Part shown: positions 1-64,000 of the stretch, piece by piece
How positions within the stretch are numbered: the first letter of the stretch is position 1
Layout of the letters: every line of letters starts with the position of its first letter
Source: Thermorudis peleae
Lineage (GTDB): Bacteria; Chloroflexota; Chloroflexia; Thermomicrobiales; Thermomicrobiaceae
DNA: 64,000 bases
Direction: 5' to 3'
Assembly (NCBI RefSeq): GCF_000744775.1
Contig: NZ_JQMP01000004.1
Location: forward strand, 1-64,000
Program-made: the position numbers and the translations under genes
Notes under the pieces: model-generated
The model's input: only the letters and a program-made list of their open reading frames with translations
Told to the model about the DNA's origin: nothing
The model's database searches: none

Positions 1-637
1 AAGTCAGCTGGAGTTTCTGCGGCAAGGATGGAAGTAAAGATAACATGGCGGTGTCCTGTTGATAGCACGCTAACAAAGGAGGCGGCATTTTCTGGTCAAA
101 GAGTTCCCCTGCGTGAGGTCTCCTCTCGTGGTCGAGCATCTGCCGGTCAGCGAACTACCTGCGACATGGGAGTGTCTAGCGCAAGCACGCAACACGGCAA
201 AGGTAATCGCCGTTATCCTCGATCAGTTGCGCATGGCGAGCACCACGCGTAAGCACTGGTATCTATAAGGAAACCCTTGACGGATTCCCCCGCTTTCGTG
301 CCTCGCTAAACGCAAGAGACCAGGCTGTCTACCGCGCGATTCTGCATGGAGATCACGTCGGTGCACCGTCATCAACATCTCGTTAGCGCAAGCCACGCGC
401 GTTTGATCAGCGTGTCGCACGCTCGATCTGCCAATAGCTCTCACTGAACTCGAACCGGAATTGGTGGATCGATGGACAAGCAGTCGGGAACAGGTTAGCA
501 CCCGTGCCCTACCCTCTGAAGCGGCAGTAGCATTAACCGGTTGGAGGACACGTACAGCTGAGTGCAACCAAATCGATGGGAGTTGAGCTTCGTCCCGCTA
601 TCCCCGATACTTACTCGTGACGACAAAGGGGGAACAC
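1..637. other. No intact gene; possible decayed coding remnant
   Basis: I find no convincing complete gene here. Two open stretches in different frames follow each other on the plus strand. One ends at a TAA at 266-268 and reads protein-like just before it (ending MASTTRKHWYL). The other overlaps it, continues with YKETLDGFPRFRASLNA and stops at 384-386. Together they could be a frameshifted remnant of one gene, but I do not recognise the family. The strand and reality of this remnant are inferences from amino-acid character alone. Confidence 0.3.
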
Positions 638-835
638 ATGACAGCACGGCTGACGCACGAAAACGAGATCCACGAGTTGACCCCTGAGGAGGCCCGGGAA
701 CTCTTCGAACGCGAGGCGCAACGGCGCCTGCACATGAGTGGTGATGAGTTCAAGCGGCGCTGGCAAGCCGGTGAACTTGACCCGGAAGACCCCAATGTCC
801 GGATGGTCGCGCTGGTGCTGCCGCTCGCGCACTAG
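638..835 (+). CDS. Small hypothetical protein, possible antitoxin-like partner
   Basis: A 65-residue, charged, mostly helical protein. The ATG at 638 is preceded by a strong ribosome binding site (AAGGGGGA at about 626-632), which favours it over the upstream in-frame start at 617. Its core (TPEEARELFEREAQRRL, then MSGDEFKRRW) resembles small proteins of unknown function that are often encoded beside a second small gene. The next gene starts 6 bp after its stop, so the two are probably co-transcribed. An antitoxin or partner-protein role is inferred only from size, charge and pairing. No DNA-binding motif is obvious. Confidence 0.6.
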   Translation: MTARLTHENEIHELTPEEARELFEREAQRRLHMSGDEFKRRWQAGELDPEDPNVRMVALVLPLAH

Positions 836-841
836 CACACG

Positions 842-1378
842 ATGGCCGGCAAGACCCGCCGTGAAGCGATCGCTGCCTACCTCGAGCCGCTCAAGGAAAC
901 CCTGGCGTGTGTTTGCCCCCAGCGCTACCGGCACGTTGCCTATCACGGGCCTGATCCAGCCGGTCTCTCCGTGCTCGTTGTGCATCGCCTTGAGCCGGTG
1001 CCGCTGCGCCGGCAAGACGGGTCGCGCCTGTGGTTTGAGGTCAGGCAACTGTTCCGCGTCGTCGAGACGGAAAGATTGCGCGGCCCGTACACCGTGGCAA
1101 CGGCCGCCTACCTCTACCAGATCTCCTACGACGACGGACGAGAACTCCTTGCATTCCACTGGCATCCCCATGGTCAAGGGAAGAGAACGACGCCGCACGT
1201 GCATATCGGGCCGGCGGTGGAGCAAGTAGCGGAACGTGTCCGTGAACTCCACATCCCCACGGGATACGTCTCGCTTGAAGCAGTCGTCCGGTTTCTGATC
1301 GATGGGCTCAGCGTCGCTCCCCAGCGCTTTGACTGGAGCGAGGTGCTTGCACGGAACGAGGCACGACACAACCAGTAG
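842..1378 (+). CDS. Hypothetical protein with His-rich motifs, possible toxin-like partner
   Basis: A 178-residue protein that I cannot assign to a characterised family. Residues 85-125 form the most distinctive part: a YLYQISYDDGRELLAF strand region, HWHPH at 106-110 and TPHVH around 117-121. These histidines could be catalytic or metal-binding. The pattern loosely recalls DUF6516-type proteins, which are encoded with small partners, but I could not compare sequences. It starts 6 bp after the upstream 65-residue gene, and the pair lies next to a mobile-element-like replication module. A toxin role is therefore a reasonable but unproven inference. Confidence 0.6.
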   Translation: MAGKTRREAIAAYLEPLKETLACVCPQRYRHVAYHGPDPAGLSVLVVHRLEPVPLRRQDGSRLWFEVRQLFRVVETERLRGPYTVATAAYLYQISYDDGRELLAFHWHPHGQGKRTTPHVHIGPAVEQVAERVRELHIPTGYVSLEAVVRFLIDGLSVAPQRFDWSEVLARNEARHNQ

Positions 1379-1704
1379 CGCACGTGAGAGCGCGAGTGTC
1401 CATGGGGATCACGCGCGTTCGCCAGCCAATGCCGCTGCAGCCGCGCCCCGCGAACGGCGATACGCCCACGACATCGGAGCGTGCACCACCCCACCGACCG
1501 CGTTTCCTGGCCATGCAAGCGGCTCGAGTCCGTCGCGAGCGGTTCCTGGCAGCACAACCCGGCTTGCGGGAAACATTTCCCGATTTTTGAACAGAACCAT
1601 TCTGGGGTGGGGCGGCGGGTCTCAGGCTGCCCACCGCGACGATTTCATCCCCCCATCGTGCATGGGAACCGTTCCCTTTTCCAGGGCCGTCATCACGGTC
1701 AGGG
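1379..1704. other. No gene seen
   Basis: No open frame here has coding character on either strand. Several overlapping frames stay open because of high GC, but none has a ribosome binding site or a recognisable motif. The stretch separates the plus-strand two-gene unit from the convergent minus-strand nuclease gene. Confidence 0.5.
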
Positions 1705-2259
1705 TCACGGGAAGCGCGTGCCCATGATGACGGGTTGGCCCGCAGTCTTTCCCACTCGTTGAACACGCGCAGTACCCCTCACGTTGTATGGCATCATTCC
1801 CCCTTCCCCAGGACCAACAGTGGTCACCGTGGGGGGCAGCGTGCTTTTTCTTTTTTCTTCGTTGGAAAAAACATGAACGATACCGCTCGGTGGTGCCGTG
1901 CACGGCGCGCAATGAGCAGCGCTTTTTTTAAAGCCGGAAAAATAGCATGCACCTGCAACTGAAAAGCCGCAGGTCCATGCACCAAGGGTGCGCATGGGCC
2001 TCAGACGCCCCGCTCCCTGCAAGGCCGCAACGATTTCATCCCAATCCGACGGCCGCCAGACACGAACGATGATGCCAGGTACTTGTTGGAGCACGGCAAG
2101 CCAGGCCTCTTGCGCCGGCGAAAGCTTGCCACGTTCAGTCTTGAGTTCGGTCAGGATCAACGGCCGGCCTGGCTTGGCGAGCACCAAATCTGGGAAGCCC
2201 GCTGGCGAGCGCACCGAAATCCAGGTATGATAGACCTGCCAGCCGAGCAACCGACGCAT
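1705..2259 (-). CDS. VRR-NUC domain nuclease with unusual C-terminal extension
   Basis: The first 85 residues match the VRR-NUC fold of the PD-(D/E)xK nuclease superfamily found in phages and mobile elements. Visible are GFPDLVL at 21-27 (the PD), the E-x-K of ELK at 38-40, the conserved Gln at 50 in KLSPAQ, and the closing VWRPSDWDEI at 67-76. Such proteins usually end soon after this point. Here the frame continues about 100 more residues of Cys-, Pro- and Gly-rich sequence to a stop at 1705, which looks unlike a domain and may be read-through into foreign DNA. It follows the DUF1917-like gene by 12 bp. A role in element replication or resolution is inferred. Confidence 0.75.
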   Translation of the reverse strand: MRRLLGWQVYHTWISVRSPAGFPDLVLAKPGRPLILTELKTERGKLSPAQEAWLAVLQQVPGIIVRVWRPSDWDEIVAALQGAGRLRPMRTLGAWTCGFSVAGACYFSGFKKSAAHCAPCTAPPSGIVHVFSNEEKRKSTLPPTVTTVGPGEGGMMPYNVRGTARVQRVGKTAGQPVIMGTRFP

Positions 2260-2271
2260 GAGGGAACCTCA

Positions 2272-2697
2272 TCAAAACCTCGACGAAACCTCGACGCTTC
2301 TGGGTGGGGTGTGCCGCCGCCACAGCTCCCGCGGCGTCGTCTCCCGGGCACCCGGGTCGAGCCAGCGCCGCCGGCCGTGCCAGTCATAACAACTGATGGG
2401 CCGAACGAAGCCGAGCCGGAAGCGGAGCACCCGGCGGATGCGCAAGACGGCATCACGATCACCGACATCCGCAACGTAGATCCTGAGTTCGTAGCGCCGG
2501 CCGCCGGCGATCGGCTTCAGGCGGGCAGCTGGGCCAAGGTCACCGGCACGCACGGCCGCGCTCACCTTGTCCCAGACACGGCCGGCATACGATGGCCGCA
2601 GGATCGAACGCCAGAAGCCGGCCTGCTGGGGATTGAGCCGCTCGACGCCGGGAGCGTAGCACCACTCGCTCGGTGTTCTTGTCCGGGTTGTCATCAT
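2272..2697 (-). CDS. DUF1917-like (putative phosphothreonine-lyase fold) protein
   Basis: A 141-residue protein starting 3 bp after the ATPase stop, with AGGAGG upstream of tandem ATGs at 2697 and 2694. The middle of the protein fits the DUF1917 pattern as I know it: a W-x-K-I/V block (GRVWDKVSAAV), a G-x-LG block (GDLGPAARLKP), an I-Y-V-x-D-x-x-D strand (IYVADVGDRDAVLRI) and a closing aromatic-plus-basic block (YDWHGRRRW). The biochemical activity of this family in bacteria is not established. The position inside a primase-helicase-nuclease operon suggests an element-encoded accessory protein. The family call is from pattern memory only. Confidence 0.55.
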   Translation of the reverse strand: MMTTRTRTPSEWCYAPGVERLNPQQAGFWRSILRPSYAGRVWDKVSAAVRAGDLGPAARLKPIAGGRRYELRIYVADVGDRDAVLRIRRVLRFRLGFVRPISCYDWHGRRRWLDPGARETTPRELWRRHTPPRSVEVSSRF

Positions 2698-2700
2698 CCG

Positions 2701-4620
2701 TCAGCCTCCTTTCTGTTCGCTCAACCATCCGCGTCGGCGCGCCTCGTCCGGTGAGGCGATGACGCTTTCAGGCGTCATCGTGCCCGATGGCCAAACCACC
2801 AGCTGACCCTGTCTGGCCAGCCACTCCAGTACAGGCTGCAGCGTCGCAAACGGCACCCCAACGACTTCAGCCAGGCGATACGCATAAACACCGCCTAGCC
2901 GGCGGAGTCGTATGCATACCTGCTCAGCAATGGCGGCATCGAACATCATTGTGTGCATTTGGGGAGCAACACCGCAACGGTCGGCGATTTCCGCGTCAGC
3001 ATCGCCAAAACACCGTTGCTCCCCGGGGCGCAACGGTGGCGCAACGCTCGCAACGCTTCCCTCGTCCGGGGGCGATGGGCGTTGCGGGTGTTGCGGGGGT
3101 GTTGCTCCCCCGGGCGCAACGGTGTTTTCCGCGTCGTGATCGCAATCTCCGGCGAGCGTTGCGCCGTTGCGCTCAGAAGTGAGCAGCAACGTTTCTGGCT
3201 CGGGCAACGCCGTCACCGGCGGGGGCAATGGCTCCCCCGGCCGCAGTTTGGCTGGCCGGCCTCGCCCCGTTTCCAGGTTGACGAGGTGGCCAAGTTCGAC
3301 CGCGCGCCGGACATGCCGGCTGATGCGCGATTTATCGCGGCCGAGCAGGCGCGCAAGCTGCGCAAGCGACACCGTCTCTTCTGGATCCTGACACAGCTCG
3401 GCCACGGCCGTGACAACCTCGCGCACCCCCGGCGTGATCCCGCCGGAAACGATGACACCATAGAGCGGCGCCACGAGCTGATAGACGGCGCGGTAGTCTT
3501 CCAGCGTGGCGATGATCCGGCCGTGGGTATCGCGCTCGCGTTGCCGCTGGTGGAGGAGCGCATGGGCGCAGATCAGGTTCAAGAGTTGGGGAAAGTCGCG
3601 CCGCATCCGCACGAGATCCGCCGACACGCGTTCGGCGAGCCGTTCGGCATAGGGGATCGTGACGCTGCGCGCTCCCTCGCGCTCAAGCCAACGTTGCAAC
3701 GCATGCCACGGCGCGAGATCCGGCGGTTCGGGAGCGCTTCCGTTGGCAGCCCGGCCAATGGCGAGGAGCACGGCGCGGGTGGCCGCGGGATCTTCCGGCA
3801 CGCTCACGGCGAGCAACCGCGTGGCCAGCTCATCTTCGACGCCTTTCGTTGTCGTCGTGACGAGTCCCGTCGGCCCCGCAAGCTCGATCGTGCGGCTCAC
3901 GAGCCGGCCGCTGTCGTCTTTCTCGACAGTCGGATAGCGCACGCGGCCTTCCCAGGTCACCGAGCGCATGATCGCCGCGCCAATGCCGTCGCGGTGCAGG
4001 CCAGCCGCCTCGGTGACGAGCAGCATCCGGTGGCTGAGATTGCCACCCAGGTAGAGCAGGCCCCGCTCGGACATGCCGGTGAGGGCAACGATCGCGTCGG
4101 CCGGGAAGAGCTGGGCAACCGTCGAGATGAGCAGCGTCTTGCCCGCACCACTGGGGCCCTCGACAAGCAGGTTCACCGGCCGCTCAAGCAGGCGGCTCGT
4201 CAGCACGAGGTACACCAGCGCCGGTAGGTGCTCGCCGCCGGGTGGTGGCATCCAGCCGAGCGCGGCGACGGTCTCCGTGACCCGGGTGAGCAGCCGGGGA
4301 TCATCCAAAAGCGCCAGGGCCGCGGCGAGCGCTTCGCCGTCAAGTGTCTCATCTGCCTCGCTCGCGCCGGGTGGTGGCCCGGCGAGGTACTCCAGCAAGC
4401 GTTCGCGCACGATGAGCAAGTCGTCGGCCAGTGCGGGGTTGCCGGCGCGTTCGGCGAAGCGGCGGCGATCCCGTTCACGATCGAGGTTAAGCCGATCGGT
4501 GGCGAGCAGCTGGTTGTCGACAAGTGCGGAGACGGTGGCCCGCAGGCCATCGCGCAGGACGGGCTCTTCAACCAGGTAACGCACACCATGGACGATGATT
4601 TCGAAGGCATCACCGCGCAT
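2701..4620 (-). CDS. AAA+/helicase-like replication ATPase with winged-helix C-terminus
   Basis: A 639-residue protein. The start at 4620 (ATG) follows GGAGGTG by 5 nt and overlaps the primase stop by 11 bp, so the upstream in-frame ATG at 4737 is not needed. A Walker A GPSGAGKT lies at residues 155-162. A Walker B-like hydrophobic strand (RMLLVTEAAG) and a polar region typical of helicase-like ATPases follow. Around residues 400-460 a winged-helix segment (QLARLLGRDKSRISRHVRR) suggests DNA contact. A low-complexity Pro/Gly/Ala linker precedes a second small HTH-like domain near the C-terminus. Coupling to the prim-pol gene suggests it is the replicative helicase or loader of the element. It is not assigned to a named subfamily. 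Confidence 0.75.
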   Translation of the reverse strand: MRGDAFEIIVHGVRYLVEEPVLRDGLRATVSALVDNQLLATDRLNLDRERDRRRFAERAGNPALADDLLIVRERLLEYLAGPPPGASEADETLDGEALAAALALLDDPRLLTRVTETVAALGWMPPPGGEHLPALVYLVLTSRLLERPVNLLVEGPSGAGKTLLISTVAQLFPADAIVALTGMSERGLLYLGGNLSHRMLLVTEAAGLHRDGIGAAIMRSVTWEGRVRYPTVEKDDSGRLVSRTIELAGPTGLVTTTTKGVEDELATRLLAVSVPEDPAATRAVLLAIGRAANGSAPEPPDLAPWHALQRWLEREGARSVTIPYAERLAERVSADLVRMRRDFPQLLNLICAHALLHQRQRERDTHGRIIATLEDYRAVYQLVAPLYGVIVSGGITPGVREVVTAVAELCQDPEETVSLAQLARLLGRDKSRISRHVRRAVELGHLVNLETGRGRPAKLRPGEPLPPPVTALPEPETLLLTSERNGATLAGDCDHDAENTVAPGGATPPQHPQRPSPPDEGSVASVAPPLRPGEQRCFGDADAEIADRCGVAPQMHTMMFDAAIAEQVCIRLRRLGGVYAYRLAEVVGVPFATLQPVLEWLARQGQLVVWPSGTMTPESVIASPDEARRRGWLSEQKGG

Positions 4621-5536
4621 CGGCCACCTCCAGGCGGATGATGCGCCGGCGGCTGCGAGGGACTGGTGCGTCCGGCGGACGTGCGGGTGCGTAGCGCGCG
4701 ACGGAACGCGCGATCTTAGCGAGCTCGCGCTCGTCAAGTGGCGGCCGGCAGCGTGAGGCGTTCAGAATCCGCAGGCACGCCAGGATTTCTGGCTCGGTGC
4801 AGCCGCGCCGGCGGAGCGTGCCGGCAAGCGAGGTGAGCCAGCGGTTGCGTTCCCCTTCGCCGATCGTCGGTGGGAGTTCCTTGCTGCTCTGGCCAGGATG
4901 CCGGCGCGCCTGGTGGGCCAGCGGCAGCAGCCAGTCCGGCAACGGTGCGAGCGGCAGGTCGGCAATATGGGCGCCCGTGTCCCAGAAGTAGCGCCCGGCC
5001 GCGCTCCGGCTCGGCGGGAGAACAACCTGCGCACCAGCCGCTTTGAGTTCGAGTCCTGGCGCAAGCGTCACGGTGGGCACATCTGGTGGCGCAATAAAGT
5101 GGTAGTGGGCTCCCCCACCGCCAGTTAGGCCGGTTGGCGTTGGCGGCAGCGGCTCGTGCGTGGCCTCGAGATCGGCGAGTGCCTCGTCACCGCCATGGCG
5201 CGGATCGACGTCGAGCACAACATGGCCACCGCCGAGCGCAACGCCGACGTTGGCCAGTGGCCACCGCTGCCACCAGGCCGCGATCGTGGCGGGGTCGCGC
5301 GTCGCTCGTCGTGGCCAGTCGGCGAGAATCGGATGTTTCCCCGCGGAGCGGCATGACGGATGACCACAGGAGCAGTGGCCAGCATCGTCCACCCAGTGGA
5401 GCGGGATGAGCGGCCAGCCGCGTTGCACGACATACCAGGCGGCAGCCTGCGCGAGCGTGGCGGTGGTATCCTTTTCATAACCACCAGCGACAACCCGCTG
5501 CACCGCCGCCCCGGGAACCGGCCGGGGCGGGTTCAT
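4610..5536 (-). CDS. Bifunctional DNA primase/polymerase (prim-pol) protein
   Basis: A 308-residue archaeo-eukaryotic primase-type protein. The start at 5536 overlaps the upstream HTH gene as ATGA, and the in-frame region further upstream is that gene read in another frame. Visible are the N-terminal pattern YVVQRGWPLIPLH, a Cys/His segment (CSCGHPSC), the motif I aspartates in VVLDVDPRHGG, the motif II His in GGGGAHYHF and a third block near VVLPPSRS. Residues after about 220 (GERNRWLTSLAGTLRRRG onwards) match the PriCT-1 primase C-terminal region. The family primes and extends DNA in plasmids and integrative elements. Together with the adjacent ATPase it forms a compact replication unit. 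Confidence 0.88.
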   Translation of the reverse strand: MNPPRPVPGAAVQRVVAGGYEKDTTATLAQAAAWYVVQRGWPLIPLHWVDDAGHCSCGHPSCRSAGKHPILADWPRRATRDPATIAAWWQRWPLANVGVALGGGHVVLDVDPRHGGDEALADLEATHEPLPPTPTGLTGGGGAHYHFIAPPDVPTVTLAPGLELKAAGAQVVLPPSRSAAGRYFWDTGAHIADLPLAPLPDWLLPLAHQARRHPGQSSKELPPTIGEGERNRWLTSLAGTLRRRGCTEPEILACLRILNASRCRPPLDERELAKIARSVARYAPARPPDAPVPRSRRRIIRLEVADAR

Positions 5537-5775
5537 CGTTCGACCTCCAGCCGCGCCCAGATTTCCTCTTCCGTCAGCCCCAAGGCTGCCGCGAGTGCTT
5601 TCGTTGGTACCCGGTAGCGACGGCCGCCGACGCGGACGATCGGAACGCCGGGGGCAAGTTCGTTTTGCCACCGAGCAAGCTCGTAGGCTAACGTGCGGCC
5701 GACGCCTAACAACCGGGCAGCCTGGGTCACGCTGACTGTTGCTGGTCGGGGTGTTGTGGTGTATGGTGTTGCCAC
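5533..5775 (-). CDS. Excisionase-like / MerR-type helix-turn-helix protein
   Basis: An 80-residue protein with one predicted winged HTH. SVTQAARLLGVGRTLAYELAR forms the recognition unit, and VRVGGRRYRVPTKALAAALG is the typical wing-and-helix ending of excisionase family (HTH_17) proteins. The ATG at 5775 has AAAGGAGG 8-9 nt upstream. It is the first gene of the primase operon (ATGA overlap with prim-pol) and lies directly below a perfect inverted repeat. It is therefore a candidate for both excision and operon control. Regulation by this protein is inferred from position. Confidence 0.85.
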   Translation of the reverse strand: MATPYTTTPRPATVSVTQAARLLGVGRTLAYELARWQNELAPGVPIVRVGGRRYRVPTKALAAALGLTEEEIWARLEVER

Positions 5776-5790
5776 GGTGCGTCCTCCTTT

Positions 5791-5819
5791 CGCTGATCGA
5801 TCCTCTCCATCGATCAGCG
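5791..5819. promoter_or_regulatory. Perfect 11-bp inverted repeat, candidate operator or 5'-UTR hairpin
   Basis: CGCTGATCGAT at 5791-5801 and ATCGATCAGCG at 5809-5819 are exact reverse complements separated by 7 nt. The repeat lies just upstream of the ribosome binding site of the HTH gene and overlaps the proposed -10 element, as an autoregulatory operator would. It could instead act as an RNA hairpin in the leader. Confidence 0.65.
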
Positions 5820-5845
5820 TACGGACGCACCTAGCTTTACGTCAA
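5816..5845 (-). promoter_or_regulatory. Putative promoter of the primase operon
   Basis: On the minus strand TTGACG (5845-5840) is followed after 18 nt by TACGCT (5821-5816). The -35 is good and the -10 is weak. The -10 overlaps the outer arm of the inverted repeat at 5791-5819, and the -35 abuts the GGCTTGAT repeats, which makes a controlled promoter likely. Confidence 0.4.
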
Positions 5846-5909
5846 GGCTTGATTTTGGCGTGATTTCGGCTTGATAGAGGCTTGATGCTCGCGCGAGCAC
5901 CATCAAGCC
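5846..5909. repeat. Iteron-like GGCTTGAT repeats (three direct, one inverted)
   Basis: GGCTTGAT occurs at 5846-5853, 5868-5875 and 5879-5886, and its reverse complement ATCAAGCC at 5902-5909. The last two copies bracket a GC-rich near-palindrome (CTCGCGCGAG). The cluster lies between the unknown 382-residue gene and the operon start. Such arrays serve as replication origins, excisionase sites or operators. The sequence does not say which. Confidence 0.7.
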
Positions 5910-5919
5910 TCCGCGCTGC

Positions 5920-7068
5920 TCAGCGCTGCCAGGCGCGGCGTCCGGCTTCGGAGAGCACGGGGTCGGGGGCGGGGAGAAATGGTTTGAGCCAGGCGTACTT
6001 CGGATCGGTGTGGAACTCCCAGAAATACCGCCGCACCGACGACTCGGCGACTGTTCCGTCGAGCTGGCGGATGACGTCCTTCAGCGTCAACCCCTTCAAG
6101 AAGAGCTCGGCAACCATATGTTTGGCGCCGGAGAGTTTTTGGAGGTGCTCTGTGACCTCGTCCCGCGGGGAGCGGAGATAGAGCGCGAGTAGCCACGCTT
6201 CTGCTGCGCGGTCGTCATGCTCGATGCGCACGGGGAAAAGGACCCGCGCATCCCCTTCCCGGAAGAGCCGAACCAGCCGGTCGAGGAGACAATGGACGGG
6301 GAGAAACGTGTAGCAGTCGATTGTCGTGCGCCCGTGATATTCCGCGATCCGGAGAGCGAGACCACTCTGAACGGGTTGTGGGATATGCGTGATCGGTGCG
6401 ACCTCGGGTCGGGTGACGGCTGCCATGGTCGGGACAACCCACCAGTTGCCGGTGGGTAAAGAGACCCAGCGCGGTGAAGCCAGAAGATCCCAGACCCAGT
6501 AGTCGGCCTTGTCGATGGTGACCACGTACGGCAAATCACCGTCGCCGACGCGTACTCCCCAGGCATCGGTCAGGGAAACACCATACCCTCTAGACCGTTT
6601 CCGCGGGAAGACCGTGGCACGGAGCCAGGACTCGACCGCGGCGCTCGGCGCATCAACAATCACTGACCAGGCTCGGGGGAGAAAGCCGCCTGCGGCCAGA
6701 TGGTTGATAAACGTTAGCGCCTGTGGGGTGGGGGGCTGGGCTGGAAGGGGTTGCAGGGCGGTGGCGAGCGCGAGACTCTTGGAGGTACTGGACCACGGGG
6801 AGCGGAAGAACTGCAGCGCGTGGAGCGCCCAGCGTCCGTCGCCTTCCCAGACCGCCTGAAGCTGGACCACTGTGGTATCGTCCGCATCCCGGTAGAGTTG
6901 TCCCCGATACGCAGCCGCGCCGAGACCGCACTCTTCCCGTGCCATGTCGCAGACGAGTCCCGCCTCCTGCAACACTTCTTCGATCTGCGCCACGAGGTTC
7001 TCTGTGTGTGGGGTCGCGCACCAACCGACGATACGCCAGTCGAAAAGGAACCAGTGTCCTATACCCAT
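5920..7068 (-). CDS. Unknown protein next to the attachment site
   Basis: A 382-residue protein that I do not recognise. The ATG at 7068 follows AAGGAGT by about 8 nt. In-frame sequence upstream to 7176 lacks such a site. The protein is rich in Trp, has no membrane segment, and ends with an HTH-like stretch (LTLKDVIRQLDG, then SSVRRYFWEFH). I looked for the tyrosine recombinase R...HxxR...Y set and for serine recombinase motifs and found neither. It sits where an integrase gene normally lies, between the attachment site and the replication genes. A role in integration, replication initiation or regulation is possible but unsupported beyond position. Confidence 0.7.
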   Translation of the reverse strand: MGIGHWFLFDWRIVGWCATPHTENLVAQIEEVLQEAGLVCDMAREECGLGAAAYRGQLYRDADDTTVVQLQAVWEGDGRWALHALQFFRSPWSSTSKSLALATALQPLPAQPPTPQALTFINHLAAGGFLPRAWSVIVDAPSAAVESWLRATVFPRKRSRGYGVSLTDAWGVRVGDGDLPYVVTIDKADYWVWDLLASPRWVSLPTGNWWVVPTMAAVTRPEVAPITHIPQPVQSGLALRIAEYHGRTTIDCYTFLPVHCLLDRLVRLFREGDARVLFPVRIEHDDRAAEAWLLALYLRSPRDEVTEHLQKLSGAKHMVAELFLKGLTLKDVIRQLDGTVAESSVRRYFWEFHTDPKYAWLKPFLPAPDPVLSEAGRRAWQR

Positions 7069-7197
7069 CGCACACACTCCTTCCGTCGAGTCAGTCAGCA
7101 ATCCAGTTAGCAACCACGCCAGCACTGGCCGGACAGCGCAGCACTCCAACGATACCACAGGCGCATACGAACGCACAGAACGGATACACTAGCACGC

Positions 7198-7211
7198 ACC
7201 AACACGTTGGT
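7198..7211. repeat. Short inverted repeat beside the tRNA fragment
   Basis: ACCAAC (7198-7203) and GTTGGT (7206-7211) form a 6-bp inverted repeat with a 2-nt centre, 7 bp left of the point where tRNA-Sec similarity begins. It could be a recombinase core or arm site. It is too short to be sure. Confidence 0.35.
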
Positions 7212-7218
7212 CGGCAAA

Positions 7219-7283
7219 CTTCAAAATCGCTGGGCGTCGGTCGTCCCGGCGCTGGTGGGTTCGACTCCCATCCGCCCTCGCCA
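7219..7283 (+). pseudogene. 3' half of a selenocysteine tRNA gene (attachment-site remnant)
   Basis: The segment reads as anticodon loop CTTCAAA (anticodon TCA, 7219-7225), a 3' anticodon-stem half ATCGC, a long variable arm (GGGCG pairs with CGTCC), T arm GTGGG-TTCGACT-CCCAT, an 8-nt acceptor half CCGCCCTC, discriminator G and encoded CCA at 7281-7283. The UCA anticodon, long variable arm and 8-nt acceptor arm are features of tRNA-Sec. The expected 5' acceptor half (GAGGGCGG) and D arm are absent upstream, and the sequence before the loop (GCAAA) does not pair with ATCGC. It is therefore a truncated gene, best explained as a site-specific integration scar. Confidence 0.72.
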
Positions 7284-7935
7284 GCGTCTCACCCCTGGCA
7301 TCACGCGGATTTGTTCCGCTGCTTTCTGGTCGCTGTCTTTTCCAAAGATGCTGGGGCACACAAAACAGCCAAGAGGCAATCTCAACAGCAACGGGCACCA
7401 GTCCGAACCTGTGCCAGAACACGCCGGAAAACTCGTTTCCTCGTTGAGTCAAGCAAGCAGAGCTGGGCATAGACATGGCAGAATTTCCCTGTAGACAAGA
7501 TTGCACTGTCGGTCAGCTCACCAGAGTAGACCGGGGTAGCTTTACGTCCCTTCAGCCAGAGGCAACTCCTAGCACTCAAAGTCGATGACAGACACGGCCT
7601 TCTCCACTTCGTTGAGCCTACGATCAGTGTAGCAGCACAGTGTACAGTGATTACTTCATCACACCTCTCTGGTGAATTCAGAGTGAAGACAGTCAAACAC
7701 GAACGTCATGCCAACGAACTAGGCTGAACATATACCACTATATAGGAAAAATCCTCGATGTGTCATTGCAGCCGAAACGGCAAAATTTCTTCTTTCTCCG
7801 CATGAAGAGGCAGAGCAGTTTCAATATGATCACGCAGGCGGCACACTATCTGTTTACGGTTGCCAGGATGGGCAAGGAACGATAGAATCGCCTCGGGTAG
7901 GCGTTGTGTAATCTGCCGGGAAGTAGGTGAAGTAC
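7284..7935. other. No gene seen; upstream region of peptide transporter
   Basis: No credible coding frame occurs on either strand. The right half is more AT-rich than its surroundings (for example around 7710-7750) and probably contains the promoter of the peptide-binding protein gene. I could not pick out a convincing -35/-10 pair. Confidence 0.5.
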
Positions 7936-9678
7936 ATGCGGACACGGGAAGAGATTTACGGGGCGCTGTTGGAGGAATGGTTAAGCAAAGGGCTCGATCG
8001 TCGGCAGTTTCTCCGGCTAGTCGCCATGGGTGCGAGCGCAACGTCGCTGGCCCTGATACTAGCCGCCTGTGGCGGCTCGAAGACCGGCTCGGTCAGCACG
8101 CCAGGCCAGCCAACCCGCCCAGCCAGTTCACCGACACCAGCTGGCACACCCACGCCAATCGCTCAGACAATTGGCAAGGCAGCGATGACGCCAAATCCAA
8201 TGCCGACCTCGGCGCCGTTTGTCAATAAGCCATTCCTCATCGCCCTCAACGTCGAGCCTGACTCACTCGACGTCCATGACTCGTTCTTCAACGCCTCACT
8301 CGGCGTTGACAAGTGCATCTATGAGGGCTTAGTTGGACTCGATGACAAGATGCGTATCGTCAACCAGTTGGCTGAATCGTGGGAACCTTCGGCCGACGGG
8401 AAAGAATTCACCTTCCGGCTGCGCAAAGGAGTGACTTTCCATGACGGCACGCCGTTCAACGCCCAGGCAGTGAAAGCCAACTTCGATCGGGTTCTGAACG
8501 AGACCGGGCTGAAGCGCCACCAGTACTTCGCAGCCTGGCTTGACCATGTTGAAGTGATCGATGACGGCACCGTCAAACTGGTAGCCAAGTCACCATTTGC
8601 GGCGATGGTTGCAACCATTGCCCATCCAGCCGGAGGGATTGTTAGCCCAGCAGCAGTCCAAAAGTACGGCAAGGACTTTGGCATCCATCCAGTCGGTACT
8701 GGGCCGTTCCGCTTCGTCGAATGGGTGCGCGGCGATCATATTACCCTTGAAGCCAACCCGAACTACTGGAACAAGCCAACTGGCCCCTCCGTGCCCAAGC
8801 TGACAATCAAAGGGATTTCTGAGCCAAGTTCGTTGGGCATTGCGGCCCAATCCGGCGAGGCCCAATTCGCTGGACCGCTGAACGCGCCTCAAGCTGTTCA
8901 GTTGCAAAAGGCCCAAGGAATCACCGTGCAGCAGAATCCAAGCATCTCGGTCTATTGGGTCACACTCAACAATGCCCGCAAGCCGTTTGATGACAAGCGA
9001 GTGCGTCAGGCACTCAACTACGCCGTTAACAAAGAAGAAGTTCTCAAGGCCGCTGATCTTGGCTACGGGCGGATTATGGATTCGCCGATTGGCGACTTGG
9101 TCTACGGCTACCACAAAGTCGGCACGTACGAGTACAACCCTGAGAAGGCCAAGCAATTGCTCGCTGAGGCTGGCTATGCCAATGGCTTCTCAGCCACGTT
9201 GTGGTGTACGGCCCCGAACAAAGACCGAGCAGTGGCAATCCAGGGACAGCTCGCAAAGATCGGCGTTACCGTTGAGGTCGTGCAAATGGAATCGGCTGCG
9301 CTGAACGCCGAACTGGCCAAACCCGTCGATCAATCAAAGACACAGATGGTCATTTCCAACTGGTCGCCATCAACAGGCGATGCCGACTGGGGACTGCGGC
9401 CAATCTATGCCAAGGCTTCGTGGCCACCGGCTGGTGCCAATTACGCGTTCTACTTCAACCAGCAGGTTGACGACTTGATCCAAGAGGGTCTGCGCGACGT
9501 CGATCCCGACCAACGGCTGGCAGCCTATGCCAAAGCCCAGGAACTGATCTGGGATGACGCTCCGCACATCTTTCTCTACGCACCAACCTATTTCGCAGCA
9601 ATCAACAATAATGCTGGCGGCGTGGTTGTCCAGCCGGATGGTATCGTCTTCATGCGGACAGCTTTCTGGAAGTCCTAA
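7936..9678 (+). CDS. Peptide ABC transporter substrate-binding lipoprotein (SBP family 5)
   Basis: A 580-residue extracytoplasmic binding protein. The ATG at 7936 has AGGTGA 5 nt upstream, so the GTG at 7927 is less likely. The N-terminus has a twin-arginine motif (DRRQFLRLV), a hydrophobic stretch and the lipobox LAAC, followed by a Thr/Pro/Ser-rich linker. This indicates a Tat-exported, lipid-anchored protein. Family 5 features include the early LNVEPDSLDVHD region, FTFRLRKGVTFHDGTPFNA, and VRQALNYAVNKEEVL. It heads a plus-strand cluster with two permeases and an M55 peptidase, so peptides or dipeptides are the likely ligands. The substrate cannot be read from sequence. Confidence 0.93.
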   Translation: MRTREEIYGALLEEWLSKGLDRRQFLRLVAMGASATSLALILAACGGSKTGSVSTPGQPTRPASSPTPAGTPTPIAQTIGKAAMTPNPMPTSAPFVNKPFLIALNVEPDSLDVHDSFFNASLGVDKCIYEGLVGLDDKMRIVNQLAESWEPSADGKEFTFRLRKGVTFHDGTPFNAQAVKANFDRVLNETGLKRHQYFAAWLDHVEVIDDGTVKLVAKSPFAAMVATIAHPAGGIVSPAAVQKYGKDFGIHPVGTGPFRFVEWVRGDHITLEANPNYWNKPTGPSVPKLTIKGISEPSSLGIAAQSGEAQFAGPLNAPQAVQLQKAQGITVQQNPSISVYWVTLNNARKPFDDKRVRQALNYAVNKEEVLKAADLGYGRIMDSPIGDLVYGYHKVGTYEYNPEKAKQLLAEAGYANGFSATLWCTAPNKDRAVAIQGQLAKIGVTVEVVQMESAALNAELAKPVDQSKTQMVISNWSPSTGDADWGLRPIYAKASWPPAGANYAFYFNQQVDDLIQEGLRDVDPDQRLAAYAKAQELIWDDAPHIFLYAPTYFAAINNNAGGVVVQPDGIVFMRTAFWKS

Positions 9679-9705
9679 GCTGACCGCAAGAAAGCGGGCA
9701 GACTC

Positions 9706-10626
9706 ATGCTTGCGTATGTCCTGCGGCGACTGGCAGCGTTAATACCAACGCTGATTGGAGTCTCGATTGTCGTCTTTCTCCTGCTGCGGCTGGTGCCCGG
9801 CGACCCAGCTCGCCAGGCACTGGGCCCAGAGGCTACGGCCGAGCAGGTAGCCCTGCTCCGCAAACAGTGGAAGCTCGATGAACCATTGCCTGTGCAGTAC
9901 ATCTACTGGGTGAAGCGGATGCTCCAGGGCGATCTTGGCCGCTCAACAATCTCGCGCGTACCTGTCACTCAAGAGATTGCAACCCGCCTGCCGGCGACAC
10001 TCGAACTGACGCTTGTAAGCATGGTATTTGCAATCATTCTGGGAATTGGACTAGGAGTACTCGGGGCAGTGCGGCATAACACGGCTCTCGACCGCTTCAG
10101 TACAGTGCTCGCGCTGTTGGGAGTATGCACGCCATCCTTCTGGCTTGGTCTCATGCTGCTCCTCATCTTTTCTGTCAAGCTCCAGTGGTTGCCGCCGTTC
10201 GGCAAGGGAGGCATTACGCATCTTATCCTGCCCGGGCTGACGCTTGGCGCAGGGGCTGCCGCGGTGATTGCTCGAGTAACGCGCACGAGCATGCTTGAAG
10301 TGTTAAACGAGGACTACGTGCGGACAGCTCGAGCCAAGGGGCTCGCTCCCTGGCCTGTCCTGATTCGTCACGCTCTCCCCAACGCGCTTATCCCGATTAT
10401 CACAATTGTTGGGCTCCAGTTCGGCGGGCTGCTGGCCGGCGCAACGATCACCGAGACCATTTTCGCCTACCCGGGCATCGGTCTCTTGCTGATCAACGCG
10501 ATCAACAATCGTGACTTTCCGATTGTGCAAGCGGCGCTCTTGTTATTCACGCTGCAATTTGTGCTGGTCAACCTGCTGGTCGACTTGCTCTATGCTCGAG
10601 TCGATCCACGAATAACCTATCAGTAA
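9706..10626 (+). CDS. Peptide ABC transporter permease (DppB type)
   Basis: A 306-residue inner-membrane permease with the typical DppB/OppB N-terminus (YVLRRLAALIPTLIGVSIVVF), the PGDPAR motif at the start of the periplasmic loop, and about six membrane segments. The cytoplasmic EAA loop that contacts the ATPase is visible as DYVRTARAKGL followed by RHALPNALIP. It lies 27 bp after the binding-protein gene and 10 bp before the DppC-type gene. It forms the channel with that partner. Confidence 0.93.
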   Translation: MLAYVLRRLAALIPTLIGVSIVVFLLLRLVPGDPARQALGPEATAEQVALLRKQWKLDEPLPVQYIYWVKRMLQGDLGRSTISRVPVTQEIATRLPATLELTLVSMVFAIILGIGLGVLGAVRHNTALDRFSTVLALLGVCTPSFWLGLMLLLIFSVKLQWLPPFGKGGITHLILPGLTLGAGAAAVIARVTRTSMLEVLNEDYVRTARAKGLAPWPVLIRHALPNALIPIITIVGLQFGGLLAGATITETIFAYPGIGLLLINAINNRDFPIVQAALLLFTLQFVLVNLLVDLLYARVDPRITYQ

Positions 10627-10636
10627 GGTGGTTACT

Positions 10637-11542
10637 GTGGTGCGCGCATCGGGAGTACAGGCAACTGGCTCAGTGATGCTTGAGACCGCGCGTCCAGCGC
10701 GCACGCTCTGGGCTGATGCGTTGATGCGTCTGGCCCGCAACCGACTGGCGCTAGCAAGCGGCTGCTTCCTCCTCATCCTCGTGCTTGTAGCGGTGGCAGC
10801 CCCGCTGGTGGCTCCCTATCGACCGAATGCACAGGACTACGATCACCTCCTCGAAGGCCCTTCACTGGCGCATCCCTTTGGTACTGACAACTTCGGCCGT
10901 GATGTCCTGAGCCGGGTAATCTGGGGCGCACGGCTTTCGCTGAGTGTCGGCTTTCTTGGTACACTAGTCGGCCTCCTGTTTGGCTGCCTGATCGGCGTGT
11001 TGGCTGGCTACTTCGGCCACTGGGTCGACGGACTATTGATGCGTCTGCTGGACATTCAGCTTGCGTTCCCGGACCTGCTGCTGGCAATCACGATTGTGGC
11101 GATCCTTGGCGTTGGGCTACAGAACGTGATCATCGCCATTGGAATCTTCTCCGTCCCGCAGTTTGCCCGCGTCTTGCGTGGGACGCTGCTTCAGCTCAAA
11201 CAGCAGGACTTCGTGACGGCAGCACAAGCGCTTGGCGCCTCCGGTTGGCGTATCATCCTCGTCCACCTGCTACCGAATGCAATTCAGCCGGTACTTGTGC
11301 TCGCCACGCTTCGGCTGGGAACAGCGATCTTAACGGCAGCGAGCTTGAGCTTCTTAGGACTCGGTATCCGGCCGCCGGCCTCAGAGTGGGGAGCAATGCT
11401 CAGCGATGCCCGTCAGTTCCTGCAGGTCGCGCCGCATGTGGCAATCTTCCCCGGCCTCGCCATCCTGCTGACGGTGCTCGCACTGAACCTGCTCGGCGAT
11501 GGCCTCCGCGACGCACTCGACCCACGGTTACGGAGAGGGTAG
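10637..11542 (+). CDS. Peptide ABC transporter permease (DppC type)
   Basis: A 301-residue permease of the DppC/OppC type. A long N-terminal tail precedes the first membrane helix. HPFGTDNFGRDVLSRVIWGAR is the family signature, and the EAA loop reads DFVTAAQALGASGWRI then HLLPNAIQP. Start choice is uncertain: GTG codons at 10628, 10637 and 10640 are in frame, and AAGGTGG at 10625-10631 places the best start at 10637. No ATP-binding subunits follow, unlike most dpp/opp operons, so the energy-coupling ATPases must be supplied from another locus. Confidence 0.92.
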   Translation: MVRASGVQATGSVMLETARPARTLWADALMRLARNRLALASGCFLLILVLVAVAAPLVAPYRPNAQDYDHLLEGPSLAHPFGTDNFGRDVLSRVIWGARLSLSVGFLGTLVGLLFGCLIGVLAGYFGHWVDGLLMRLLDIQLAFPDLLLAITIVAILGVGLQNVIIAIGIFSVPQFARVLRGTLLQLKQQDFVTAAQALGASGWRIILVHLLPNAIQPVLVLATLRLGTAILTAASLSFLGLGIRPPASEWGAMLSDARQFLQVAPHVAIFPGLAILLTVLALNLLGDGLRDALDPRLRRG

Positions 11543-11548
11543 ACACCT

Positions 11549-12379
11549 ATGCGAGTCTTCGTTGCAGTCGACCTGGAAGGCATTGCCGGCATCGTGCACT
11601 CTGAAGAGACAACCCCAGACGCACGCGAGTATAGCTGGGCGCGTCAGCTCATGACTCAGGAGGCTAATGCTGCTATTGCCGGTATCTTCGAGGTCGTTCC
11701 CGACGCGGAAGTTACCGTTGCTGACGTCCACGGCCCGTATCGCAATCTCGTGCCTGACATGCTCGACTCACGAGTGACCTTGTTGCGGGGGAAGCCGCGC
11801 CAATACGGGATGCTGGACGGGATCGACCGTGGATACCATCTGGCCTTGTTTCTTGGTGCACACGCGCAAGCTGGCGCCTGGCCAGCCGTACTGAGCCACA
11901 CATTTACCAGTTGCTTCCTCACTGTGCTCGTTAACGGCATCGCGATGGGCGAAATCGGACTGAATGCGGCGCTAGCTGGTGCATTTGCTGTACCGGTTGG
12001 CCTGGTCGCTGGCGACGACGCTGCCGTGCGCGAGGCAACAGCTCTGCTCGGCGACTCGATCGTCGGAGTCGTGCTGAAGCGCGCTGTCAGCTATCAAGCG
12101 GCAGAGACGGTGGCTCCAGCCCAGGCCTGTGCTCAGCTACGAGCCGGAGCCACTGAAGCCCTCCGGCGTTGGCAACTGGGCCAGCTGCGGCCCTTCCAGG
12201 TGACACCGCCAGTGACGGTCCAGGTTGCTTTCACCTCGCCCTTCTTCGCTGACCTCGCCATGCTCATCGACGGGGTGAATCGGCTGGACGGGCGTACCAT
12301 CACCTTCACCCGGCCCACGATGCCCGACGCGTACCGGGTACTCCGGTTGCTCACCGTCCTCTGCTCAACGCCCCGCTAG
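11549..12379 (+). CDS. M55 family D-aminopeptidase (DppA-like)
   Basis: A 276-residue zinc peptidase resembling Bacillus DppA, a self-compartmentalising D-aminopeptidase. The N-terminus VFVAVDLEGIAG supplies Asp8 and Glu10. His61 (DVHG), His105 (LGAHA) and Glu135 (GEIGLNA) match the remaining metal-binding positions of the family, and LSHTF is the usual neighbouring motif. It begins 6 bp after the permease stop and closes the peptide-uptake cluster. It probably hydrolyses imported D-amino-acid-containing peptides, such as cell-wall fragments. That substrate is known for the family, not shown here. Confidence 0.9.
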   Translation: MRVFVAVDLEGIAGIVHSEETTPDAREYSWARQLMTQEANAAIAGIFEVVPDAEVTVADVHGPYRNLVPDMLDSRVTLLRGKPRQYGMLDGIDRGYHLALFLGAHAQAGAWPAVLSHTFTSCFLTVLVNGIAMGEIGLNAALAGAFAVPVGLVAGDDAAVREATALLGDSIVGVVLKRAVSYQAAETVAPAQACAQLRAGATEALRRWQLGQLRPFQVTPPVTVQVAFTSPFFADLAMLIDGVNRLDGRTITFTRPTMPDAYRVLRLLTVLCSTPR

Positions 12380-12606
12380 GGTAACGCGCTTTCGATCAGC
12401 GTGAGGGGCACGTGAGAACAGAGCATGCAGGAGGCAGCCCATCGCATGACCAGTCAAAACAGGAACAAGCACCGCTCAACTCATACCGTGATATGGAACA
12501 ACCATGGAGAAAACAGCCACGACTTGCCCTTGACGGCGCGCAAGCACGCACGTATCCTGCGCAGAGTTGCGGATTTCGGCAATCGGTGAGGAGGGGAATC
12601 AACGCC

Positions 12607-13953
12607 ATGAAACCAGAGGACATGCGACGCGAGACACTCCACCGTGACGCGTTCGCCGGGCTGTCCACCCGCCGGCAGCTCATCCAGCGGGGCCTGGCGC
12701 TCGGGCTCTCGATTCCGGTGATCAATGCTGCCCTTGCGGCATGCAAAGGACAAGCGACACCGTCGGCAAGCAGTGGCGCAAGTGGGCCAACCTTCAAGCT
12801 CGGTGTTGTTACGTCACTTTCAGGAGATGACGTCTTCGGCGGAAACCTGACACGCCGCGGCTATGACTTCTGGGCCGAGACAGTCAACCAGCGGGGCGGC
12901 ATCGAGGTTGGAGGCACAAAATACAAGGTGACGATGGTTTACGCCGACGACCAGAGTAAACCAGCCACCGGAGCCGACGCAGCGGAGCGGCTGATCACCC
13001 AGGAGAAAGTCGACGCGATTTTCGGCCCCTACACCAGCGGCGTGACACTCGCGGTCGCGCCGATCTGCGACAAGTACAAGGTGCCAATGCTGGCCGGCTC
13101 AGCCGAGTCGCCAAACGTCTGGAAGGCCAAGCCCGCATACACGTTTGGGATCATCCCCTCGGTCGACCTCACGGCCGGCAAGGCTCTCGCGGTCCTGGTC
13201 AGCCAGGCGAACCCGAAACCAACCAGTGCAGCGATCCTCGGTGCTGACGAGCCGTTCTCCAAGGAGGCTGCCCAGGGCTTCCTGGCCCAGGCGCAGCAAC
13301 TCGGCCTGACTATCACCAAGCAGGAGTTTGTTCCGCCCAACGCTGACCTCACGCCCATCGTGAGCAGCTTTGCCGCTACGAAACCCGATATTGTTGCAGT
13401 CGGTGGGCACGAAGAAGTGCTGATTAATTTCATCAAAGCCGCAAAGTCGCTCAACTTCTTGCCCAAGGCGATTATTATGCACTACGGCGTCACCGAGCCT
13501 GATTTTGCCCGTAATCTCGGGCCCGATGCCGAGGGTGTCTTCGGTCTGGCGGTTTGGACGCCTGACGTGTCCTATCGCGACGACCTGTTCGGCTCGGCCA
13601 AGGATTACGACACCAATTCCTATAATCGCTGGGGCAGCCATCCTGATTACACTGAGGCAGCATGTTCAGCCTCAGGCGAGGTATTCGCCGCAGCCGTTGC
13701 CAAGCTCGGGAAGAAGCCGCCACTCTCGGAAAGTGATCGAGCCAAGTTGCGCGACCTCATCGAGCAGACATCGATCACCACGTTCTACGGGCCAATCGCC
13801 TTTGAGACGAGCGGCGACCATTACCATGACAACACAAAGCCAACGCCGGTGCTGGTGCAGATCCAGAAGGGCGCGGTCGTCGCAGTCGGCCCGGCGGAGG
13901 CGAAGAAAGCGGAGATGATCTACCCACTGCCGGCCTGGAATGCCCGATCGTAG
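12607..13953 (+). CDS. livJ: Branched-chain amino-acid type ABC transporter substrate-binding protein
   Basis: A 448-residue type 1 periplasmic-binding protein. The ATG at 12607 follows a purine-rich AGGAGGGG about 10 nt upstream. The in-frame extension to 12412 lacks protein character. The N-terminus holds a Tat-like STRRQLIQRGLALG and a lipobox AAC, so it is an exported lipoprotein. LGVVTSLSGDDVFGGNLTRRG is the usual opening of the LivJ fold, and EKVDAIFGPYTSGVTLAV and VAVGGHEEVLINFIKAAK follow in order. It is followed by livH, livM, livG and livF, giving a complete transporter. The ligand could be a branched-chain amino acid, urea or another small amide. Confidence 0.9.
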   Translation: MKPEDMRRETLHRDAFAGLSTRRQLIQRGLALGLSIPVINAALAACKGQATPSASSGASGPTFKLGVVTSLSGDDVFGGNLTRRGYDFWAETVNQRGGIEVGGTKYKVTMVYADDQSKPATGADAAERLITQEKVDAIFGPYTSGVTLAVAPICDKYKVPMLAGSAESPNVWKAKPAYTFGIIPSVDLTAGKALAVLVSQANPKPTSAAILGADEPFSKEAAQGFLAQAQQLGLTITKQEFVPPNADLTPIVSSFAATKPDIVAVGGHEEVLINFIKAAKSLNFLPKAIIMHYGVTEPDFARNLGPDAEGVFGLAVWTPDVSYRDDLFGSAKDYDTNSYNRWGSHPDYTEAACSASGEVFAAAVAKLGKKPPLSESDRAKLRDLIEQTSITTFYGPIAFETSGDHYHDNTKPTPVLVQIQKGAVVAVGPAEAKKAEMIYPLPAWNARS

Positions 13954-13981
13954 CCAGCGGTGAACGCGTAAGGGATCCAGT

Positions 13982-14857
13982 ATGACGCTCTTCATCCAGA
14001 CCATAGCCAATGGCCTGCTGCTTGGTGGGCTCTACGTGGCGCTGGCCATCGGTTTTGCGCTTGCCTTTGGCGTGCTCGACGTTGTCGACTTCGCCGTGGG
14101 GCAATGGGTCATGCTCGGCGGGTTCATTGGCTACTTCCTGTGGAAATGGACGGGGATCGACCCGTTCCTCCTGCTGCCAGCTGTCTTCGTCCTGTTCGGG
14201 GGAGCGGGCTACCTGCTTGCGCCGCTGATCATGCGCGTGCGAACCAGCAGATACGCCCGCCCCGAGCTGATGGTACTCGCGTTTACCTTTGGCATCGCCT
14301 TAATCATGCGGGGCGGAGCACTGACAGCTTGGGGCTTCAACACACGCTCGATCTCGACTGGACTCGGGGGAATGACACTCCAGGGTGGTGGTATCGCCTT
14401 GCCAGGACTGCGCGTGGCAGCGTTCGGCTTTGCTCTCGCGGCTGTCGGGCTCTTTTTCCTGCTACTCTACCGTACCCGGTTCGGGCTTGCCGTACGGGCT
14501 GTGGCCCAGAATAAGCAGAGCGCGCGCCTGATGGGGATCGATGTCGAACGCGTGAGTGCCCTGGTCTACGCCCTCTACGCCGGGCTGACCGGCATGGTCG
14601 GGGTGCTGATGGCGGCAATCTATTCGGTAACCCCTGAAGTGGGCGTCCGGTATACGCTCTTCGCCTTCTTCGTCGTGGTGCTGGCCGGCATGGGATCAAT
14701 CGCTGGAGTGCTCATCGCTGGCTTCGTCCTCGGCGTCCTTGAAGCGCTCACAGCAGTCTATGTCAGCGGCACACTTACGTTTCTTGTTGTATTCGCGGTG
14801 CTCTATCTATCCCTGATCCTGTTCCCCCAGGGGCTGGCGCGTCGTGGGCGTTCGTGA
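13982..14857 (+). CDS. livH: Branched-chain amino-acid ABC transporter permease (LivH family)
   Basis: A 291-residue membrane protein starting 28 bp after the binding-protein stop. IANGLLLGGLYVALAIGFAL is the classic LivH opening, and FAVGQWVMLGGFIGYF corresponds to the second helix. The AVAQNKQSARLMGIDVERV segment is the cytoplasmic coupling loop. GMGSIAGVLIAGFVLGVLEAL lies near the C-terminus. About eight membrane segments are expected. It pairs with the LivM protein encoded next. Confidence 0.92.
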   Translation: MTLFIQTIANGLLLGGLYVALAIGFALAFGVLDVVDFAVGQWVMLGGFIGYFLWKWTGIDPFLLLPAVFVLFGGAGYLLAPLIMRVRTSRYARPELMVLAFTFGIALIMRGGALTAWGFNTRSISTGLGGMTLQGGGIALPGLRVAAFGFALAAVGLFFLLLYRTRFGLAVRAVAQNKQSARLMGIDVERVSALVYALYAGLTGMVGVLMAAIYSVTPEVGVRYTLFAFFVVVLAGMGSIAGVLIAGFVLGVLEALTAVYVSGTLTFLVVFAVLYLSLILFPQGLARRGRS

Positions 14858-14872
14858 CAGCAGGAGGCAGCA

Positions 14873-15862
14873 GTGACGTGGGCACATGTGCGACGTGGAC
14901 TGGCCCTCGCAGGGCTGCTGGTGTTGCTCAGTCTGCCGTTCTGGGGCAACGCCTACATCCTCCGTATCGCAACCGGCATTTTTCTCTGGGCTGGGCTCGC
15001 CTGCGCCTGGAACATCGTCGGGGGGTACGCGGGCTACATCAGCTTCGGGCATTCCGCGTTCTTCGGCATCGGCGCCTATGCGGCTGGCATCCTGATGGGT
15101 GAACGGTTTGGCCTGCCCTTCGCGGGCGCCCTCGTGGTTGGCGTCGCCGCGGCCGGAGTCGTCGCCGCGTTGATCGGGTGGCCGACCCTGCGGTTGCGGG
15201 GAGCTTACTTTGCGATCGCGACCTGGGCCTTTGCCGAGATGGTGCTGCAACTTGCCAATGTGCTGCGCATTACCGGCGGCACAGCCGGGCTGACACTGCC
15301 CCCGCTCCTCGACGAGCGGTTGTTTTACTTCCTCATGCTCGGCGGTGCAGTGCTAACCTATGGCCTCTGCTTCGTGCTGCTCGAACGCTCGCGCTTTGGC
15401 TACCGCCTGAAGGCTATCCGCGACAACGAAATTGCAGCCGAGACGTTGGGTATCGACACCACCCGGGTGAAACTCCAGGCGTTTGTGCTCAGCGCAGCAA
15501 TCACCGCAGCTTTTGGCGCCATCTATGCCTACTGGATCACCTTTATCAACCCAACCAGCGTGCTCGCCGGGGACATTACCGACCAGATGGTCGTCATGGC
15601 CTTGCTCGGCGGCTTGGGGCACCTGTGGGGCCCAGCGATCGGAGCAGCAAGCATGTACCTGGTGAATCGCCTGTTCTGGAGCCTGTGGGGGAATACCACG
15701 GCTTACATTGTCGTGCTTGGGGTCGTCATCGCGCTGGTCGTCTTGTTCCTGCCCGACGGCCTGGTAAGCCTCTGGCCGCGGACACGGCGGCTCCAGGTGC
15801 TGCGCGCTCTGGGCCCGCACCCGCAACAGGAACGGCCCACAGTCGCGGAGGAGCAGCGATGA
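14873..15862 (+). CDS. livM: Branched-chain amino-acid ABC transporter permease (LivM family)
   Basis: A 329-residue membrane protein. The GTG start at 14873 follows AGGAGG by 5 nt. LivM signatures include AWNIVGGYAGYISFGHSAFFG near residues 45-65, LRLRGAYFAIATWAFAEM, and the coupling loop IRDNEIAAETLGIDTTRVK. MALLGGLGHLWGPAIGA is the conserved late loop. Its stop overlaps the livG start as ATGA, implying translational coupling. Confidence 0.92.
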   Translation: MTWAHVRRGLALAGLLVLLSLPFWGNAYILRIATGIFLWAGLACAWNIVGGYAGYISFGHSAFFGIGAYAAGILMGERFGLPFAGALVVGVAAAGVVAALIGWPTLRLRGAYFAIATWAFAEMVLQLANVLRITGGTAGLTLPPLLDERLFYFLMLGGAVLTYGLCFVLLERSRFGYRLKAIRDNEIAAETLGIDTTRVKLQAFVLSAAITAAFGAIYAYWITFINPTSVLAGDITDQMVVMALLGGLGHLWGPAIGAASMYLVNRLFWSLWGNTTAYIVVLGVVIALVVLFLPDGLVSLWPRTRRLQVLRALGPHPQQERPTVAEEQR

Positions 15863-16578
15863 GCACTCCCTTGCTTGCCGTCGAGGGCCTCCGCAAGACA
15901 TTCGGCGGGATTGTGGCCGTAAACGGAGTACGCTTCCAGGTCGCGCCGCAGGAAATCGTCGGCATCATCGGGCCGAACGGCAGCGGCAAGAGCACGCTCT
16001 TCAACCTGATCAGCGGCGTCTTGCGCCCTGACGCTGGCCGCATCATCTTCCGTGGCCAGGACATTACTGGATGGAAGCCCTATCAGATTGCCCGGCTCGG
16101 CATCGGGCGCACTTTCCAGATTCCAGCCGTCTTTACGACCATGACGGCGTGGGACAATCTGCTCACGGCTGCCGTCGAGGCCGACTGGGCTCACGCACCA
16201 CAACGCGCTGAGCAACTGCTGGCTTTGCTCACCTTGGACGCGGTGCGCGACGTGCGCGCCGACAGCCTCTCGGGCGGCCAGCAGAAGCTGCTGGAGCTTG
16301 GCCGGGTGCTGATGCGGAACCCTACGCTCATTCTGCTCGACGAGGTTACGGCCGGCGTCCACCCCACTTTGCGCACAGTGATGCTGGATGTCGTGCGCGA
16401 ACTGCGCCGCAGCGGCACCACGTTCCTGGTGATCGAGCACGACATGGAACTCGTGCGTACCCTGTGCGACCGCATCCTGGTGATGGACTTCGGCGAGGTG
16501 ATTGCCAGTGGCACGTTCGCCGAGATCGCCGCGCACCCTGATGTCATCGAGGCATATCTCGGGAGGCGTGTTTCATGA
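15859..16578 (+). CDS. livG: Branched-chain amino-acid ABC transporter ATPase (LivG family)
   Basis: A 239-residue cytoplasmic ATPase. Walker A is GPNGSGKST near residues 36-44, the LivG-specific ARLGIGRTFQ follows, then the ABC signature LSGGQQKLLELGR, Walker B LILLDEVTAGV and the switch His in VIEHDMELV. The start at 15859 overlaps the livM stop. The longer in-frame ORF beginning at 15178 is an artefact of GC-rich sequence inside livM. Note Val instead of Pro after DE in Walker B, and the conserved LivG C-terminus ending in a YLG motif. Confidence 0.93.
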   Translation: MSTPLLAVEGLRKTFGGIVAVNGVRFQVAPQEIVGIIGPNGSGKSTLFNLISGVLRPDAGRIIFRGQDITGWKPYQIARLGIGRTFQIPAVFTTMTAWDNLLTAAVEADWAHAPQRAEQLLALLTLDAVRDVRADSLSGGQQKLLELGRVLMRNPTLILLDEVTAGVHPTLRTVMLDVVRELRRSGTTFLVIEHDMELVRTLCDRILVMDFGEVIASGTFAEIAAHPDVIEAYLGRRVS

Positions 16579-17282
16579 CAGGGCTGCAGGTGCGCGACCT
16601 GGTGACTGGCTACGGCAAGGTCGAAATCCTCCATGGCGTGTCCCTCGACGCTGCCGCGGGAGAGGTAACCTGTGTCTTTGGGCCGAACGGCAGCGGCAAG
16701 AGCACGCTCATTAAGGCGATTGCCGGGCTCAACCGCGTGTGGGCAGGAACGGTGCGGCTGGGCGAGGTGCGGCTTGACACGCTGCCGGCACACCACATCC
16801 CGCGGCACGGCGTCTGTCTGGTGCCGCAAGGGGGTGGCGTCTTTCCCCAGCTCACCGTCCTGGAGAACCTGCGGCTTGGTGGCTACCTCCTCCCACCACG
16901 CGTGGTGGAGGAGCGCGTTACTGCGTTGCTCGACGCGTACCCAGAACTCGCCCGGCGCCGCGGCGTTCAAGCTGGGAGGCTGAGCGGCGGCGAGCAGATG
17001 CTGCTCGCCCTGGCCCGGGCGTTGGTCGCTGAGCCGCGGTTTTTGTTGCTCGACGAGCCGTCGGCCGGGCTCTCGCCGCGCCGGGTCGCTGAAACGTTCG
17101 AGCGCATCGCAGCGCTCACAGCCCGGGGTGTCGGCATCCTGATGGTCGAACAGAACATTCGCGAGGCAATGCGCATCACCAACCGGCTGGCCATTCTTGT
17201 TGGCGGTCGCACACGCTTCACCGGGACGCCGGCCGACGTCGCCGACGAACGCCAGCTGATGGCGCTCTACCTGGGAGGCTGA
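16575..17282 (+). CDS. livF: Branched-chain amino-acid ABC transporter ATPase (LivF family)
   Basis: A 235-residue ATPase overlapping livG by ATGA. It shows GYGKVEILHGVSL at the N-terminus, Walker A GPNGSGKST, the LivF-type PRHGVCLVPQGGGVFPQLTV, signature LSGGEQMLLALAR, Walker B LLLDEPSAGLSP, and MVEQN in place of the canonical switch region, as is usual for LivF. It ends with MALYLGG. It completes the transporter, and the palindrome array begins about 65 bp after its stop. Confidence 0.93.
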   Translation: MTGLQVRDLVTGYGKVEILHGVSLDAAAGEVTCVFGPNGSGKSTLIKAIAGLNRVWAGTVRLGEVRLDTLPAHHIPRHGVCLVPQGGGVFPQLTVLENLRLGGYLLPPRVVEERVTALLDAYPELARRRGVQAGRLSGGEQMLLALARALVAEPRFLLLDEPSAGLSPRRVAETFERIAALTARGVGILMVEQNIREAMRITNRLAILVGGRTRFTGTPADVADERQLMALYLGG

Positions 17283-17348
17283 ATCCCCAAGGCAGGGTGC
17301 TGCCCCAGCTCCATGATGGAGCCCCAGGGTGATGGGAAGACGGGTGAT

Positions 17349-17394
17349 TTCCCGGAATCCCGTTCCCTCATCCCAAGGGAACGGGATTCGGGAA
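17349..17394. repeat. Palindrome 1 of the GGGAACGGGA array
   Basis: The arm starting at 17349 (TTCCCGGAATCCCGTTCCCT) pairs with 17376-17394, with a single-G bulge and a 7-nt loop CATCCCA. It is the first of four large stem-loops after livF. There is no T-run behind it, so it is not a canonical intrinsic terminator, although it could stop transcripts or protect their 3' ends. Confidence 0.75.
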
Positions 17395-17432
17395 GCAGGA
17401 TAGGCTCCGCGTGTCATACTGGCTTTCCTCCC

Positions 17433-17458
17433 GTTCCCGATCCCTAAGGAACGGGAAC
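17433..17458. repeat. Palindrome 2 of the array
   Basis: GTTCCCGATCC at 17433-17443 pairs with GGAACGGGAAC at 17448-17458 with one mismatch and a CTAA loop. It shares the GTTCCC core and the CTAA loop with palindrome 4. Confidence 0.7.
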
Positions 17459-17471
17459 AGGAACCTGGCCC

Positions 17472-17528
17472 CTTCCTGATTCCCGATTCCCGTTCCCTAT
17501 AAGGGAACGGGAATCGGGAATCAGGAAG
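17472..17528. repeat. Palindrome 3: perfect 27-bp stem with 3-nt loop
   Basis: Positions 17472-17498 and 17502-17528 are exact reverse complements, separated only by ATA. The arm contains CTGATTCCCGATTCCCGTTC. The right arm has three evenly spaced GGG runs followed by GG, so it might also form a G-quadruplex as a single strand. A perfect palindrome of this length is rarely kept without function or recent mobility. Confidence 0.85.
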
Positions 17529-17630
17529 CAGGAAGCACCGTAAGGGAACCAGTGAGGGATTCCCGGACCGGTTCCCGGCGGGAATGCCCGGGAGGAATCT
17601 CGGGAAGACGGTCACGGCAAGCATCAGTCC

Positions 17631-17674
17631 ATTCCTCCCGTTCCCGTTCCCTAAGGAATGGGAACGGGAGGAAT
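17631..17674. repeat. Palindrome 4 of the array
   Basis: The 20-nt arm 17631-17650 pairs with 17655-17674 with one mismatch and the loop CTAA (17651-17654). The core CTCCCGTTCCC is shared with palindrome 2. Less regular copies of the same words continue to about 17760. Confidence 0.75.
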
Positions 17675-18241
17675 CAGGAATAGCACGTGCGGGTCTCCTG
17701 CCGTTCCTCCCGGCCATCCCCGGCGGGAAGGAATCGGGAACGGCCTCGCCGCGTCGCCATGCGCCGTTGCGTGTGGCATCCCCGCGAGAACGGGAATCCA
17801 GGAATTGGCCGCCGGAGCGACCAGGCCGACGTCCCCAGGATCAGCAGCCGCGAGGCAACGCGACAGACGCGACACACCCTCACGGCTGGCACCCACTCCG
17901 CTCCGTCGCCTCCTGCCTCCTGCCAGGCATGTCCGCTGCACAGGAGGCTCCGGGGCGCGAGGGCAGAGCAAGACGCGGCAGCCCCCCGCTGACACACCCC
18001 ACCTAGGCGGGGCGCACACCGCAGCGCGCCACGCAAGCGCCAACGCCCCCTGTCCCGTCAGCTCGGGCGCACCCTCAACGCGCCCCACCTGCGCTGGCCC
18101 CCCGCGTAGTCTGCGACGAGGCAACACCCACGCAGGAGCATACGCGTGTTCCAGCACGTGCCGTCAGCCCTACCTGACCGGCAGCCTGAGAACACGCCGG
18201 CATGGGGCGTGGGAGCCGCGCCGGCGAACAAAGCCGCGAAC
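17675..18241. other. No gene seen; degenerate palindrome words then GC-rich spacer
   Basis: Sequence up to about 17760 contains further partial GGGAACGG / CCGTTCC words, for example around 17690-17745. Beyond that I see only GC-rich sequence with overlapping open frames that lack ribosome binding sites. No frame here is convincing. Confidence 0.45.
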
Positions 18242-18265
18242 AAAAACGGCCGGTTATGACCGGCC
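18242..18265 (-). terminator. Intrinsic terminator of tRNA-Asp
   Basis: Read on the minus strand, GGCCGGT-CATA-ACCGGCC (18265-18248) is a perfect 7-bp stem with a 4-nt loop, followed after one C-G pair by TTTTT (18246-18242). It lies just downstream of the minus-strand tRNA-Asp gene, in the expected position. Confidence 0.8.
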
Positions 18266-18277
18266 TGCGTCATGCTG

Positions 18278-18351
18278 CGGAAGCGACGGGATTCGAACCC
18301 GCGATCTCGGCCTTGACAGGGCCGCGTGTTAGGCCTCTACACCACGCCTCC
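18278..18351 (-). tRNA. tRNA-Asp (anticodon GTC)
   Basis: The minus strand reads GGAGGCG (18351-18345) as the 5' acceptor half, pairing with CGCTTCC (18285-18279) and including one G-T pair. The anticodon arm is GGCC-CTGTCAA-GGCC with anticodon GTC. The T arm contains GCGGGTTCGAATCCCG. The discriminator is G, and CCA is not encoded. Confidence 0.93.
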
Positions 18352-18827
18352 AGTTGTCACGCCGAGAGTATGCCATGCCGCACAGCGCGCTGTCAAGCTG
18401 GTCGCCCGGCTCTCACTGCGCCCCCGCACGAAAGAGCTCGCGCAGTGCTCAGCCGCACAACCCAGCCTCCGCGCAGCGTGTTCGCCGAACGCTGCCAACG
18501 CAGCGCACTGGCTGCCGCGGCGGCACGGCGGTGCCCGGGACGGGTGCACGAACGCCGGATCAGGGGCGACATCGCTGGCCATACTACGCCGCACCTGCCA
18601 GGGAGAACACGCCAAAACCCGCCCACTGCGTATGCCAGAGCGCTGCTCGTGAGACGATCACCCACAACGAGGCATACCCGCGGACAGCGGGAACCCCATG
18701 CTTCCCGCTTCAGGCGATAGTTTTCTAATGGGAGCGCAGACTGGGGGCCGAACCACACGCCGACCGGGACATTCCATCCACGACGAAGCACACACGAGCG
18801 ACTGCGGCGCAAGAAAGGAGCAACCGC
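18352..18827. other. No gene seen
   Basis: This GC-rich spacer lies between tRNA-Asp and the zinc-ribbon membrane protein gene. Frames are open on both strands but none has a start with a ribosome binding site or a recognisable motif. The promoter of the downstream gene is presumably in its right half. Confidence 0.45.
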
Positions 18828-19655
18828 GTGATATACTACTGCCCATCGTGCGGAACACGTGTACCCTATGCCAACGCACGCTACTGCCAGCAGTGCGGGC
18901 GGCCGCTCCATGCCCCCGCCGGTGGTCGCCCTGAGGAGACTGAAGCATCCAGCACCGTTGCCATCGGGCCAGGCGGTGCGGGCTACCACCGTGCTGACAA
19001 TCCCGTGATCATCCCCTTCCGCAGCTCGCTCGCCCCGTCAGTTTCCGGGGCAGCGAACACGCGAGCGCAGGCAGCGCGCCGTCCCCTCTGGCTTGTCGCT
19101 GGCTTAACCCTCGCGACCTTTGGCTTCTACTGGTACTACTGGCTCGGCAAGAGCTGGAGCGAAATGAAAGCGGAGGTTGACGACCCCGGGATGGACCCGC
19201 TGGGGCATGTGTTAGCGATGTTTGTGCCGATCTATAACCTGTTTCGCCTGTTTGCTCACTACCGGGTGATCAACCAGTTGCTCGCCCGAACAAGCAGCCT
19301 TGTTCGCGTCCAGCCGTGGCTCCCGGTCGGATTTACGCTCTTTGGCCCCTTTGCTGTCTTGCTGGTTGGAGCATTACTGCTGAGCATTGTCATAACCGTT
19401 GCCCCATCCAGTAGCATTAGTGCCCTCATGAGCATACTGCTGATCGCAGCATACCTGTTCTCAACACAACTCTTCAGCGCCCTGTACGGCCAGCACGGGC
19501 TGAACGCCTATTGGGACGCACTCACCGGCAGCCGGGCAGCCTATCGCGTCGGGCTGGGGCAATGGCTGCTGCTGCTCATCGGGCTCATCATCTGGTTATG
19601 GTTGATTGCGGCAATCATGCAGGGGGTTACGGAACCCACCGTCTCAAGAATCTAA
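18828..19655 (+). CDS. Zinc-ribbon, DUF4234-type membrane protein
   Basis: A 275-residue protein with GTG start at 18828 and AAAGGAG 7 nt upstream. The first 25 residues form a zinc ribbon (CPSCG and CQQCG, Cys 5, 8, 20 and 23). A low-complexity linker leads to a membrane domain starting near residue 85 with four or so hydrophobic segments. LATFGFYWYYWLGKSWSEMK and FVPIYNLFRLFAHYRVINQL fit the DUF4234 pattern. The function is unknown. It is convergent with the gcv operon, with 23 bp between the two stop codons. Confidence 0.75.
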   Translation: MIYYCPSCGTRVPYANARYCQQCGRPLHAPAGGRPEETEASSTVAIGPGGAGYHRADNPVIIPFRSSLAPSVSGAANTRAQAARRPLWLVAGLTLATFGFYWYYWLGKSWSEMKAEVDDPGMDPLGHVLAMFVPIYNLFRLFAHYRVINQLLARTSSLVRVQPWLPVGFTLFGPFAVLLVGALLLSIVITVAPSSSISALMSILLIAAYLFSTQLFSALYGQHGLNAYWDALTGSRAAYRVGLGQWLLLLIGLIIWLWLIAAIMQGVTEPTVSRI

Positions 19656-19678
19656 CAAGCGGGAGTGGGCTGGCGACA

Positions 19679-21022
19679 CTACGCGAGCGTCGCCAGCACC
19701 TCCACCAGCCGGTCGATCTGCGCGCGCGTGGTAAGCTCAGTCGCACAGAGCAGCCACAGGTCTCGATAGCGCTCATCGAGTTGCCCAAGCGCGCAGCCGC
19801 CGATGATGCCATGGTCGAGCAAGCGCGCGTTCACCTCCTCCGGCGGCAGTGGCGGGCGAACAGCGAATTCGTTGAAGAATGGCCCTTCGCCAACGAGCTC
19901 CCAGCCGTCGAGGGCAGCGATCCGATCAGCCAAATAATGCGCTTTCTGGTAACAGAGCGTCGCCACCTGGCGAAGCCCATGAGCCCCCAACGCTGAGAGG
20001 TACACAGTCGCCGCCAGTGCCATCAGCCCCTGGTTGGTGCAGATGTTGCTCGTCGCCTTCTCGCGCCGGATGTGCTGCTCGCGGGTCTGCAGCACCATGA
20101 CAAAGCCACGTTTGCCCTCGCTGTCTTGCGTCATCCCGATCAGCCGACCCGGAACCTGGCGCACGAGCTCGCGCCGCGTCGCAAACAAGCCCAGCGCGGG
20201 GCCGCCGAAACTCATTGGGATCCCCAGCGACTGCCCTTCGCCCGTCACAATGTCAGCGCCAAGCTCTCCAGGCGGTTTGAGCAACCCCAGGGCGATCGGA
20301 TAGACCGAAACATGCAGCCGCGCGCCATGGCGGTGTGCCAGCTCAGCAATCGCGGCAATGTCCTCAATGCGCCCGAACACGTTGGGATATTGCACTGCGA
20401 TACAGGCTGTCTGCTCATCAACGTATTCGGCCAGCACCTCGGGCGTCATGCGCAGCGTTGGCGGCGCCGGCACGTCGACCACCTGTACCGGCAAGCCCCG
20501 CGTATAGGTGCGGAGCACGGACCGATAGTGAGGGTGCACCGTTCCGGCCACGAGCAGCTTGACCCGGTTTCGCGGCAGCGAGACAGCATGCAGGCAACCC
20601 TCAGCAAAGGCCGTTGCGCCATCATACAGCGAGGCGTTGGCAACCTCCATGCCAGTCAGCAGACAGACCAATGACTGGAATTCATAGATTGCCTGGAGGG
20701 TTCCTTGCGCGACTTCGGGCTGGTAGGGCGTATAGGCGGTGTAAAACTCACCGCGCCACAGAATCTGCTGGACAACGGCCGGGACATAGTGGTGGTAGCT
20801 GCCAGCGCCAAGGAAGATCGGCGCCTGGTCAGCATGGAGATTGCGGCCTGCCAGCTCCGCGAGTTCCGCAGCAGCTTCTGGCTCCGAGAGCCGCGGCGGG
20901 AGATGCAGTTCAGGAAAGCGATAGCGCTCGGGGATCGGCGCGAAGAGGTCAGCAACCTGCTCAACGCCGATCGCTTCCAACATTGCCCGCCGGTCTTCGG
21001 GCGTGTGCGGGCTGAACGTCAT
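19679..21022 (-). CDS. gcvPA: Glycine dehydrogenase (decarboxylating) subunit 1
   Basis: A 447-residue protein matching the N-terminal subunit of two-subunit P-proteins. Typical pieces are SPHTPEDRRAMLEAIGVEQV at the N-terminus, AYTPYQPEVAQGTLQAIYEF, ANASLYDGATAFAEG and GEGQSLGIPMSFGGPALG. The PLP-binding Lys is carried by the other subunit (GcvPB), which is not encoded in this window. GcvPA is the last gene of the minus-strand purine-glycine run, about 105 bp after gcvH. Confidence 0.94.
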   Translation of the reverse strand: MTFSPHTPEDRRAMLEAIGVEQVADLFAPIPERYRFPELHLPPRLSEPEAAAELAELAGRNLHADQAPIFLGAGSYHHYVPAVVQQILWRGEFYTAYTPYQPEVAQGTLQAIYEFQSLVCLLTGMEVANASLYDGATAFAEGCLHAVSLPRNRVKLLVAGTVHPHYRSVLRTYTRGLPVQVVDVPAPPTLRMTPEVLAEYVDEQTACIAVQYPNVFGRIEDIAAIAELAHRHGARLHVSVYPIALGLLKPPGELGADIVTGEGQSLGIPMSFGGPALGLFATRRELVRQVPGRLIGMTQDSEGKRGFVMVLQTREQHIRREKATSNICTNQGLMALAATVYLSALGAHGLRQVATLCYQKAHYLADRIAALDGWELVGEGPFFNEFAVRPPLPPEEVNARLLDHGIIGGCALGQLDERYRDLWLLCATELTTRAQIDRLVEVLATLA

Positions 21023-21127
21023 GGTCCGTCATCCTTTCGTCCACTCGCTGCCTGGCGGATTCTCGTACTCTGACCATACCCTCGCCAAGCGAGCTGGGTT
21101 CCCTGTTCGGCAGGCACCTGCAAGCAC

Positions 21128-21523
21128 TTAGGCGGCAGCCAGCTCCTTCAAAAACTGCTCGTAGGCTTTTTCGTCCATGAGCTGCTCAAGCTCGCTGGGA
21201 TCGCGCAGGCGAATCTTGACCAACCAGGCCTCACCATACGGTGAGCGGTTGACCACGTCGGGTGCATCGGTGAGCGCCGTATTGGCCTCGATCACCTCAC
21301 CGCTCACCGGCGCATAAATATCCGATGCCGCCTTGACCGACTCGATCACCCCCAGCGGTTGCCCTTGGGTGACCTGCGTTCCCGGAGCCGGCAATTCCAG
21401 GTAGGTAATATCGCCGAGTTCCGATTGGGCGTAATCGGTGACGCCAACGATGGCAATATCCCCTTCGACCTTGACCCACTCATGACTGCGTGTGTAACGC
21501 AGTCCGGGCTCAACCTTTGCCAT
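21128..21523 (-). CDS. gcvH: Glycine cleavage system H protein
   Basis: A 131-residue lipoyl carrier. The family opening is RYTRSHEWVKVEGDIAIVGV, and the lipoylated Lys is at 64 in VIESVKAASDIYAPVSG. The C-terminal GEAWLVKIRLRDPSELEQLM is also standard. It shuttles the aminomethyl group between the P, T and L proteins. It lies between gcvT and gcvPA. Confidence 0.96.
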   Translation of the reverse strand: MAKVEPGLRYTRSHEWVKVEGDIAIVGVTDYAQSELGDITYLELPAPGTQVTQGQPLGVIESVKAASDIYAPVSGEVIEANTALTDAPDVVNRSPYGEAWLVKIRLRDPSELEQLMDEKAYEQFLKELAAA

Positions 21524-21613
21524 TCGACGCCTCCCTTCCTGCCGATCACTGTCCTGTCAGATTCGTGCAGCGGCCATCGCGTCGCACCGGTTGCTGGCCA
21601 CAGTATAGCTGGC

Positions 21614-22774
21614 TTATGCCGTCGATCGCTTATAGAACGGCGTCTTCACCTGTTCAGCGGCAACGGGCGTGCCGCGGATCACGACAGCAAATGATCGCCC
21701 GACGCCAGCGTATTCGCGTGCGATCAGCGCGAGCCCAATCTGCTGGCGCAACGTTGGTGAGGTCGTCCCACTGGTGACCATGCCAATCTCGCGTCCATCA
21801 GCGACCACTGGACAATGGCTGCGGGGAACACCACCACGTTCGACTAACCGGAAACCGACCAGCTTTCGTGGTATGCCCTGTTCTTTCTGAGCCAGCAGCG
21901 CCGACCGGCCGATGAAATCGCCCTTGTGGAACTTCACGACCCAGCCAAGGCCAGCTTCCAGGGGCGTGATCTCCGGCGACAATTCATTGCCATAGAGTGG
22001 CAGGCAGGCTTCCAGTCGCAAGGTATCCCGCGCCCCCAGCCCAACTGGCACCAGCCCGTCTGGTTCTCCAGCAGCGAGCACCGCATCCCAGAGCACCCCA
22101 ACCTGCTCGATTGGACAATAGAGTTCAAAGCCGTCCTCGCCGGTATAGCCTGTCCGCGCTGCCAGCACGGGGACGTCGGCAACGGTTGTTGCCACGGCGC
22201 TGAACGACGGGACGGTTGCAAGATCGGCCGGAGTCAACCGCTGCAGGATGGCCACTGCCCGTGGCCCCTGCACTGCGAGCATGCCAATCGACGCTGAAAT
22301 ATCGCGCACCGTCACGTCTGCCAAGTCTGAGCGCTCAGCCCGTCGTTCCTGGAGCCAGACGACATCCTGCTCGGTGTTCGCCGCGTTCACCACTACCAGG
22401 TAGCGCTCGCCAGGGGGTGCGTGGTCAGCGTCAAGAAACGCGAGACCAGCGGGCAGCCGATAGACCAGAATGTCGTCAACAACGCCGCCGTGTGGATACA
22501 GCAGCATCGAGTAGTGCGCCTGCCCTGGGGCAAGGGCAGCCACGTCATTTGGGGTAACCCACTGGAGAAACGGCAGCGCATCGGCACCGGTGACCAGCAC
22601 TTGCCCCATGTGACAGAGATCAAACAGGCCGGCACGCGTGCGCGTGGCCAGATGCTCAGCGAGAATACCCTGATACTGTACCGGCATCCACCATCCAGCA
22701 AAGGCCGTCATCCGGGCGCCAAGGGCAAGGTGACGGTGCTCAAGCGGCGTCCGCTTCAACGCTGATGGCTCCAC
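21614..22774 (-). CDS. gcvT: Glycine cleavage system T protein (aminomethyltransferase)
   Basis: A folate-dependent aminomethyltransferase of about 386 residues. LKRTPLEHRHLALGARMTAFAGWWMP is the family opening, split here as RTPLEHRHLALGARM and AGWWMP. FDLCHMGQVLVTG, ARTGYTGEDGFELY and RDTLRLEACLPLYGNE follow. A TTG at 22798 overlaps the purF stop, but GTG at 22774 has GGGGGAG just upstream, so I chose it. It makes 5,10-methylene-THF from the aminomethyl group on GcvH, linking this operon to folate and purine synthesis. Confidence 0.94.
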   Translation of the reverse strand: MEPSALKRTPLEHRHLALGARMTAFAGWWMPVQYQGILAEHLATRTRAGLFDLCHMGQVLVTGADALPFLQWVTPNDVAALAPGQAHYSMLLYPHGGVVDDILVYRLPAGLAFLDADHAPPGERYLVVVNAANTEQDVVWLQERRAERSDLADVTVRDISASIGMLAVQGPRAVAILQRLTPADLATVPSFSAVATTVADVPVLAARTGYTGEDGFELYCPIEQVGVLWDAVLAAGEPDGLVPVGLGARDTLRLEACLPLYGNELSPEITPLEAGLGWVVKFHKGDFIGRSALLAQKEQGIPRKLVGFRLVERGGVPRSHCPVVADGREIGMVTSGTTSPTLRQQIGLALIAREYAGVGRSFAVVIRGTPVAAEQVKTPFYKRSTA

Positions 22775-22794
22775 GCTCTCCCCCTGTTCCCAGC

Positions 22795-24312
22795 TCAACG
22801 CGATGGTGAGGCAACGGCTGGCTCGCGCCGCGCACGATCAGCCTCGGGCACCGGCACGGGATACTGCCCGGTCAGGCATGCCGTGCAGAAACGTTCACGC
22901 GGCAGTCCGATTGCACGCATGAGCCCTTCGAGGCTCAAATAGCCGAGCGAGTCCGCTCCAATCGCCTCACGAATCTGTGCGACCGACAGCTGCGCCGCAA
23001 TGAGTTCTGCCCGCGTTGCCATGTCAACGCCGAGATAGCATGGGAAACGGATCGGCGGAGCATGCACCCGCATATGGACTTCGCGCGCGCCATGCTCGCG
23101 CAGCAACTCGACGATTGGCCGGCTTGTCGTCCCGCGCACAATCGTGTCATCGACGAGCACAACACGCTTTCCCTCGATGACTTCGGGAACAACGTTGAAT
23201 TTGAGCTTTACCCCCTGCTCACGGAGGCGCTGGTCCGGCTGGATAAAGGTTCGCCCGATGTAGCGGTTCTTGACCAAGGCCTCGGCATAGGGAATACCGG
23301 ATGCCATGGCATAGCCAATCGCGGCTGGCGTCGCTGAGTCGGGCAGCGGCACCACGACATCGGCTTCAGCCGGATGCTCACGCCAGAGCTCAACGCCCAT
23401 CCGCTGGCGAACAATCGCCAGCCGGCGATTCAAGAGGATGCTGTCAGGACGAGCAAAATAGATGAGCTCGAAGACGCAGGTTGCTTGCTGACCTGCCCAG
23501 TCAGGATCACGGTAACTGCGGACACCCTCGTGATCAATGACCACGATTTCGCCCGGCTCAATTTCGCGCACCATCTCTGCGCCGATCGGCCCGAAGGCAC
23601 AGCTTTCCGAGGCAATCACCCAACCGTTCGGTTCACCGGCAAGTCGACCAAGGCAGAGCGGGCGAATCCCCAAGGGATCACGGACAGCGATCAAGGCCTG
23701 GGGCGTGAGAATCGCGAGACTATAGGCACCGACAAAGTCAGTCATTGCTCGGCGGATTCGTGTTGGCCAATCAGGACCGGGTGTCTGCACGATCATCCAG
23801 GCCAGCGCTTCGGTATCGGTTGTGCTCTGGAGCGTGGCACCACGAGCAGTCACCGCAGCGCGCACGGCATCGCTGTTCACAAGATTGCCGTTATGCGAGA
23901 CCGCAATGACATCGTTGCCTTGTCGAACCAAAAACGGTCCTGCATTGACCGGCACACTACTGCCGGTTGTCGAGTAACGCGTATGGCCAATGGCAATGAA
24001 TCCCGGCAACGCTCGCAAGTCATCTTCGGTGAAAGCGCTGGCGACGAGGCCCATGCTCGTGCGCAGGAACAGCTGCTGGCCGTCGCTCGTGGCGATCCCT
24101 GCACTCTCCTGCCCGCGGTGCTGCAACGCAAACAATCCAAAGAACGTCAAACGCGCGACATCGCGTCCTGGCGCATAGACACCGAAGACGCCACATGCCT
24201 CGCGCGGCCGATCGTCACGCACGACACCCTCACTTTCGCCCAGCACCGCGCGGTCATTGTGTACAGCTTGTGCTGGAACCTCGTCCCACTGTATCGTGCC
24301 TGAGTCTAGCAC
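22795..24312 (-). CDS. purF: Amidophosphoribosyltransferase
   Basis: This enzyme catalyses the first committed step of purine synthesis (PRPP plus glutamine to phosphoribosylamine). The mature N-terminal Cys is visible in PREACGVFGVY, followed by glutaminase motifs LQHRGQESAGIAT and SHNGNLVN. The PRPP-binding loop is VVLVDDTIVRGTTSRPIV. Three GTG starts are possible: 24336 with no clear ribosome site, 24312 with AAGGAG, and 24222, which would give a short propeptide as in Bacillus PurF. The start is unresolved. It follows purL almost without a gap. Confidence 0.95.
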   Translation of the reverse strand: MLDSGTIQWDEVPAQAVHNDRAVLGESEGVVRDDRPREACGVFGVYAPGRDVARLTFFGLFALQHRGQESAGIATSDGQQLFLRTSMGLVASAFTEDDLRALPGFIAIGHTRYSTTGSSVPVNAGPFLVRQGNDVIAVSHNGNLVNSDAVRAAVTARGATLQSTTDTEALAWMIVQTPGPDWPTRIRRAMTDFVGAYSLAILTPQALIAVRDPLGIRPLCLGRLAGEPNGWVIASESCAFGPIGAEMVREIEPGEIVVIDHEGVRSYRDPDWAGQQATCVFELIYFARPDSILLNRRLAIVRQRMGVELWREHPAEADVVVPLPDSATPAAIGYAMASGIPYAEALVKNRYIGRTFIQPDQRLREQGVKLKFNVVPEVIEGKRVVLVDDTIVRGTTSRPIVELLREHGAREVHMRVHAPPIRFPCYLGVDMATRAELIAAQLSVAQIREAIGADSLGYLSLEGLMRAIGLPRERFCTACLTGQYPVPVPEADRARREPAVASPSR

Positions 24313-24336
24313 AGCGTCAGGCTCCTTGTGCTGCAC

Positions 24337-26592
24337 CTACCGTGCTGCATCCTGCTCGTCCGGGATCAGCGCCTGCTCCCATGTTTGCCGCAGCGAGGAG
24401 AGCGGCAGATCAACGACGATGGTTGCGCCAAACCGGAGCACAACGCGCTCGCCAGTGGCAATACCAAGCCGTAGCCACGGCACACCGGCTGCATCCAATC
24501 GCGCAGTCACCGTTGCTTCATTGTCTGGTGCTACCTGGAGCAGGACGCGCGATCCTGCTTCTCCGAAGAGCGTACGGTCGACACGCTCTCCGTTCGCCTC
24601 GTGCAACGGCGCGAGATCGAAGTCGCCGCCAACCTCGCCAGCGATGCACGCCTCAGCCAGCGCGACGGCAATGCCACCGTCACTGCAGTCATGCGCAGCC
24701 CAAACCAAGCCGTCCGCGATTGCTGCCCGGGTTGCCGCTTGCACCCGACGCTCGAGTTCCAGGTCAAGTTCTGGCGGCGCTCCAGCGGTTATCGTGTGGC
24801 ACGTAGCCAAAAACGCGCTCGCACCCAGCGTCGCCGTCCACGGGCCGAGCAACAGCACAACGCCACCCTGTCGGAAGGCAAGCCGTGCATGGCGCCAGAT
24901 ATTCGCTACGCGCCCGACCATGCCAATGGTTGGGGTTGGCGGAATCGCTCGCCCAGCGGTCTCGTTGTATAAGCTCGCATTCCCGCTGACGACTGGCACC
25001 CCCAGTGCCCGGCAAGCTGAAGCCATGCCCTCGATCGCTCGCTCGAGCTGGTAAGCGACATCGGGGCGCTCAGGATTGCCGAAGTTGAGGCAATCCGTTA
25101 CCGCCAACGGTTCAGCCCCAACACAGGACAGGTTGCGAGCAGCCTCCGCTACCGCATGCTGCGCGCCAAGAAAGGGATCGAGCTGACAGTAGAGTGGATT
25201 GCAATCGGTGGTGAGTGCAATCCCGAACGAGGTCCCTTTGATCCGCAACACGGCGGCATCGCCCGCCCCTGGTGGCACCACTGTGTTGGTCAGAATCGTA
25301 TGGTCGTATGTCCGGTAGATTGGTCGCCGACTACCGAGGTTTGCCGAGCCAAGCAAGCGGAGCAGTGCATCGTTGGGGGTGAGCCACACCTCATCAGCAG
25401 CAGGTGAGCGTGCCAGATCAGGCAAGGCATCAAGGTCAAAAGCGCGGCGGGCAATGATTTCCGGCGCCTCTGCTGCTGGCCGCACGTACGTTGGGCATGC
25501 GTCAGTGAGGAGTTCGACGGGTACGTCAGCAACAACGCGATCACCTTCACGCACGCGCAGCCGCCCATCACCTGTCACCCGGCCAATGACTGCCGCATGC
25601 AGTTCCCACCGTCGAAAGACAGCAAGGGCCTCCTCAAGGTGCTCTGGCCGGACAATGGCGAGCATGCGCTCTTGGCTTTCCGAGAGCATCACCTCATATG
25701 GCGTCATGCCCGTCTCGCGCCTCGGCACAGCCAGAACGTCGATTTCAATGCCCGTGCCACCTCGCGCTGCAGTCTCGGCACACGCGCTCGTCAGGCCGGC
25801 CGCCCCAAGATCCTGCATCGCGACAACCAGGCCGCGCTCCTGCGCTTCGAGGCACGCCTCCAGCAGGAGCTTCTCGAGAAACGGGTTCCCAACTTGCACG
25901 ACGCCGCGATGCGACGCTGCTGGGTCTTCCACGGAAGCGAATGTTGCCCCGTGCAACCCATCACGGCCGGTATCTGCCCCTACGAGCACAACCAGGTTGC
26001 CCTCGCCAGTTGCTCGCGCACGCACGAGCGCCTGACGCTGGGCGATCCCGACACACATGACATTGACGAGCGGATTATCGCGATACTCGGGTAAGAACGT
26101 CGTCTCGCCAGCAACGGTCGGGATGCCGAGGCAGTTGCCATACCAGCTGATGCCACTGACGACACCATGGAACAGTGCCCGGCTCCGTTGATCCGTGAGC
26201 GGACCGAAGCGCAGCGAATCAGCGAGCGCAACTGGCCGTGCCCCCATCGTGAAGATGTCGCGGACAATGCCGCCGACACCAGTCGCCGCCCCTTGAAACG
26301 GCTCAACAGCACTCGGGTGATTGTGGGACTCGATTTTCAACACGACAACGAGCCCTTCGCCCAACTCAACCGCGCCAGCGTTCTCGCCTGGTCCTTGGAC
26401 CACGCCGGGGCCGGTGGTTGGCAAGCGCTTGAGGAGCGGCCGTGTGTGCTTATAGCCACAGTGCTCACTCCAGAGCGCGCCAAACATTCCGAGTTCAAGT
26501 TGATTCGGCTCACGCCCCAGCAATGTCACAATGCGCTCATATTCATCTTGGGTTAAGGCCACCGCACGCAACTGCTCGGGCGTCACGGTCAT
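24337..26592 (-). CDS. purL: Phosphoribosylformylglycinamidine synthase, large subunit
   Basis: At 751 residues this is the short PurL form that needs separate PurS and PurQ, both encoded just upstream. Visible motifs include GALWSEHCGYKHTRPLL, GPGENAGAVELGEGLVVVLK and KIESHNHPSAVEPFQGAATG near the N-terminus, and the second-half ATP-binding repeat with SDGGIAVALAEACIA. The start overlaps the purQ stop as ATGA. Confidence 0.96.
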   Translation of the reverse strand: MTVTPEQLRAVALTQDEYERIVTLLGREPNQLELGMFGALWSEHCGYKHTRPLLKRLPTTGPGVVQGPGENAGAVELGEGLVVVLKIESHNHPSAVEPFQGAATGVGGIVRDIFTMGARPVALADSLRFGPLTDQRSRALFHGVVSGISWYGNCLGIPTVAGETTFLPEYRDNPLVNVMCVGIAQRQALVRARATGEGNLVVLVGADTGRDGLHGATFASVEDPAASHRGVVQVGNPFLEKLLLEACLEAQERGLVVAMQDLGAAGLTSACAETAARGGTGIEIDVLAVPRRETGMTPYEVMLSESQERMLAIVRPEHLEEALAVFRRWELHAAVIGRVTGDGRLRVREGDRVVADVPVELLTDACPTYVRPAAEAPEIIARRAFDLDALPDLARSPAADEVWLTPNDALLRLLGSANLGSRRPIYRTYDHTILTNTVVPPGAGDAAVLRIKGTSFGIALTTDCNPLYCQLDPFLGAQHAVAEAARNLSCVGAEPLAVTDCLNFGNPERPDVAYQLERAIEGMASACRALGVPVVSGNASLYNETAGRAIPPTPTIGMVGRVANIWRHARLAFRQGGVVLLLGPWTATLGASAFLATCHTITAGAPPELDLELERRVQAATRAAIADGLVWAAHDCSDGGIAVALAEACIAGEVGGDFDLAPLHEANGERVDRTLFGEAGSRVLLQVAPDNEATVTARLDAAGVPWLRLGIATGERVVLRFGATIVVDLPLSSLRQTWEQALIPDEQDAAR

Positions 26593-27317
26593 TGCCCTGC
26601 CTCCAGCCCCGAAACAACGACAGGGCGCGCACTTGCCACATTGAGCCCAGCAGCGAGGATCAATAAGCCGCTTGCGCTGCCGAGTAAGGCGTCATAGGCC
26701 CGCTCAGGATGAGGCATCAATCCAACGACATTGCCAGCAGCATTGCACACGCCGGCAATGTTCCCAAGCGAGCCATTCGGGTTCGCCGCCTCTGTCACGT
26801 TCCCCAGCGCATCGACGTAGCGAAAGACGACGCAGCGATCACGTTCGAGCGCAGCGAGAGTTGCGGGATCAGCGTAGTAGCGCCCTTCGCCGTGAGCAAT
26901 TGGCAGACGCAGTACCGTTCCCTCCGGAATGGTCGACGTCCACGGTGTCCGGCTGGTTTCAACGCGTACCCAGACCCAGTCACAGACAAACGCGCGGTTG
27001 GCATTGCGCAAGAGGGCCCCTGGTAACAACCCAGCTTCGGTCAGAATCTGAAAACCGTTGCAGATACCAAGTACTGGCTTCCCGGCCGCCGCTGCAGCCC
27101 GAACAGCGTCCATCACCGGAGCAAAGCGTGCAATTGCTCCAGCACGCAAGTAATCGCCGTAGGAGAATCCGCCCGGCAGGATAACCGCATCATAATCCGA
27201 CAAATCGGTCGTAGTATGCCAGACCAGTTCAGCATGCACGCCAAGGCCATCACGCACGGCACAGAGGGCATCATAATCGCCATTGCTACCTGGGAACGTC
27301 ACAACTGCAACCCGCAT
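26589..27317 (-). CDS. purQ: Phosphoribosylformylglycinamidine synthase, glutaminase subunit
   Basis: A 242-residue class I glutamine amidotransferase. The N-terminus is VAVVTFPGSNGDYDAL. The nucleophile Cys is in PVLGICNGFQILTEAGLLPG, and the catalytic His/Glu pair is in GLMPHPERAYD. It supplies ammonia to PurL. It lies 3 bp after the purS stop and overlaps purL. Confidence 0.96.
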   Translation of the reverse strand: MRVAVVTFPGSNGDYDALCAVRDGLGVHAELVWHTTTDLSDYDAVILPGGFSYGDYLRAGAIARFAPVMDAVRAAAAAGKPVLGICNGFQILTEAGLLPGALLRNANRAFVCDWVWVRVETSRTPWTSTIPEGTVLRLPIAHGEGRYYADPATLAALERDRCVVFRYVDALGNVTEAANPNGSLGNIAGVCNAAGNVVGLMPHPERAYDALLGSASGLLILAAGLNVASARPVVVSGLEAGQ

Positions 27318-27320
27318 GAG

Positions 27321-27614
27321 CTAGGCGCCTCCGCTTCGTGGTGTTCCATTTGGTGCCGGCACAGGCTGCGCGGTCAAGGAAAACCAGAACTGTTCAATGA
27401 CCGGATTGGCTAAGAGTTGCTGGCACATCGCTTCAACCTGCGCGGTCGCCTCAGTTTCTGAATCCGCCTCAAGCCAGAGCTGGATGTATCGCCCGACACG
27501 AACATCCTGCACGTGTGCATACCCAAGGCGATGCAGGCCGTCACGCACTGCAAGTCCCTGCGGGTCGTTCACCCCTGGCTTCAGCATCACTGCAACATCA
27601 GCTCGCCACTGCAT
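27321..27614 (-). CDS. purS: Phosphoribosylformylglycinamidine synthase subunit PurS
   Basis: A 97-residue PurS with the family pattern VMLKPGVNDPQGLAVRDGLH near the N-terminus and VRVGRYIQLWLEAD. Residues MCQQLLANPVIEQFW close the domain. It bridges PurL and PurQ in the FGAM synthase complex. A short Pro/Gly-rich tail follows. Confidence 0.95.
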   Translation of the reverse strand: MQWRADVAVMLKPGVNDPQGLAVRDGLHRLGYAHVQDVRVGRYIQLWLEADSETEATAQVEAMCQQLLANPVIEQFWFSLTAQPVPAPNGTPRSGGA

Positions 27615-27633
27615 CGTATCCTCACTTCATCCA

Positions 27634-28527
27634 TCATACCGGCGCTGGCTGGCCAGTCAGTCGCGTATACGCCTCACGATACCGTGCCAGCGTGGCTTCA
27701 ACGACATCCGGCGGTAACGCTGGACCCGGAGGCTGCCGGTTCCACCCCTGGGCCCGGGCCCAATCGCGGACATATTGCTTGTCGAACGATGGCTGCGGTC
27801 CACCTGGGACATACTGTGCAGCATCCCAGAACCGTGAGCTGTCAGGGGTCAAGAGCTCATCAATAACCGCAAGTTCGCCGTTAATCCAGCCAAACTCGAG
27901 CTTGGTGTCAGCAATAATGATGCCGCGCGCTCGCGCATAGGCTTCCGCTTCACGATAGACACACAGCGTCTGTGCCTGGAGTTCGGCTGCGACCGTTGAA
28001 CCAACCAGTGCAGCAAGTTCGGCGACACTGAGATTCTCATCGTGCCCGTGCTCTGCTTTTGTGGCTGGCGTGAATCGCGGTTCCGGCAATCGGGCACTTT
28101 CAACCAGTCCCGGTGGCAGCGGTTCACCAGCCACCGTGCCCGAGACACGGTACTCTTCCCACGCTGAGCCAGCGAGATAGCCGCGAGCAACGCATTCAAC
28201 CGGAATCCGCTCAGCTTTCCATACGAGCATCGAACGCCCCTCGAGCGCAGAGCGATAGGGCGCGAGCGATGGTGGCAATGCCGCCAGATCCGTTGTGATA
28301 TAGTGCGAGCGCAGCCGATCACCAAACCACTCAAACCAGAATCGGGTCAATTGAGTGAGCAAAATCCCTTTGCCCGGAATCGGTGTAGGCAGCACCACAT
28401 CATAGATTGAGATACGGTCGGTCGCGACAATCAGTAACCGACCGTCGCCCAGGTCAAAGACCTCGCGGACTTTCCCACGCCGTAGCCGCTCAACGCCGGG
28501 TAACTGGATTTCGACGAGTGCGTTCAT
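27634..28527 (-). CDS. purC: Phosphoribosylaminoimidazole-succinocarboxamide synthase
   Basis: A 297-residue SAICAR synthetase. It shows RRGKVREVFDLGDGRLLIVATDRIS split over residues 15-40, GKGILLTQLTRFWFEWF, ECVARGYLAGSAWEEY and IADTKLEFGW, in the usual order. It is the long PurC form of about 300 residues. Its start overlaps the purB stop as ATGA, so the two are translationally coupled. Confidence 0.96.
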   Translation of the reverse strand: MNALVEIQLPGVERLRRGKVREVFDLGDGRLLIVATDRISIYDVVLPTPIPGKGILLTQLTRFWFEWFGDRLRSHYITTDLAALPPSLAPYRSALEGRSMLVWKAERIPVECVARGYLAGSAWEEYRVSGTVAGEPLPPGLVESARLPEPRFTPATKAEHGHDENLSVAELAALVGSTVAAELQAQTLCVYREAEAYARARGIIIADTKLEFGWINGELAVIDELLTPDSSRFWDAAQYVPGGPQPSFDKQYVRDWARAQGWNRQPPGPALPPDVVEATLARYREAYTRLTGQPAPV

Positions 28528-29849
28528 GCCTCGGCCTCCGCAGAAGCTGTGGCGGGAGCAAGCAAGCCCAGGCGGATCAGCGGCACGTCGACATAGCGCA
28601 GCGCATCGTCAAGCGTGAAGAGGGCGTCAATGTGCTCTGGACTCAGGCGAGATGTCACCCGCTCGTCAGCTTTCAAGAGTTCGCGCAAATGCGTGCCAGT
28701 TTCCCAAGCGCGCCAGGCGAGTTCCTGCACGATCCGATAGGCCTCGTGACGGGCGAGTCCGGCATTGACCAATGCCAGCAGTACACGTTGCGAGAAGATT
28801 GCACCGGCAGTGAGATCGAGGTTTTGGCGCATTCGCTCAGGGTAAACGGTCCAGTGCTGGACGATTTCTGTCATTGCCGCAAGGAGATAGTCAGCAAGGA
28901 TGCACGTGTCTGGCAAGATGACGCGTTCAACCGAGCTATGGCTGATATCGCGCTCATGCCACAGCACGACGTTTTCTAATGCTGGGGTGACGTAGCTTCG
29001 CAGGAGGCGAGCTAACCCGCTTACCCGCTCACTTTCATGCGGATTGCGCTTGTGTGGCATCGCCGATGACCCCATGTTCCCTGGGTCAAAAGGCTCTTCG
29101 ACCTCGCGAACTTCCGTCCGTTGCAAATGCCGGACTTCAGTTGCGAAGCGATCGAGGGTTGATCCCAATATCCCGAGGACGCTGATGAAGAACGCGTGCC
29201 GATCACGCGAAATGACCTGGGTTGGCGCTGGATCAACCCGCAGCCCTAACCGGCTGCATGCTGCCTCTTCGACATCGGGGGGCACCGTTGCATGGGTACC
29301 AACGGCGCCAGCAATCTTGCCCACCCGCACTTCCTCACGAGCAAGCTCCAGACGCTGGCGAGCGCGCTGCAGTTCGGCATACCAGCCTGCGAGCTTTGCG
29401 CCAAAGGTCATCGGCTCAGCATGAACTCCATGCGTTCGACCGATCATCACCGTCTGGCGGTGATGCACCGCTTGCTCGCCAACCACTGCGATCAAGTGAT
29501 CGAGATCACGAAGCAAGAGGTCGCTCGCTTCAACAAGCTGCAGCGCGAGTGCGGTGTCAAGGACGTCTGAGCTCGTCAATCCGAGGTGGAAGTACCGGGC
29601 AGCGTCACCAACCGTCTCACCGACAGCCCGTGTAAAGGCGATGATTTCGTGGTCGACTTCACGCTCGATCGCACGCATCCGGTCGATGTCGCAACGTGCT
29701 TCGCGCAACCGGGCCAATGCATCGGCTGGGATAACGCCACGCTCAGCCCAGGCTTCTGCAACAGCCAGCTCGACACGAAGCCACAGCTCGACCGTATGCG
29801 CCTCGCTCCAGATGGCTGCCATTTCCGGTCGGGTATACCGTGGGATCAC
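28524..29849 (-). CDS. purB: Adenylosuccinate lyase
   Basis: A 441-residue fumarase/aspartase superfamily enzyme acting twice in purine synthesis. IPRYTRPEMAAIWS is the typical N-terminus. GLTSSDVLDTALALQL and TMIGRTHGVHAEPMTFG follow, and the superfamily signature is GSSAMPHKRNPHESERV. The GTG start at 29849 has AAAGGA about 9 nt upstream. It is the first gene of the minus-strand purine-glycine cleavage run. Confidence 0.95.
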   Translation of the reverse strand: MIPRYTRPEMAAIWSEAHTVELWLRVELAVAEAWAERGVIPADALARLREARCDIDRMRAIEREVDHEIIAFTRAVGETVGDAARYFHLGLTSSDVLDTALALQLVEASDLLLRDLDHLIAVVGEQAVHHRQTVMIGRTHGVHAEPMTFGAKLAGWYAELQRARQRLELAREEVRVGKIAGAVGTHATVPPDVEEAACSRLGLRVDPAPTQVISRDRHAFFISVLGILGSTLDRFATEVRHLQRTEVREVEEPFDPGNMGSSAMPHKRNPHESERVSGLARLLRSYVTPALENVVLWHERDISHSSVERVILPDTCILADYLLAAMTEIVQHWTVYPERMRQNLDLTAGAIFSQRVLLALVNAGLARHEAYRIVQELAWRAWETGTHLRELLKADERVTSRLSPEHIDALFTLDDALRYVDVPLIRLGLLAPATASAEAEA

Positions 29850-30118
29850 GCGCGCTTATCCTTTGATTGCTGTGTACCCTACCATCGACTGGGGATTCGC
29901 TCGCGCACACGGTTTTCGGTGAATACTGCACGCGCGAGGCATTCCCTACGGAGTATACCGCGTCGGCCCTAACAGCGCCGTTTTCTACGGTATGAGGTAG
30001 GCAACACTGCTCCAGAACAGGTATAGTGGAAGTGGTGCGCGTTGCGTATGGAGGTAGGGCGTCCGTTCACAGGAAACGGCAAGACGGATGAAATTCCTGT
30101 GATCGGCTGAACGCGCAA

Positions 30119-30262
30119 GCGCCTGGACTCTCAGTCGCTTCGGCTGGGAGTTGACGAGGCGGAGGTCGATCGAGTTTTCGGCGGATGACCTCCCGGCTTG
30201 GCACGGTCGTTACGGCCAGAGCAAAGGCGTCGGGTGACCGGCGAGACAAAGGCTGGTCGAGG
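30119..30262 (+). ncRNA. glmS ribozyme (glucosamine-6-phosphate-responsive)
   Basis: The leader of glmS carries the conserved glmS ribozyme blocks in order. The cleavage context A/GCGCC has the predicted cut between 30118 and 30119. AGTTGACGAGG lies at 30149-30159, TCGGCGGATG at 30178-30187, CTCCCGG at 30190-30196, and an A-rich AGCAAAGG and GACAAAGG region follows with its pairing arms (30219-30257). The class binds glucosamine-6-phosphate as a cofactor and self-cleaves to lower glmS expression. The 3' limit is approximate. It ends about 130 nt before the glmS start. Confidence 0.9.
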
Positions 30263-30394
30263 TGCCCGCCCTATCCTCTCGCACGCCGCACTGACATTGC
30301 GAGCGTTCATGATCGCGATAGGCTATGCCACAGCGAGGCGGAATGCTGACGGCCGTTCTCGTGCTGGACATAGCCCAGAGAGGGGTTTGCTTGC

Positions 30395-32173
30395 ATGTGC
30401 GGCATTTTTGGGTATGTGAGCACCCAGCAATTGGATCCAACGCTGGTGCTCCAAGCGTTACGCACGCTTGAATACCGAGGCTACGACTCGTGGGGGATTG
30501 GCGTCGTTGCTAACCACCATATTCATGTCGTCAAACGAGCTGGCCGTATTCCCGCTCACCTTGATCAGCGCTTACCAGCGTCAACCGTGGCATTTGGCCA
30601 TACGCGGTGGGCAACCCATGGAGGCGTAACCGATGCGAATGCGCATCCCCATCTTGACTGTCGTGGACGTCTTGCCATTATCCACAACGGCATCATCGAG
30701 AACTATCGCAGCTTGCGCACTGCGCTTGAACAACAGGGGCATTGCCTGCGGAGCCAAACCGATTCAGAGCTCTTTGCCCACCTCGTAGAAGAACACCTTG
30801 GCAGCGCGGATGACCCCGACGCCACGGTCGCAGCAGTGCGCGCTGCCTTTGCACAGGTAACGGGATTGAACGCTTTTATTGTGCTTGACCATCTAACGAA
30901 TCAACTTGTCGCAACGAAGTCTGTCTCACCGCTCGTGCTCGGCCGTGGCCCAGCGGGATACTTCCTTGCTTCTGATGCCGTTGCACTTGTCGGCCATGTC
31001 GAAGATATTGCCTACCTTCGCGACGACGAAATCGTTGCCTTGCGCTCTGACGGGATTCTTCTCATTGACCGCGCAACTGGCCGGCCACGAGATCTCGTCT
31101 GGCAACCACTCACCCTACAAGCAAGCGACACAGCGCTTGGTGGCTTCCCTCACTACCTGCTGAAAGAGATTCACGAGCAACCCAGCGTCGTCGAGCGCAT
31201 TGCCCGCCAGCATCCACCACAAGCCCGTGAGCTTGCCAGCCTCATCCGCCAATCGCACGGAACCTTTCTTGTTGGCTGCGGTACAGCCGGTTACGCCGCC
31301 CTGGCTGGACAGTACCTCTTCTCGCGCATTGCTCGACGTCACGTCAATGCTGTTGTTGCCTCCGAGTTTAAGTACCAAGAACATTTCTTAACAGACCGGT
31401 CACTGGTCATCGCGCTGACCCAAAGCGGCGAGACGGTTGACGTCATCGAAGCGGTCATGGCAGCAAAGCGGCACGGAGCGCGCGTCGCTGCGCTGGTCAA
31501 TGTTCCTGGTTCAACCGTAGCTCGGCTTGCCGATTACACAATCCCGCTCTTGGCTGGGCCTGAACAGAGCGTGCTATCGACAAAAGCCTATGTAGCCAAG
31601 CTTGCCCTCTTGCTTCTGACGGCGCACGTGCTCAACGGCAGTGAGCATGTTGGCCTCGACGTCCTCTGGCGGGCTGCTGACGGCATTGCCCAAGCGCTGA
31701 CTCCAACGTTCCACGACCGTGTTCGTGGTGTTGCTGATCACATGGCGCAGCACGCCCACTGTTTTGTGATCGGCCGCGGCCTGTCATACCCAACAGCGCT
31801 TGAAGCGGCATTAAAGATTAAGGAGGCGAGCTATCTCCATGCTGAAGGGTTTGCCGGAGGTGAGCTCAAGCATGGGGTGATTGCGTTGATTGAGCAGGGC
31901 ACGCCTTGCCTTGTCTTTTCCCCACTCGACGAGACGCGCGATGACATCCTTTCGGGTGCAATGGAACTGAAGAGCCGAGGTGGTTGGATCATCGGCATCT
32001 CACCTGAGCCTGACGACTCCTTTGACATTCACCTCCAGGTCGCCGAAGTTGGTGACGCGGCTCCACTTGTCAATGTCGTACCCGCCCAGCTTCTTGGCTA
32101 CTATCTCGCGGTTCGACGCGGCCTTGACCCAGACAAGCCGCGGAACCTGGCGAAAAGCGTCACCGTCAAATAG
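30395..32173 (+). CDS. glmS: Glutamine-fructose-6-phosphate aminotransferase (isomerizing)
   Basis: A 592-residue enzyme that makes glucosamine-6-phosphate for cell-wall synthesis. The N-terminal nucleophile is Cys2 in MCGIFGYV. LEYRGYDSWGIGV and FGHTRWATHGGVTDANAHPH belong to the glutaminase domain. GCGTAGYAALAGQYLFSRIA and QSGETVDVIEAV belong to the first SIS domain. The second SIS domain and the conserved C-terminal DPDKPRNLAKSVTV close the protein. It is controlled by the ribozyme in its leader. Confidence 0.96.
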   Translation: MCGIFGYVSTQQLDPTLVLQALRTLEYRGYDSWGIGVVANHHIHVVKRAGRIPAHLDQRLPASTVAFGHTRWATHGGVTDANAHPHLDCRGRLAIIHNGIIENYRSLRTALEQQGHCLRSQTDSELFAHLVEEHLGSADDPDATVAAVRAAFAQVTGLNAFIVLDHLTNQLVATKSVSPLVLGRGPAGYFLASDAVALVGHVEDIAYLRDDEIVALRSDGILLIDRATGRPRDLVWQPLTLQASDTALGGFPHYLLKEIHEQPSVVERIARQHPPQARELASLIRQSHGTFLVGCGTAGYAALAGQYLFSRIARRHVNAVVASEFKYQEHFLTDRSLVIALTQSGETVDVIEAVMAAKRHGARVAALVNVPGSTVARLADYTIPLLAGPEQSVLSTKAYVAKLALLLLTAHVLNGSEHVGLDVLWRAADGIAQALTPTFHDRVRGVADHMAQHAHCFVIGRGLSYPTALEAALKIKEASYLHAEGFAGGELKHGVIALIEQGTPCLVFSPLDETRDDILSGAMELKSRGGWIIGISPEPDDSFDIHLQVAEVGDAAPLVNVVPAQLLGYYLAVRRGLDPDKPRNLAKSVTVK

Positions 32174-32193
32174 TGGGGGAAACGAGAGGGGCA

Positions 32194-33030
32194 ATGGCTT
32201 TCGAACTGATCGACACGCATTGCCACCTTGATCTTGAAGCATTTGCCGATGACCGCTCAGCAGTCCTCGAACGCGCACGACATGCCGGCGTCACAGCCAT
32301 GCTGATCATCGGCTTTGACCCCGATTGCTGGGATCGGACGCTCACCTGTGTTGCCCACGATCCTGCAACGCTAGCTGCATCGCTTGGCGTCCATCCGACA
32401 GAGGCCGACAAGTATCACGATGGCACGGAAGCCTTGCTGCGACAACGTGCCCAGGATCCACGTGTTGCAGCAATTGGGGAGATTGGTATTGACCTCTACC
32501 GCCATACTACTCCGCTTGCCCAGCAACGCGAAGCCTTTTACCGCCAAATCATGCTCGCCAACGAGCTCGGCCTCCCGTTCATTGTCCATCAACGCCAGGC
32601 CGAGGCTGAAACACTTGACGTTTTACGTCAAGCTGATCCTCCTCATCATGGCGTCATGCACTGTTTTACGGGTGATATTGCCTATGCGCGAGCGTGCCTT
32701 GAGCTGGGTCTCTTTCTCGGCATTGGCGGTGTCGTGACATTTCGTTCTGCCCGAGCAGTTCAAGAGGTAGTACGATGGGCGCCACTTGACCGGCTTGTTC
32801 TCGAAACCGATGCGCCCTTTCTTGCTCCGAGTCCGCATCGAGGCCAACGTAATGAGCCAGCCTACGTTCGGATTATTGCTGAACAGGTCGCGGCATTACG
32901 CGGCCAGTCACTCGAGCTCATCGCTGTAACGACAACGGCAAATGCCCGAGCGCTGTTTCCCCGAGCCTGGATACAGACGACGGAGGATGTCGATGACGAC
33001 ACAATGCCAGCTCGTTCTTGCAACACATAA
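32194..33030 (+). CDS. TatD family metal-dependent hydrolase
   Basis: A 278-residue TIM-barrel hydrolase. The N-terminal metal-binding His pair is in LIDTHCHLDLEAF. AIGEIGIDLYRH, PFIVHQRQAEAETLDVL, GVMHCFTGD and LVLETDAPFLAP are the other family motifs. ATG at 32194 with GAGAGGGG upstream is preferred over the GTG at 32173 that overlaps the glmS stop. TatD proteins are Mg-dependent nucleases acting in DNA repair or RNA quality control. Confidence 0.93.
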   Translation: MAFELIDTHCHLDLEAFADDRSAVLERARHAGVTAMLIIGFDPDCWDRTLTCVAHDPATLAASLGVHPTEADKYHDGTEALLRQRAQDPRVAAIGEIGIDLYRHTTPLAQQREAFYRQIMLANELGLPFIVHQRQAEAETLDVLRQADPPHHGVMHCFTGDIAYARACLELGLFLGIGGVVTFRSARAVQEVVRWAPLDRLVLETDAPFLAPSPHRGQRNEPAYVRIIAEQVAALRGQSLELIAVTTTANARALFPRAWIQTTEDVDDDTMPARSCNT

Positions 33031-33625
33031 TCCTGGCAAACTGCGAGAGTTACGTGCATTGCTACCACCCACGATCAAGACGATTCCAGCCGCAGCGCTC
33101 GGGATTACGCTTCCGGAAGAGACTGGGACAACGTTTCTCGAAAACGCGCTTCTCAAAGCGCGAGCTGTGGCGCACGCTGCTGGCTTACCTGCGTTAGCTG
33201 ACGACTCTGGCCTCGAAGTTGATGCCCTCGGTGGAGCACCGGGTGTTTTCTCAGCATACTTTGCGCACCGGCAAGCAACTGATACTGAAAATGTCGCGAA
33301 GTTGCTTGCCGTCTTGCGCGATGTGCCCCCAGAACAACGGCGCGCGCGCTTTCGGGCAGTCGTTGTTGTCGCATTTCCTAACGGCCACTTTCTTACTGGT
33401 GAAGGGACGCTCGAAGGGTACATCACGACAGCTCCGCGAGGGACGCACGGCTTTGGCTATGATCCCGTTTTTTGTCCTCTTCAGGAAACCCGTACATTAG
33501 CCGAAATGTCGCCTGAAGAGAAGAATCGGCTGAGCCATCGTGCCCAAGCTGTCCGGAATCTTCTCGCCGCTCTCCAACAATACTGCCAGACAACGACAGG
33601 CTCGGCAGTGGAGGAACAGGAATGA
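32993..33625 (+). CDS. rdgB: Non-canonical purine NTP pyrophosphatase (RdgB/HAM1)
   Basis: A 210-residue inosine/xanthosine triphosphate pyrophosphatase. It shows LVLATHNPGKLRELRALL, FLENALLKARAVA, PALADDSGLEVDALGGAPGV and GTHGFGYDPVFCP, all in the expected order. The ATG at 32993 has GGAGG 7 nt upstream and overlaps the 3' end of the TatD gene. It cleans the nucleotide pool of deaminated purines. Its stop overlaps the next gene as ATGA. Confidence 0.95.
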   Translation: MTTQCQLVLATHNPGKLRELRALLPPTIKTIPAAALGITLPEETGTTFLENALLKARAVAHAAGLPALADDSGLEVDALGGAPGVFSAYFAHRQATDTENVAKLLAVLRDVPPEQRRARFRAVVVVAFPNGHFLTGEGTLEGYITTAPRGTHGFGYDPVFCPLQETRTLAEMSPEEKNRLSHRAQAVRNLLAALQQYCQTTTGSAVEEQE

Positions 33626-34839
33626 GCAAAACATTGCGGGATCTGCAACCACCACGGTTTGCAGCAATCCCACCTCGTCCTTTGCCGCTCGCTGGCATTG
33701 CTGGTAGCCGCGGCAAATCGACAACAGCGTGGTTACTGGCTGAAATGCTCAGCCTCGCCGGCTGGCGACTTGCGCTGTGGGTCTCAACCGGTGTGTACGT
33801 GCACGGGCAATGGCAAGCGGGGGAACTCCAACCATGGGCCGAGGCTCTGACAGCCTTGCAAAGTGGTCACCTTGATTTCGCAATTCAAGAACTCGAAGGT
33901 CCAGTGGTGAGTAGCGTTGGCCTTCCAGCCGCGCACTATATGCTCGCCGCTGTCACAACACTCTGCGGCAATAACGAAGAGTGTCTGCTCAGCCCAGAAG
34001 CACGACAGGTTGCTCACGCCTTGCCGATCATAGCGCAAGCAGTCCACCCGGCAGGATTTCTCGTTTTGAACGCAGACGATTATGCTGTCCTTGACCTTAC
34101 TCGAGAAACGCTTGCGACGCCTGTGCTTTTTGCGCTGCATCCCGAAAACCCTGCCTTACGGCGCCATCTGGAGCACGGTGGCTGGGGTGTATGGGTTGAT
34201 GACGGAGCTGTCATTTGCGGTACCGAAGAGGATTGCCAGTCCTTGTTTACCCTTTCAACGATTCCATTTACCTTGAGCGGTATGCTGACGTTCCAGGTAC
34301 AAAACGTCCTCTGTGCTACGGCACTCGCTCGCTGCCTCGATCTTCCAGTGGACGTTATCGCGCAAGCACTCCAGCAGTTCACGCCTGACCCGGCTCGTTT
34401 ACTCGGATCGTGTAATTTACTTCAGTATCATGGGGCGACGATTCTGTTTGATACGCCACAACACTCCTGGACACTTCGCGCACTCATCCGCGGGATTCGC
34501 CAACAACCACATCGTCGATCTGTCACCGTCAGTCATAGTTTCGCTGCCGTCACAGACGATGAACTCGAAGAAGTTGGACGGCTCCTCGGTCGACTTGGTG
34601 GCATGGTTCTCCTTACCAAGGATGACCTTCCCCCTGATCGTCTTGCGCGGCTGCAAGCTGGACTGTTGCAGAATGACATTCCACCGCTCTTACTTGCCTA
34701 CCCTGATCAGTCGGCAGCGATTCGCGCTGCATTGCAACGGCTTCAGCCAGGCGATCTCTGCCTGATTCTGCCTGACGACCCAACGCAAGCTTGGGAAATC
34801 CTGGCGCAGGCTACCGGCTCACGACTCAGTCCATGGTAG
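33622..34839 (+). CDS. Orphan Mur-ligase-like ATP-grasping ligase
   Basis: A 405-residue protein with the Mur ligase three-domain order. The P-loop is GSRGKST at residues 28-34, the central domain has LNADDYAVLDL, and the C-terminal domain has LFDTPQHSWTLRAL in the place of the usual D-Y-x-H-N-P-x-A-L. It is not MurC, D, E or F by context or sequence. Related stand-alone proteins (CapB/PgsB or cyanophycin-synthetase-like) add amino acids to polymers. The substrate here is unknown. It is translationally coupled to rdgB and followed by a PHP phosphoesterase. Confidence 0.7.
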   Translation: MSKTLRDLQPPRFAAIPPRPLPLAGIAGSRGKSTTAWLLAEMLSLAGWRLALWVSTGVYVHGQWQAGELQPWAEALTALQSGHLDFAIQELEGPVVSSVGLPAAHYMLAAVTTLCGNNEECLLSPEARQVAHALPIIAQAVHPAGFLVLNADDYAVLDLTRETLATPVLFALHPENPALRRHLEHGGWGVWVDDGAVICGTEEDCQSLFTLSTIPFTLSGMLTFQVQNVLCATALARCLDLPVDVIAQALQQFTPDPARLLGSCNLLQYHGATILFDTPQHSWTLRALIRGIRQQPHRRSVTVSHSFAAVTDDELEEVGRLLGRLGGMVLLTKDDLPPDRLARLQAGLLQNDIPPLLLAYPDQSAAIRAALQRLQPGDLCLILPDDPTQAWEILAQATGSRLSPW

Positions 34840-34857
34840 GCTTAGCCGCAAGTAACC

Positions 34858-35553
34858 ATGTGGGATGGAGCGGGAGGGCAATCCGTGGTATACGATTTTC
34901 ACCTGCACACGTTTTATAGCGATGGAGAGCTTTCACCAGTTGAGCTTGTGCGACGAGCTGTCGAGCGTGGCTACACCGCTTTGGCGATTACCGACCACGC
35001 TGGCGTTGGCGGCGTGCATGAGCTTATCCGGCGTCTCCAGGCAGACCGAGAAATTATTGAGCGATACTGGCCAATTAAAGTCGTGATTGGTGTTGAACTC
35101 ACCCACCTCCCGCCCGAGAGCATTTTCGAAGCAGCGAATCTGGCTCGCGAGGCGGGCGCTGAACTGATCGTGTTGCATGGCGAAACGCCTGTTGAACCAG
35201 TCTTGCCGGGGACCGTCCACGCTGGGATTGTGAGCGGCGTCGTTGACCTGATTGGCCACCCCGGACTCATTGGCGAAGAAGAAGCTCGGCTTGCTCGGGA
35301 ATACGATGTGTTTTTTGAGCTTTCAGCCCGCCGAGGTCACTCGCTCACGAACGGTCATGTTGCCAAACTCGCCCAGGCCTATGGGGTCAAACTTGTCGTC
35401 AACAGTGACGGGCATAGTCCAGACGATCTGCTCACTGCTGACTTTCAGCGTCTCGTTGCTCGCGGTGCGGGTGTGCCGGAAAGCCTCTTAGCCGATGTGC
35501 TTACGAACTGGCCTGAGGAGTTGCTCCAACGCGCTCTGAGTCGCCGCCAGTAA
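34858..35553 (+). CDS. PHP domain phosphoesterase
   Basis: A 231-residue protein with the PHP metal-binding set: DFHLHTFYSDGELSP at the N-terminus, ALAITDHAGVGG, VIGVELTHLP, ELIVLHGETP, and the late NSDGHSPDDL. It lies 18 bp after the Mur-ligase-like gene. The family includes histidinol-phosphate and other small phosphoesterases. No histidine genes are near, so the substrate is open. Confidence 0.85.
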   Translation: MWDGAGGQSVVYDFHLHTFYSDGELSPVELVRRAVERGYTALAITDHAGVGGVHELIRRLQADREIIERYWPIKVVIGVELTHLPPESIFEAANLAREAGAELIVLHGETPVEPVLPGTVHAGIVSGVVDLIGHPGLIGEEEARLAREYDVFFELSARRGHSLTNGHVAKLAQAYGVKLVVNSDGHSPDDLLTADFQRLVARGAGVPESLLADVLTNWPEELLQRALSRRQ

Positions 35554-35614
35554 AGGAGCGGCTTCAGGCTCGATGCCCGACCGCTTCGTCGCGCTGGCTC
35601 TTCGGAATGGCAGT

Positions 35615-35714
35615 GAAGTCCGCTGGCAGATGAGCTACTGGTCAGCATCGCCTCCTGACTTTCCGATCGCCATAATGGTCAAGAAGTCCGCTGGCTTATG
35701 AGCCAGCGGACTTC
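35615..35714. repeat. Perfect 14-bp hairpin and an upstream half copy
   Basis: GAAGTCCGCTGGCT (35683-35696) and AGCCAGCGGACTTC (35701-35714) form a perfect stem with a TATG loop between the convergent PHP and dnaE genes. A second GAAGTCCGCTGGC at 35615-35627 is followed by AGATGAGCT, a decayed copy of the loop and right arm. The stem could end transcription from both sides, although no T-run follows on either strand. Confidence 0.75.
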
Positions 35715-35745
35715 GTAGAGCGCGCATGAGAACGTCGAAGATGAA

Positions 35746-38700
35746 TCATCCTTTAGCAACGCGCGTCGTTTGCTCCGTTGGTTCACGATAACGCTGGATC
35801 TGCTCTACCCAGACCTCGTCTGGGCCAAGAAGCTGCTGCAGAGAATGCTGAAATTCTGGCGTCCAGGCAACACGAACTCCGGCCTCAAGAACGACCTCAC
35901 TATTTTTATTCTTGCTTCCACGGAGGGGAACGTGAATATACAACGTCTCATCACCGCTGAAGAGGGTGCATGCATCCCGCACTTGATGCATGGTAGCGAT
36001 ATCCTGGGCAAGTGATCCAGTCGCCGGCAAACGGATATGGACAATCGTGACTGTTTCAGGTTCTGGTGGTGTTGTTGCCGCCTCTTCGGGATTGAGCAAG
36101 CGGAGCGACAGACCGACCAATTGAAGCTGGTCATTGCGCATATCAACCCGAGCGGTAACACGGACCACCTTATCCTCCGTCAGCTCGGCTTTGACTTCAT
36201 CGTACAGATCAGGGAAGAGGACGAGTTCTATTGACCCTGAACGGTCTTCGAGCTGACAAACTGCCATGACGCGATCAGTCCGTGTCGCTCGACGCCGAAT
36301 GCTCGTCACGAGGGCAATCAGTTCAACAGTTTCACCAGCAAGTTCTTCATCAATTTGGGCAATCTGGGTGAGACCTTCGGCGCGGAGTTGCTCAGCAAAG
36401 CTATCCAACGGATGCGCACTGAAATAGACACCCATTAACTCTCGCTCCCAGGATAGCCAGGAAACGTTGACTTTCCGTGTATCTGCTCGTTGCTCGTCAA
36501 GCTGCTGTACCACAGGATCCTGGCCGCCTGGTAAGACCAACAAGTCAAACCCCATCTGCCCCTGTCGCCGGGCACGCTGCTGGCGTTGCGCAGCACTGAT
36601 TGCACTATCCAGCCGTGCAAGTAAAAGATCACGGTCGCCGAGTGAGTCGCAGGCGCCTGCGCGCACCAAGCTCTCAATCGTTCGTCGATTCACCACCGAC
36701 CAATCAACGGAGTGACAAAGCTCTTCAAAACTGGCGAACTGTTGTCCTGGCTGAGCATTGCGCGCGGCAATAATCGCCTCAACAGCTGCCTCACCGACGT
36801 TTTTGATCATGGCTAATCCAAAACGAATACCCCGTTGGCCATTGGGCAGCTCTTCGACGACGAAATTCGCTTGACTGCGGTTAATGTCCGGCGGCAGGAC
36901 AGGAATCCCAAGTTTTTCACATTCTGCCATCGCCGCAGCAATGCGTTTTACCGTACCGGCCGGATGGCTCGGGGCCAGACGCAACAATGCTGTCATGTAT
37001 TCGACTGGATAATTCGCTTTGAGATACGCAGTCTGATAGGAAAGATGGGCATAGCTAACCGCGTGGGCCTTGTTGAAAGCATAGCCAGCAAACGGCTCGA
37101 TCAACTCGAAGATCCGCTCGGCGTCTTCACGGCTATATCCCTTGGCGAGGGCACCGGAGATGAAGCGTTGTCGTTGCTCGGCCATGACCTCTGGAATCTT
37201 TTTGCCCATCGCCTTGCGCATGATGTCGGCTTCACCGAGCGTGTAGCCAGCGAACTTGCGGGCAATAAGCAAGACTTGATCCTGATAGACAATGACGCCA
37301 TAGGTTTCGTCAAGAATCTCCGCCAGGTCCTCGTGCGGATAGTTAATCGGCTCAAGTCCATGCTTGGCCCGGAGATACGTCGGAATATGCTGCATTGGGC
37401 CAGGCCGATAGAGTGCAACCATTGCTGCGAGTTCAGCGATTGACTGGGGGCGGAGTTCGCGGATGTACTTGCGCATGCCGGCGCTTTCAAGCTGGAAGAC
37501 GCCAAACGTCTCCCCCTTGCCGAGCAGGTCATAGGTTTTCGGATCGTTGTCAGGAAACTGTTTGGGGTCAAGTTCTCGGCCATGGAGTTCTTTGATGATT
37601 TTGACCGCCTCGCCAAGAATCGTCAGGTTAGCGAGACCGAGAAAATCCATCTTGAGCAGACCGATCTCGGCAACCGTCTCCATTGGCCACTGGGTTGTTG
37701 GGAGTGATCCTTCTTCACCCCGGGCCGGCCGCTGGAGGGGTACGTGCTCAACAAGGGGATCAGCCGAAATCACGACGCCGGCGGCGTGGGTTCCGGCATG
37801 GCGAGCAATCCCTTCCAGCTTGCGCGCATTATCAATCAGCTCACGCGACGCTGGATCGTGCTCATACAAATGGCGGAGTTCAGGGCTTTCAGCTAATGCT
37901 CGGTCAAGCGTCATGTGGGGGGTTGACGGAATCAGGCGGGCGATCCGGTCGACATCGCTATAGGCCCATCCCATCGCCCGTCCAACGTCGCGAATCGCAG
38001 CCTTGGCACCCATGGTCCCAAAGGTAATGATCTGCGCGACGTGTTCAGCGCCATATTTCGTTGCGACGTAATCGATCATTTCGGAGCGGCGGTTATCCGC
38101 AAAATCCATGTCAATATCAGGCATCTCCCGCCGTTCCGGATTGAGGAAACGCTCAAAGACCAACCGATTGCTCAGCGGATCGATGTCAGTAATACCAAGA
38201 GCGTAGAGGACGATACTCGCCGCAGCACTCCCGCGCACGCCGAAGGGGATTTGTTGCTTCCGAGCAAATTCGGCGAAGTCGCGAACAAGCAGGATGTAAT
38301 TCGCAAAACCAGTTTCGGTAATAACCTGCAGCTCATATTCAAGACGCTGACGCACTGATTCGGTGATTTCGGGATAGCGTCGCTGAATGCCCTCCCAGGC
38401 CAGCTTCCGCAGATACTCTTCAGGCGTCATCCCTTCAGGCACGCCAGGATTCGGCAAATGGAGACGGCCGAATTCCAGCGTGACGTCACAGCGCTCAGCA
38501 AGTCGCACGGTATTCTCGAGTGCTTCTGGCAACGCGCCAAATTGCTGCCACATTAATGCTGGCGGCTTGAAGTAGAGCTGGTCGGTATCCATGCGCATAC
38601 GCTTGGAATCAGACACGGTCGTGTTCGTTTGGATACAAACCAGCAGATCCTGAATGGCAGCATCTTCTTGGTTCAAGTAGTGGACGTCGTTCGTGACAAC

Positions 38701-39312
38701 GAGTGGCAAATCAAGCTCGCGAGCGAGTGTGACCAGTTTGGGGTTCACTCGTTGCTGTTCAGGGAGGCCATGGTCTTGCAACTCTATGTAGAAGCGGTCA
38801 CGCCCGAAAATCTCGCGCAAGGCGCGGGCAAGTCGATACGCTTCGTCATCATTGCCGGCAAGCAAGTTCGCGGCGAGGGGTCCACTGAGGCAGGCCGAAG
38901 TGGCAATGAGGCCATCACTGTGCGCTGCGAGCATTGAAAGGTCAATACGCGGCTTATAGTAGAAGCCTTCGAGGCTTGCTCGGGTGGCCAGCTTCAGCAG
39001 GTTGCGATATCCCTGCATGTTCTCGGCAAGCAGCAGTAAATGATATGACGACTTATCCTTTTCCTGCACGGAACGAGGAGCGAGATACGCCTCCATGCCA
39101 AGAATAGGATGAAGTCCGTGGGCTTTGGCCGCTTTGTACCATTCGATCAGGCCGTAGAGCACACCATGGTCGGTAATAGCAATATGCTCCATGCCGTACT
39201 CGCGGGCCCGCACCATATAGTCGTTGATGCGACCAAGACCGTCTAACAGTGAGTACTCCGTGTGCAGGTGCAGGTGGACAAATCGCTTGCCTGCATCTGC
39301 TGGCACCACCAT
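35746..39312 (-). CDS. dnaE: DNA polymerase III alpha subunit
   Basis: A replicative polymerase of 1188 residues. The N-terminal PHP domain opens with VHLHLHTEYSLLDGLGR. The palm aspartates are in PDIDMDFADNRR. The finger and beta-binding regions follow, and an OB-fold (IELIALVTSIRRR to VRVTARVDMRN) lies near the C-terminus. ATG at 39312 follows AAGGGG by 6 nt. The in-frame start at 39330 lacks such a site. It lacks the PolC-type exonuclease insertion, so it is a DnaE-type enzyme. Confidence 0.96.
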   Translation of the reverse strand: MVVPADAGKRFVHLHLHTEYSLLDGLGRINDYMVRAREYGMEHIAITDHGVLYGLIEWYKAAKAHGLHPILGMEAYLAPRSVQEKDKSSYHLLLLAENMQGYRNLLKLATRASLEGFYYKPRIDLSMLAAHSDGLIATSACLSGPLAANLLAGNDDEAYRLARALREIFGRDRFYIELQDHGLPEQQRVNPKLVTLARELDLPLVVTNDVHYLNQEDAAIQDLLVCIQTNTTVSDSKRMRMDTDQLYFKPPALMWQQFGALPEALENTVRLAERCDVTLEFGRLHLPNPGVPEGMTPEEYLRKLAWEGIQRRYPEITESVRQRLEYELQVITETGFANYILLVRDFAEFARKQQIPFGVRGSAAASIVLYALGITDIDPLSNRLVFERFLNPERREMPDIDMDFADNRRSEMIDYVATKYGAEHVAQIITFGTMGAKAAIRDVGRAMGWAYSDVDRIARLIPSTPHMTLDRALAESPELRHLYEHDPASRELIDNARKLEGIARHAGTHAAGVVISADPLVEHVPLQRPARGEEGSLPTTQWPMETVAEIGLLKMDFLGLANLTILGEAVKIIKELHGRELDPKQFPDNDPKTYDLLGKGETFGVFQLESAGMRKYIRELRPQSIAELAAMVALYRPGPMQHIPTYLRAKHGLEPINYPHEDLAEILDETYGVIVYQDQVLLIARKFAGYTLGEADIMRKAMGKKIPEVMAEQRQRFISGALAKGYSREDAERIFELIEPFAGYAFNKAHAVSYAHLSYQTAYLKANYPVEYMTALLRLAPSHPAGTVKRIAAAMAECEKLGIPVLPPDINRSQANFVVEELPNGQRGIRFGLAMIKNVGEAAVEAIIAARNAQPGQQFASFEELCHSVDWSVVNRRTIESLVRAGACDSLGDRDLLLARLDSAISAAQRQQRARRQGQMGFDLLVLPGGQDPVVQQLDEQRADTRKVNVSWLSWERELMGVYFSAHPLDSFAEQLRAEGLTQIAQIDEELAGETVELIALVTSIRRRATRTDRVMAVCQLEDRSGSIELVLFPDLYDEVKAELTEDKVVRVTARVDMRNDQLQLVGLSLRLLNPEEAATTPPEPETVTIVHIRLPATGSLAQDIATMHQVRDACTLFSGDETLYIHVPLRGSKNKNSEVVLEAGVRVAWTPEFQHSLQQLLGPDEVWVEQIQRYREPTEQTTRVAKG

Positions 39313-39366
39313 GCATGACCCCTTCCACAATCACATTCTTTGCAGTCAAGTGTACGCCTTGCCAGG

Positions 39367-39786
39367 CTAATTCGCGCTGGTCAATTCTCCGGTCAGCATC
39401 GGCCCCTGAAAGCCTACACGGCGCACCTGACGGACAAGTAACTGCAGCATTTGGCGAAAATCTTCGCGCACGCCTTCTGGCACATCGGCACTCTGGAGCA
39501 CGTCAACAACATCACGCAAGACTGGTTCATGCTCGAAAAGATGCTCAGCGCGCTGCGGGAGGAATCCTGCAGCAGCGAGCAGTTGGTCCCGCTCAGCTGG
39601 CGTGAGACGCAGCGCTTGGGCGAGGCGAATAACGGCCTCGCGGGTTGGCGCCCGTCGACCAGCCTCGAGCCGGCTGACGTAGCTGTGGTCAAATCCTGCA
39701 AGTTGCGCAAGGCGACTTTGCGAAACGCGAGCCGCCTCGCGGTACTCACGCAGCAGTGCAGCGAACGAGCGTGTCACCGTCTGCAT
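39367..39786 (-). CDS. XRE-family helix-turn-helix regulator
   Basis: A 139-residue protein. The HTH at residues 5-60 reads LLREYREAARVSQSRLAQLA, then HSYVSRLEAGRRAP. The C-terminal half is a helical domain without motifs I know. The ATG at 39786 is preceded by AAAGGTGAGG. The GTG at 39795 lies inside that ribosome binding site. Its own promoter spacer contains a perfect palindrome (39840-39851), suggesting autoregulation. It lies upstream of dnaE on the same strand, with 54 bp between. Confidence 0.88.
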   Translation of the reverse strand: MQTVTRSFAALLREYREAARVSQSRLAQLAGFDHSYVSRLEAGRRAPTREAVIRLAQALRLTPAERDQLLAAAGFLPQRAEHLFEHEPVLRDVVDVLQSADVPEGVREDFRQMLQLLVRQVRRVGFQGPMLTGELTSAN

Positions 39787-39833
39787 CGACCTCACCTTTC
39801 GCTACGAGCGAACCGTGCCCCTCTGACACCACT

Positions 39834-39862
39834 ATCGTAGCACGATCGTGCCAATAAGTCAA
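39834..39862 (-). promoter_or_regulatory. Promoter of the XRE gene with operator palindrome in the spacer
   Basis: On the minus strand TTGACT (39862-39857) and TACGAT (39839-39834) are separated by exactly 17 bp. The perfect 12-bp palindrome GCACGATCGTGC (39840-39851) fills the spacer next to the -10. Binding there would exclude RNA polymerase, so self-repression by the XRE protein is the natural reading. That is inference. Confidence 0.65.
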
Positions 39863-40383
39863 CCCTTGTCCTGTTTGTCCACAGTGTATTGCCTTCAAGG
39901 CACAATTTGCCGAAATATTCCGTGTCTGCGGGTATTACTTGCGCAATCGCCAAGCGAAGGGTATTGGCACCGTGGCAGTTTAGTGATGATCACGCGTACC
40001 TTGCTTTTTGCACGACACGAGAAGAAAACAAGCGCGTCGAAGTACAGAATAGCACGCGATTACGCACAGGAAATGTCCGTTATTCACAGACGCTAGGGAA
40101 TACGCGTGAGTTGTAGCGTGTTATTTGAATTATTGCGCAGGACTGAGAAGAAACGTGCGGAAACACTGGTGTGAGCACTGCGGACAAAACGTCGGGAAGG
40201 AGTAGACGGGATAAGCACAAACACAAGCAACAGAGAAGGTTGAAAGAACGCCAGCAGTCCAGAATAGGCAGTAGTCGTGGTCACCGATATCGCTACCCCA
40301 TTTGCGATGTTTCATATCACATGCACCACTCCACCCGGGCATGTGCGGCTGTGCTGCCGGATCGCAGAGGCGAGGGAAAACAG
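39863..40383. other. No gene seen
   Basis: This stretch lies between the XRE promoter and the cyclodeaminase-like gene. It has AT-richer patches and short frames without ribosome binding sites. I see no RNA gene or repeat. Confidence 0.45.
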
Positions 40384-40392
40384 TGTTATACT
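40384..40392 (+). promoter_or_regulatory. Putative extended -10 promoter of the cyclodeaminase-folD genes
   Basis: TG-T-TATACT at 40384-40392 fits an extended -10 element. No good -35 lies 17 bp upstream. The start codon at 40412 follows 19 nt later with AAGGA between, giving a short leader. Confidence 0.45.
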
Positions 40393-40411
40393 CCGGCGGG
40401 AAGGATTGGAG

Positions 40412-41029
40412 ATGGCTGAAGGTCCACCACTGACAGCATGGCCGATTGGCGAGTTATCAGCCCACATAGCAAAGCGCCAAACAGCACTCGGCGGAGGCGT
40501 TGCAGCGGCCATTGCAGCAAGTCTGGCAGCAGCCTTAGTCGAAAAGGTTGCACATGTTGAACAACGTCGGAATCAACTGAACGCCGCATTACTTGAGCAT
40601 CTGGCGAGTACCGCCGCATCAATCAGAGTTGAGGCATTACGATACGCGGAACAAGATGCTCAGTCCTTGCGTGTATTGCTCGGCGTGCTCCGTAAGCAGG
40701 CTGATCACCCTCCCGCGATTGCTCAAGCAGCCCATGCAGCGGTTGCTGCTCCGCTCGCTGTTGCCGAAGCGAGTGTGCTGATCCTGACACTGGGAGAAGC
40801 ACTGCGGCAATACAGCTCACCGTTTACACGCAGTGACGTGACGGCCGCTCTGGCTTTAGCCCATGCTGCTTTCGAAGCAGCTAAAGCGATGGTTGAAGCA
40901 AATCTTGCCCTTTTGAGCGACGAAGAGGCTGGTGCGATACGCGAGCGCTTGCAGGCACTCGGCAAACAGCGGGATGCAATCAGGGATCGTCAGTCAGTAC
41001 CGGAAGGTAACGCGAACGCGTTGGCATGA
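40412..41029 (+). CDS. Formiminotetrahydrofolate cyclodeaminase-like protein
   Basis: A 205-residue all-helical protein. AHIAKRQTALGGGVAAAIAASLAAALVEKV resembles the P-x-x-GGG-x-x-A-A opening of the FTCD cyclodeaminase family (FchA-like), with GGGVAAA at residues 25-31. ATG at 40412 has AAGGA 6 nt upstream. The in-frame extension to 40277 overlaps the promoter and is not needed. It precedes folD by 15 bp, which fits a folate one-carbon role. Some conserved residues of true cyclodeaminases may be missing, so activity is uncertain. Confidence 0.75.
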   Translation: MAEGPPLTAWPIGELSAHIAKRQTALGGGVAAAIAASLAAALVEKVAHVEQRRNQLNAALLEHLASTAASIRVEALRYAEQDAQSLRVLLGVLRKQADHPPAIAQAAHAAVAAPLAVAEASVLILTLGEALRQYSSPFTRSDVTAALALAHAAFEAAKAMVEANLALLSDEEAGAIRERLQALGKQRDAIRDRQSVPEGNANALA

Positions 41030-41044
41030 TGTGAAAGGGTAAGC

Positions 41045-41923
41045 ATGAGTGCAAGCCAACTCGATGGGAGACCAATTGCACGCAAAATAATCCAAGTGAT
41101 GCGAGAGGAATTTTCTGAATTAATCAAGCAAGGATTGACAATTGCTTTAGTTCATGCTGGTGATCCCTCAGCACTTGCCTATGCCCGCGCAATTACTCGG
41201 ACCTTTACCGCCTTGTCCATCGCTGTCGTCAGCACGCCCGTTGATGAACAGTGCTCACCGGATACCTTTATGCAATGCATTGAGCAACTGAACCATGACC
41301 CTGCGATTACGGCTGTACTCGTTCTTCAGCCGTTGCCGGCTCGCCTCCCGCGCGCATTACCCTCGCAGATCCTTTCCCCCCACAAAGACGTCGATGGGAT
41401 CACGCCCTTTCACCAGGGACAGCTGGCACTTGGCGAACCAACCATTATCCCAAGCACTCCTCTTGGTGCGCTTGCCCTTCTTCGTTCGTATGACATACCA
41501 CTACGCGGCCGACACGCAGTTGTCGTTGGACGAAGCACCACCGTTGGACGACCACTCAGTTTGCTGCTGCTGACCCAAGACGCAACCGTCACGGTCTGCC
41601 ACCGACAAACATCTAATCTTTCACAGATTACGCAGCAAGCTGACGTTTTGCTCGTTGCGGCTGGAGTCCCTAAGCTGATTACCCCTGAGCATATCCGAGA
41701 TGGAGCAGTCGTCGTTGACTTCGGCATCCATCCACATGGTCGTCACGTTGTTGGTGATGTCGACCCTGCAGTTGCACAACGAGCAGCTGCTCTCACCCCT
41801 GTTCCTGGCGGGACGGGTCCGCTTACGACCGTAGCGCTCGCTTACAATTTCTTCCGGCTTGCTGCATGGCAGCGAACTGGTTCGCTGCCGACGCATGATC
41901 GTCTTGCCTGGTTTATTCCGTAG
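41045..41923 (+). CDS. folD: Methylenetetrahydrofolate dehydrogenase/cyclohydrolase
   Basis: A 292-residue bifunctional enzyme interconverting 5,10-methylene- and 10-formyl-THF. It shows LDGRPIARKI, AVLVLQPLPARLPRALP, SPHKDVDGITPFHQGQL, the NADP-binding AVVVGRSTTVGRPLSLLL and PVPGGTGPLTTVAL. The catalytic Lys normally found in the early Y-x-x-x-K region is not obvious: the segment reads AYARAITRTFTALSI with no Lys at the usual spacing. It supplies formyl-THF for purine synthesis encoded about 12 kb away. Confidence 0.92.
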   Translation: MSASQLDGRPIARKIIQVMREEFSELIKQGLTIALVHAGDPSALAYARAITRTFTALSIAVVSTPVDEQCSPDTFMQCIEQLNHDPAITAVLVLQPLPARLPRALPSQILSPHKDVDGITPFHQGQLALGEPTIIPSTPLGALALLRSYDIPLRGRHAVVVGRSTTVGRPLSLLLLTQDATVTVCHRQTSNLSQITQQADVLLVAAGVPKLITPEHIRDGAVVVDFGIHPHGRHVVGDVDPAVAQRAAALTPVPGGTGPLTTVALAYNFFRLAAWQRTGSLPTHDRLAWFIP

Positions 41924-41985
41924 CGACTCCGGACGCCCACGGAGCACTGACGAGCAACCAGCATGAATAGCGAGAGAGACAAGCG

Positions 41986-42285
41986 ATGGATGAGTTTACT
42001 GCTTCACTGATTCGGGCATTTGCTTTCTGGTTGCCGGCTGGTACACTCGGCCCGTTCCTCGTAAGCTTGCGGACCCACGCTTCATTCCAGCAGGCCATCA
42101 TTGAGGCAACGCTGTTTGCGCTCTTCGGCTTACTCTTCTATCCAACGCTTCTCGCCATGTTGCTTGTTCGTTATGTTAAGCCAGTGCCCGTTGAACCCAT
42201 CGTCGGCGTCAGCTTTGTCCTCGCGACGTTCTCTGTCATTGGTCTCCGCCGCTATTGGCAATCATTGCAGCGTCCGCGTCGCTGA
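41986..42285 (+). CDS. Small membrane protein of unknown function
   Basis: A 99-residue protein with three hydrophobic segments: FAFWLPAGTLGPFLVSL, ATLFALFGLLFYPTLLAMLL and VGVSFVLATFSVIGL. It ends with a basic tail. It starts with ATG about 60 bp after folD and overlaps the 3' end of the convergent M50-like gene by 24 bp. I do not recognise the family. Confidence 0.6.
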   Translation: MDEFTASLIRAFAFWLPAGTLGPFLVSLRTHASFQQAIIEATLFALFGLLFYPTLLAMLLVRYVKPVPVEPIVGVSFVLATFSVIGLRRYWQSLQRPRR

Positions 42286-43377
42286 ATGATCGACAGGGTT
42301 ATTGGCGTGGTCCTGGGTTATCTGCTGGCCGGGCTGCTGGACAAGCTGAGCAAGCACGTCGTGATCAACGACTCCCCAGCCTTCGGTGCTCCGCACGAGC
42401 ACTGCAACAGCGCGGCTATCCCATAACGCAACGCAAACTTCAGCAAGTGACGCCTCATCCGATACGTCAATCCATTGGGAAGGCGAAAGCGGTTCACACA
42501 AGCGAAGCGTTACGGTATAAAAAGAACGAAGGGCAGGAGGCACACGAAGCAGTCGAAATGAGGGCTGCCCTGGTTGACCAATCACTGCATAGCCCACACC
42601 GCGTGGCAGAAGCTGATCAAGATTCTCGTCGCTTGCAACCTGCACTGCCCGTGTAGCAACTGCAATCGCCGGCGTATCCCAGCCAATAAGCGAAACCGCG
42701 GCTTGTTGTTCAGCCAGTGGCAACGTTCGCCAGAGTGCAAATGACGCCCAGGCCAGCCAGCATCCGGCAAGAGCTAGCATTCCTCCCCGTTGGACAAGGA
42801 CGAGACTACCAGTGAACCAAAGTAGCGCAATCGCGAGCGTGCGAACTCGAGCAGGAAATGGAGGCGAACACCGAGGACGAAGTTCCCCCCGGAGGAGGGC
42901 AAGGACGAAGGCGAAGAGGCGATCGCCATCTGTGCCTAAAGCAGGAAAGAAATTGAGGAGACCAACGAGCGCACTTGCAAGCGCGAGAAAGGTCATACCT
43001 TGCGATAGTGGCTGGATCCCAGCCCAGAGAGTTATTGTCGCAACTGATGCAACGAGCAGTGAACCGCATGGGCCAGCGAGCACTTCAGCTATGGTGCCAA
43101 GCCGGTAATCATATCGGACCAGATGCCCGATCTCCCCGATGGGACTCCACCGCCACGCAGAGAGAGCAACGATATGCAAAACGCGAGCAACCAAGATGTG
43201 TGCATAACGATGGATAAGCAAACTGACAAGCCAGGCCCAACTTGTCAGGATGACAGCTGGCCCAATTGGCCGATGCTGCCACTGTGCCCACGTTGCCGTT
43301 AGGAGTAACAGTGGGAAAATCGCACCAACGAGCGAGAGGAGACGGGCGCGCCACAGAGCGTGCAGCGGAGATCCCAC
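42262..43377 (-). CDS. M50/site-2-protease-like membrane protein lacking the catalytic Glu
   Basis: A 371-residue protein with an N-terminal membrane domain of about six helices and a soluble C-terminal half. The arrangement copies M50 (site-2 protease) proteins. The LLIHRYAHILVARV helix stands where HExxH should be. GLLNFFPALGTDGDRLFAFVLAL stands where the N-x-x-P-x-x-x-x-DG helix supplies the third metal ligand. The Glu of HExxH is replaced by Arg (HRYAH), so proteolysis is doubtful. GTG at 43377 has AGGAGG upstream. It is the last gene of the alaS operon. Confidence 0.65.
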   Translation of the reverse strand: MGSPLHALWRARLLSLVGAIFPLLLLTATWAQWQHRPIGPAVILTSWAWLVSLLIHRYAHILVARVLHIVALSAWRWSPIGEIGHLVRYDYRLGTIAEVLAGPCGSLLVASVATITLWAGIQPLSQGMTFLALASALVGLLNFFPALGTDGDRLFAFVLALLRGELRPRCSPPFPARVRTLAIALLWFTGSLVLVQRGGMLALAGCWLAWASFALWRTLPLAEQQAAVSLIGWDTPAIAVATRAVQVASDENLDQLLPRGVGYAVIGQPGQPSFRLLRVPPALRSFYTVTLRLCEPLSPSQWIDVSDEASLAEVCVALWDSRAVAVLVRSTEGWGVVDHDVLAQLVQQPGQQITQDHANNPVDHSATRTLQ

Positions 43378-43434
43378 ACGGATGCCTCCTCGCTGGCACA
43401 GCCCAGCGTCTGATCAGGACGCTGGATCGATTGA

Positions 43435-43722
43435 TTACAGTCGCTGGTAATCTTCAAGCGGGACGACAAAGACCGTAGCAGCAGCGGGTTGCACAGTTCC
43501 CTTCGGTCCTTCTTGCTTCGGCGGGGTTGTAACATGGTGACGAATAACGTCGATGACGGTGTCAACATGAGAATCCTCAACTCCAATAAGTAAAGTCGTG
43601 TTACCTCGGCGAAGGAAACCGCCGGTACTTGCTAACCGTGTGGCACGAAAATCCTGTGCAAGCAGTGCTTCAAGGACAGCATCAGCATCCTCATTCTGCA
43701 CCACGACAATAATGAGCTTCAT
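43435..43722 (-). CDS. Cyclic-di-AMP receptor-like protein (DarA/YaaQ, PII-like)
   Basis: A 95-residue protein with the DarA pattern. KLIIVVVQNEDADAVLEAL opens the fold, and TRLASTGGFLRRGNTTLLIG is the nucleotide-binding loop. ATG at 43722 follows GGAGTGGGG. The in-frame extension to 43791 has no good ribosome site and overlaps ruvX. Members bind c-di-AMP and change conformation, with unknown targets in most bacteria. It lies in the alaS-ruvX operon. Confidence 0.88.
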   Translation of the reverse strand: MKLIIVVVQNEDADAVLEALLAQDFRATRLASTGGFLRRGNTTLLIGVEDSHVDTVIDVIRHHVTTPPKQEGPKGTVQPAAATVFVVPLEDYQRL

Positions 43723-43780
43723 CCCCACTCCAGTTCCTTCTCCGCTCAACCCGCCCCGGCGAGTATAGTGTGCCACGCAA

Positions 43781-44233
43781 TTACTGGTCAAGGTGACGGG
43801 ACTTCACCCCATCTCCTTGCGCACGTCGGGCATCGAGATAGTTTTGCAGTAAGAGCGCGGCAGCAACCGCGTCAATGACCTGACGTCGCCGTTCTCTTCG
43901 CTGGCCACTTGCAATGAGTGCACGCTCAGCCTGGGCAGTTGTGAGCCATTCATCCCATAAGACAATTGGACAAGCAATGTGCTCGCGTAACTGGGAGACG
44001 AATGCTCGGACAGTCTTCGCTTGGGTTCCTTCGCCGCCCCGCAGTTGACGCGGTAAACCAACAACAAGCCCAACCGCCTGGTATTGGTCGACAAGCTGGG
44101 CAAGAGCAGCAAACGGATCATTCCGTCGAGCATCGATGACCATCAAAGGACTCGCGACAAGTCCCAACTCATCGCTGATCGCAACGCCGATATACCGCTC
44201 CCCTACATCAAGGCCGAGGTATCGTTCGCTCAT
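43781..44233 (-). CDS. ruvX: Putative pre-16S rRNA nuclease RuvX (YqgF)
   Basis: A 150-residue RNase H-like protein. LGLDVGERYIGVAISDELG carries the first Asp, VVGLPRQLRGGEGTQA follows with TVRAFVSQL, and VLWDEWLTTAQAERAL plus the final DAVAAALLLQNYLD complete the family pattern. It overlaps the upstream membrane-protein gene as ATGA. Linkage to alaS is common in Firmicutes as well. Confidence 0.94.
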   Translation of the reverse strand: MSERYLGLDVGERYIGVAISDELGLVASPLMVIDARRNDPFAALAQLVDQYQAVGLVVGLPRQLRGGEGTQAKTVRAFVSQLREHIACPIVLWDEWLTTAQAERALIASGQRRERRRQVIDAVAAALLLQNYLDARRAQGDGVKSRHLDQ

Positions 44234-45894
44234 GATCCACCAAGGTCTTCACGGACCACAATCGAAACGTGGGAAGCGATATCGGGGATACGCTGCGGAG
44301 CCCATCGCGGTGATACAGCCACAGACACATCAGCAACACCTGGTAATGTTTGCACAACTGTTTGAGCCTCAGCGAGAGATTTCCCGAGTACGCGTTGTCG
44401 TATCTCGTTGATCTCAGCGGCGGAAATAACTTTGCGGGCCTGCGCATGCCCCGAGATCTTCCAAGCCAACTGTGTGCCAGGCATCGGTTCAGGATCAGTA
44501 AACGCGACCGTTCTCCCTAGCAGGACAACGTCGGTTTTCGCATTAGCGACAAGTCGTTTTCCAAGCTCCTCGCGCGCTTGTTGGTGGAGCGCATCAAAGT
44601 CAACCGCCGCCGCTTTCACCGTCATTTGTGCCACAAGTGTCACGCGATCGCTGACATCGCCAACTTTATGGTCATAGGAAAGCTGGACGTCACCGCGCTG
44701 CAGGGAGCCATCAAGTAAGCGCTCATGCGGCTGGAGCGCTCGTGCAATTGCGCCATCGACTTGCGCTTGCAGTTGGGCTGTTGCTTGATCGCGCAGGGCA
44801 TCAAGGTCAGCTTGGGTGACAACCGGCTCTTTTCGCACCGTTCCCCCCGTAATTGGACGTTGATTGTTGTAGAAAATTCCGTTGTCAAGCTGACCTGAAA
44901 CCACGCCAGCATCGGCGTTCCCATCTGGGCCGGCGGTAGTCGCCACGACGTGTCCGAGTGCTGAGCCAAAGGAGAGCGAGCCAAACGGATCGGCTGCCGC
45001 AATCGAAACGCCTTCAACGAGGCGATAAGATTTGCCGTTTCGTCCTTTCAGGACAGTACCCGCAGGGATGGTAACCGCTTGCGGATACGGATTGACAAAC
45101 ATGACTGTGCCCTCTGCAGCTTTGTCAGGCACAGTACGCTCTCCTGACGCTTGCCGGGCCACGGTCGCAGTTAATGTCTGCTCGATCAGACGCGGCTGGA
45201 CAGCATAATCAAGGCCGGAAGCGCTTCCCTGCACACCGTACGTTAGTGTCGCATTTAAATCGATGATTTGCGGGGTAACAACAAGTGTGGCACGCGGGAC
45301 AAAGAGCAAGGCGACCATTGCCGCGATGCCGCCGCCAATCAACAGGAACCCGAGCAACCCAACCACCAGCGTCCAGCGTCGCAGCGCCAGGCGTTGTTGC
45401 CGCGGCCGAGCGGTATGCGCTTGCTCTGCTTCCCGGACAGGAACAGTCTTGGGCGAAGCTACCGCTGTACGCTGCGGACTTTCGGGTGCAAGGACAACGG
45501 TACCAGTTGGGGAAACAAACATTGTCGGCTCCGGTGGACGAGCCGGACGATACGTCGCAAGTGATGCAGTCTCTTGGTCGCGTTCACCATCGGGAAGATC
45601 GAGCGCACCATTTTCCTCGTAGGTTGTAAGGGCAAAAGGTAAGCCAACGAGCTGAGCCAAGCTTCGACGGCGAACGTCCTCAGGATCAAGAACGAGCACA
45701 CAGGCAAGTTGCCGTTCACGCGCTTGGGCTGCGAGTCGACGGAAGTCGGTCGCATCGCGAAGCGCTTGGCTTCCTCGCGGAATCCGGAGTTCAATGGTGA
45801 TGGGGCGGCTGTCAGCACCGGCTGTGTGCTCAAGCAACTCCTGCAGTTGCTGGCCAGAGGCAATTGTTCGCCGGAGCACCCCCGATGCCGCCAT
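44230..45894 (-). CDS. Baseplate J-like (gp47-like) membrane-anchored protein
   Basis: A 554-residue protein. The first 110 residues form a cytoplasmic domain (ELRIPRGSQALRDATDFRRL, LACVLVLDPEDVRRR). A Pro-rich linker follows, then one membrane helix (WTLVVGLLGFLLIGGGIAA). The rest is extracytoplasmic and resembles Baseplate J: IPAGTVLKGRNGKSYRLVEG, then AGPDGNADAGVVSGQL. ATG at 45894 follows GTGGAGG. Proteins of this kind occur near alaS in several Gram-positive-like phyla. I see no phage genes nearby, so a tail-fibre role is unlikely. The function is unknown. Confidence 0.75.
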   Translation of the reverse strand: MAASGVLRRTIASGQQLQELLEHTAGADSRPITIELRIPRGSQALRDATDFRRLAAQARERQLACVLVLDPEDVRRRSLAQLVGLPFALTTYEENGALDLPDGERDQETASLATYRPARPPEPTMFVSPTGTVVLAPESPQRTAVASPKTVPVREAEQAHTARPRQQRLALRRWTLVVGLLGFLLIGGGIAAMVALLFVPRATLVVTPQIIDLNATLTYGVQGSASGLDYAVQPRLIEQTLTATVARQASGERTVPDKAAEGTVMFVNPYPQAVTIPAGTVLKGRNGKSYRLVEGVSIAAADPFGSLSFGSALGHVVATTAGPDGNADAGVVSGQLDNGIFYNNQRPITGGTVRKEPVVTQADLDALRDQATAQLQAQVDGAIARALQPHERLLDGSLQRGDVQLSYDHKVGDVSDRVTLVAQMTVKAAAVDFDALHQQAREELGKRLVANAKTDVVLLGRTVAFTDPEPMPGTQLAWKISGHAQARKVISAAEINEIRQRVLGKSLAEAQTVVQTLPGVADVSVAVSPRWAPQRIPDIASHVSIVVREDLGGS

Positions 45895-45911
45895 GCCTGC
45901 CTCCACTTCGC

Positions 45912-48551
45912 TTAGCCCGTTTGTGTCAGCTGGAGCTGCCGGACCGCTTCGTCACGGGCGACGCGCAATGCTGCACGCAGTTGGTTGACGTCGACGCCAC
46001 CACCTTGCGCAATTTCCGGCCGACCGCCACCTCGACCGCCAATGAGCGGAGCCGCCGCACGAATCACATCCCCAGCATTCGCTCCACGCCGCACCGCATC
46101 ACGGGTCGCCATGGCAAGGAGCGTTGGCCGACCTTCAATCGCGCTCCCGAGAATCACGACCCCGCTGCCAATCCGCTCCCGCAAGCGATCACCGATTGTT
46201 CGCAGAACCTCAACACTTGGCGCTTCTACTTCAAGACTCACGACCTTCATGCCGTCGACCGAGACCGCATCGGTGAGAGCCTGGCTTGCTCGTTCAGTCG
46301 CAAGCTCAGCCTGCAATCGCTGGATACTCCGTTCAAGCTCACGCAAGCGTGACTGCATTTCTTCGACGTGCTGAGGTAACTGCTCAACCGGAACATGCAA
46401 TTGCTGCGAAAGTGTCGAAGAAACGTGGCGCAGTTGCCAGGCAAGCTCAACACTACGCGTCCCCGTCACTGCCTCAATGCGGCGAACACCGCTCGCAACA
46501 CTTGACTCATCGGTAATCAAAAACAGGCCGATTTCACCGGTACGCGCAACGTGCGTACCGCCACAAAGCTCTTTGCTAAATCCCGGAATGGAAACTACTC
46601 GTACTGTGTCACCGTACTTCTCACCAAAGAGTGCAATAGCACCCTCAGCGATGGCCTCGCGATAGGGTTTGTAGGCAATGTCAACGGGGAGATCGCGCAG
46701 AATTTCCTCATTCACTCTACGAGTAATGGCATAGAGTTGTTCTTCGGTCAGAGCCGTCGGATGGGTAAAGTCGAACCGTAGCCGGTCAGGGGCAACGAGC
46801 GAACCAGCCTGCTGCGCATGCTCACCAAGCACCTGCTTGAGTGCCGCATGGAGCAAGTGCGTTGCCGTATGGTTCCGACGAATGGCAGCGCGGCGTTCAC
46901 CATCGACAATCGCACGTGCCCGTTGTCCAACCTGCAAGAATCCTTCGCGGACCACAGCACGATGGACAATTAGCTCGGGCGTCGGTCGCTGGGTGTCCAG
47001 TACCTCCGCGATGCCAGTTGACGTCTCGATGCGACCCGTATCACCAACTTGACCGCCGGCTTCGCCGTAAAACGGGGTACGATCGAGGATGACCTCGATT
47101 TCTTGCCCTGCCTCGGCTTCTGTCAACGCCTCATTGAGCGATAGCAAGCCGCGAATCGTCGCTTCGCTCTCAAGCTCGGTATATCCGGTGAAGACGGTCG
47201 GTTCTGCGCTGAACTGTGCATAGAGTGCAGCCCGTTCACGGACAGTGTCAGCGAAGCGACCAGCGCTTGCGCGGCTCTGCACCCGCTGATGCTCAAGTGC
47301 TGCATCAAAGCCAGCGCGATCAACGGTCAGACCAGCTTCACGTGCAAGTTCGGCAGTCAATTCCAACGGAAAGCCGAAGGTATCGTAGAGGCGAAACGCT
47401 TCATCACCGGGAATAACCGTTTCCCCAGAGCGCTGCAGCTGGTCGACAAGGGCTTCAAAGCGGGCAATCCCTGCTGCCAGTGTCCGTTGGAACAGGGCTT
47501 CTTCGTGGCTAATGACACGATGAATTCGCTCGCGTTGCTCAACGAGTTCAGGATAATAGGGAGAGAAGTGCGCGATGACGACGTCAGCAATATCGGCAAG
47601 GAACGGCCCCTCAAGTCCAAGCAAACGGCCATGCCGAATTGCACGGCGCAAGACACGGCGCAGAACATACCCGCGGCCCTCGTTCCCAGGAAAGACACCG
47701 TCACCGATCAAAAACGTGACGCCACGGGCATGATCAGCAATAACGCGCAATGACCGGTCATACCGGGGATTTTGCTTGTACTGGACGCCCGCTTTTTCAG
47801 CTGCTGCTTGAAGAATCGGGAAAAAGAGGTCCGTCTCAAAAACGGAACCCACACCTTGTAAGATCATGGCAATGCGCTCAAGGCCCATGCCGGTGTCGAT
47901 GTTCTTTTTCGGCAGAGGGCGTTGTGATCCATCGGGTTCCTTATAAAACTCCATGAAGACCAAGTTCCACGTCTCGAGAAATCGCCCGCAGGAGCAACCA
48001 GGGCGACAATCTGGGCGTCCACAGCCAAATGCCGGACCGCGGTCGTAATGGATTTCTGAATCTGGCCCATTGGGGCCCGTATTCCCAACGGGCCCCCACC
48101 AGTTATCTTCAAGTTTGGTGATACGCTCCTCTGGGACCTTGATCGTGTCTCGCCAATAGGCATAGGAAAATGCATCATCGGGATGCACCGTAGGATACCA
48201 GCGGTCAGCTGGTATCCCTAAACGCTCGGTAAGGAATTCCCATGCCCACGATATCGCCTCAGCCTTGAAGTAATCGCCAACGGAGAAGTTACCGAGCATT
48301 TCAAAGAACGTCAGATGACTTTCATCGCCAACTTCGTCGATATCGACGGTACGGAAGCACTTCTGAATCGACGTTAAGCGAGTATGGGGAGGCTTTTCAA
48401 GGCCTAGGAAATAGGGAACCATCTGCTGCATGCCAGCTGTGGTCAGCAGGACCGTTGGGTCACTTGGGATTAGCGATGAGCTTGGTACGTGCACATGTCC
48501 ACGTTCGGCAAAAAATTCAATGAAGTGCTTCCGGATCTCACTGCTCTTCAT
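45912..48551 (-). CDS. alaS: Alanyl-tRNA synthetase
   Basis: An 879-residue class II synthetase. KSSEIRKHFIEFFAERGHV opens the catalytic domain, and HLTFFEMLGNFSVGDYFK is part of motif 2. The editing-domain zinc site is visible as HTATHLLHAAL and KELCGGTHVARTGEIG. A coiled-coil and a C-Ala domain follow (GGRGGGRPEIAQGGG near the end). It is the first gene of a five-gene minus-strand operon. I looked for a T-box leader and found none. Confidence 0.97.
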   Translation of the reverse strand: MKSSEIRKHFIEFFAERGHVHVPSSSLIPSDPTVLLTTAGMQQMVPYFLGLEKPPHTRLTSIQKCFRTVDIDEVGDESHLTFFEMLGNFSVGDYFKAEAISWAWEFLTERLGIPADRWYPTVHPDDAFSYAYWRDTIKVPEERITKLEDNWWGPVGNTGPNGPDSEIHYDRGPAFGCGRPDCRPGCSCGRFLETWNLVFMEFYKEPDGSQRPLPKKNIDTGMGLERIAMILQGVGSVFETDLFFPILQAAAEKAGVQYKQNPRYDRSLRVIADHARGVTFLIGDGVFPGNEGRGYVLRRVLRRAIRHGRLLGLEGPFLADIADVVIAHFSPYYPELVEQRERIHRVISHEEALFQRTLAAGIARFEALVDQLQRSGETVIPGDEAFRLYDTFGFPLELTAELAREAGLTVDRAGFDAALEHQRVQSRASAGRFADTVRERAALYAQFSAEPTVFTGYTELESEATIRGLLSLNEALTEAEAGQEIEVILDRTPFYGEAGGQVGDTGRIETSTGIAEVLDTQRPTPELIVHRAVVREGFLQVGQRARAIVDGERRAAIRRNHTATHLLHAALKQVLGEHAQQAGSLVAPDRLRFDFTHPTALTEEQLYAITRRVNEEILRDLPVDIAYKPYREAIAEGAIALFGEKYGDTVRVVSIPGFSKELCGGTHVARTGEIGLFLITDESSVASGVRRIEAVTGTRSVELAWQLRHVSSTLSQQLHVPVEQLPQHVEEMQSRLRELERSIQRLQAELATERASQALTDAVSVDGMKVVSLEVEAPSVEVLRTIGDRLRERIGSGVVILGSAIEGRPTLLAMATRDAVRRGANAGDVIRAAAPLIGGRGGGRPEIAQGGGVDVNQLRAALRVARDEAVRQLQLTQTG

Positions 48552-48825
48552 CGGTGCAACTACTCCTCGCTCTGGCTCTTGGACGGAAAACGCTTGGCGA
48601 TCACGTTCTTCTCTCGCCTGTCAACAGCATCGAATTCTACTGGCGGCCAACGCTGTTCGCTATCGAGCCAGAGCACCTTGTGTACGTACACAGTATGACA
48701 GAAGCCTGGCGTGACGTCAATGCTGTCACGGAGCGGATGGGGATTGTAGGATCGGAAAGGTTGGGGGAAGAAGCCGGGCGCGCTCTCGGTCACGAATGGC
48801 CCAATAGGAAGAGATATGGGAGGGG

Positions 48826-50562
48826 ATGGACACCAGCGGAGAAGCAACCCAGACATTTTTTGCCCTCTTGCTTGTGCTGAGCCTTGGGCTTGCTGGGGGC
48901 ACACTCGCTCGCCTTGCCCGCCAGCCAGTTCTTGCTGGCTATATTGTGGCTGGCATCATCCTCGGCATCGTACAACATACCTTCCACCTTGTTGCGGAAT
49001 CGGAAACGGTTCAGGCCTTCGCTGATCTTGGAGTCACATTCCTCATGTTCTCGCTCGGTGCACATTTTTCATTGCAAGAACTCTTCGAACTTCGTCGCAT
49101 CGTCCTCCGGGCGGGCATACCCCAAGTCATCGGCACCGCTGTTCTGACAAGTCTTGTGATCATAGCCTTGGGCAGGCCAGTTGAGCAGGCAATCTTTTTT
49201 GGCGAAGTCGTCGCGTTATCAAGTTCCATCGTCGCGTTAAGCGTGTTAGAGGACCGTCAGGCTCTTGGCGAGGCATACGCCCGCCTCGTGCTTGGCATTG
49301 GTCTTGCCCAAGACCTTCTTGTCGTTCCCCTCCTTGCCATGCTTTCCGCATTGAGTCACGGAGAAACGTGGCAAGCAGCATTTCTTGGCATTGTGCGCTC
49401 ACTCAGCATTGCGCTGGTTATGCTGGTCGTTCTGCTCGTCCTTGGTACGCGCATCATCCCGAGGATGCTGTATCAGGTTGCCCGACTTAGCTCACGCGAG
49501 CTTTTTCTCATTACTCTCATCGCCCTTGCGTTTGCCATCGCGCTCGCGGCTCAAGGCGCAGGCCTGTCCCTGGCACTTGGCGCATTTCTGGCCGGCGTTG
49601 CCATTTCCGAATCAGAATTTGCGGCTCACGCGCTCGGTGAGATCACTCCATTACGGGATGTCTTCAGCGTACTCTTCTTCGCCGGGCTTGGTCTGCTCTT
49701 CGATCCACACGCGATCACCACTGACTGGCAACTATTTCTTACCTTGCTTGGAATGACGATCCTCGGCAAATTGGCGGTGACAAGCGGACTTCTTACCCGT
49801 CTGGGCTATCCTCCTGAGGTCGCAGTACAAGCAACGATTCCGCTTCTCCAAATTGGTGAGTTTTCGTTTGTGCTAGTCCTTCAAGCTGAAGCGCTTGGAG
49901 TGGTGCCGTCTACTGCTGGCAAAACAGTGATTGCTGTGGTCATCGTGTCAACACTGCTTACCTCACCACTTGCGACGCTTGCACCGCATCTGGTGCCTTC
50001 TCTTTCGCGCCTCCTTGCTCCGCTTGCTCGTCCAACTCCGTCGCTTCTTCCTGATCGACCTGCGCCACCGTTACGCGGCCACACGATTGTCGCAGGATTT
50101 GGTCGAACTGGACGCGAGCTTGTCCGAGCACTGGAACGGCGGCACTTTCGCTACATTATTGTTGATCGCGATGCCGACCTTGTACGACAACTGCGGCAAC
50201 GAAATCTCCCGGTTATTTACGGTGATATCGCGAATCCGGAAGTTCTTCGCGCAGCTCATATTGAACAGGCCCGCGTGCTTGCGCTTGCGATTCCCGATGC
50301 CTTTGCAGCTGAACGCGCCATTCGGCTAGCTCGCAGCATGAATCCCGTTCTTGACATTATCGTTCGCGCCGACCGGAGGGCCGATGTCCGCCGATTTGCC
50401 GAAGCTGGTGCAACTGAAGTAGTCCACCCAAGCTTCGAAGCTGGACTCGAGATGGTTCGCCATACGCTTCGGCGCTTTGGGGTAAGCATGCAAGAAATTC
50501 AAGCCCAACTTTCAGCCCGGCGAATTGACTACTATGAAGAAAGCACGCAAGCCGATCAATAG
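48826..50562 (+). CDS. Kef-type cation/proton antiporter with TrkA-N domain
   Basis: A 578-residue membrane protein of the CPA2 family. About twelve helices span residues 10-400, with AGYIVAGIILG and FFGEVVALSSSIVALSVLEDRQ typical of KefB-like proteins. A C-terminal RCK/TrkA-N domain begins near residue 430 with the Rossmann motif VAGFGRTGRELVRAL. It would exchange K+ or Na+ for protons under nucleotide control. ATG at 48826 follows GGGAGGGG. It is divergent from alaS. Confidence 0.92.
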   Translation: MDTSGEATQTFFALLLVLSLGLAGGTLARLARQPVLAGYIVAGIILGIVQHTFHLVAESETVQAFADLGVTFLMFSLGAHFSLQELFELRRIVLRAGIPQVIGTAVLTSLVIIALGRPVEQAIFFGEVVALSSSIVALSVLEDRQALGEAYARLVLGIGLAQDLLVVPLLAMLSALSHGETWQAAFLGIVRSLSIALVMLVVLLVLGTRIIPRMLYQVARLSSRELFLITLIALAFAIALAAQGAGLSLALGAFLAGVAISESEFAAHALGEITPLRDVFSVLFFAGLGLLFDPHAITTDWQLFLTLLGMTILGKLAVTSGLLTRLGYPPEVAVQATIPLLQIGEFSFVLVLQAEALGVVPSTAGKTVIAVVIVSTLLTSPLATLAPHLVPSLSRLLAPLARPTPSLLPDRPAPPLRGHTIVAGFGRTGRELVRALERRHFRYIIVDRDADLVRQLRQRNLPVIYGDIANPEVLRAAHIEQARVLALAIPDAFAAERAIRLARSMNPVLDIIVRADRRADVRRFAEAGATEVVHPSFEAGLEMVRHTLRRFGVSMQEIQAQLSARRIDYYEESTQADQ

Positions 50563-50566
50563 CCGC

Positions 50567-50596
50567 TTGCTCACAAAGCATCTGGCTCGGTATACT
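50567..50596 (+). promoter_or_regulatory. Promoter of the tRNA-Leu-rnpB segment
   Basis: TTGCTC (50567-50572) and TATACT (50591-50596) are separated by 18 bp. They lie 33 bp upstream of the mature tRNA-Leu 5' end, as expected for a stable-RNA promoter. Confidence 0.6.
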
Positions 50597-50628
50597 ATCT
50601 GATGCGAGCGCACGTGGTGCGCGATTAT

Positions 50629-50715
<87 letters not shown>

Positions 50716-50735
50716 CCGGCCCGGGTTTCACCCGT

Positions 50736-51100
50736 GGGCGGCGCTGAGCAGGGTGGTCGCTGGCCGATTTGGCCAGAGGAAAGTCCGAGCTGCGCAGAGC
50801 AGGGTGCCCGGCGTAAGCCGGGGCAGCGGTGGCCGGTGACGCTGACAGTCCAGATTGGCACACAGCACCTGTGCTGTGTGAGAGCAACAGAGACGATGAC
50901 CGGGCTGTGCCCGGGGTGAAAAGGGCAATCCTCCCCGCAGCAATCTCCGAGTGGGCCGCTTGGAGGTGGCTCGCCGAGGCCCGAGGATGAGAGCAGCCGC
51001 TGAGGTGACGAGGCGGCCGTCCACATGGCAGAATCCCTGTGGGCGAGAGAGATGACCACCACGAACAGAACTCGGCTTACTCGCTCAGCGTCGCCCTTTT
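50736..51100 (+). ncRNA. rnpB: RNase P RNA component
   Basis: The bacterial type A core is clear. Helix P1 pairs GGGCGGCGCTGAGC (from 50736) with GCTCAGCGTCGCCC (to 51096). The universally conserved GAGGAAAGTCCGAGC follows early, and ACAGAACTCGGCTTA is near the 3' end. A P-loop GATGACC region and paired arms GCACAGCACC-GTGCTGTG also fit. A TTTT run at 51097-51100 ends the RNA. It lies between tRNA-Leu and tRNA-His and may share their transcript. Confidence 0.95.
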
Positions 51101-51109
51101 CATTGTTGT

Positions 51110-51182
51110 GGTGCCTCTAGCTCAACGGCAGAGCGCTGGTCTGTGGAACCAGTGGTTACGGGTTCGAATCCCGTGAGGCACC
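51110..51182 (+). tRNA. tRNA-His (anticodon GTG)
   Basis: Acceptor GTGCCTC (51111-51117) pairs with GAGGCAC (51175-51181). G at 51110 is the histidine-specific G-1, opposite C73 at 51182. The anticodon arm is CTGGT-CTGTGGA-ACCAG with anticodon GTG, and the T arm is ACGGGTTCGAATCCCGT. CCA is not encoded. Confidence 0.95.
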
Positions 51183-51263
51183 CTCGCGATTGGACGGCTG
51201 TGTTTGCAGCAGCCGTCCAATTCGTTCCTTACGGACTATCGTAGCCGCCGAAGAGGAGCACGC

Positions 51264-51890
51264 ATGCCGCCTGTACCCCAGTCCACATCACGGCGGCCCA
51301 CTCAGCGAAAATCGGCGACGAATCATCGCCCGGTTCGTCTCCTTGTTAGTGCCATGATTGGCTTTGCGCTCCTCTTCGTCAGCGTGAGTAGCGCGCTTCT
51401 GCTGGAATGTCAGTCTCGAGAGCAAACGAATCAGACAGTTGCGCTACCCGAAGTGACGCCGGGAGCAGAAGAGGCACGACTTCGTGCCCAGCTGACGGCT
51501 CAGCCGGATGATCTTGCAACGATCCTTGCCCTCGCTGATGTACTCACCAACAGTGGCCGTTATGAGGAGGCAACCGAACTCTACTCCAAAGCGATCACAC
51601 TCCAACCGAATGACCCTCGTATTCGCCTCGCCTTCGGTCGAATGCTGCTCCTTGCTGGGCGATACGCTGACGCGCAAGCAGAGCTACAAATCGCAGCAGC
51701 ACTCGCTCCGCACGATCCAGCGCCATACTATTTCCTCGGGCAATTAGCCGAGCAAGAACCTGAACCGAATATTGCTCAAGCCAAAGCAGCATATGCAACG
51801 GCTGTGGCCCGGGATCCATCGAGTCCCTATGCGCGATTAGCCCAAGAACGTCTCAAGGCCTTGCAAGCGACTCCGACTCCAGCGCCATAA
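51264..51890 (+). CDS. Membrane-anchored TPR protein
   Basis: A 208-residue protein. ATG at 51264 follows GAGGAG. A basic N-terminus precedes one membrane helix (LLVSAMIGFALLFVSVSSAL). Three tetratricopeptide repeats follow, for example ALADVLTNSGRYEEATELYS and LLLAGRYADAQAELQIAA. Such proteins are scaffolds, and no partner can be named. The next gene starts 33 bp downstream. Confidence 0.8.
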   Translation: MPPVPQSTSRRPTQRKSATNHRPVRLLVSAMIGFALLFVSVSSALLLECQSREQTNQTVALPEVTPGAEEARLRAQLTAQPDDLATILALADVLTNSGRYEEATELYSKAITLQPNDPRIRLAFGRMLLLAGRYADAQAELQIAAALAPHDPAPYYFLGQLAEQEPEPNIAQAKAAYATAVARDPSSPYARLAQERLKALQATPTPAP

Positions 51891-51923
51891 CGCTGGTATC
51901 ATGGCAGTATGGAAGGAGCAGCG

Positions 51924-52130
51924 ATGGACAGGTCAGAAGCAAGCACACCACTTCCGGCTGAATTACTCGAAATCCTTGCTTGTCCTGCGTGTAAAGCACC
52001 AGTTCGCCAGGAAGGCAACCGCATCGTTTGCACCCGCTGTGGACGGCGCTATCCGATCGAAGATGATATCCCTATTTTGTTAATCGATGCGGCAGAGCTT
52101 CCGCCACAGCCGATGGCACCATCATCGTGA
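51924..52130 (+). CDS. Trm112/UPF0434-like zinc-ribbon protein
   Basis: A 68-residue protein. [19 protein letters not shown] and [20 protein letters not shown] form the Trm112-like fold with two CxxC pairs. ATG at 51924 follows AAGGAG. Bacterial members are small, stable zinc proteins, and some may activate methyltransferases. It ends just before ruvB. Confidence 0.85.
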
Positions 52131-52200
52131 ACTTCTGTTGACAAATACTATCCTTGTAGTGATCGTTCGAACTGTGATGTCACACGAAGCGAAGGAACCG

Positions 52201-53268
52201 ATGGAAACGCGTATCGTCTCAGGCCGCCAACGCGATGAAGAGCAATCGCTTGAGCAGAGCGTGCGGCCACGGCGACTTGCTGAGTACATTGGGCAAGACC
52301 AAATTAAAGAGAGCTTAAGCATCGCTATTCGGGCAGCCCAAGAGCGTGGAGAGCCACTTGACCATGTGCTGTTCTACGGGCCACCCGGACTGGGCAAAAC
52401 AACCCTCGCTGGTATCATTGCAGCTGAAATGGGCGTTAACTTACGGATTACAACTGGCCCGGCAATTGAACGTCCGGGGGATCTGGTCTCAATCTTGACC
52501 AATCTTCGCCCAGGTGACGTGTTGTTTATCGACGAAATTCACCGTCTCAATCGACTTGTTGAAGAAGTCCTGTACCCAGCGATGGAGGATTTTGCTGTTG
52601 ATATCGTGATTGGCAAAGGACCAAGTGCGCGCAGCATGCGCTTAACGCTGCCGCGCTTTACCCTGGTTGGCGCGACAACGAGGCTGGCGCTGCTCACCTC
52701 GCCGCTCCGCGATCGCTTTGGAGCTATCTACCGCCTTGACTTCTACCCGGTTGAAGCGCTCGTTCAGATTCTTGACCGCGCAGCGCAGATTTTTCATATC
52801 GACCTTACACCAGACGGTGCACGAGAAATTGCCCGGCGTTCTCGAGGCACACCCCGCATTGCTCTCCGGTTGCTTCGCCGGGTTCGCGATTACGCCCAAG
52901 TCCGGGCAAACGGACAAATCACGCAGCACGTTGCACAAGAAGCACTCCGCCTCCTCGCAATTGATGCCCAAGGGCTTGATGAAGTCGATCGCCACATCCT
53001 CCGCACGATCATCGAAAAGTTTGATGGTGGTCCAGTTGGCATTCAGACGCTTGCCGCTGCAACAAGTGAAGAAATTGACACGATTATGGATGTCTACGAA
53101 CCATATCTCCTGCAACTTGGGTTCATTCAACGTACCCCGCGAGGGCGTATTGCGACGCGACGAGCCTATAGCCATCTGGGGATACCGTATCCCGCCGAGC
53201 GTGAGGCAGTTCAAGCTGCGTTGTTCGCGCTTGACAATGAGCGTGAAGGAGCTGATCCTGAACAATGA
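52201..53268 (+). CDS. ruvB: Holliday junction branch migration ATPase RuvB
   Basis: A 355-residue AAA+ motor. [16 protein letters not shown] opens the domain, Walker A is [10 protein letters not shown], Walker B is [11 protein letters not shown], sensor 1 is LVGATTR, and the arginine finger region SPLRDRFG follows. The winged-helix C-terminus ends with [16 protein letters not shown] at 52201 with GAAGGA upstream is preferred, and ATG 52177 is an alternative. Neither ruvA nor ruvC lies beside it. Confidence 0.96.
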
Positions 53269-54329
53269 CTGAGCCACGAGCTGATGAACCAATTCGCATG
53301 GAAGACTATGATTACGAACTTCCCCCTGAACTCATCGCGCAGGAACCCATCGAACCACGCGATGCAGCTCGACTAATGGTCATTGAGCGCAAAACCGGAA
53401 CAATTCAGCATCGCCGATTTTGGGAAATTGGCCAATTTCTCAATGCTGGTGATTTGCTTGTCGTGAATGATTCGCGAGTGCTTCCTGCGCGGCTCTACGG
53501 TCAACGAGCAACCGGTGGCAAAGTCGAAATCCTGCTGCTCCATGTCGGCGAACGCCTCGAAGAATGGGAAGCACTCGCACGGCCGGCGCGGCGTCTGCGC
53601 CCTGGCGAAATCATTACCATCTTCCCACGTGAAGAGAGTACAGCTGAGCCGCAGCCAATCCGTATTCTGGAAAACCTCGGCGGCGGCCGCGTTCGCGTTG
53701 AGTTTTCTCGCTCGCTTATTGATCGGCTCGAAGCGTACGGGCATGTGCCATTGCCGCCATATATTCATCAACCGCTCCGCGATCCAGAGCGATACCAGAC
53801 GGTGTACGCCCAGCATCCCGGTTCCGTTGCAGCACCAACTGCAGGCCTCCACTTCACACCGCGACTCCTAGAGCAACTGCAAGCGCAGGGAGTTGGACTG
53901 GCACGGGTGACGCTACATGTCGCACTCGGCACGTTCAAGCCGGTGCATGTCGAAGATGCACGGCAGCATGAGATGCACGCAGAATGGTATCGGGTACCAA
54001 GTGAAACACTGGCAGCGATTCGCACTGCGAAAGCGAGTGGGCACCGGGTCGTTGCTGTCGGTACGACATCGGCACGAACACTCGAATCTATTGCAGAGCG
54101 GATCGGCGAAACCAGAGACATTGCCGGATGGGCCTCGCTTTATATTTACCCGGGATATCAGTGGCGTGTTGTGGACGCGCTCATTACGAATTTCCACTTG
54201 CCACGCAGCACGTTGATGTTGCTTGTCAGCAGTTTTGCTGGGAGAGAACTCATCCTTCGAGCTTATCGGGAAGCGGTTGCTGAACGTTATCGGTTCTATA
54301 GCTTTGGCGATGCCATGCTCATTCTCTAA
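53265..54329 (+). CDS. queA: S-adenosylmethionine:tRNA ribosyltransferase-isomerase
   Basis: A 354-residue enzyme of queuosine synthesis. [48 protein letters not shown] and [19 protein letters not shown] are family motifs in order. The start overlaps the ruvB stop as ATGA. The ruvB-queA linkage is widespread. tgt is not in the window. Confidence 0.96.
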
Positions 54330-54462
54330 AGCCTCAGCATCGAGTAAGATCGTACCGAGCAGGCGCAGGCAGACGACGCGGCATCGCAAGTTTCACGCGA
54401 CAACCACCCCATATTGAGGGTGAATGTGATGTCGGGCAGGGAGTAGGGAGAGGAGCAGATCA

Positions 54463-56064
54463 ATGGCACGGTCAACCGTGCTTGATGCCGCAGGAGTCCA
54501 TCCAGCGCTTGTCCACCTTGGCCAAACCCACCGTAACCTTTCGCCAGCACAGCTTTATGAGCACGCTATCCATCGGGGCGAAGCCCAGCTTTCCACCGAT
54601 GGAACTCTCGTCTGCTTGACAGGCACACGAACAGGTCGTTCGCCCAAAGACAAGTTCCTCGTCGCGGACACGACGACGGCAGAAACGGTTTGGTGGGGCG
54701 GCAACCAAGCGATTGAACCCGAACGATTCCACGCGATTTTGCAGCGTGTCGCGGCTTACCTCCAGGGACGCGACGTGTTCGTTCAAGACCTTGTCGTCGG
54801 AGCAGATCCACACTACCGGCGAGTCGTACGCGTGGTAACAGAGTTCGCATGGCATAACCTTTTTGCCCACAACTTATTTATTCGGCCAGCAAGGCGAAGA
54901 AGGCAGCCAATCACACCAGACCTTACCGTGATTTGTGTCCCAAACTTCCGCGCCAACCCAACGATTGACGGTACCCGTTCAGAAGCGTTCATCCTCCTCA
55001 ACCTCAGTGAAGGAATCATTCTGATTGGTGGCACCGCGTACGCAGGCGAAATCAAGAAATCCGTCTTTACGGCCATGAACTATTACCTCCCCCAGCAGGG
55101 GGTGCTCAGCATGCACTGTTCCGCGAACGTCGGGCCTACCGGCAACGATACTGCCCTCTTCTTCGGCCTCTCAGGGACAGGAAAAACCTCGCTTTCAACT
55201 GATCCGCAGCGACCAATGGTTGGTGATGACGAACACGGATGGTCAGATTCCGGGATTTTCAATCTCGAAGGTGGCTGCTACGCGAAAACGATTCGCATTC
55301 GGGAGGAATCCGAGCCAGTCATCTATGCTGCCGCCCGACGCTTTGGAACAGTGCTTGAGAACGTTGTCCTTGATCCAGACTCGCGCCAAGTCGATTTCGA
55401 TAGTGACGCAATTACCGAGAATACCCGCGCCGCCTATCCCATTGAGTTTGTCCAACCGCATGTACCAGGCGGACAAGCACCACACCCCCGGACGATTTTC
55501 TTCCTGACGGCTGATGCCTTTGGGGTGCTGCCGCCGATTAGCCAGCTTACTGAAGAACAAGCCCTCTACTATTTCCTTTCTGGATACACAGCGAAAGTTG
55601 CAGGAACAGAAGTTGGCTTAACTGCTCCTCAGGCAACGTTTAGCACCTGTTTCGGCGCACCATTCTTAGCCCTCCCCCCGGCGGTGTATGCGCAGCAACT
55701 CGGCGAACGCATTCGCCGGCATGGTGCAACAGTCTGGCTTGTCAATACGGGATGGACTGGCGGACCCTATGGCATCGGGCAGCGCATCCCGATTGCCTAT
55801 ACACGTGCGATGATCCACGCCGTTCTCCAAGGCGAGCTTGACACAGTGCCAAAGCATGAACATCCAGTTTTTCGTGTCCTGGTTCCAGAGCACTGCCCTG
55901 GAGTACCTTCCCACCTCCTCGATCCACGGGCGACGTGGGAAGCAGCCGAGGCTTATGACCGACAAGCCCAAGCTCTTGCCCACATGTTTCAGGAAAACTT
56001 CCGGCAATTTGCGGGGACCGTGGATCCTGAGATTAGCACAGCGGGCCCTGTTCTCGGTGCATGA
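54463..56064 (+). CDS. pckA: Phosphoenolpyruvate carboxykinase (ATP)
   Basis: A 533-residue gluconeogenic enzyme. Visible are CLTGTRTGRSPKDKFLVAD, MHCSANVG, the kinase Walker A GLSGTGKTSLSTDP, the metal-binding VGDDEHGWSDSGIFNLEGG and ENTRAAYPIEFV. TVWLVNTGWTGGPYG is the late conserved region. ATG at 54463 has an AGGAG site upstream. It converts oxaloacetate to PEP. A phosphatase gene follows after 6 bp. Confidence 0.96.
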   Translation: MARSTVLDAAGVHPALVHLGQTHRNLSPAQLYEHAIHRGEAQLSTDGTLVCLTGTRTGRSPKDKFLVADTTTAETVWWGGNQAIEPERFHAILQRVAAYLQGRDVFVQDLVVGADPHYRRVVRVVTEFAWHNLFAHNLFIRPARRRRQPITPDLTVICVPNFRANPTIDGTRSEAFILLNLSEGIILIGGTAYAGEIKKSVFTAMNYYLPQQGVLSMHCSANVGPTGNDTALFFGLSGTGKTSLSTDPQRPMVGDDEHGWSDSGIFNLEGGCYAKTIRIREESEPVIYAAARRFGTVLENVVLDPDSRQVDFDSDAITENTRAAYPIEFVQPHVPGGQAPHPRTIFFLTADAFGVLPPISQLTEEQALYYFLSGYTAKVAGTEVGLTAPQATFSTCFGAPFLALPPAVYAQQLGERIRRHGATVWLVNTGWTGGPYGIGQRIPIAYTRAMIHAVLQGELDTVPKHEHPVFRVLVPEHCPGVPSHLLDPRATWEAAEAYDRQAQALAHMFQENFRQFAGTVDPEISTAGPVLGA

Positions 56065-56070
56065 ATCACA

Positions 56071-56736
56071 ATGGTCGTCCTGCTGCTTGTTCGCCACGGT
56101 GAGACGGTCGCCAACAGCGAACGGCGCATCCAAGGGCAACTCGATGAGCCGCTCAGCCCCACTGGCCGGGCACAGGCCATGGCGTTAGCTGAGCGGCTCG
56201 CAGCTGTTACCCTTCACCGCTGTATTGCAAGCGACCTCTCGCGCGCTGTCGAAACGGCTGCGTTGCTTACGCGCCCGCATCGTATCCCGGTCGAGCAAGA
56301 TAGCCGCTTGCGCGAGATTCACTATGGCATTTTACAGGGGCGAACATTTGCCGAGGCACAGGAACTTGTTGGTCAAGACCGCTGGCCTGATCGAACGCGG
56401 GTACCAGCTGCGATCCGAGCGAATCCACCTGGCGGGGAATCAGAACAGGCAGTGATCGCTCGTCTTCAGTCCTTTCTGCATGATCTGCAGCAGACGATCG
56501 CAAGTGCTCCGAATGACGAGATCATGTTGATCGTCGCCCATGGCGGATCACTTCGTTATCTTCTTTGTCTCCTTCTTGCACTCCCGGCTCGGGCAGCCGA
56601 TGCCTTTCCCTTTGCGAATTGTGCGCTCACGTGTGTTCGCTGGCAGCCTGGGCAACCGGCTCAGTTGCTGACCCACAATGACTGCTGCCACCTTCACAAT
56701 GGGAAAGCCGCCCAAGAACTCCTTGGGCGGCTCTGA
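56071..56736 (+). CDS. Histidine phosphatase family protein
   Basis: A 221-residue phosphoglycerate-mutase-like enzyme. The catalytic His is in LLLVRHGETVANSERR. The RxxxT/ET block reads SDLSRAVETAAL, EIHYGILQGRTF follows, and the second His is in MLIVAHGGSLRYLL. Members include alpha-ribazole and sugar phosphatases. The substrate is not evident. Its last codons form an 11-bp hairpin (56706-56732). Confidence 0.9.
   Translation: MVVLLLVRHGETVANSERRIQGQLDEPLSPTGRAQAMALAERLAAVTLHRCIASDLSRAVETAALLTRPHRIPVEQDSRLREIHYGILQGRTFAEAQELVGQDRWPDRTRVPAAIRANPPGGESEQAVIARLQSFLHDLQQTIASAPNDEIMLIVAHGGSLRYLLCLLLALPARAADAFPFANCALTCVRWQPGQPAQLLTHNDCCHLHNGKAAQELLGRL
56706..56732. terminator. Hairpin at the 3' end of the phosphatase gene
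   Basis: AGCCGCCCAAG (56706-56716) and CTTGGGCGGCT (56722-56732) form a perfect stem inside the last codons of the phosphatase gene, 33 bp before the end of the convergent SSAP-like gene. There is no T-run, so a role in ending transcripts from either side is only possible. Confidence 0.45.
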
Positions 56737-56764
56737 ACGCTGTGCTGTCGTCAACACGCACGCG

Positions 56765-57337
56765 TTACGCAGGGCGCCGCTGCAGTTCGCGATCTTGCCG
56801 CTGCAATGTGTTGATCAATTCCGAAGCCATCCGCCGATCGAGTTCTTCCAGAGAGCGGCCGTACAATTCACGTGCCCGCGCATCGAGATCTTCGTCAGAG
56901 ATGCCAGCAGCCCGAGCAATAGTGCGCAGGTACGACATCTGGCGCTCGGTTGCGGCCTGGCCACGCCGGCCGACAGGGGAATCGACCACACGACGCTCGG
57001 CAGCGCCAAACTCAAAGTCAGGGCAGAACTGTGTGCCGTAGCCAAGGGCTGCGAGTGCACGGCCGAGCGCTTTCGTCTCGGCCTTTTCCAGGTAATCCTG
57101 GAAATCGTCGGCAGTTTCACTGCCCCATCCAGTCGCCGAACCGCCGCCAGGGATCTTCACGCGAGCGCGAAAGACCGCAACACCATCGCGATGCTCGACG
57201 AGCTCGGTGTCGATCTCCCCATCCGGATGCTCGGTTCGGAACCAGAGCAGACGCCACTTGACTTCCAGGTAGTCGCCACCGCCGACCTTGGTCAGGTACT
57301 TACTAGGATCAAATGCTGGACGTTCAGGTCGATCCAT
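56765..57337 (-). CDS. Rad52/Sak-like single-strand annealing protein homologue
   Basis: A 190-residue protein. The N-terminal domain reads YLEVKWRLLWFRTEHPDGEI, then FRARVKIPGGGSATGWGSE and the diagnostic DFQDYLEKAETKALGRALAA with LGYGTQF. This pattern recalls Rad52/22-type single-strand annealing proteins of phages and some chromosomes. A linker leads to a C-terminal helical region (ATERQMSYLRTIARAAGISD onwards) also found in such proteins. It would anneal ssDNA in recombination or repair. It is divergent from dnaN, 148 bp away. No other phage gene is near. Confidence 0.7.
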   Translation of the reverse strand: MDRPERPAFDPSKYLTKVGGGDYLEVKWRLLWFRTEHPDGEIDTELVEHRDGVAVFRARVKIPGGGSATGWGSETADDFQDYLEKAETKALGRALAALGYGTQFCPDFEFGAAERRVVDSPVGRRGQAATERQMSYLRTIARAAGISDEDLDARARELYGRSLEELDRRMASELINTLQRQDRELQRRPA

Positions 57338-57437
57338 GAGAGAAACTCCTCTCAGAGTTGAACATCATTTCCAGATCAAGTGTAGCATATCAACCGATTG
57401 ACGCCAATGGCGAGGCACTGGAGCGTCACGCACGTCA

Positions 57438-57446
57438 TGCTATAAT
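57438..57446 (+). promoter_or_regulatory. Extended -10 promoter of dnaN
   Basis: TG-C-TATAAT at 57438-57446 is a perfect extended -10 element, 39 bp upstream of the dnaN start codon. No strong -35 lies 17 bp upstream, as is usual for extended -10 promoters. Confidence 0.6.
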
Positions 57447-57485
57447 GCTGACAAAGAGTGTCCGTACACGAGAGGGGAGACGATC

Positions 57486-58622
57486 GTGCAGCTCACCTGC
57501 GACCAAGTTGAACTGCAAAAAGCATTGAGCCAAGTTAGTCGGGCTGTTGCGAAGAAATCGACCCTCCCAGTCTTAACAAACGTCCTCCTAGACGCCTATG
57601 AGGATACCCTGCAGCTGAGCGCGACTAACCTCGAAATTGCGATGACGATCAGCATCCCGGCTACGGTCGTTCAAGGGGGACAGTTAACCATTCGCGCTGA
57701 TGTCTTTAGCGACTTTGTCAACACCCTGCCCAAAGATTCTATCTCCATGGAAACGACTGATCCGCTAACGCTTGCCATCAGCTGCGGCAAAGTGAAAGCC
57801 TCAATTAAAGGGCTTTCCCCCGATGATTTCCCTACACTGCCAACGTTTGGTGACCAGCAAGCAACAGCACGCATCCCCGGTGAATTGTTCAAAGAGATGG
57901 TTGGCCAAGTTTCATTTGCGGCAGCAACCGATGACAGTCGGCCTGTGCTTGCTGGTGTTTACCTTGAATTTCAAGGCACGACCGTGACTCTTGCGGCAGC
58001 TGACGGCTTTCGTCTCTCCGTGCGTGAAGCCGAACTCGACGAACCAGCAGCAGACAACCTCGCCGTCATCGTACCAGCCCGTTCCTTGAACGAACTGGCG
58101 CGCAGCGTCGATGATAGCGACGTTGTTGAACTACTCGTTACCCCAAGCCGCAGTCAACTACTCGCGCGCGTTGGCCGTCTCGAGTTCCTTACCCGTTTAA
58201 TTGACGGACATTTCCCTGAATTCCGACAAATTATCCCGAAAACCTGGAACACCCGCGTCATTACTGGGCGGGATGACTTTTTCACGGCAGCTCGACGAGC
58301 CCGGATTTTTGCTCAGGCCAATAATGATGTAGTGCGCCTTCAGCTTGTGCCCGGTGATAGCGAACTCGACCCGGGACTGTTAATCGTTTCGGCCGAGGCA
58401 AGCGAGACAGGAGAAAATGAAGACCTGCTCACCGCCCGTGTCGAAGGCCCCAAAGCACAAATTGCCTTTAATGGACGCTATCTTCTTGAAATCCTTTCGG
58501 CTATCAAAACACCTGAAATCGCCTTTGAGATGACAACCCCAAACGCTGCTGGTGTCTTTCGTCCGGTCGGTGATAGTTCCTTTGTCCATGTGATTATGCC
58601 GATGGTGCTTGGCACACTCTAA
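57486..58622 (+). CDS. dnaN: DNA polymerase III beta subunit (sliding clamp)
   Basis: A 378-residue clamp protein. The GTG start at 57486 follows GAGAGGGGAG. LQKALSQVSRAVAKKSTLPVLTNV, NLEIAMTISIPATV, FAAATDDSRPVLAGVY and the C-terminal SSFVHVIMPMVL match DnaN through its three repeats. It tethers the polymerase encoded by dnaE elsewhere in the window. dnaA is not upstream. A SSAP-like gene occupies that side instead. Confidence 0.96.
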   Translation: MQLTCDQVELQKALSQVSRAVAKKSTLPVLTNVLLDAYEDTLQLSATNLEIAMTISIPATVVQGGQLTIRADVFSDFVNTLPKDSISMETTDPLTLAISCGKVKASIKGLSPDDFPTLPTFGDQQATARIPGELFKEMVGQVSFAAATDDSRPVLAGVYLEFQGTTVTLAAADGFRLSVREAELDEPAADNLAVIVPARSLNELARSVDDSDVVELLVTPSRSQLLARVGRLEFLTRLIDGHFPEFRQIIPKTWNTRVITGRDDFFTAARRARIFAQANNDVVRLQLVPGDSELDPGLLIVSAEASETGENEDLLTARVEGPKAQIAFNGRYLLEILSAIKTPEIAFEMTTPNAAGVFRPVGDSSFVHVIMPMVLGTL

Positions 58623-58650
58623 AGCCAGATACCGTAATGCTCCAGGGATG

Positions 58651-58678
58651 CGTTGCGATCATTGTAATGATCGCAACG
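58651..58678. repeat. Perfect palindrome between dnaN and recF
   Basis: CGTTGCGATCATT (58651-58663) and AATGATCGCAACG (58666-58678) form a 13-bp perfect stem with a 2-nt centre. It lies in the 101-bp gap between dnaN and recF. It may reduce read-through, mark an RNA processing site or bind a dimeric protein. No T-run follows. Confidence 0.7.
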
Positions 58679-58723
58679 AGTTGGCATGCTTGACACAGCG
58701 CAACGCGCTGAGCGGAGGTAACC

Positions 58724-59953
58724 GTGTACCTCACCCACCTCCATTTGGAGGAGTTTCGTTGCTTTCACCGACTTGATCTCTCTCTTCCTCCGGAGGGGAT
58801 TCGGCTGATCGGTCACAATGGAGCAGGGAAGACCTCAGTACTCGAAGCACTCTACGTGCTTGCCACCTTCCGCTCATTTCGCACAAGTACGGAACGGCAG
58901 CTTATTCATCGAGACAGTGGGCGCGACCTCGGGGTGCAGCCATACGCTCGCCTTGTCGCTCAGTTGCTGACTGAGGAAGGTGATCGCCAAACACTCGAAG
59001 TGACGATTACGATCGATGAAGACAGTGGTACAGCCCGCAAGCGTGCGAAGATCGACGGCACTCCGCGACGGGCAACTGATGCGGTTGGTACGCTGCGTGT
59101 TGTGTTGTTCTCCCCCGAAGATCTTGACCTTGTCCTCGGTTCACCTTCACTGCGACGGCGCTATCTCGACATCACCCTCTCCCAAATCGACCGGCTCTAT
59201 CTCCAGGCGTTGAGTCGCTATCACCGCATTTTGGAACAACGGAATAGCTTACTCAAACATCTTGCTACGCACGGAAACAACAGCCGCACCCTAGCAGAAC
59301 AACTTGCCTTTTGGGATGAGCAACTTGTCGTGCACGGGAGCTACATTATTGCCACGCGCATCCAGTACATAGCACAACTCTCGCGCGCTGCACAGCGTGC
59401 CTTTCGCGCGCTTAGCCGGAACCAGCAGGAGTTTTCACTTCGCTATCACGCATCGCTTCCGTTGCCACCGCCTGTTCTTGAGCAATTGAGTGTGCTGGAT
59501 CGAGAAGACGCACAAGCAACACTTTCTCCGCGCTACAGCGCATTCTTACAGCAGATGCGGGCTGATGAACTTCGACGTGGCGTCACGCTCGCTGGGCCGC
59601 ATCGGGATGACCTGCAATTTCTTCTCGCTGGCGAACCACTCGCCGACTACGGATCTCGTGGGATCCAGCGACTCGCAGTGGTTGCGACGAAACTTGCTGA
59701 AATTGAGCTCGTGTTCGCAGCGACACAAGAATATCCGGTTCTGCTGCTCGACGACGTGCTTTCCGAGCTTGATCCCATCAACCAAAACACTCTCCTCGAA
59801 GCACTCGCGCCCTTACCAGCGCAGCGCATTATTACCGCAGTCAGCAGTGCAGCCCTCAATCATCCGGCACTTGCCGCACTTCCCTGCTGGACTGTTACCG
59901 TCGATGCAGCCTCATCGCCACACCTTATCCAAGACGTTGTCGATATGCGGTAA
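58724..59953 (+). CDS. recF: DNA replication and repair protein RecF
   Basis: A 409-residue SMC-like ATPase. LTHLHLEEFRCFHRLDLSLP opens the protein, Walker A is GHNGAGKTSVLEALY, FSPEDLDLVLGSPSLRRRYL is the RecF-specific block, the signature motif reads YGSRGIQRLAVVATKLAEIE, and Walker B is VLLLDDVLSELD. The GTG start at 58724 has GGAGGT upstream. It loads RecA at gaps with RecO and RecR. Confidence 0.95.
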   Translation: MYLTHLHLEEFRCFHRLDLSLPPEGIRLIGHNGAGKTSVLEALYVLATFRSFRTSTERQLIHRDSGRDLGVQPYARLVAQLLTEEGDRQTLEVTITIDEDSGTARKRAKIDGTPRRATDAVGTLRVVLFSPEDLDLVLGSPSLRRRYLDITLSQIDRLYLQALSRYHRILEQRNSLLKHLATHGNNSRTLAEQLAFWDEQLVVHGSYIIATRIQYIAQLSRAAQRAFRALSRNQQEFSLRYHASLPLPPPVLEQLSVLDREDAQATLSPRYSAFLQQMRADELRRGVTLAGPHRDDLQFLLAGEPLADYGSRGIQRLAVVATKLAEIELVFAATQEYPVLLLDDVLSELDPINQNTLLEALAPLPAQRIITAVSSAALNHPALAALPCWTVTVDAASSPHLIQDVVDMR

Positions 59954-59994
59954 GACGGCGCCATGAAAGGCCTGTGAATGCATGCACAATCCTC

Positions 59995-60023
59995 GTGACA
60001 GGACAAACAGTTACGGGTAGGAT
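59995..60023 (+). promoter_or_regulatory. Putative promoter of the cytochrome oxidase operon
   Basis: GTGACA (59995-60000) and TAGGAT (60018-60023) are separated by exactly 17 bp, 60 bp upstream of the ctaC start codon. Confidence 0.5.
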
Positions 60024-60083
60024 ATAGGAGGTGGCCAGTTGGCCCCGTGGCTAGGCGGCGTCGTACGTGTAGTGAGGAGCGCG

Positions 60084-61121
60084 ATGAAAAGCCAAGCAGT
60101 ATGGCGATGGCTACGTCAAGCGTCCATCATTGGGGCGGTAGCCTTAGCAGCGGCAGGCTGCGGTGTCGTCGGGCGAGGGCCAGCGTCAACGGCGTTGCCG
60201 GCTGGCGACAACGCCAAGACCATCTGGGACATGTTTATCTGGATCTTTTGGATTTCCGTTCTCGTCTTCCTGGTTGTCGCAGTAGTGCTTACGATCGCCT
60301 TGATTCGCTTCCGCGAGCGGCCTGGCGAGACACGGTTACCCCGACAAATTCACGGGAATACCAGACTTGAAATTGCCTGGACGCTTGTCCCGGTAGTTAT
60401 CCTCGCGGTGATTGCCGTGCCAACGATTTCCAACATCTTCGCGTTCGATCGTGATCCAGGCCCCAATGCCATTAAAGTGAAAGTCATTGGCCACCAGTGG
60501 TGGTGGGAGTTCCAGTATCCCGATTACAATATTGTTACCGCTGACGATCTTCATATCGTGGTGAACCGCCCAGTTCTGCTTGAAATGACCTCAGCCGATG
60601 TAATTCATAGCTTCTGGCCACCGGAACTCTCAGGGAAGCGTGATGCGATCCCAGGGAAAACCAATCTCTGGTCATTCACGCCGCTGAAGACTGGAGAATA
60701 CCAAGGGCAATGCGCCCAATTCTGTGGCGACCAGCATGCGAATATGCGCTTCCGCGTTATTGTGCAAACACAGGAAGAATTCGATGCCTGGGTCAAGCAA
60801 CAGCAACAGCCAGCGGCTGATGTCAGCAATAACCCCCTCGCAGTCAAAGGTCAGCAGATATTCTTTACGCCCAGTAATGGCTGCATCGGCTGCCACATGA
60901 TCAATGGCACCCAGGCACAGGGTAAAGTTGGACCAAACCTGACGCACTTTGGGAGCCGTGATATCATTGCAGGTGGGATACTGACAAATACACCGGAAAA
61001 CCTCAGTAAATGGCTGACTGACCCGCAAGCAGTCAAACCTGGAGCGAAGATGGTACTCCCGCGCAAGCTGACGCCGGATGAAGTGCAGGCCCTCGTCGCA
61101 TACCTCGAGAGCCTAAAGTGA
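60084..61121 (+). CDS. ctaC: Cytochrome c oxidase subunit II with fused cytochrome c
   Basis: A 345-residue protein. ATG at 60084 follows GAGGAG, and the frame opens earlier without a ribosome site. An N-terminal lipobox (LAAAGC, Cys26) precedes two membrane helices. The CuA site is CAQFCGDQHANM with the upstream His in VIHSFWPP, and GHQWWWEFQYPDY is the aromatic electron entry. A C-terminal cytochrome c domain follows with CIGCH and the Met in AKMVLPRKL. It accepts electrons and passes them to subunit I. Confidence 0.95.
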   Translation: MKSQAVWRWLRQASIIGAVALAAAGCGVVGRGPASTALPAGDNAKTIWDMFIWIFWISVLVFLVVAVVLTIALIRFRERPGETRLPRQIHGNTRLEIAWTLVPVVILAVIAVPTISNIFAFDRDPGPNAIKVKVIGHQWWWEFQYPDYNIVTADDLHIVVNRPVLLEMTSADVIHSFWPPELSGKRDAIPGKTNLWSFTPLKTGEYQGQCAQFCGDQHANMRFRVIVQTQEEFDAWVKQQQQPAADVSNNPLAVKGQQIFFTPSNGCIGCHMINGTQAQGKVGPNLTHFGSRDIIAGGILTNTPENLSKWLTDPQAVKPGAKMVLPRKLTPDEVQALVAYLESLK

Positions 61122-61137
61122 GGGGATGGAGGATTCC

Positions 61138-63072
61138 ATGGTCGAGTCGGCAGTGAGACTCGAACGGGCCCATTACGGTCGGCGGTCGAAGATTGTTGAA
61201 TGGATCACGACCGTTGACCATAAGAAGATTGGCATTCTTTACCTCTGGACAGCATTTGCTTTCCTGCTCATTGCGGGGTTACTCGCACTCATCATGCGAA
61301 CGCAGCTTGCTGTACCGGAAAACAAGCTGCTAAGCCCACAAACCTACAACGAACTGTTCACCATGCACGGCACCATCATGATCTTTATGGCAGTGATGCC
61401 GCTGAATGCGGCGTTCTTCAACGTGCTTGTCCCACTCATGATCGGTGCTCGTGACGTTGCTTTCCCACGGCTTAATGCCTTCAGCTACTGGACCTTCGCG
61501 CTTGGCGGCATCTTGATGCTGAGTAGCTTCCTCTTTGGAGCAGTACCCAATGGCGGCTGGTTCGGCTATACGCCACTTACCAGCGATATTCGCTACACAC
61601 CGGGGCTGCATATCGACTTTTGGGTTTTCGGCCTCCAGTTGCTCGGCATCGGCACGCTCGTGTCAGCGCTGAACTTCTTCGTCACGATTGTCAACATGCG
61701 AGCTCCGGGCATGAGCTTAATGCGCATGCCAGTCTTCGTCTGGATGACTTTGGTCACTTCCGTCCTCATCTTGCTTGCCTTCCCATCCCTGACTGTTGGT
61801 CTCTTCATGATCATGTTTGACCGGCTGTTTGGGACGAACTTCTTCAACCCAGCCGCTGGTGGCGATCCAGTCGTTTGGCAGCACCTGTTCTGGATCTTTG
61901 GCCATCCTGAGGTGTATATCCTCGTTCTGCCGCCAATGGGAATCATCTCCGAAATTCTGCCGACGTTTGCCCGAAAGCCACTCTTTGGCTACCCCTTCGT
62001 CGTCTTTGCCGGCATTGCGATCGCCTTCCTCTCGTTTGGTGTCTGGGCACATCACATGTTCACCGTTGGCCTGGGCACTGTTCCGAATGCAGTCTTTGCG
62101 ACAACGACCATGCTGATCGCGATCCCGACCGGCGTCAAGATCTTCAACTGGCTTGGAACACTCTGGGGTGGATCAATTCGCTTCACGACAGCAGCACTGT
62201 ATGCGATTGCCTTCATCCCGCTTTTCACGATTGGCGGCATCTCTGGTGTCATGCATGCCAGTGTGCCACTTGACTACCAGCAGCACGATACCTATTTCAT
62301 TGTTGCCCACTTCCATTACGTACTTGGACTTGGCTCACTCACGGCCATTCTGGCGGGCATTTACTTCTGGTTCCCGAAGATGTTCGGACGGATGCTTGAT
62401 GAACGGCTGGGCAAGATTCAATTCTGGGTCCAGATCATTGGTATGAACTTGACCTTCTTCCCCATGCACTTCCTCGGCATTGATGGGATGGAGCGGCGAT
62501 ACTACACATGGCCAGCTGGCTTCGGGTATGAGCCTTGGCACCTGATGGCGACCATCGGCGCCTATATCCAGGCTCTTGGTTTCTTGATCTTCCTTGTCAA
62601 TGTCGTGAAGACCTTCCGCCAGCCAGCAACAGCACCAGCAGATCCGTGGGATGGCCGTACACTTGAGTGGTCTATTCCGTCGCCTCCTCCAGCCTACAAC
62701 TTCGCGCGAATCCCAATCGTTCGTGGCCGTGAAGCGTGGTGGCTTGAGAAGTATGGAACCAGCCATCAGCCGACCCGCCGTCCACAACCAGCTACGCAGC
62801 CACCTATCGCTGGTGGTCAGCCTGACAGTGAGGCCCATCATGCAGAAGACGACGCACTCCTCATGATGCATCTGCCCAATCCATCGTGGATGCCGCTTAT
62901 TACGTCAATCGGGTTGACAATTATGGCGGCCGGTGGGATTGTCTACCGAAGCGAGTCATTCCATAGTCTTGGATTCCCGGTGATCGGTATTGGCGCGGTC
63001 ATTGTGTTAATTAGCTTGCTTGGTTGGGCGTTCGAGCCAATCCATGGTAGCCACGCCCCTGAGCATGCGTAA
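61138..63072 (+). CDS. ctaD: Cytochrome c oxidase subunit I
   Basis: A 644-residue haem-copper oxidase of the A type. ATG at 61138 follows GGAGG by 5 nt, and ATG 61126 lacks spacing. TTVDHKKIGILYLWTA opens the core. The low-spin haem His is in FTMHGTIMIF, the CuB-Tyr pair in IFGHPEVYILVLPPMGI, the CuB His pair in VWAHHMFTVG, and the haem a3 His in FIVAHFHYVLGL. After the twelve core helices a polar linker leads to two extra C-terminal hydrophobic segments, as in fused or extended subunits. Confidence 0.96.
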   Translation: MVESAVRLERAHYGRRSKIVEWITTVDHKKIGILYLWTAFAFLLIAGLLALIMRTQLAVPENKLLSPQTYNELFTMHGTIMIFMAVMPLNAAFFNVLVPLMIGARDVAFPRLNAFSYWTFALGGILMLSSFLFGAVPNGGWFGYTPLTSDIRYTPGLHIDFWVFGLQLLGIGTLVSALNFFVTIVNMRAPGMSLMRMPVFVWMTLVTSVLILLAFPSLTVGLFMIMFDRLFGTNFFNPAAGGDPVVWQHLFWIFGHPEVYILVLPPMGIISEILPTFARKPLFGYPFVVFAGIAIAFLSFGVWAHHMFTVGLGTVPNAVFATTTMLIAIPTGVKIFNWLGTLWGGSIRFTTAALYAIAFIPLFTIGGISGVMHASVPLDYQQHDTYFIVAHFHYVLGLGSLTAILAGIYFWFPKMFGRMLDERLGKIQFWVQIIGMNLTFFPMHFLGIDGMERRYYTWPAGFGYEPWHLMATIGAYIQALGFLIFLVNVVKTFRQPATAPADPWDGRTLEWSIPSPPPAYNFARIPIVRGREAWWLEKYGTSHQPTRRPQPATQPPIAGGQPDSEAHHAEDDALLMMHLPNPSWMPLITSIGLTIMAAGGIVYRSESFHSLGFPVIGIGAVIVLISLLGWAFEPIHGSHAPEHA

Positions 63073-63120
63073 ACACTTGGATTGGCAAACGGCACGTTGC
63101 AGGAGAGGAAGGAGTAACCC

Positions 63121-63723
63121 GTGAGCGGAACGGCAGTGAGCCACGCTCCGGAAGAACACGCGACAAACACCGGTATTTCAAATAACAAGCTCCTCATGTG
63201 GACCTTCCTGGCCTCCGACTGCATGTTCTTCGGTTCTCTCATTTGGGTCTACATGGCGTACCGTGGGCGGAGCGTACAGGGGCCGTATCCTCAGGATGTC
63301 CTCAACATCCCTTACACCTCGGTGAGCGCTGCAGTTCTGCTCCTGAGTAGTTTGGCCATGGTGCTCGCGCTTCACGGTATTCAGCACGGAAATATGCGCC
63401 GGTTTCGGGTTTGGCTCGCAGCAACTGCCGTTCTTGGCACGCTTTTCCTGGGCGGCCAATACTATGAGTTCACCGAGTTCTACCGCCACGGCCTGTCGCT
63501 GCAGCAAAATCTCTTTGGCACGACCTTCTTTGTCCTCACCGGATTTCACGGCACACACGTCGGTATTGGAGTGATCTGGCTGCTCATCTTGAATTTGATG
63601 TCGTTTTTTGGGAAGCTTACTCCAGCAAACGCTGAGCGCGTCGAGGTTGCTGGGCTCTATTGGCACTTTGTTGACATTGTCTGGATTGTCATCTTCACAC
63701 TCGTGTACCTGATTCCATACTAG
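63121..63723 (+). CDS. ctaE: Cytochrome c oxidase subunit III
   Basis: A 200-residue membrane protein, the short five-helix form of subunit III. NKLLMWTFLASDCMFFGSL is the start of the first helix, FTEFYRHGLSL and FFVLTGFHGTHVGIGVIWLL carry the conserved Glu/His features, and VAGLYWHFVDIVWIVIFTLVYL is the last helix. GTG at 63121 has a GGAAGGAG site upstream. Confidence 0.95.
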   Translation: MSGTAVSHAPEEHATNTGISNNKLLMWTFLASDCMFFGSLIWVYMAYRGRSVQGPYPQDVLNIPYTSVSAAVLLLSSLAMVLALHGIQHGNMRRFRVWLAATAVLGTLFLGGQYYEFTEFYRHGLSLQQNLFGTTFFVLTGFHGTHVGIGVIWLLILNLMSFFGKLTPANAERVEVAGLYWHFVDIVWIVIFTLVYLIPY

Positions 63724-63757
63724 GGCTGTCCGGGCAGCAGGAAAGGCAAGGAAAGCA

Positions 63758-64000
63758 ATGGCCAGCCGAGCGCCAGCATCAGCTACACAGTCGTCTCACC
63801 CAACGCAATTGACCTATGTGCGCGTTGCCGTAGTCCTCACGATTGTCACCGTCTTTGAAGTAGCAACCTATTACCTGCAACATGTTCTTGGACCAGTTAT
63901 GATTCCGCTCTTGCTCACTCTCGCTGCTATAAAATTTGTCTTGGTTGTTGGATTTTACATGCATTTGAAATTCGATCCCCCACTGCTTCGCGGAGTCTTT
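63758..64000 (+). CDS. ctaF: Cytochrome c oxidase subunit IV (partial, cut by window end)
   Basis: The frame starts at ATG 63758 with AAGGAAAG upstream and is still open at the last base, giving 81 residues. TYVRVAVVLTIVTVFEVATY is a first membrane helix, and a second helix runs into VVGFYMHLKFDPP, the typical prokaryotic subunit IV signature. Its place after ctaE supports the call. The C-terminus is missing from the window. Confidence 0.88.
   Translation, partial: MASRAPASATQSSHPTQLTYVRVAVVLTIVTVFEVATYYLQHVLGPVMIPLLLTLAAIKFVLVVGFYMHLKFDPPLLRGVF

Follow-up and report, generated by a model that had tools for sequence, protein, structure and literature searches.

Results

Genes and features of the locus

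The window, by which we mean the whole stretch of 64,000 nucleotides that was analysed, covers positions 1 to 64,000 of contig C4 of Thermorudis peleae, whose 2.93-Mb genome is assembled in four contigs. Near its left end lies a group of replication genes, followed by a copy of a tRNA 3' sequence. The features considered here are listed below in window coordinates, unless contig C3 or locus L011 is named.

617–1378, plus strand: two small ORFs of 72 and 178 aa within the island, a possible pair by arrangement, no family match of note
1705–2259, minus strand: partial VRR-NUC nuclease ORF (PF08774, 5.9e-07, over cut-off)
2272–2697, minus strand: 141-aa ORF with a marginal PF08939 (Bles03) match, frame near its end uncertain between contigs
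2701–4620, minus strand: MCM-like AAA+ ATPase/helicase with winged HTH, ORF open from 4737
2968–3180, no strand assigned: intragenic iteron array and palindrome (arms 3007–3056 and 3079–3128), candidate replication origin
4610–5536, minus strand: prim-pol (PF09250, E 3.9e-37; PriCT_1, 2.2e-17)
5533–5775, minus strand: xis-like HTH protein (HTH_17, 8.6e-07, over cut-off)
5920–7176, minus strand: p418, 418-aa ORF, likely start ATG 7068, no family match
7094–7113, plus strand: candidate integrase arm-type sites, two copies 12 bp apart, −126/−114 from the core
7219–7288, plus strand: attR core, 70-bp exact copy of the 3' part of selC (tRNA-Sec) plus 5 nt
C3:1479262–1479331 (L011 9263–9332): second core copy, an exact direct repeat, inside intact selC
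L011 9231–9327: tRNA-Sec (selC), the intact gene at attL
L011 9389–9408: partner arm-type pair on the other arm, +55/+67 from the core
C3:1479352–1480578: tyrosine integrase, 408 aa (PF00589, 1.2e-28; phrog_1, 1.4e-81)

The gene set recognised in a preliminary description of this DNA, prim-pol, AAA+ ATPase and VRR-NUC, is present by profile matches and an MCM-like fold, the nuclease in partial form, and the set adjoins an attachment site as described there. The xis-like gene overlaps with the start of prim-pol, and prim-pol in turn with that of the ATPase gene. The prim-pol ATG at 5536 overlaps the xis-like stop, from which overlap this start was deduced, and the ATPase ATG at 4620 overlaps the prim-pol stop; prim-pol followed by helicase is also the order seen in ICETh2-like elements. 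The xis-like protein, over the cut-off of HTH_17, stays under that of TIGR01764 (2.2e-05).

Pfam gives the ATPase no placement. Its AF2 model (mean pLDDT 68) aligns with MCM helicases over 281 residues (VIA-align Z 21.1, rmsd 4.0), and the fold, as modelled, is MCM-like. A PDB sequence search with the ATPase profile returned nothing significant, though the fold comparison matched MCM. The plasmid relatives of this protein are the ATPase halves of CHC2/toprim primases, and such fusions occur in some related genomes. No relatives emerged from IMG/VR scans with the ATPase and with p418, and p418 had no match among plasmid records. A fold search with the AF2 model of p418 was given up, the model being too poor (pLDDT 38). 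The VRR-NUC ORF matches profile positions 61–111 only, with the first helix of the domain missing, and its frame differs among the three overlapping contigs; a close homologue (81%) is present in a second element on contig C1.

The integrase lies beyond the contig end

Where is the integrase of this module? As the preliminary description had observed, the window contains neither a tyrosine nor a serine recombinase: in profile searches the sole PF00589 match on C4 is found at 419 kb, and PF00239 matches are confined to C1. In a contig comparison, the final 2,856 bp of C3 and the initial 2,852 bp of C4 agree at 99.8%, and contig C2 (13 kb) bridges the C3 end and the C4 start, then runs into a fold-back copy of its own sequence. 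This overlap and the bridge therefore identify the sequence to the left of window position 1 as the end of C3. Extension onto C3 leads to the other attachment site, within intact selC, and to a tyrosine integrase about 23 kb left of position 1, whose gene ends 25 bases past selC and which has all of the catalytic residues R, K, HxxR, H and Y. Of the two explanations offered earlier, an integrase to the left of position 1 is thus what we find, and the other, in which a protein so far unknown as a recombinase would act, gives way to a conventional phage-type enzyme beside the left attachment site, the very result that the preliminary description had named as its refutation. The apparent lack of an integrase comes from where the contig ends.

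Intact selC and its displaced 3' fragment have the same orientation, as in a tRNA-gene island. The att cores enclose 31,738 bp, and the replication module (1705–7283), which had been taken for a compact element, is the right-hand end of this 31.7-kb island. SelB is encoded in the host genome. No clean empty site was seen in relatives, where the genes to the right of attR lack synteny. Could the C3–C4 join be an assembly artefact, such that integrase and module do not belong to one element? The join is assembly-based; C2 ends in a fold-back copy and single-base indels distinguish the overlapping contigs. We nevertheless hold an artefact to be very improbable. The overlap spans 2.85 kb at 99.8%, a further contig bridges it, and the segment so joined is enclosed by direct repeats of tRNA 3' sequence and carries an integrase at one of its ends, as is standard for an island (PMC4383910).

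Further evidence comes from the vicinity of the cores. Phage-type integrases have arm-type sites arranged as paired repeats that flank the core. Repeats of the G[TC]TAGCAA type form one such pair on either side, with no second pair in either stretch (64 kb and 20 kb). A selC element in another genome of the same family, G121, has pairs of the GCTAGCAA type, also at exactly −126/−114, and on the other arm at +81/+93. We infer from this arrangement that the integrase binds at these candidate sites. A flanking 10-mer beside the core, ACGCACCAAC, was judged weaker as an arm site than the paired repeats.

The G121 element is 9.2 kb in size and encodes an integrase 61% and a xis-like protein 67% identical to those studied here, a p418 homologue (39%), a prim-pol fused to a long C-terminal part, and a family A DNA polymerase. 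It also bears on the proposal that an unrecognised recombinase within 1705–7283, for example p418, mobilises the module, and that the selC integrase stems from another element. Indeed, p418 has no family match, adjoins attR, and has its homologue at the matching place in the G121 element. Yet a complete tyrosine integrase occupies the opposite att copy, the same integrase, xis and p418 are found together in just 9.2 kb in G121, the arm-site pairs are common to both elements, and the confident part of the p418 model is confined to a C-terminal bundle of HTH-like helices. We consider this proposal extremely improbable. By sequence, the element has two att copies, intact selC, an integrase, arm repeats, a xis-like gene, a prim-pol/MCM-like helicase operon and a palindrome in the helicase gene.

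Cargo of the island and occupancy of selC

Genes for Gp49-like and XRE proteins, a toxin-antitoxin-like pair, lie beside the integrase gene. Next come an ABC sugar transporter, Gfo/Idh dehydrogenases, ThuA, a TPP enzyme, a PfkB kinase, KduI/IolB and a DeoR regulator, a set suggestive of an inositol-type catabolic operon. These are followed by a DUF499 ATPase with Fn3-type matches, DUF3780, a DUF1156 N6-MTase and a PLD/HKD-SNF2 helicase. The set of DUF499, DUF3780, DUF1156 and PLD-SNF2 helicase has been published as Type-2 BR defence (PMC12839542); the island locus has the same genes and nothing notably different, with a match to NF042962 (859 bits) below the curated cut-off of 1200. We regard it as cargo, outside the main finding.

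The sole match in the genome to PF01580, the FtsK/SpoIIIE transfer protein, is at C3:877603, outside the element, and profile searches of the main island ORFs revealed no terminase, portal, capsid or packaging genes. The element would therefore depend on passive spread, a helper phage or mobilisation.

Within the family, 19 of 21 genomes have a selC match, and five carry a displaced 3' fragment (the studied genome, G121, G123, G119 and G124). In G119 and G123 some 55 kb separate selC from the fragment, and an integrase adjoins selC. We read these insertions as prophages, because head-protein genes are present in both and a terminase in G119. The site is a hotspot common to islands and prophages. 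Might the element itself be a phage satellite or a decayed prophage, and not a plasmid-like integrative element? The two prophages at selC, the occurrence of prim-pols in phages and the transfer gene not found in the element would agree with such a descent. We think it unlikely: capsid, terminase and packaging genes were not recognised in the island, the ATPase has zero matches among 50,697 phage records, and the island integrase is only about 30% identical to those of the selC prophages. A plasmid-like integrative element is the reading we retain.

A close relative of the module is found in bacterium HR28 (BEIE01000004; this is G119), outside selC, with prim-pol 82%, ATPase 83% and xis 55% identical and a tyrosine integrase within 8 kb. 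A search for its ends by exact direct repeats of at least 12 bp gave one 14-mer only, inside coding sequence. Which genes accompany ATPase loci of this kind, a question posed in the preliminary description, has a partial answer: an integrase domain lies within 6 kb in HR28, in G099 and at one G151 locus, and elsewhere the contig is short or no such domain is nearby.

The element follows the plan of ICETh2-like elements

The module had been put forward as the best candidate in the window for an undescribed system. Its plan is, in fact, a known one, that of ICETh2-like elements, and is shared by the prim-pol AICEs. In the excerpted account of ICETh2 from Thermus thermophilus HB27 (PMC7693054), this element likewise occupies a tRNA gene, carries a tyrosine integrase and, where the island has a xis-like gene, an excisionase at one end and a prim-pol followed by a separate helicase, and is flanked by a direct repeat that is the tRNA 3' end; some ICETh2-type members have a toxin-antitoxin. 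The two helicases can be likened by gene kind and order only. ICETh2 differs in its site (tRNA-Val, here selC) and in size (11.3 kb, here 31.7 kb). The excerpted account reports neither DUF499 defence nor a sugar operon and does not mention an intragenic array, whereas the island has all three.

Prim-pol AICEs of actinomycetes share the tyrosine integrase and prim-pol replication module but need an FtsK/SpoIIIE transfer protein (PMC3218068). The island has none within the element, and we rejected AICE membership on this ground. Integrated bacterial mobile elements with direct repeats, AEP primases and MCM-like helicases are a further match (PMC5862659), and the same work defines the PrimPol-PV1 supergroup. 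The question of the missing integrase has an ordinary answer, and a mobile element of a thermophilic chloroflexote lineage now has its exact ends, its att sites and its candidate arm sites located. What merits closer attention is the candidate origin within the helicase gene.

An iteron array inside the helicase gene

Codons 520–590, approximately, of the 678-aa ATPase ORF encode a linker of low AF2 confidence. Here the word aCCGTTGCGc is repeated in both orientations and in all codon phases, and 50-nt arms form a palindrome around 22 nt. Repeated 8-mers reach a load of 42, whereas the highest value among 200 codon shuffles that preserve the protein is 15. Folding of the single strand gives a z of −7.1 for the array, −4.9 for that of HR28 and −5.4 for that of G099, compared to −1.0 and +0.6 for two control stretches of the same gene. 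When the studied genome is compared with HR28, the array keeps the same synonymous codon at 56 of 62 positions (90%), and codons 45–440 do so at 219 of 339 (65%; Fisher p 2e-5). A recombined patch of DNA could mimic such conservation; constraint would be the simpler explanation. By shuffles and synonymous conservation alike, the repeats exceed what the protein needs. Low complexity of the protein, which we considered as their source, was ruled out by the synonymous shuffles and the mixed codon phases.

Arrays beyond all shuffles occur at the matching gene position in seven homologues (HR28, G099, two G151 loci, G100, G413 and G422), and a weak one in G478. The words vary among homologues: CGCAACACC, CCGTTGCA, GCGCAACCG, CGGTTGCA, GGGTGTGCA, GGTTGAA and AGCGTTGCAG. 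Most close relatives that possess the linker have the array, built of other words. Three homologues, G151c, G138 and G152, are without it, and the distant homologues besides G413 and G422 (clear) and G478 (weak) have none, or GC-rich low complexity only. Among the repeat windows of a locus, that of the array ranks first in HR28, G099, both G151 loci and G100; in the studied 64-kb window it ranks second.

What is the array for? We propose that it is the replication origin of the element; the simplest reading is an origin bound by the winged helix of the ATPase itself. Array, conservation and position are observed, and binding, melting and priming are presumed. The array could instead be an operator through which the gene regulates itself, a site used in segregation, or an expansion of repeats that is neutral. 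Iteron-like arrays are also found as operators and in partition, disordered linkers tolerate insertions, and the role of the array is deduced from position and presumed binding. These alternatives appear somewhat unlikely to us, in view of repeats on both strands and in all codon phases, palindromes in three genomes, and synonymous sites kept between genera. The intragenic arrays of pSK41 rep and lambda O are, moreover, known origins: in pSK41 rep, initiator-bound repeats lie mid-gene and the residues encoded by ori form a linker (PMC5703833), and in lambda O such repeats lie in the middle of the initiator gene (PMC3985674). Those initiators are RepA_N and lambda O proteins, whereas that of the island would be an MCM-like helicase. 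In pRN1, likewise a prim-pol/helicase replicon, the origin lies downstream of the replication gene and not inside it, in the form of a stem-loop of some 100 nt (PMC4234260). Weighing against the origin that we favour are the several homologues without an array and, from the excerpted ICETh2 account, a prim-pol dispensable for replication of the element, to which the helicase may contribute (PMC7693054). Because of this latter observation, helicase and array are the safer part of the model.

Proposed mechanism

Int, on paired arm sites, would recombine attL with attR, and the Xis-like protein would shift recombination toward excision. Copying of the excised circle by the prim-pol/helicase pair would start at the origin, where the winged HTH of the helicase would bind the iterons that its own gene carries in the linker (window about 2968–3180). 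Integration would restore selC. That the module is the right-hand part of a 31.7-kb integrative element in selC of a thermophilic chloroflexote, with this entire mechanism and the intragenic origin, we consider likely.

Does the arrangement extend beyond this element? In the same genome, another element, located on C1 and equipped with a large serine recombinase, encodes a 974-aa primase-helicase with an array, ACCGTCCGCA, in its C-terminal part. We lean slightly towards a general form of the proposal, in which mobile MCM-like helicases of Chloroflexota form a family that carries the origin inside its own gene, as an iteron palindrome in the linker beside the winged helix, and in which one or more further primase-helicases of the genome do the same. 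The repeat word would change between elements along with the divergence of the cognate HTH, and this could keep related elements compatible in one cell. A limited literature search found no description of an intragenic origin in such helicases, which is no proof of novelty. The candidate makes the start of replication in prim-pol/MCM-like elements a testable question, and linker repeat load of a replication gene beyond synonymous shuffles provides a computational route to origins in such elements. By this measure, a repeat cluster in the PolA gene of the G121 element is borderline, being equalled by 1 of 100 shuffles.

A further small element, on contig C1

The genome of T. peleae carries, on contig C1, a second small element:

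C1:93565-103047 (L012, part of C1, 565-10047): small element with serine recombinase, primase-helicase and VRR-NUC

Its recombinase is a large serine recombinase, and its primase-helicase of 974 aa contains an intragenic repeat array of its own (word ACCGTCCGCA). The VRR-NUC protein is 81% identical to that of the window, and this nuclease seems to be common to elements with different recombinases. Traces of further elements are present on contig C3, namely an integrase fragment (C3:1019713-1019889) with 83% identity to the integrase of the selC island and another prim-pol (C3:201022-201480) within an 877-aa frame.

Reading frames and contig C2

Some of the reading frames considered here are uncertain because the contigs disagree by single-base indels. 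Contig C2, which is probably a chimeric long read, folds back on itself (7191-10010 versus 13034-10217; L009, which is C2, 7191-13034).

Cargo of the selC island and prophages in selC of relatives

The island carries a defence locus, with two small ORFs between this locus and the prim-pol module:

L010 4184-13746: Type-2 BR defence locus (DUF499/DUF3780/DUF1156/PLD-helicase), cargo of the selC island
Window 617-1378, plus strand: two adjacent small ORFs of 72 and 178 aa

Neither ORF has a notable family match; a toxin-antitoxin pair is possible. In two related genomes, selC is occupied by a prophage whose integrase adjoins the gene:

L076-L078 (G123): prophage in selC, about 55 kb
L079-L081 (G119, bacterium HR28): prophage in selC, about 55 kb

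The G119 prophage also encodes a functionally unassigned protein of 2,214 aa.

Repeat clusters

In the sister element of G121, a ATGTAACC repeat cluster (L055, a G121 stretch, 14881-15180) lies where the PolA gene encodes the N-terminal part of its protein; this cluster is borderline when compared with synonymous shuffles. Within the 64-kb window, the highest 8-mer repeat density belongs to a strong cluster of inverted repeats of the GGGAACGGGA type at 17349-17729, and positions 35581-35880 rank third with an 8-mer repeat load of 21.
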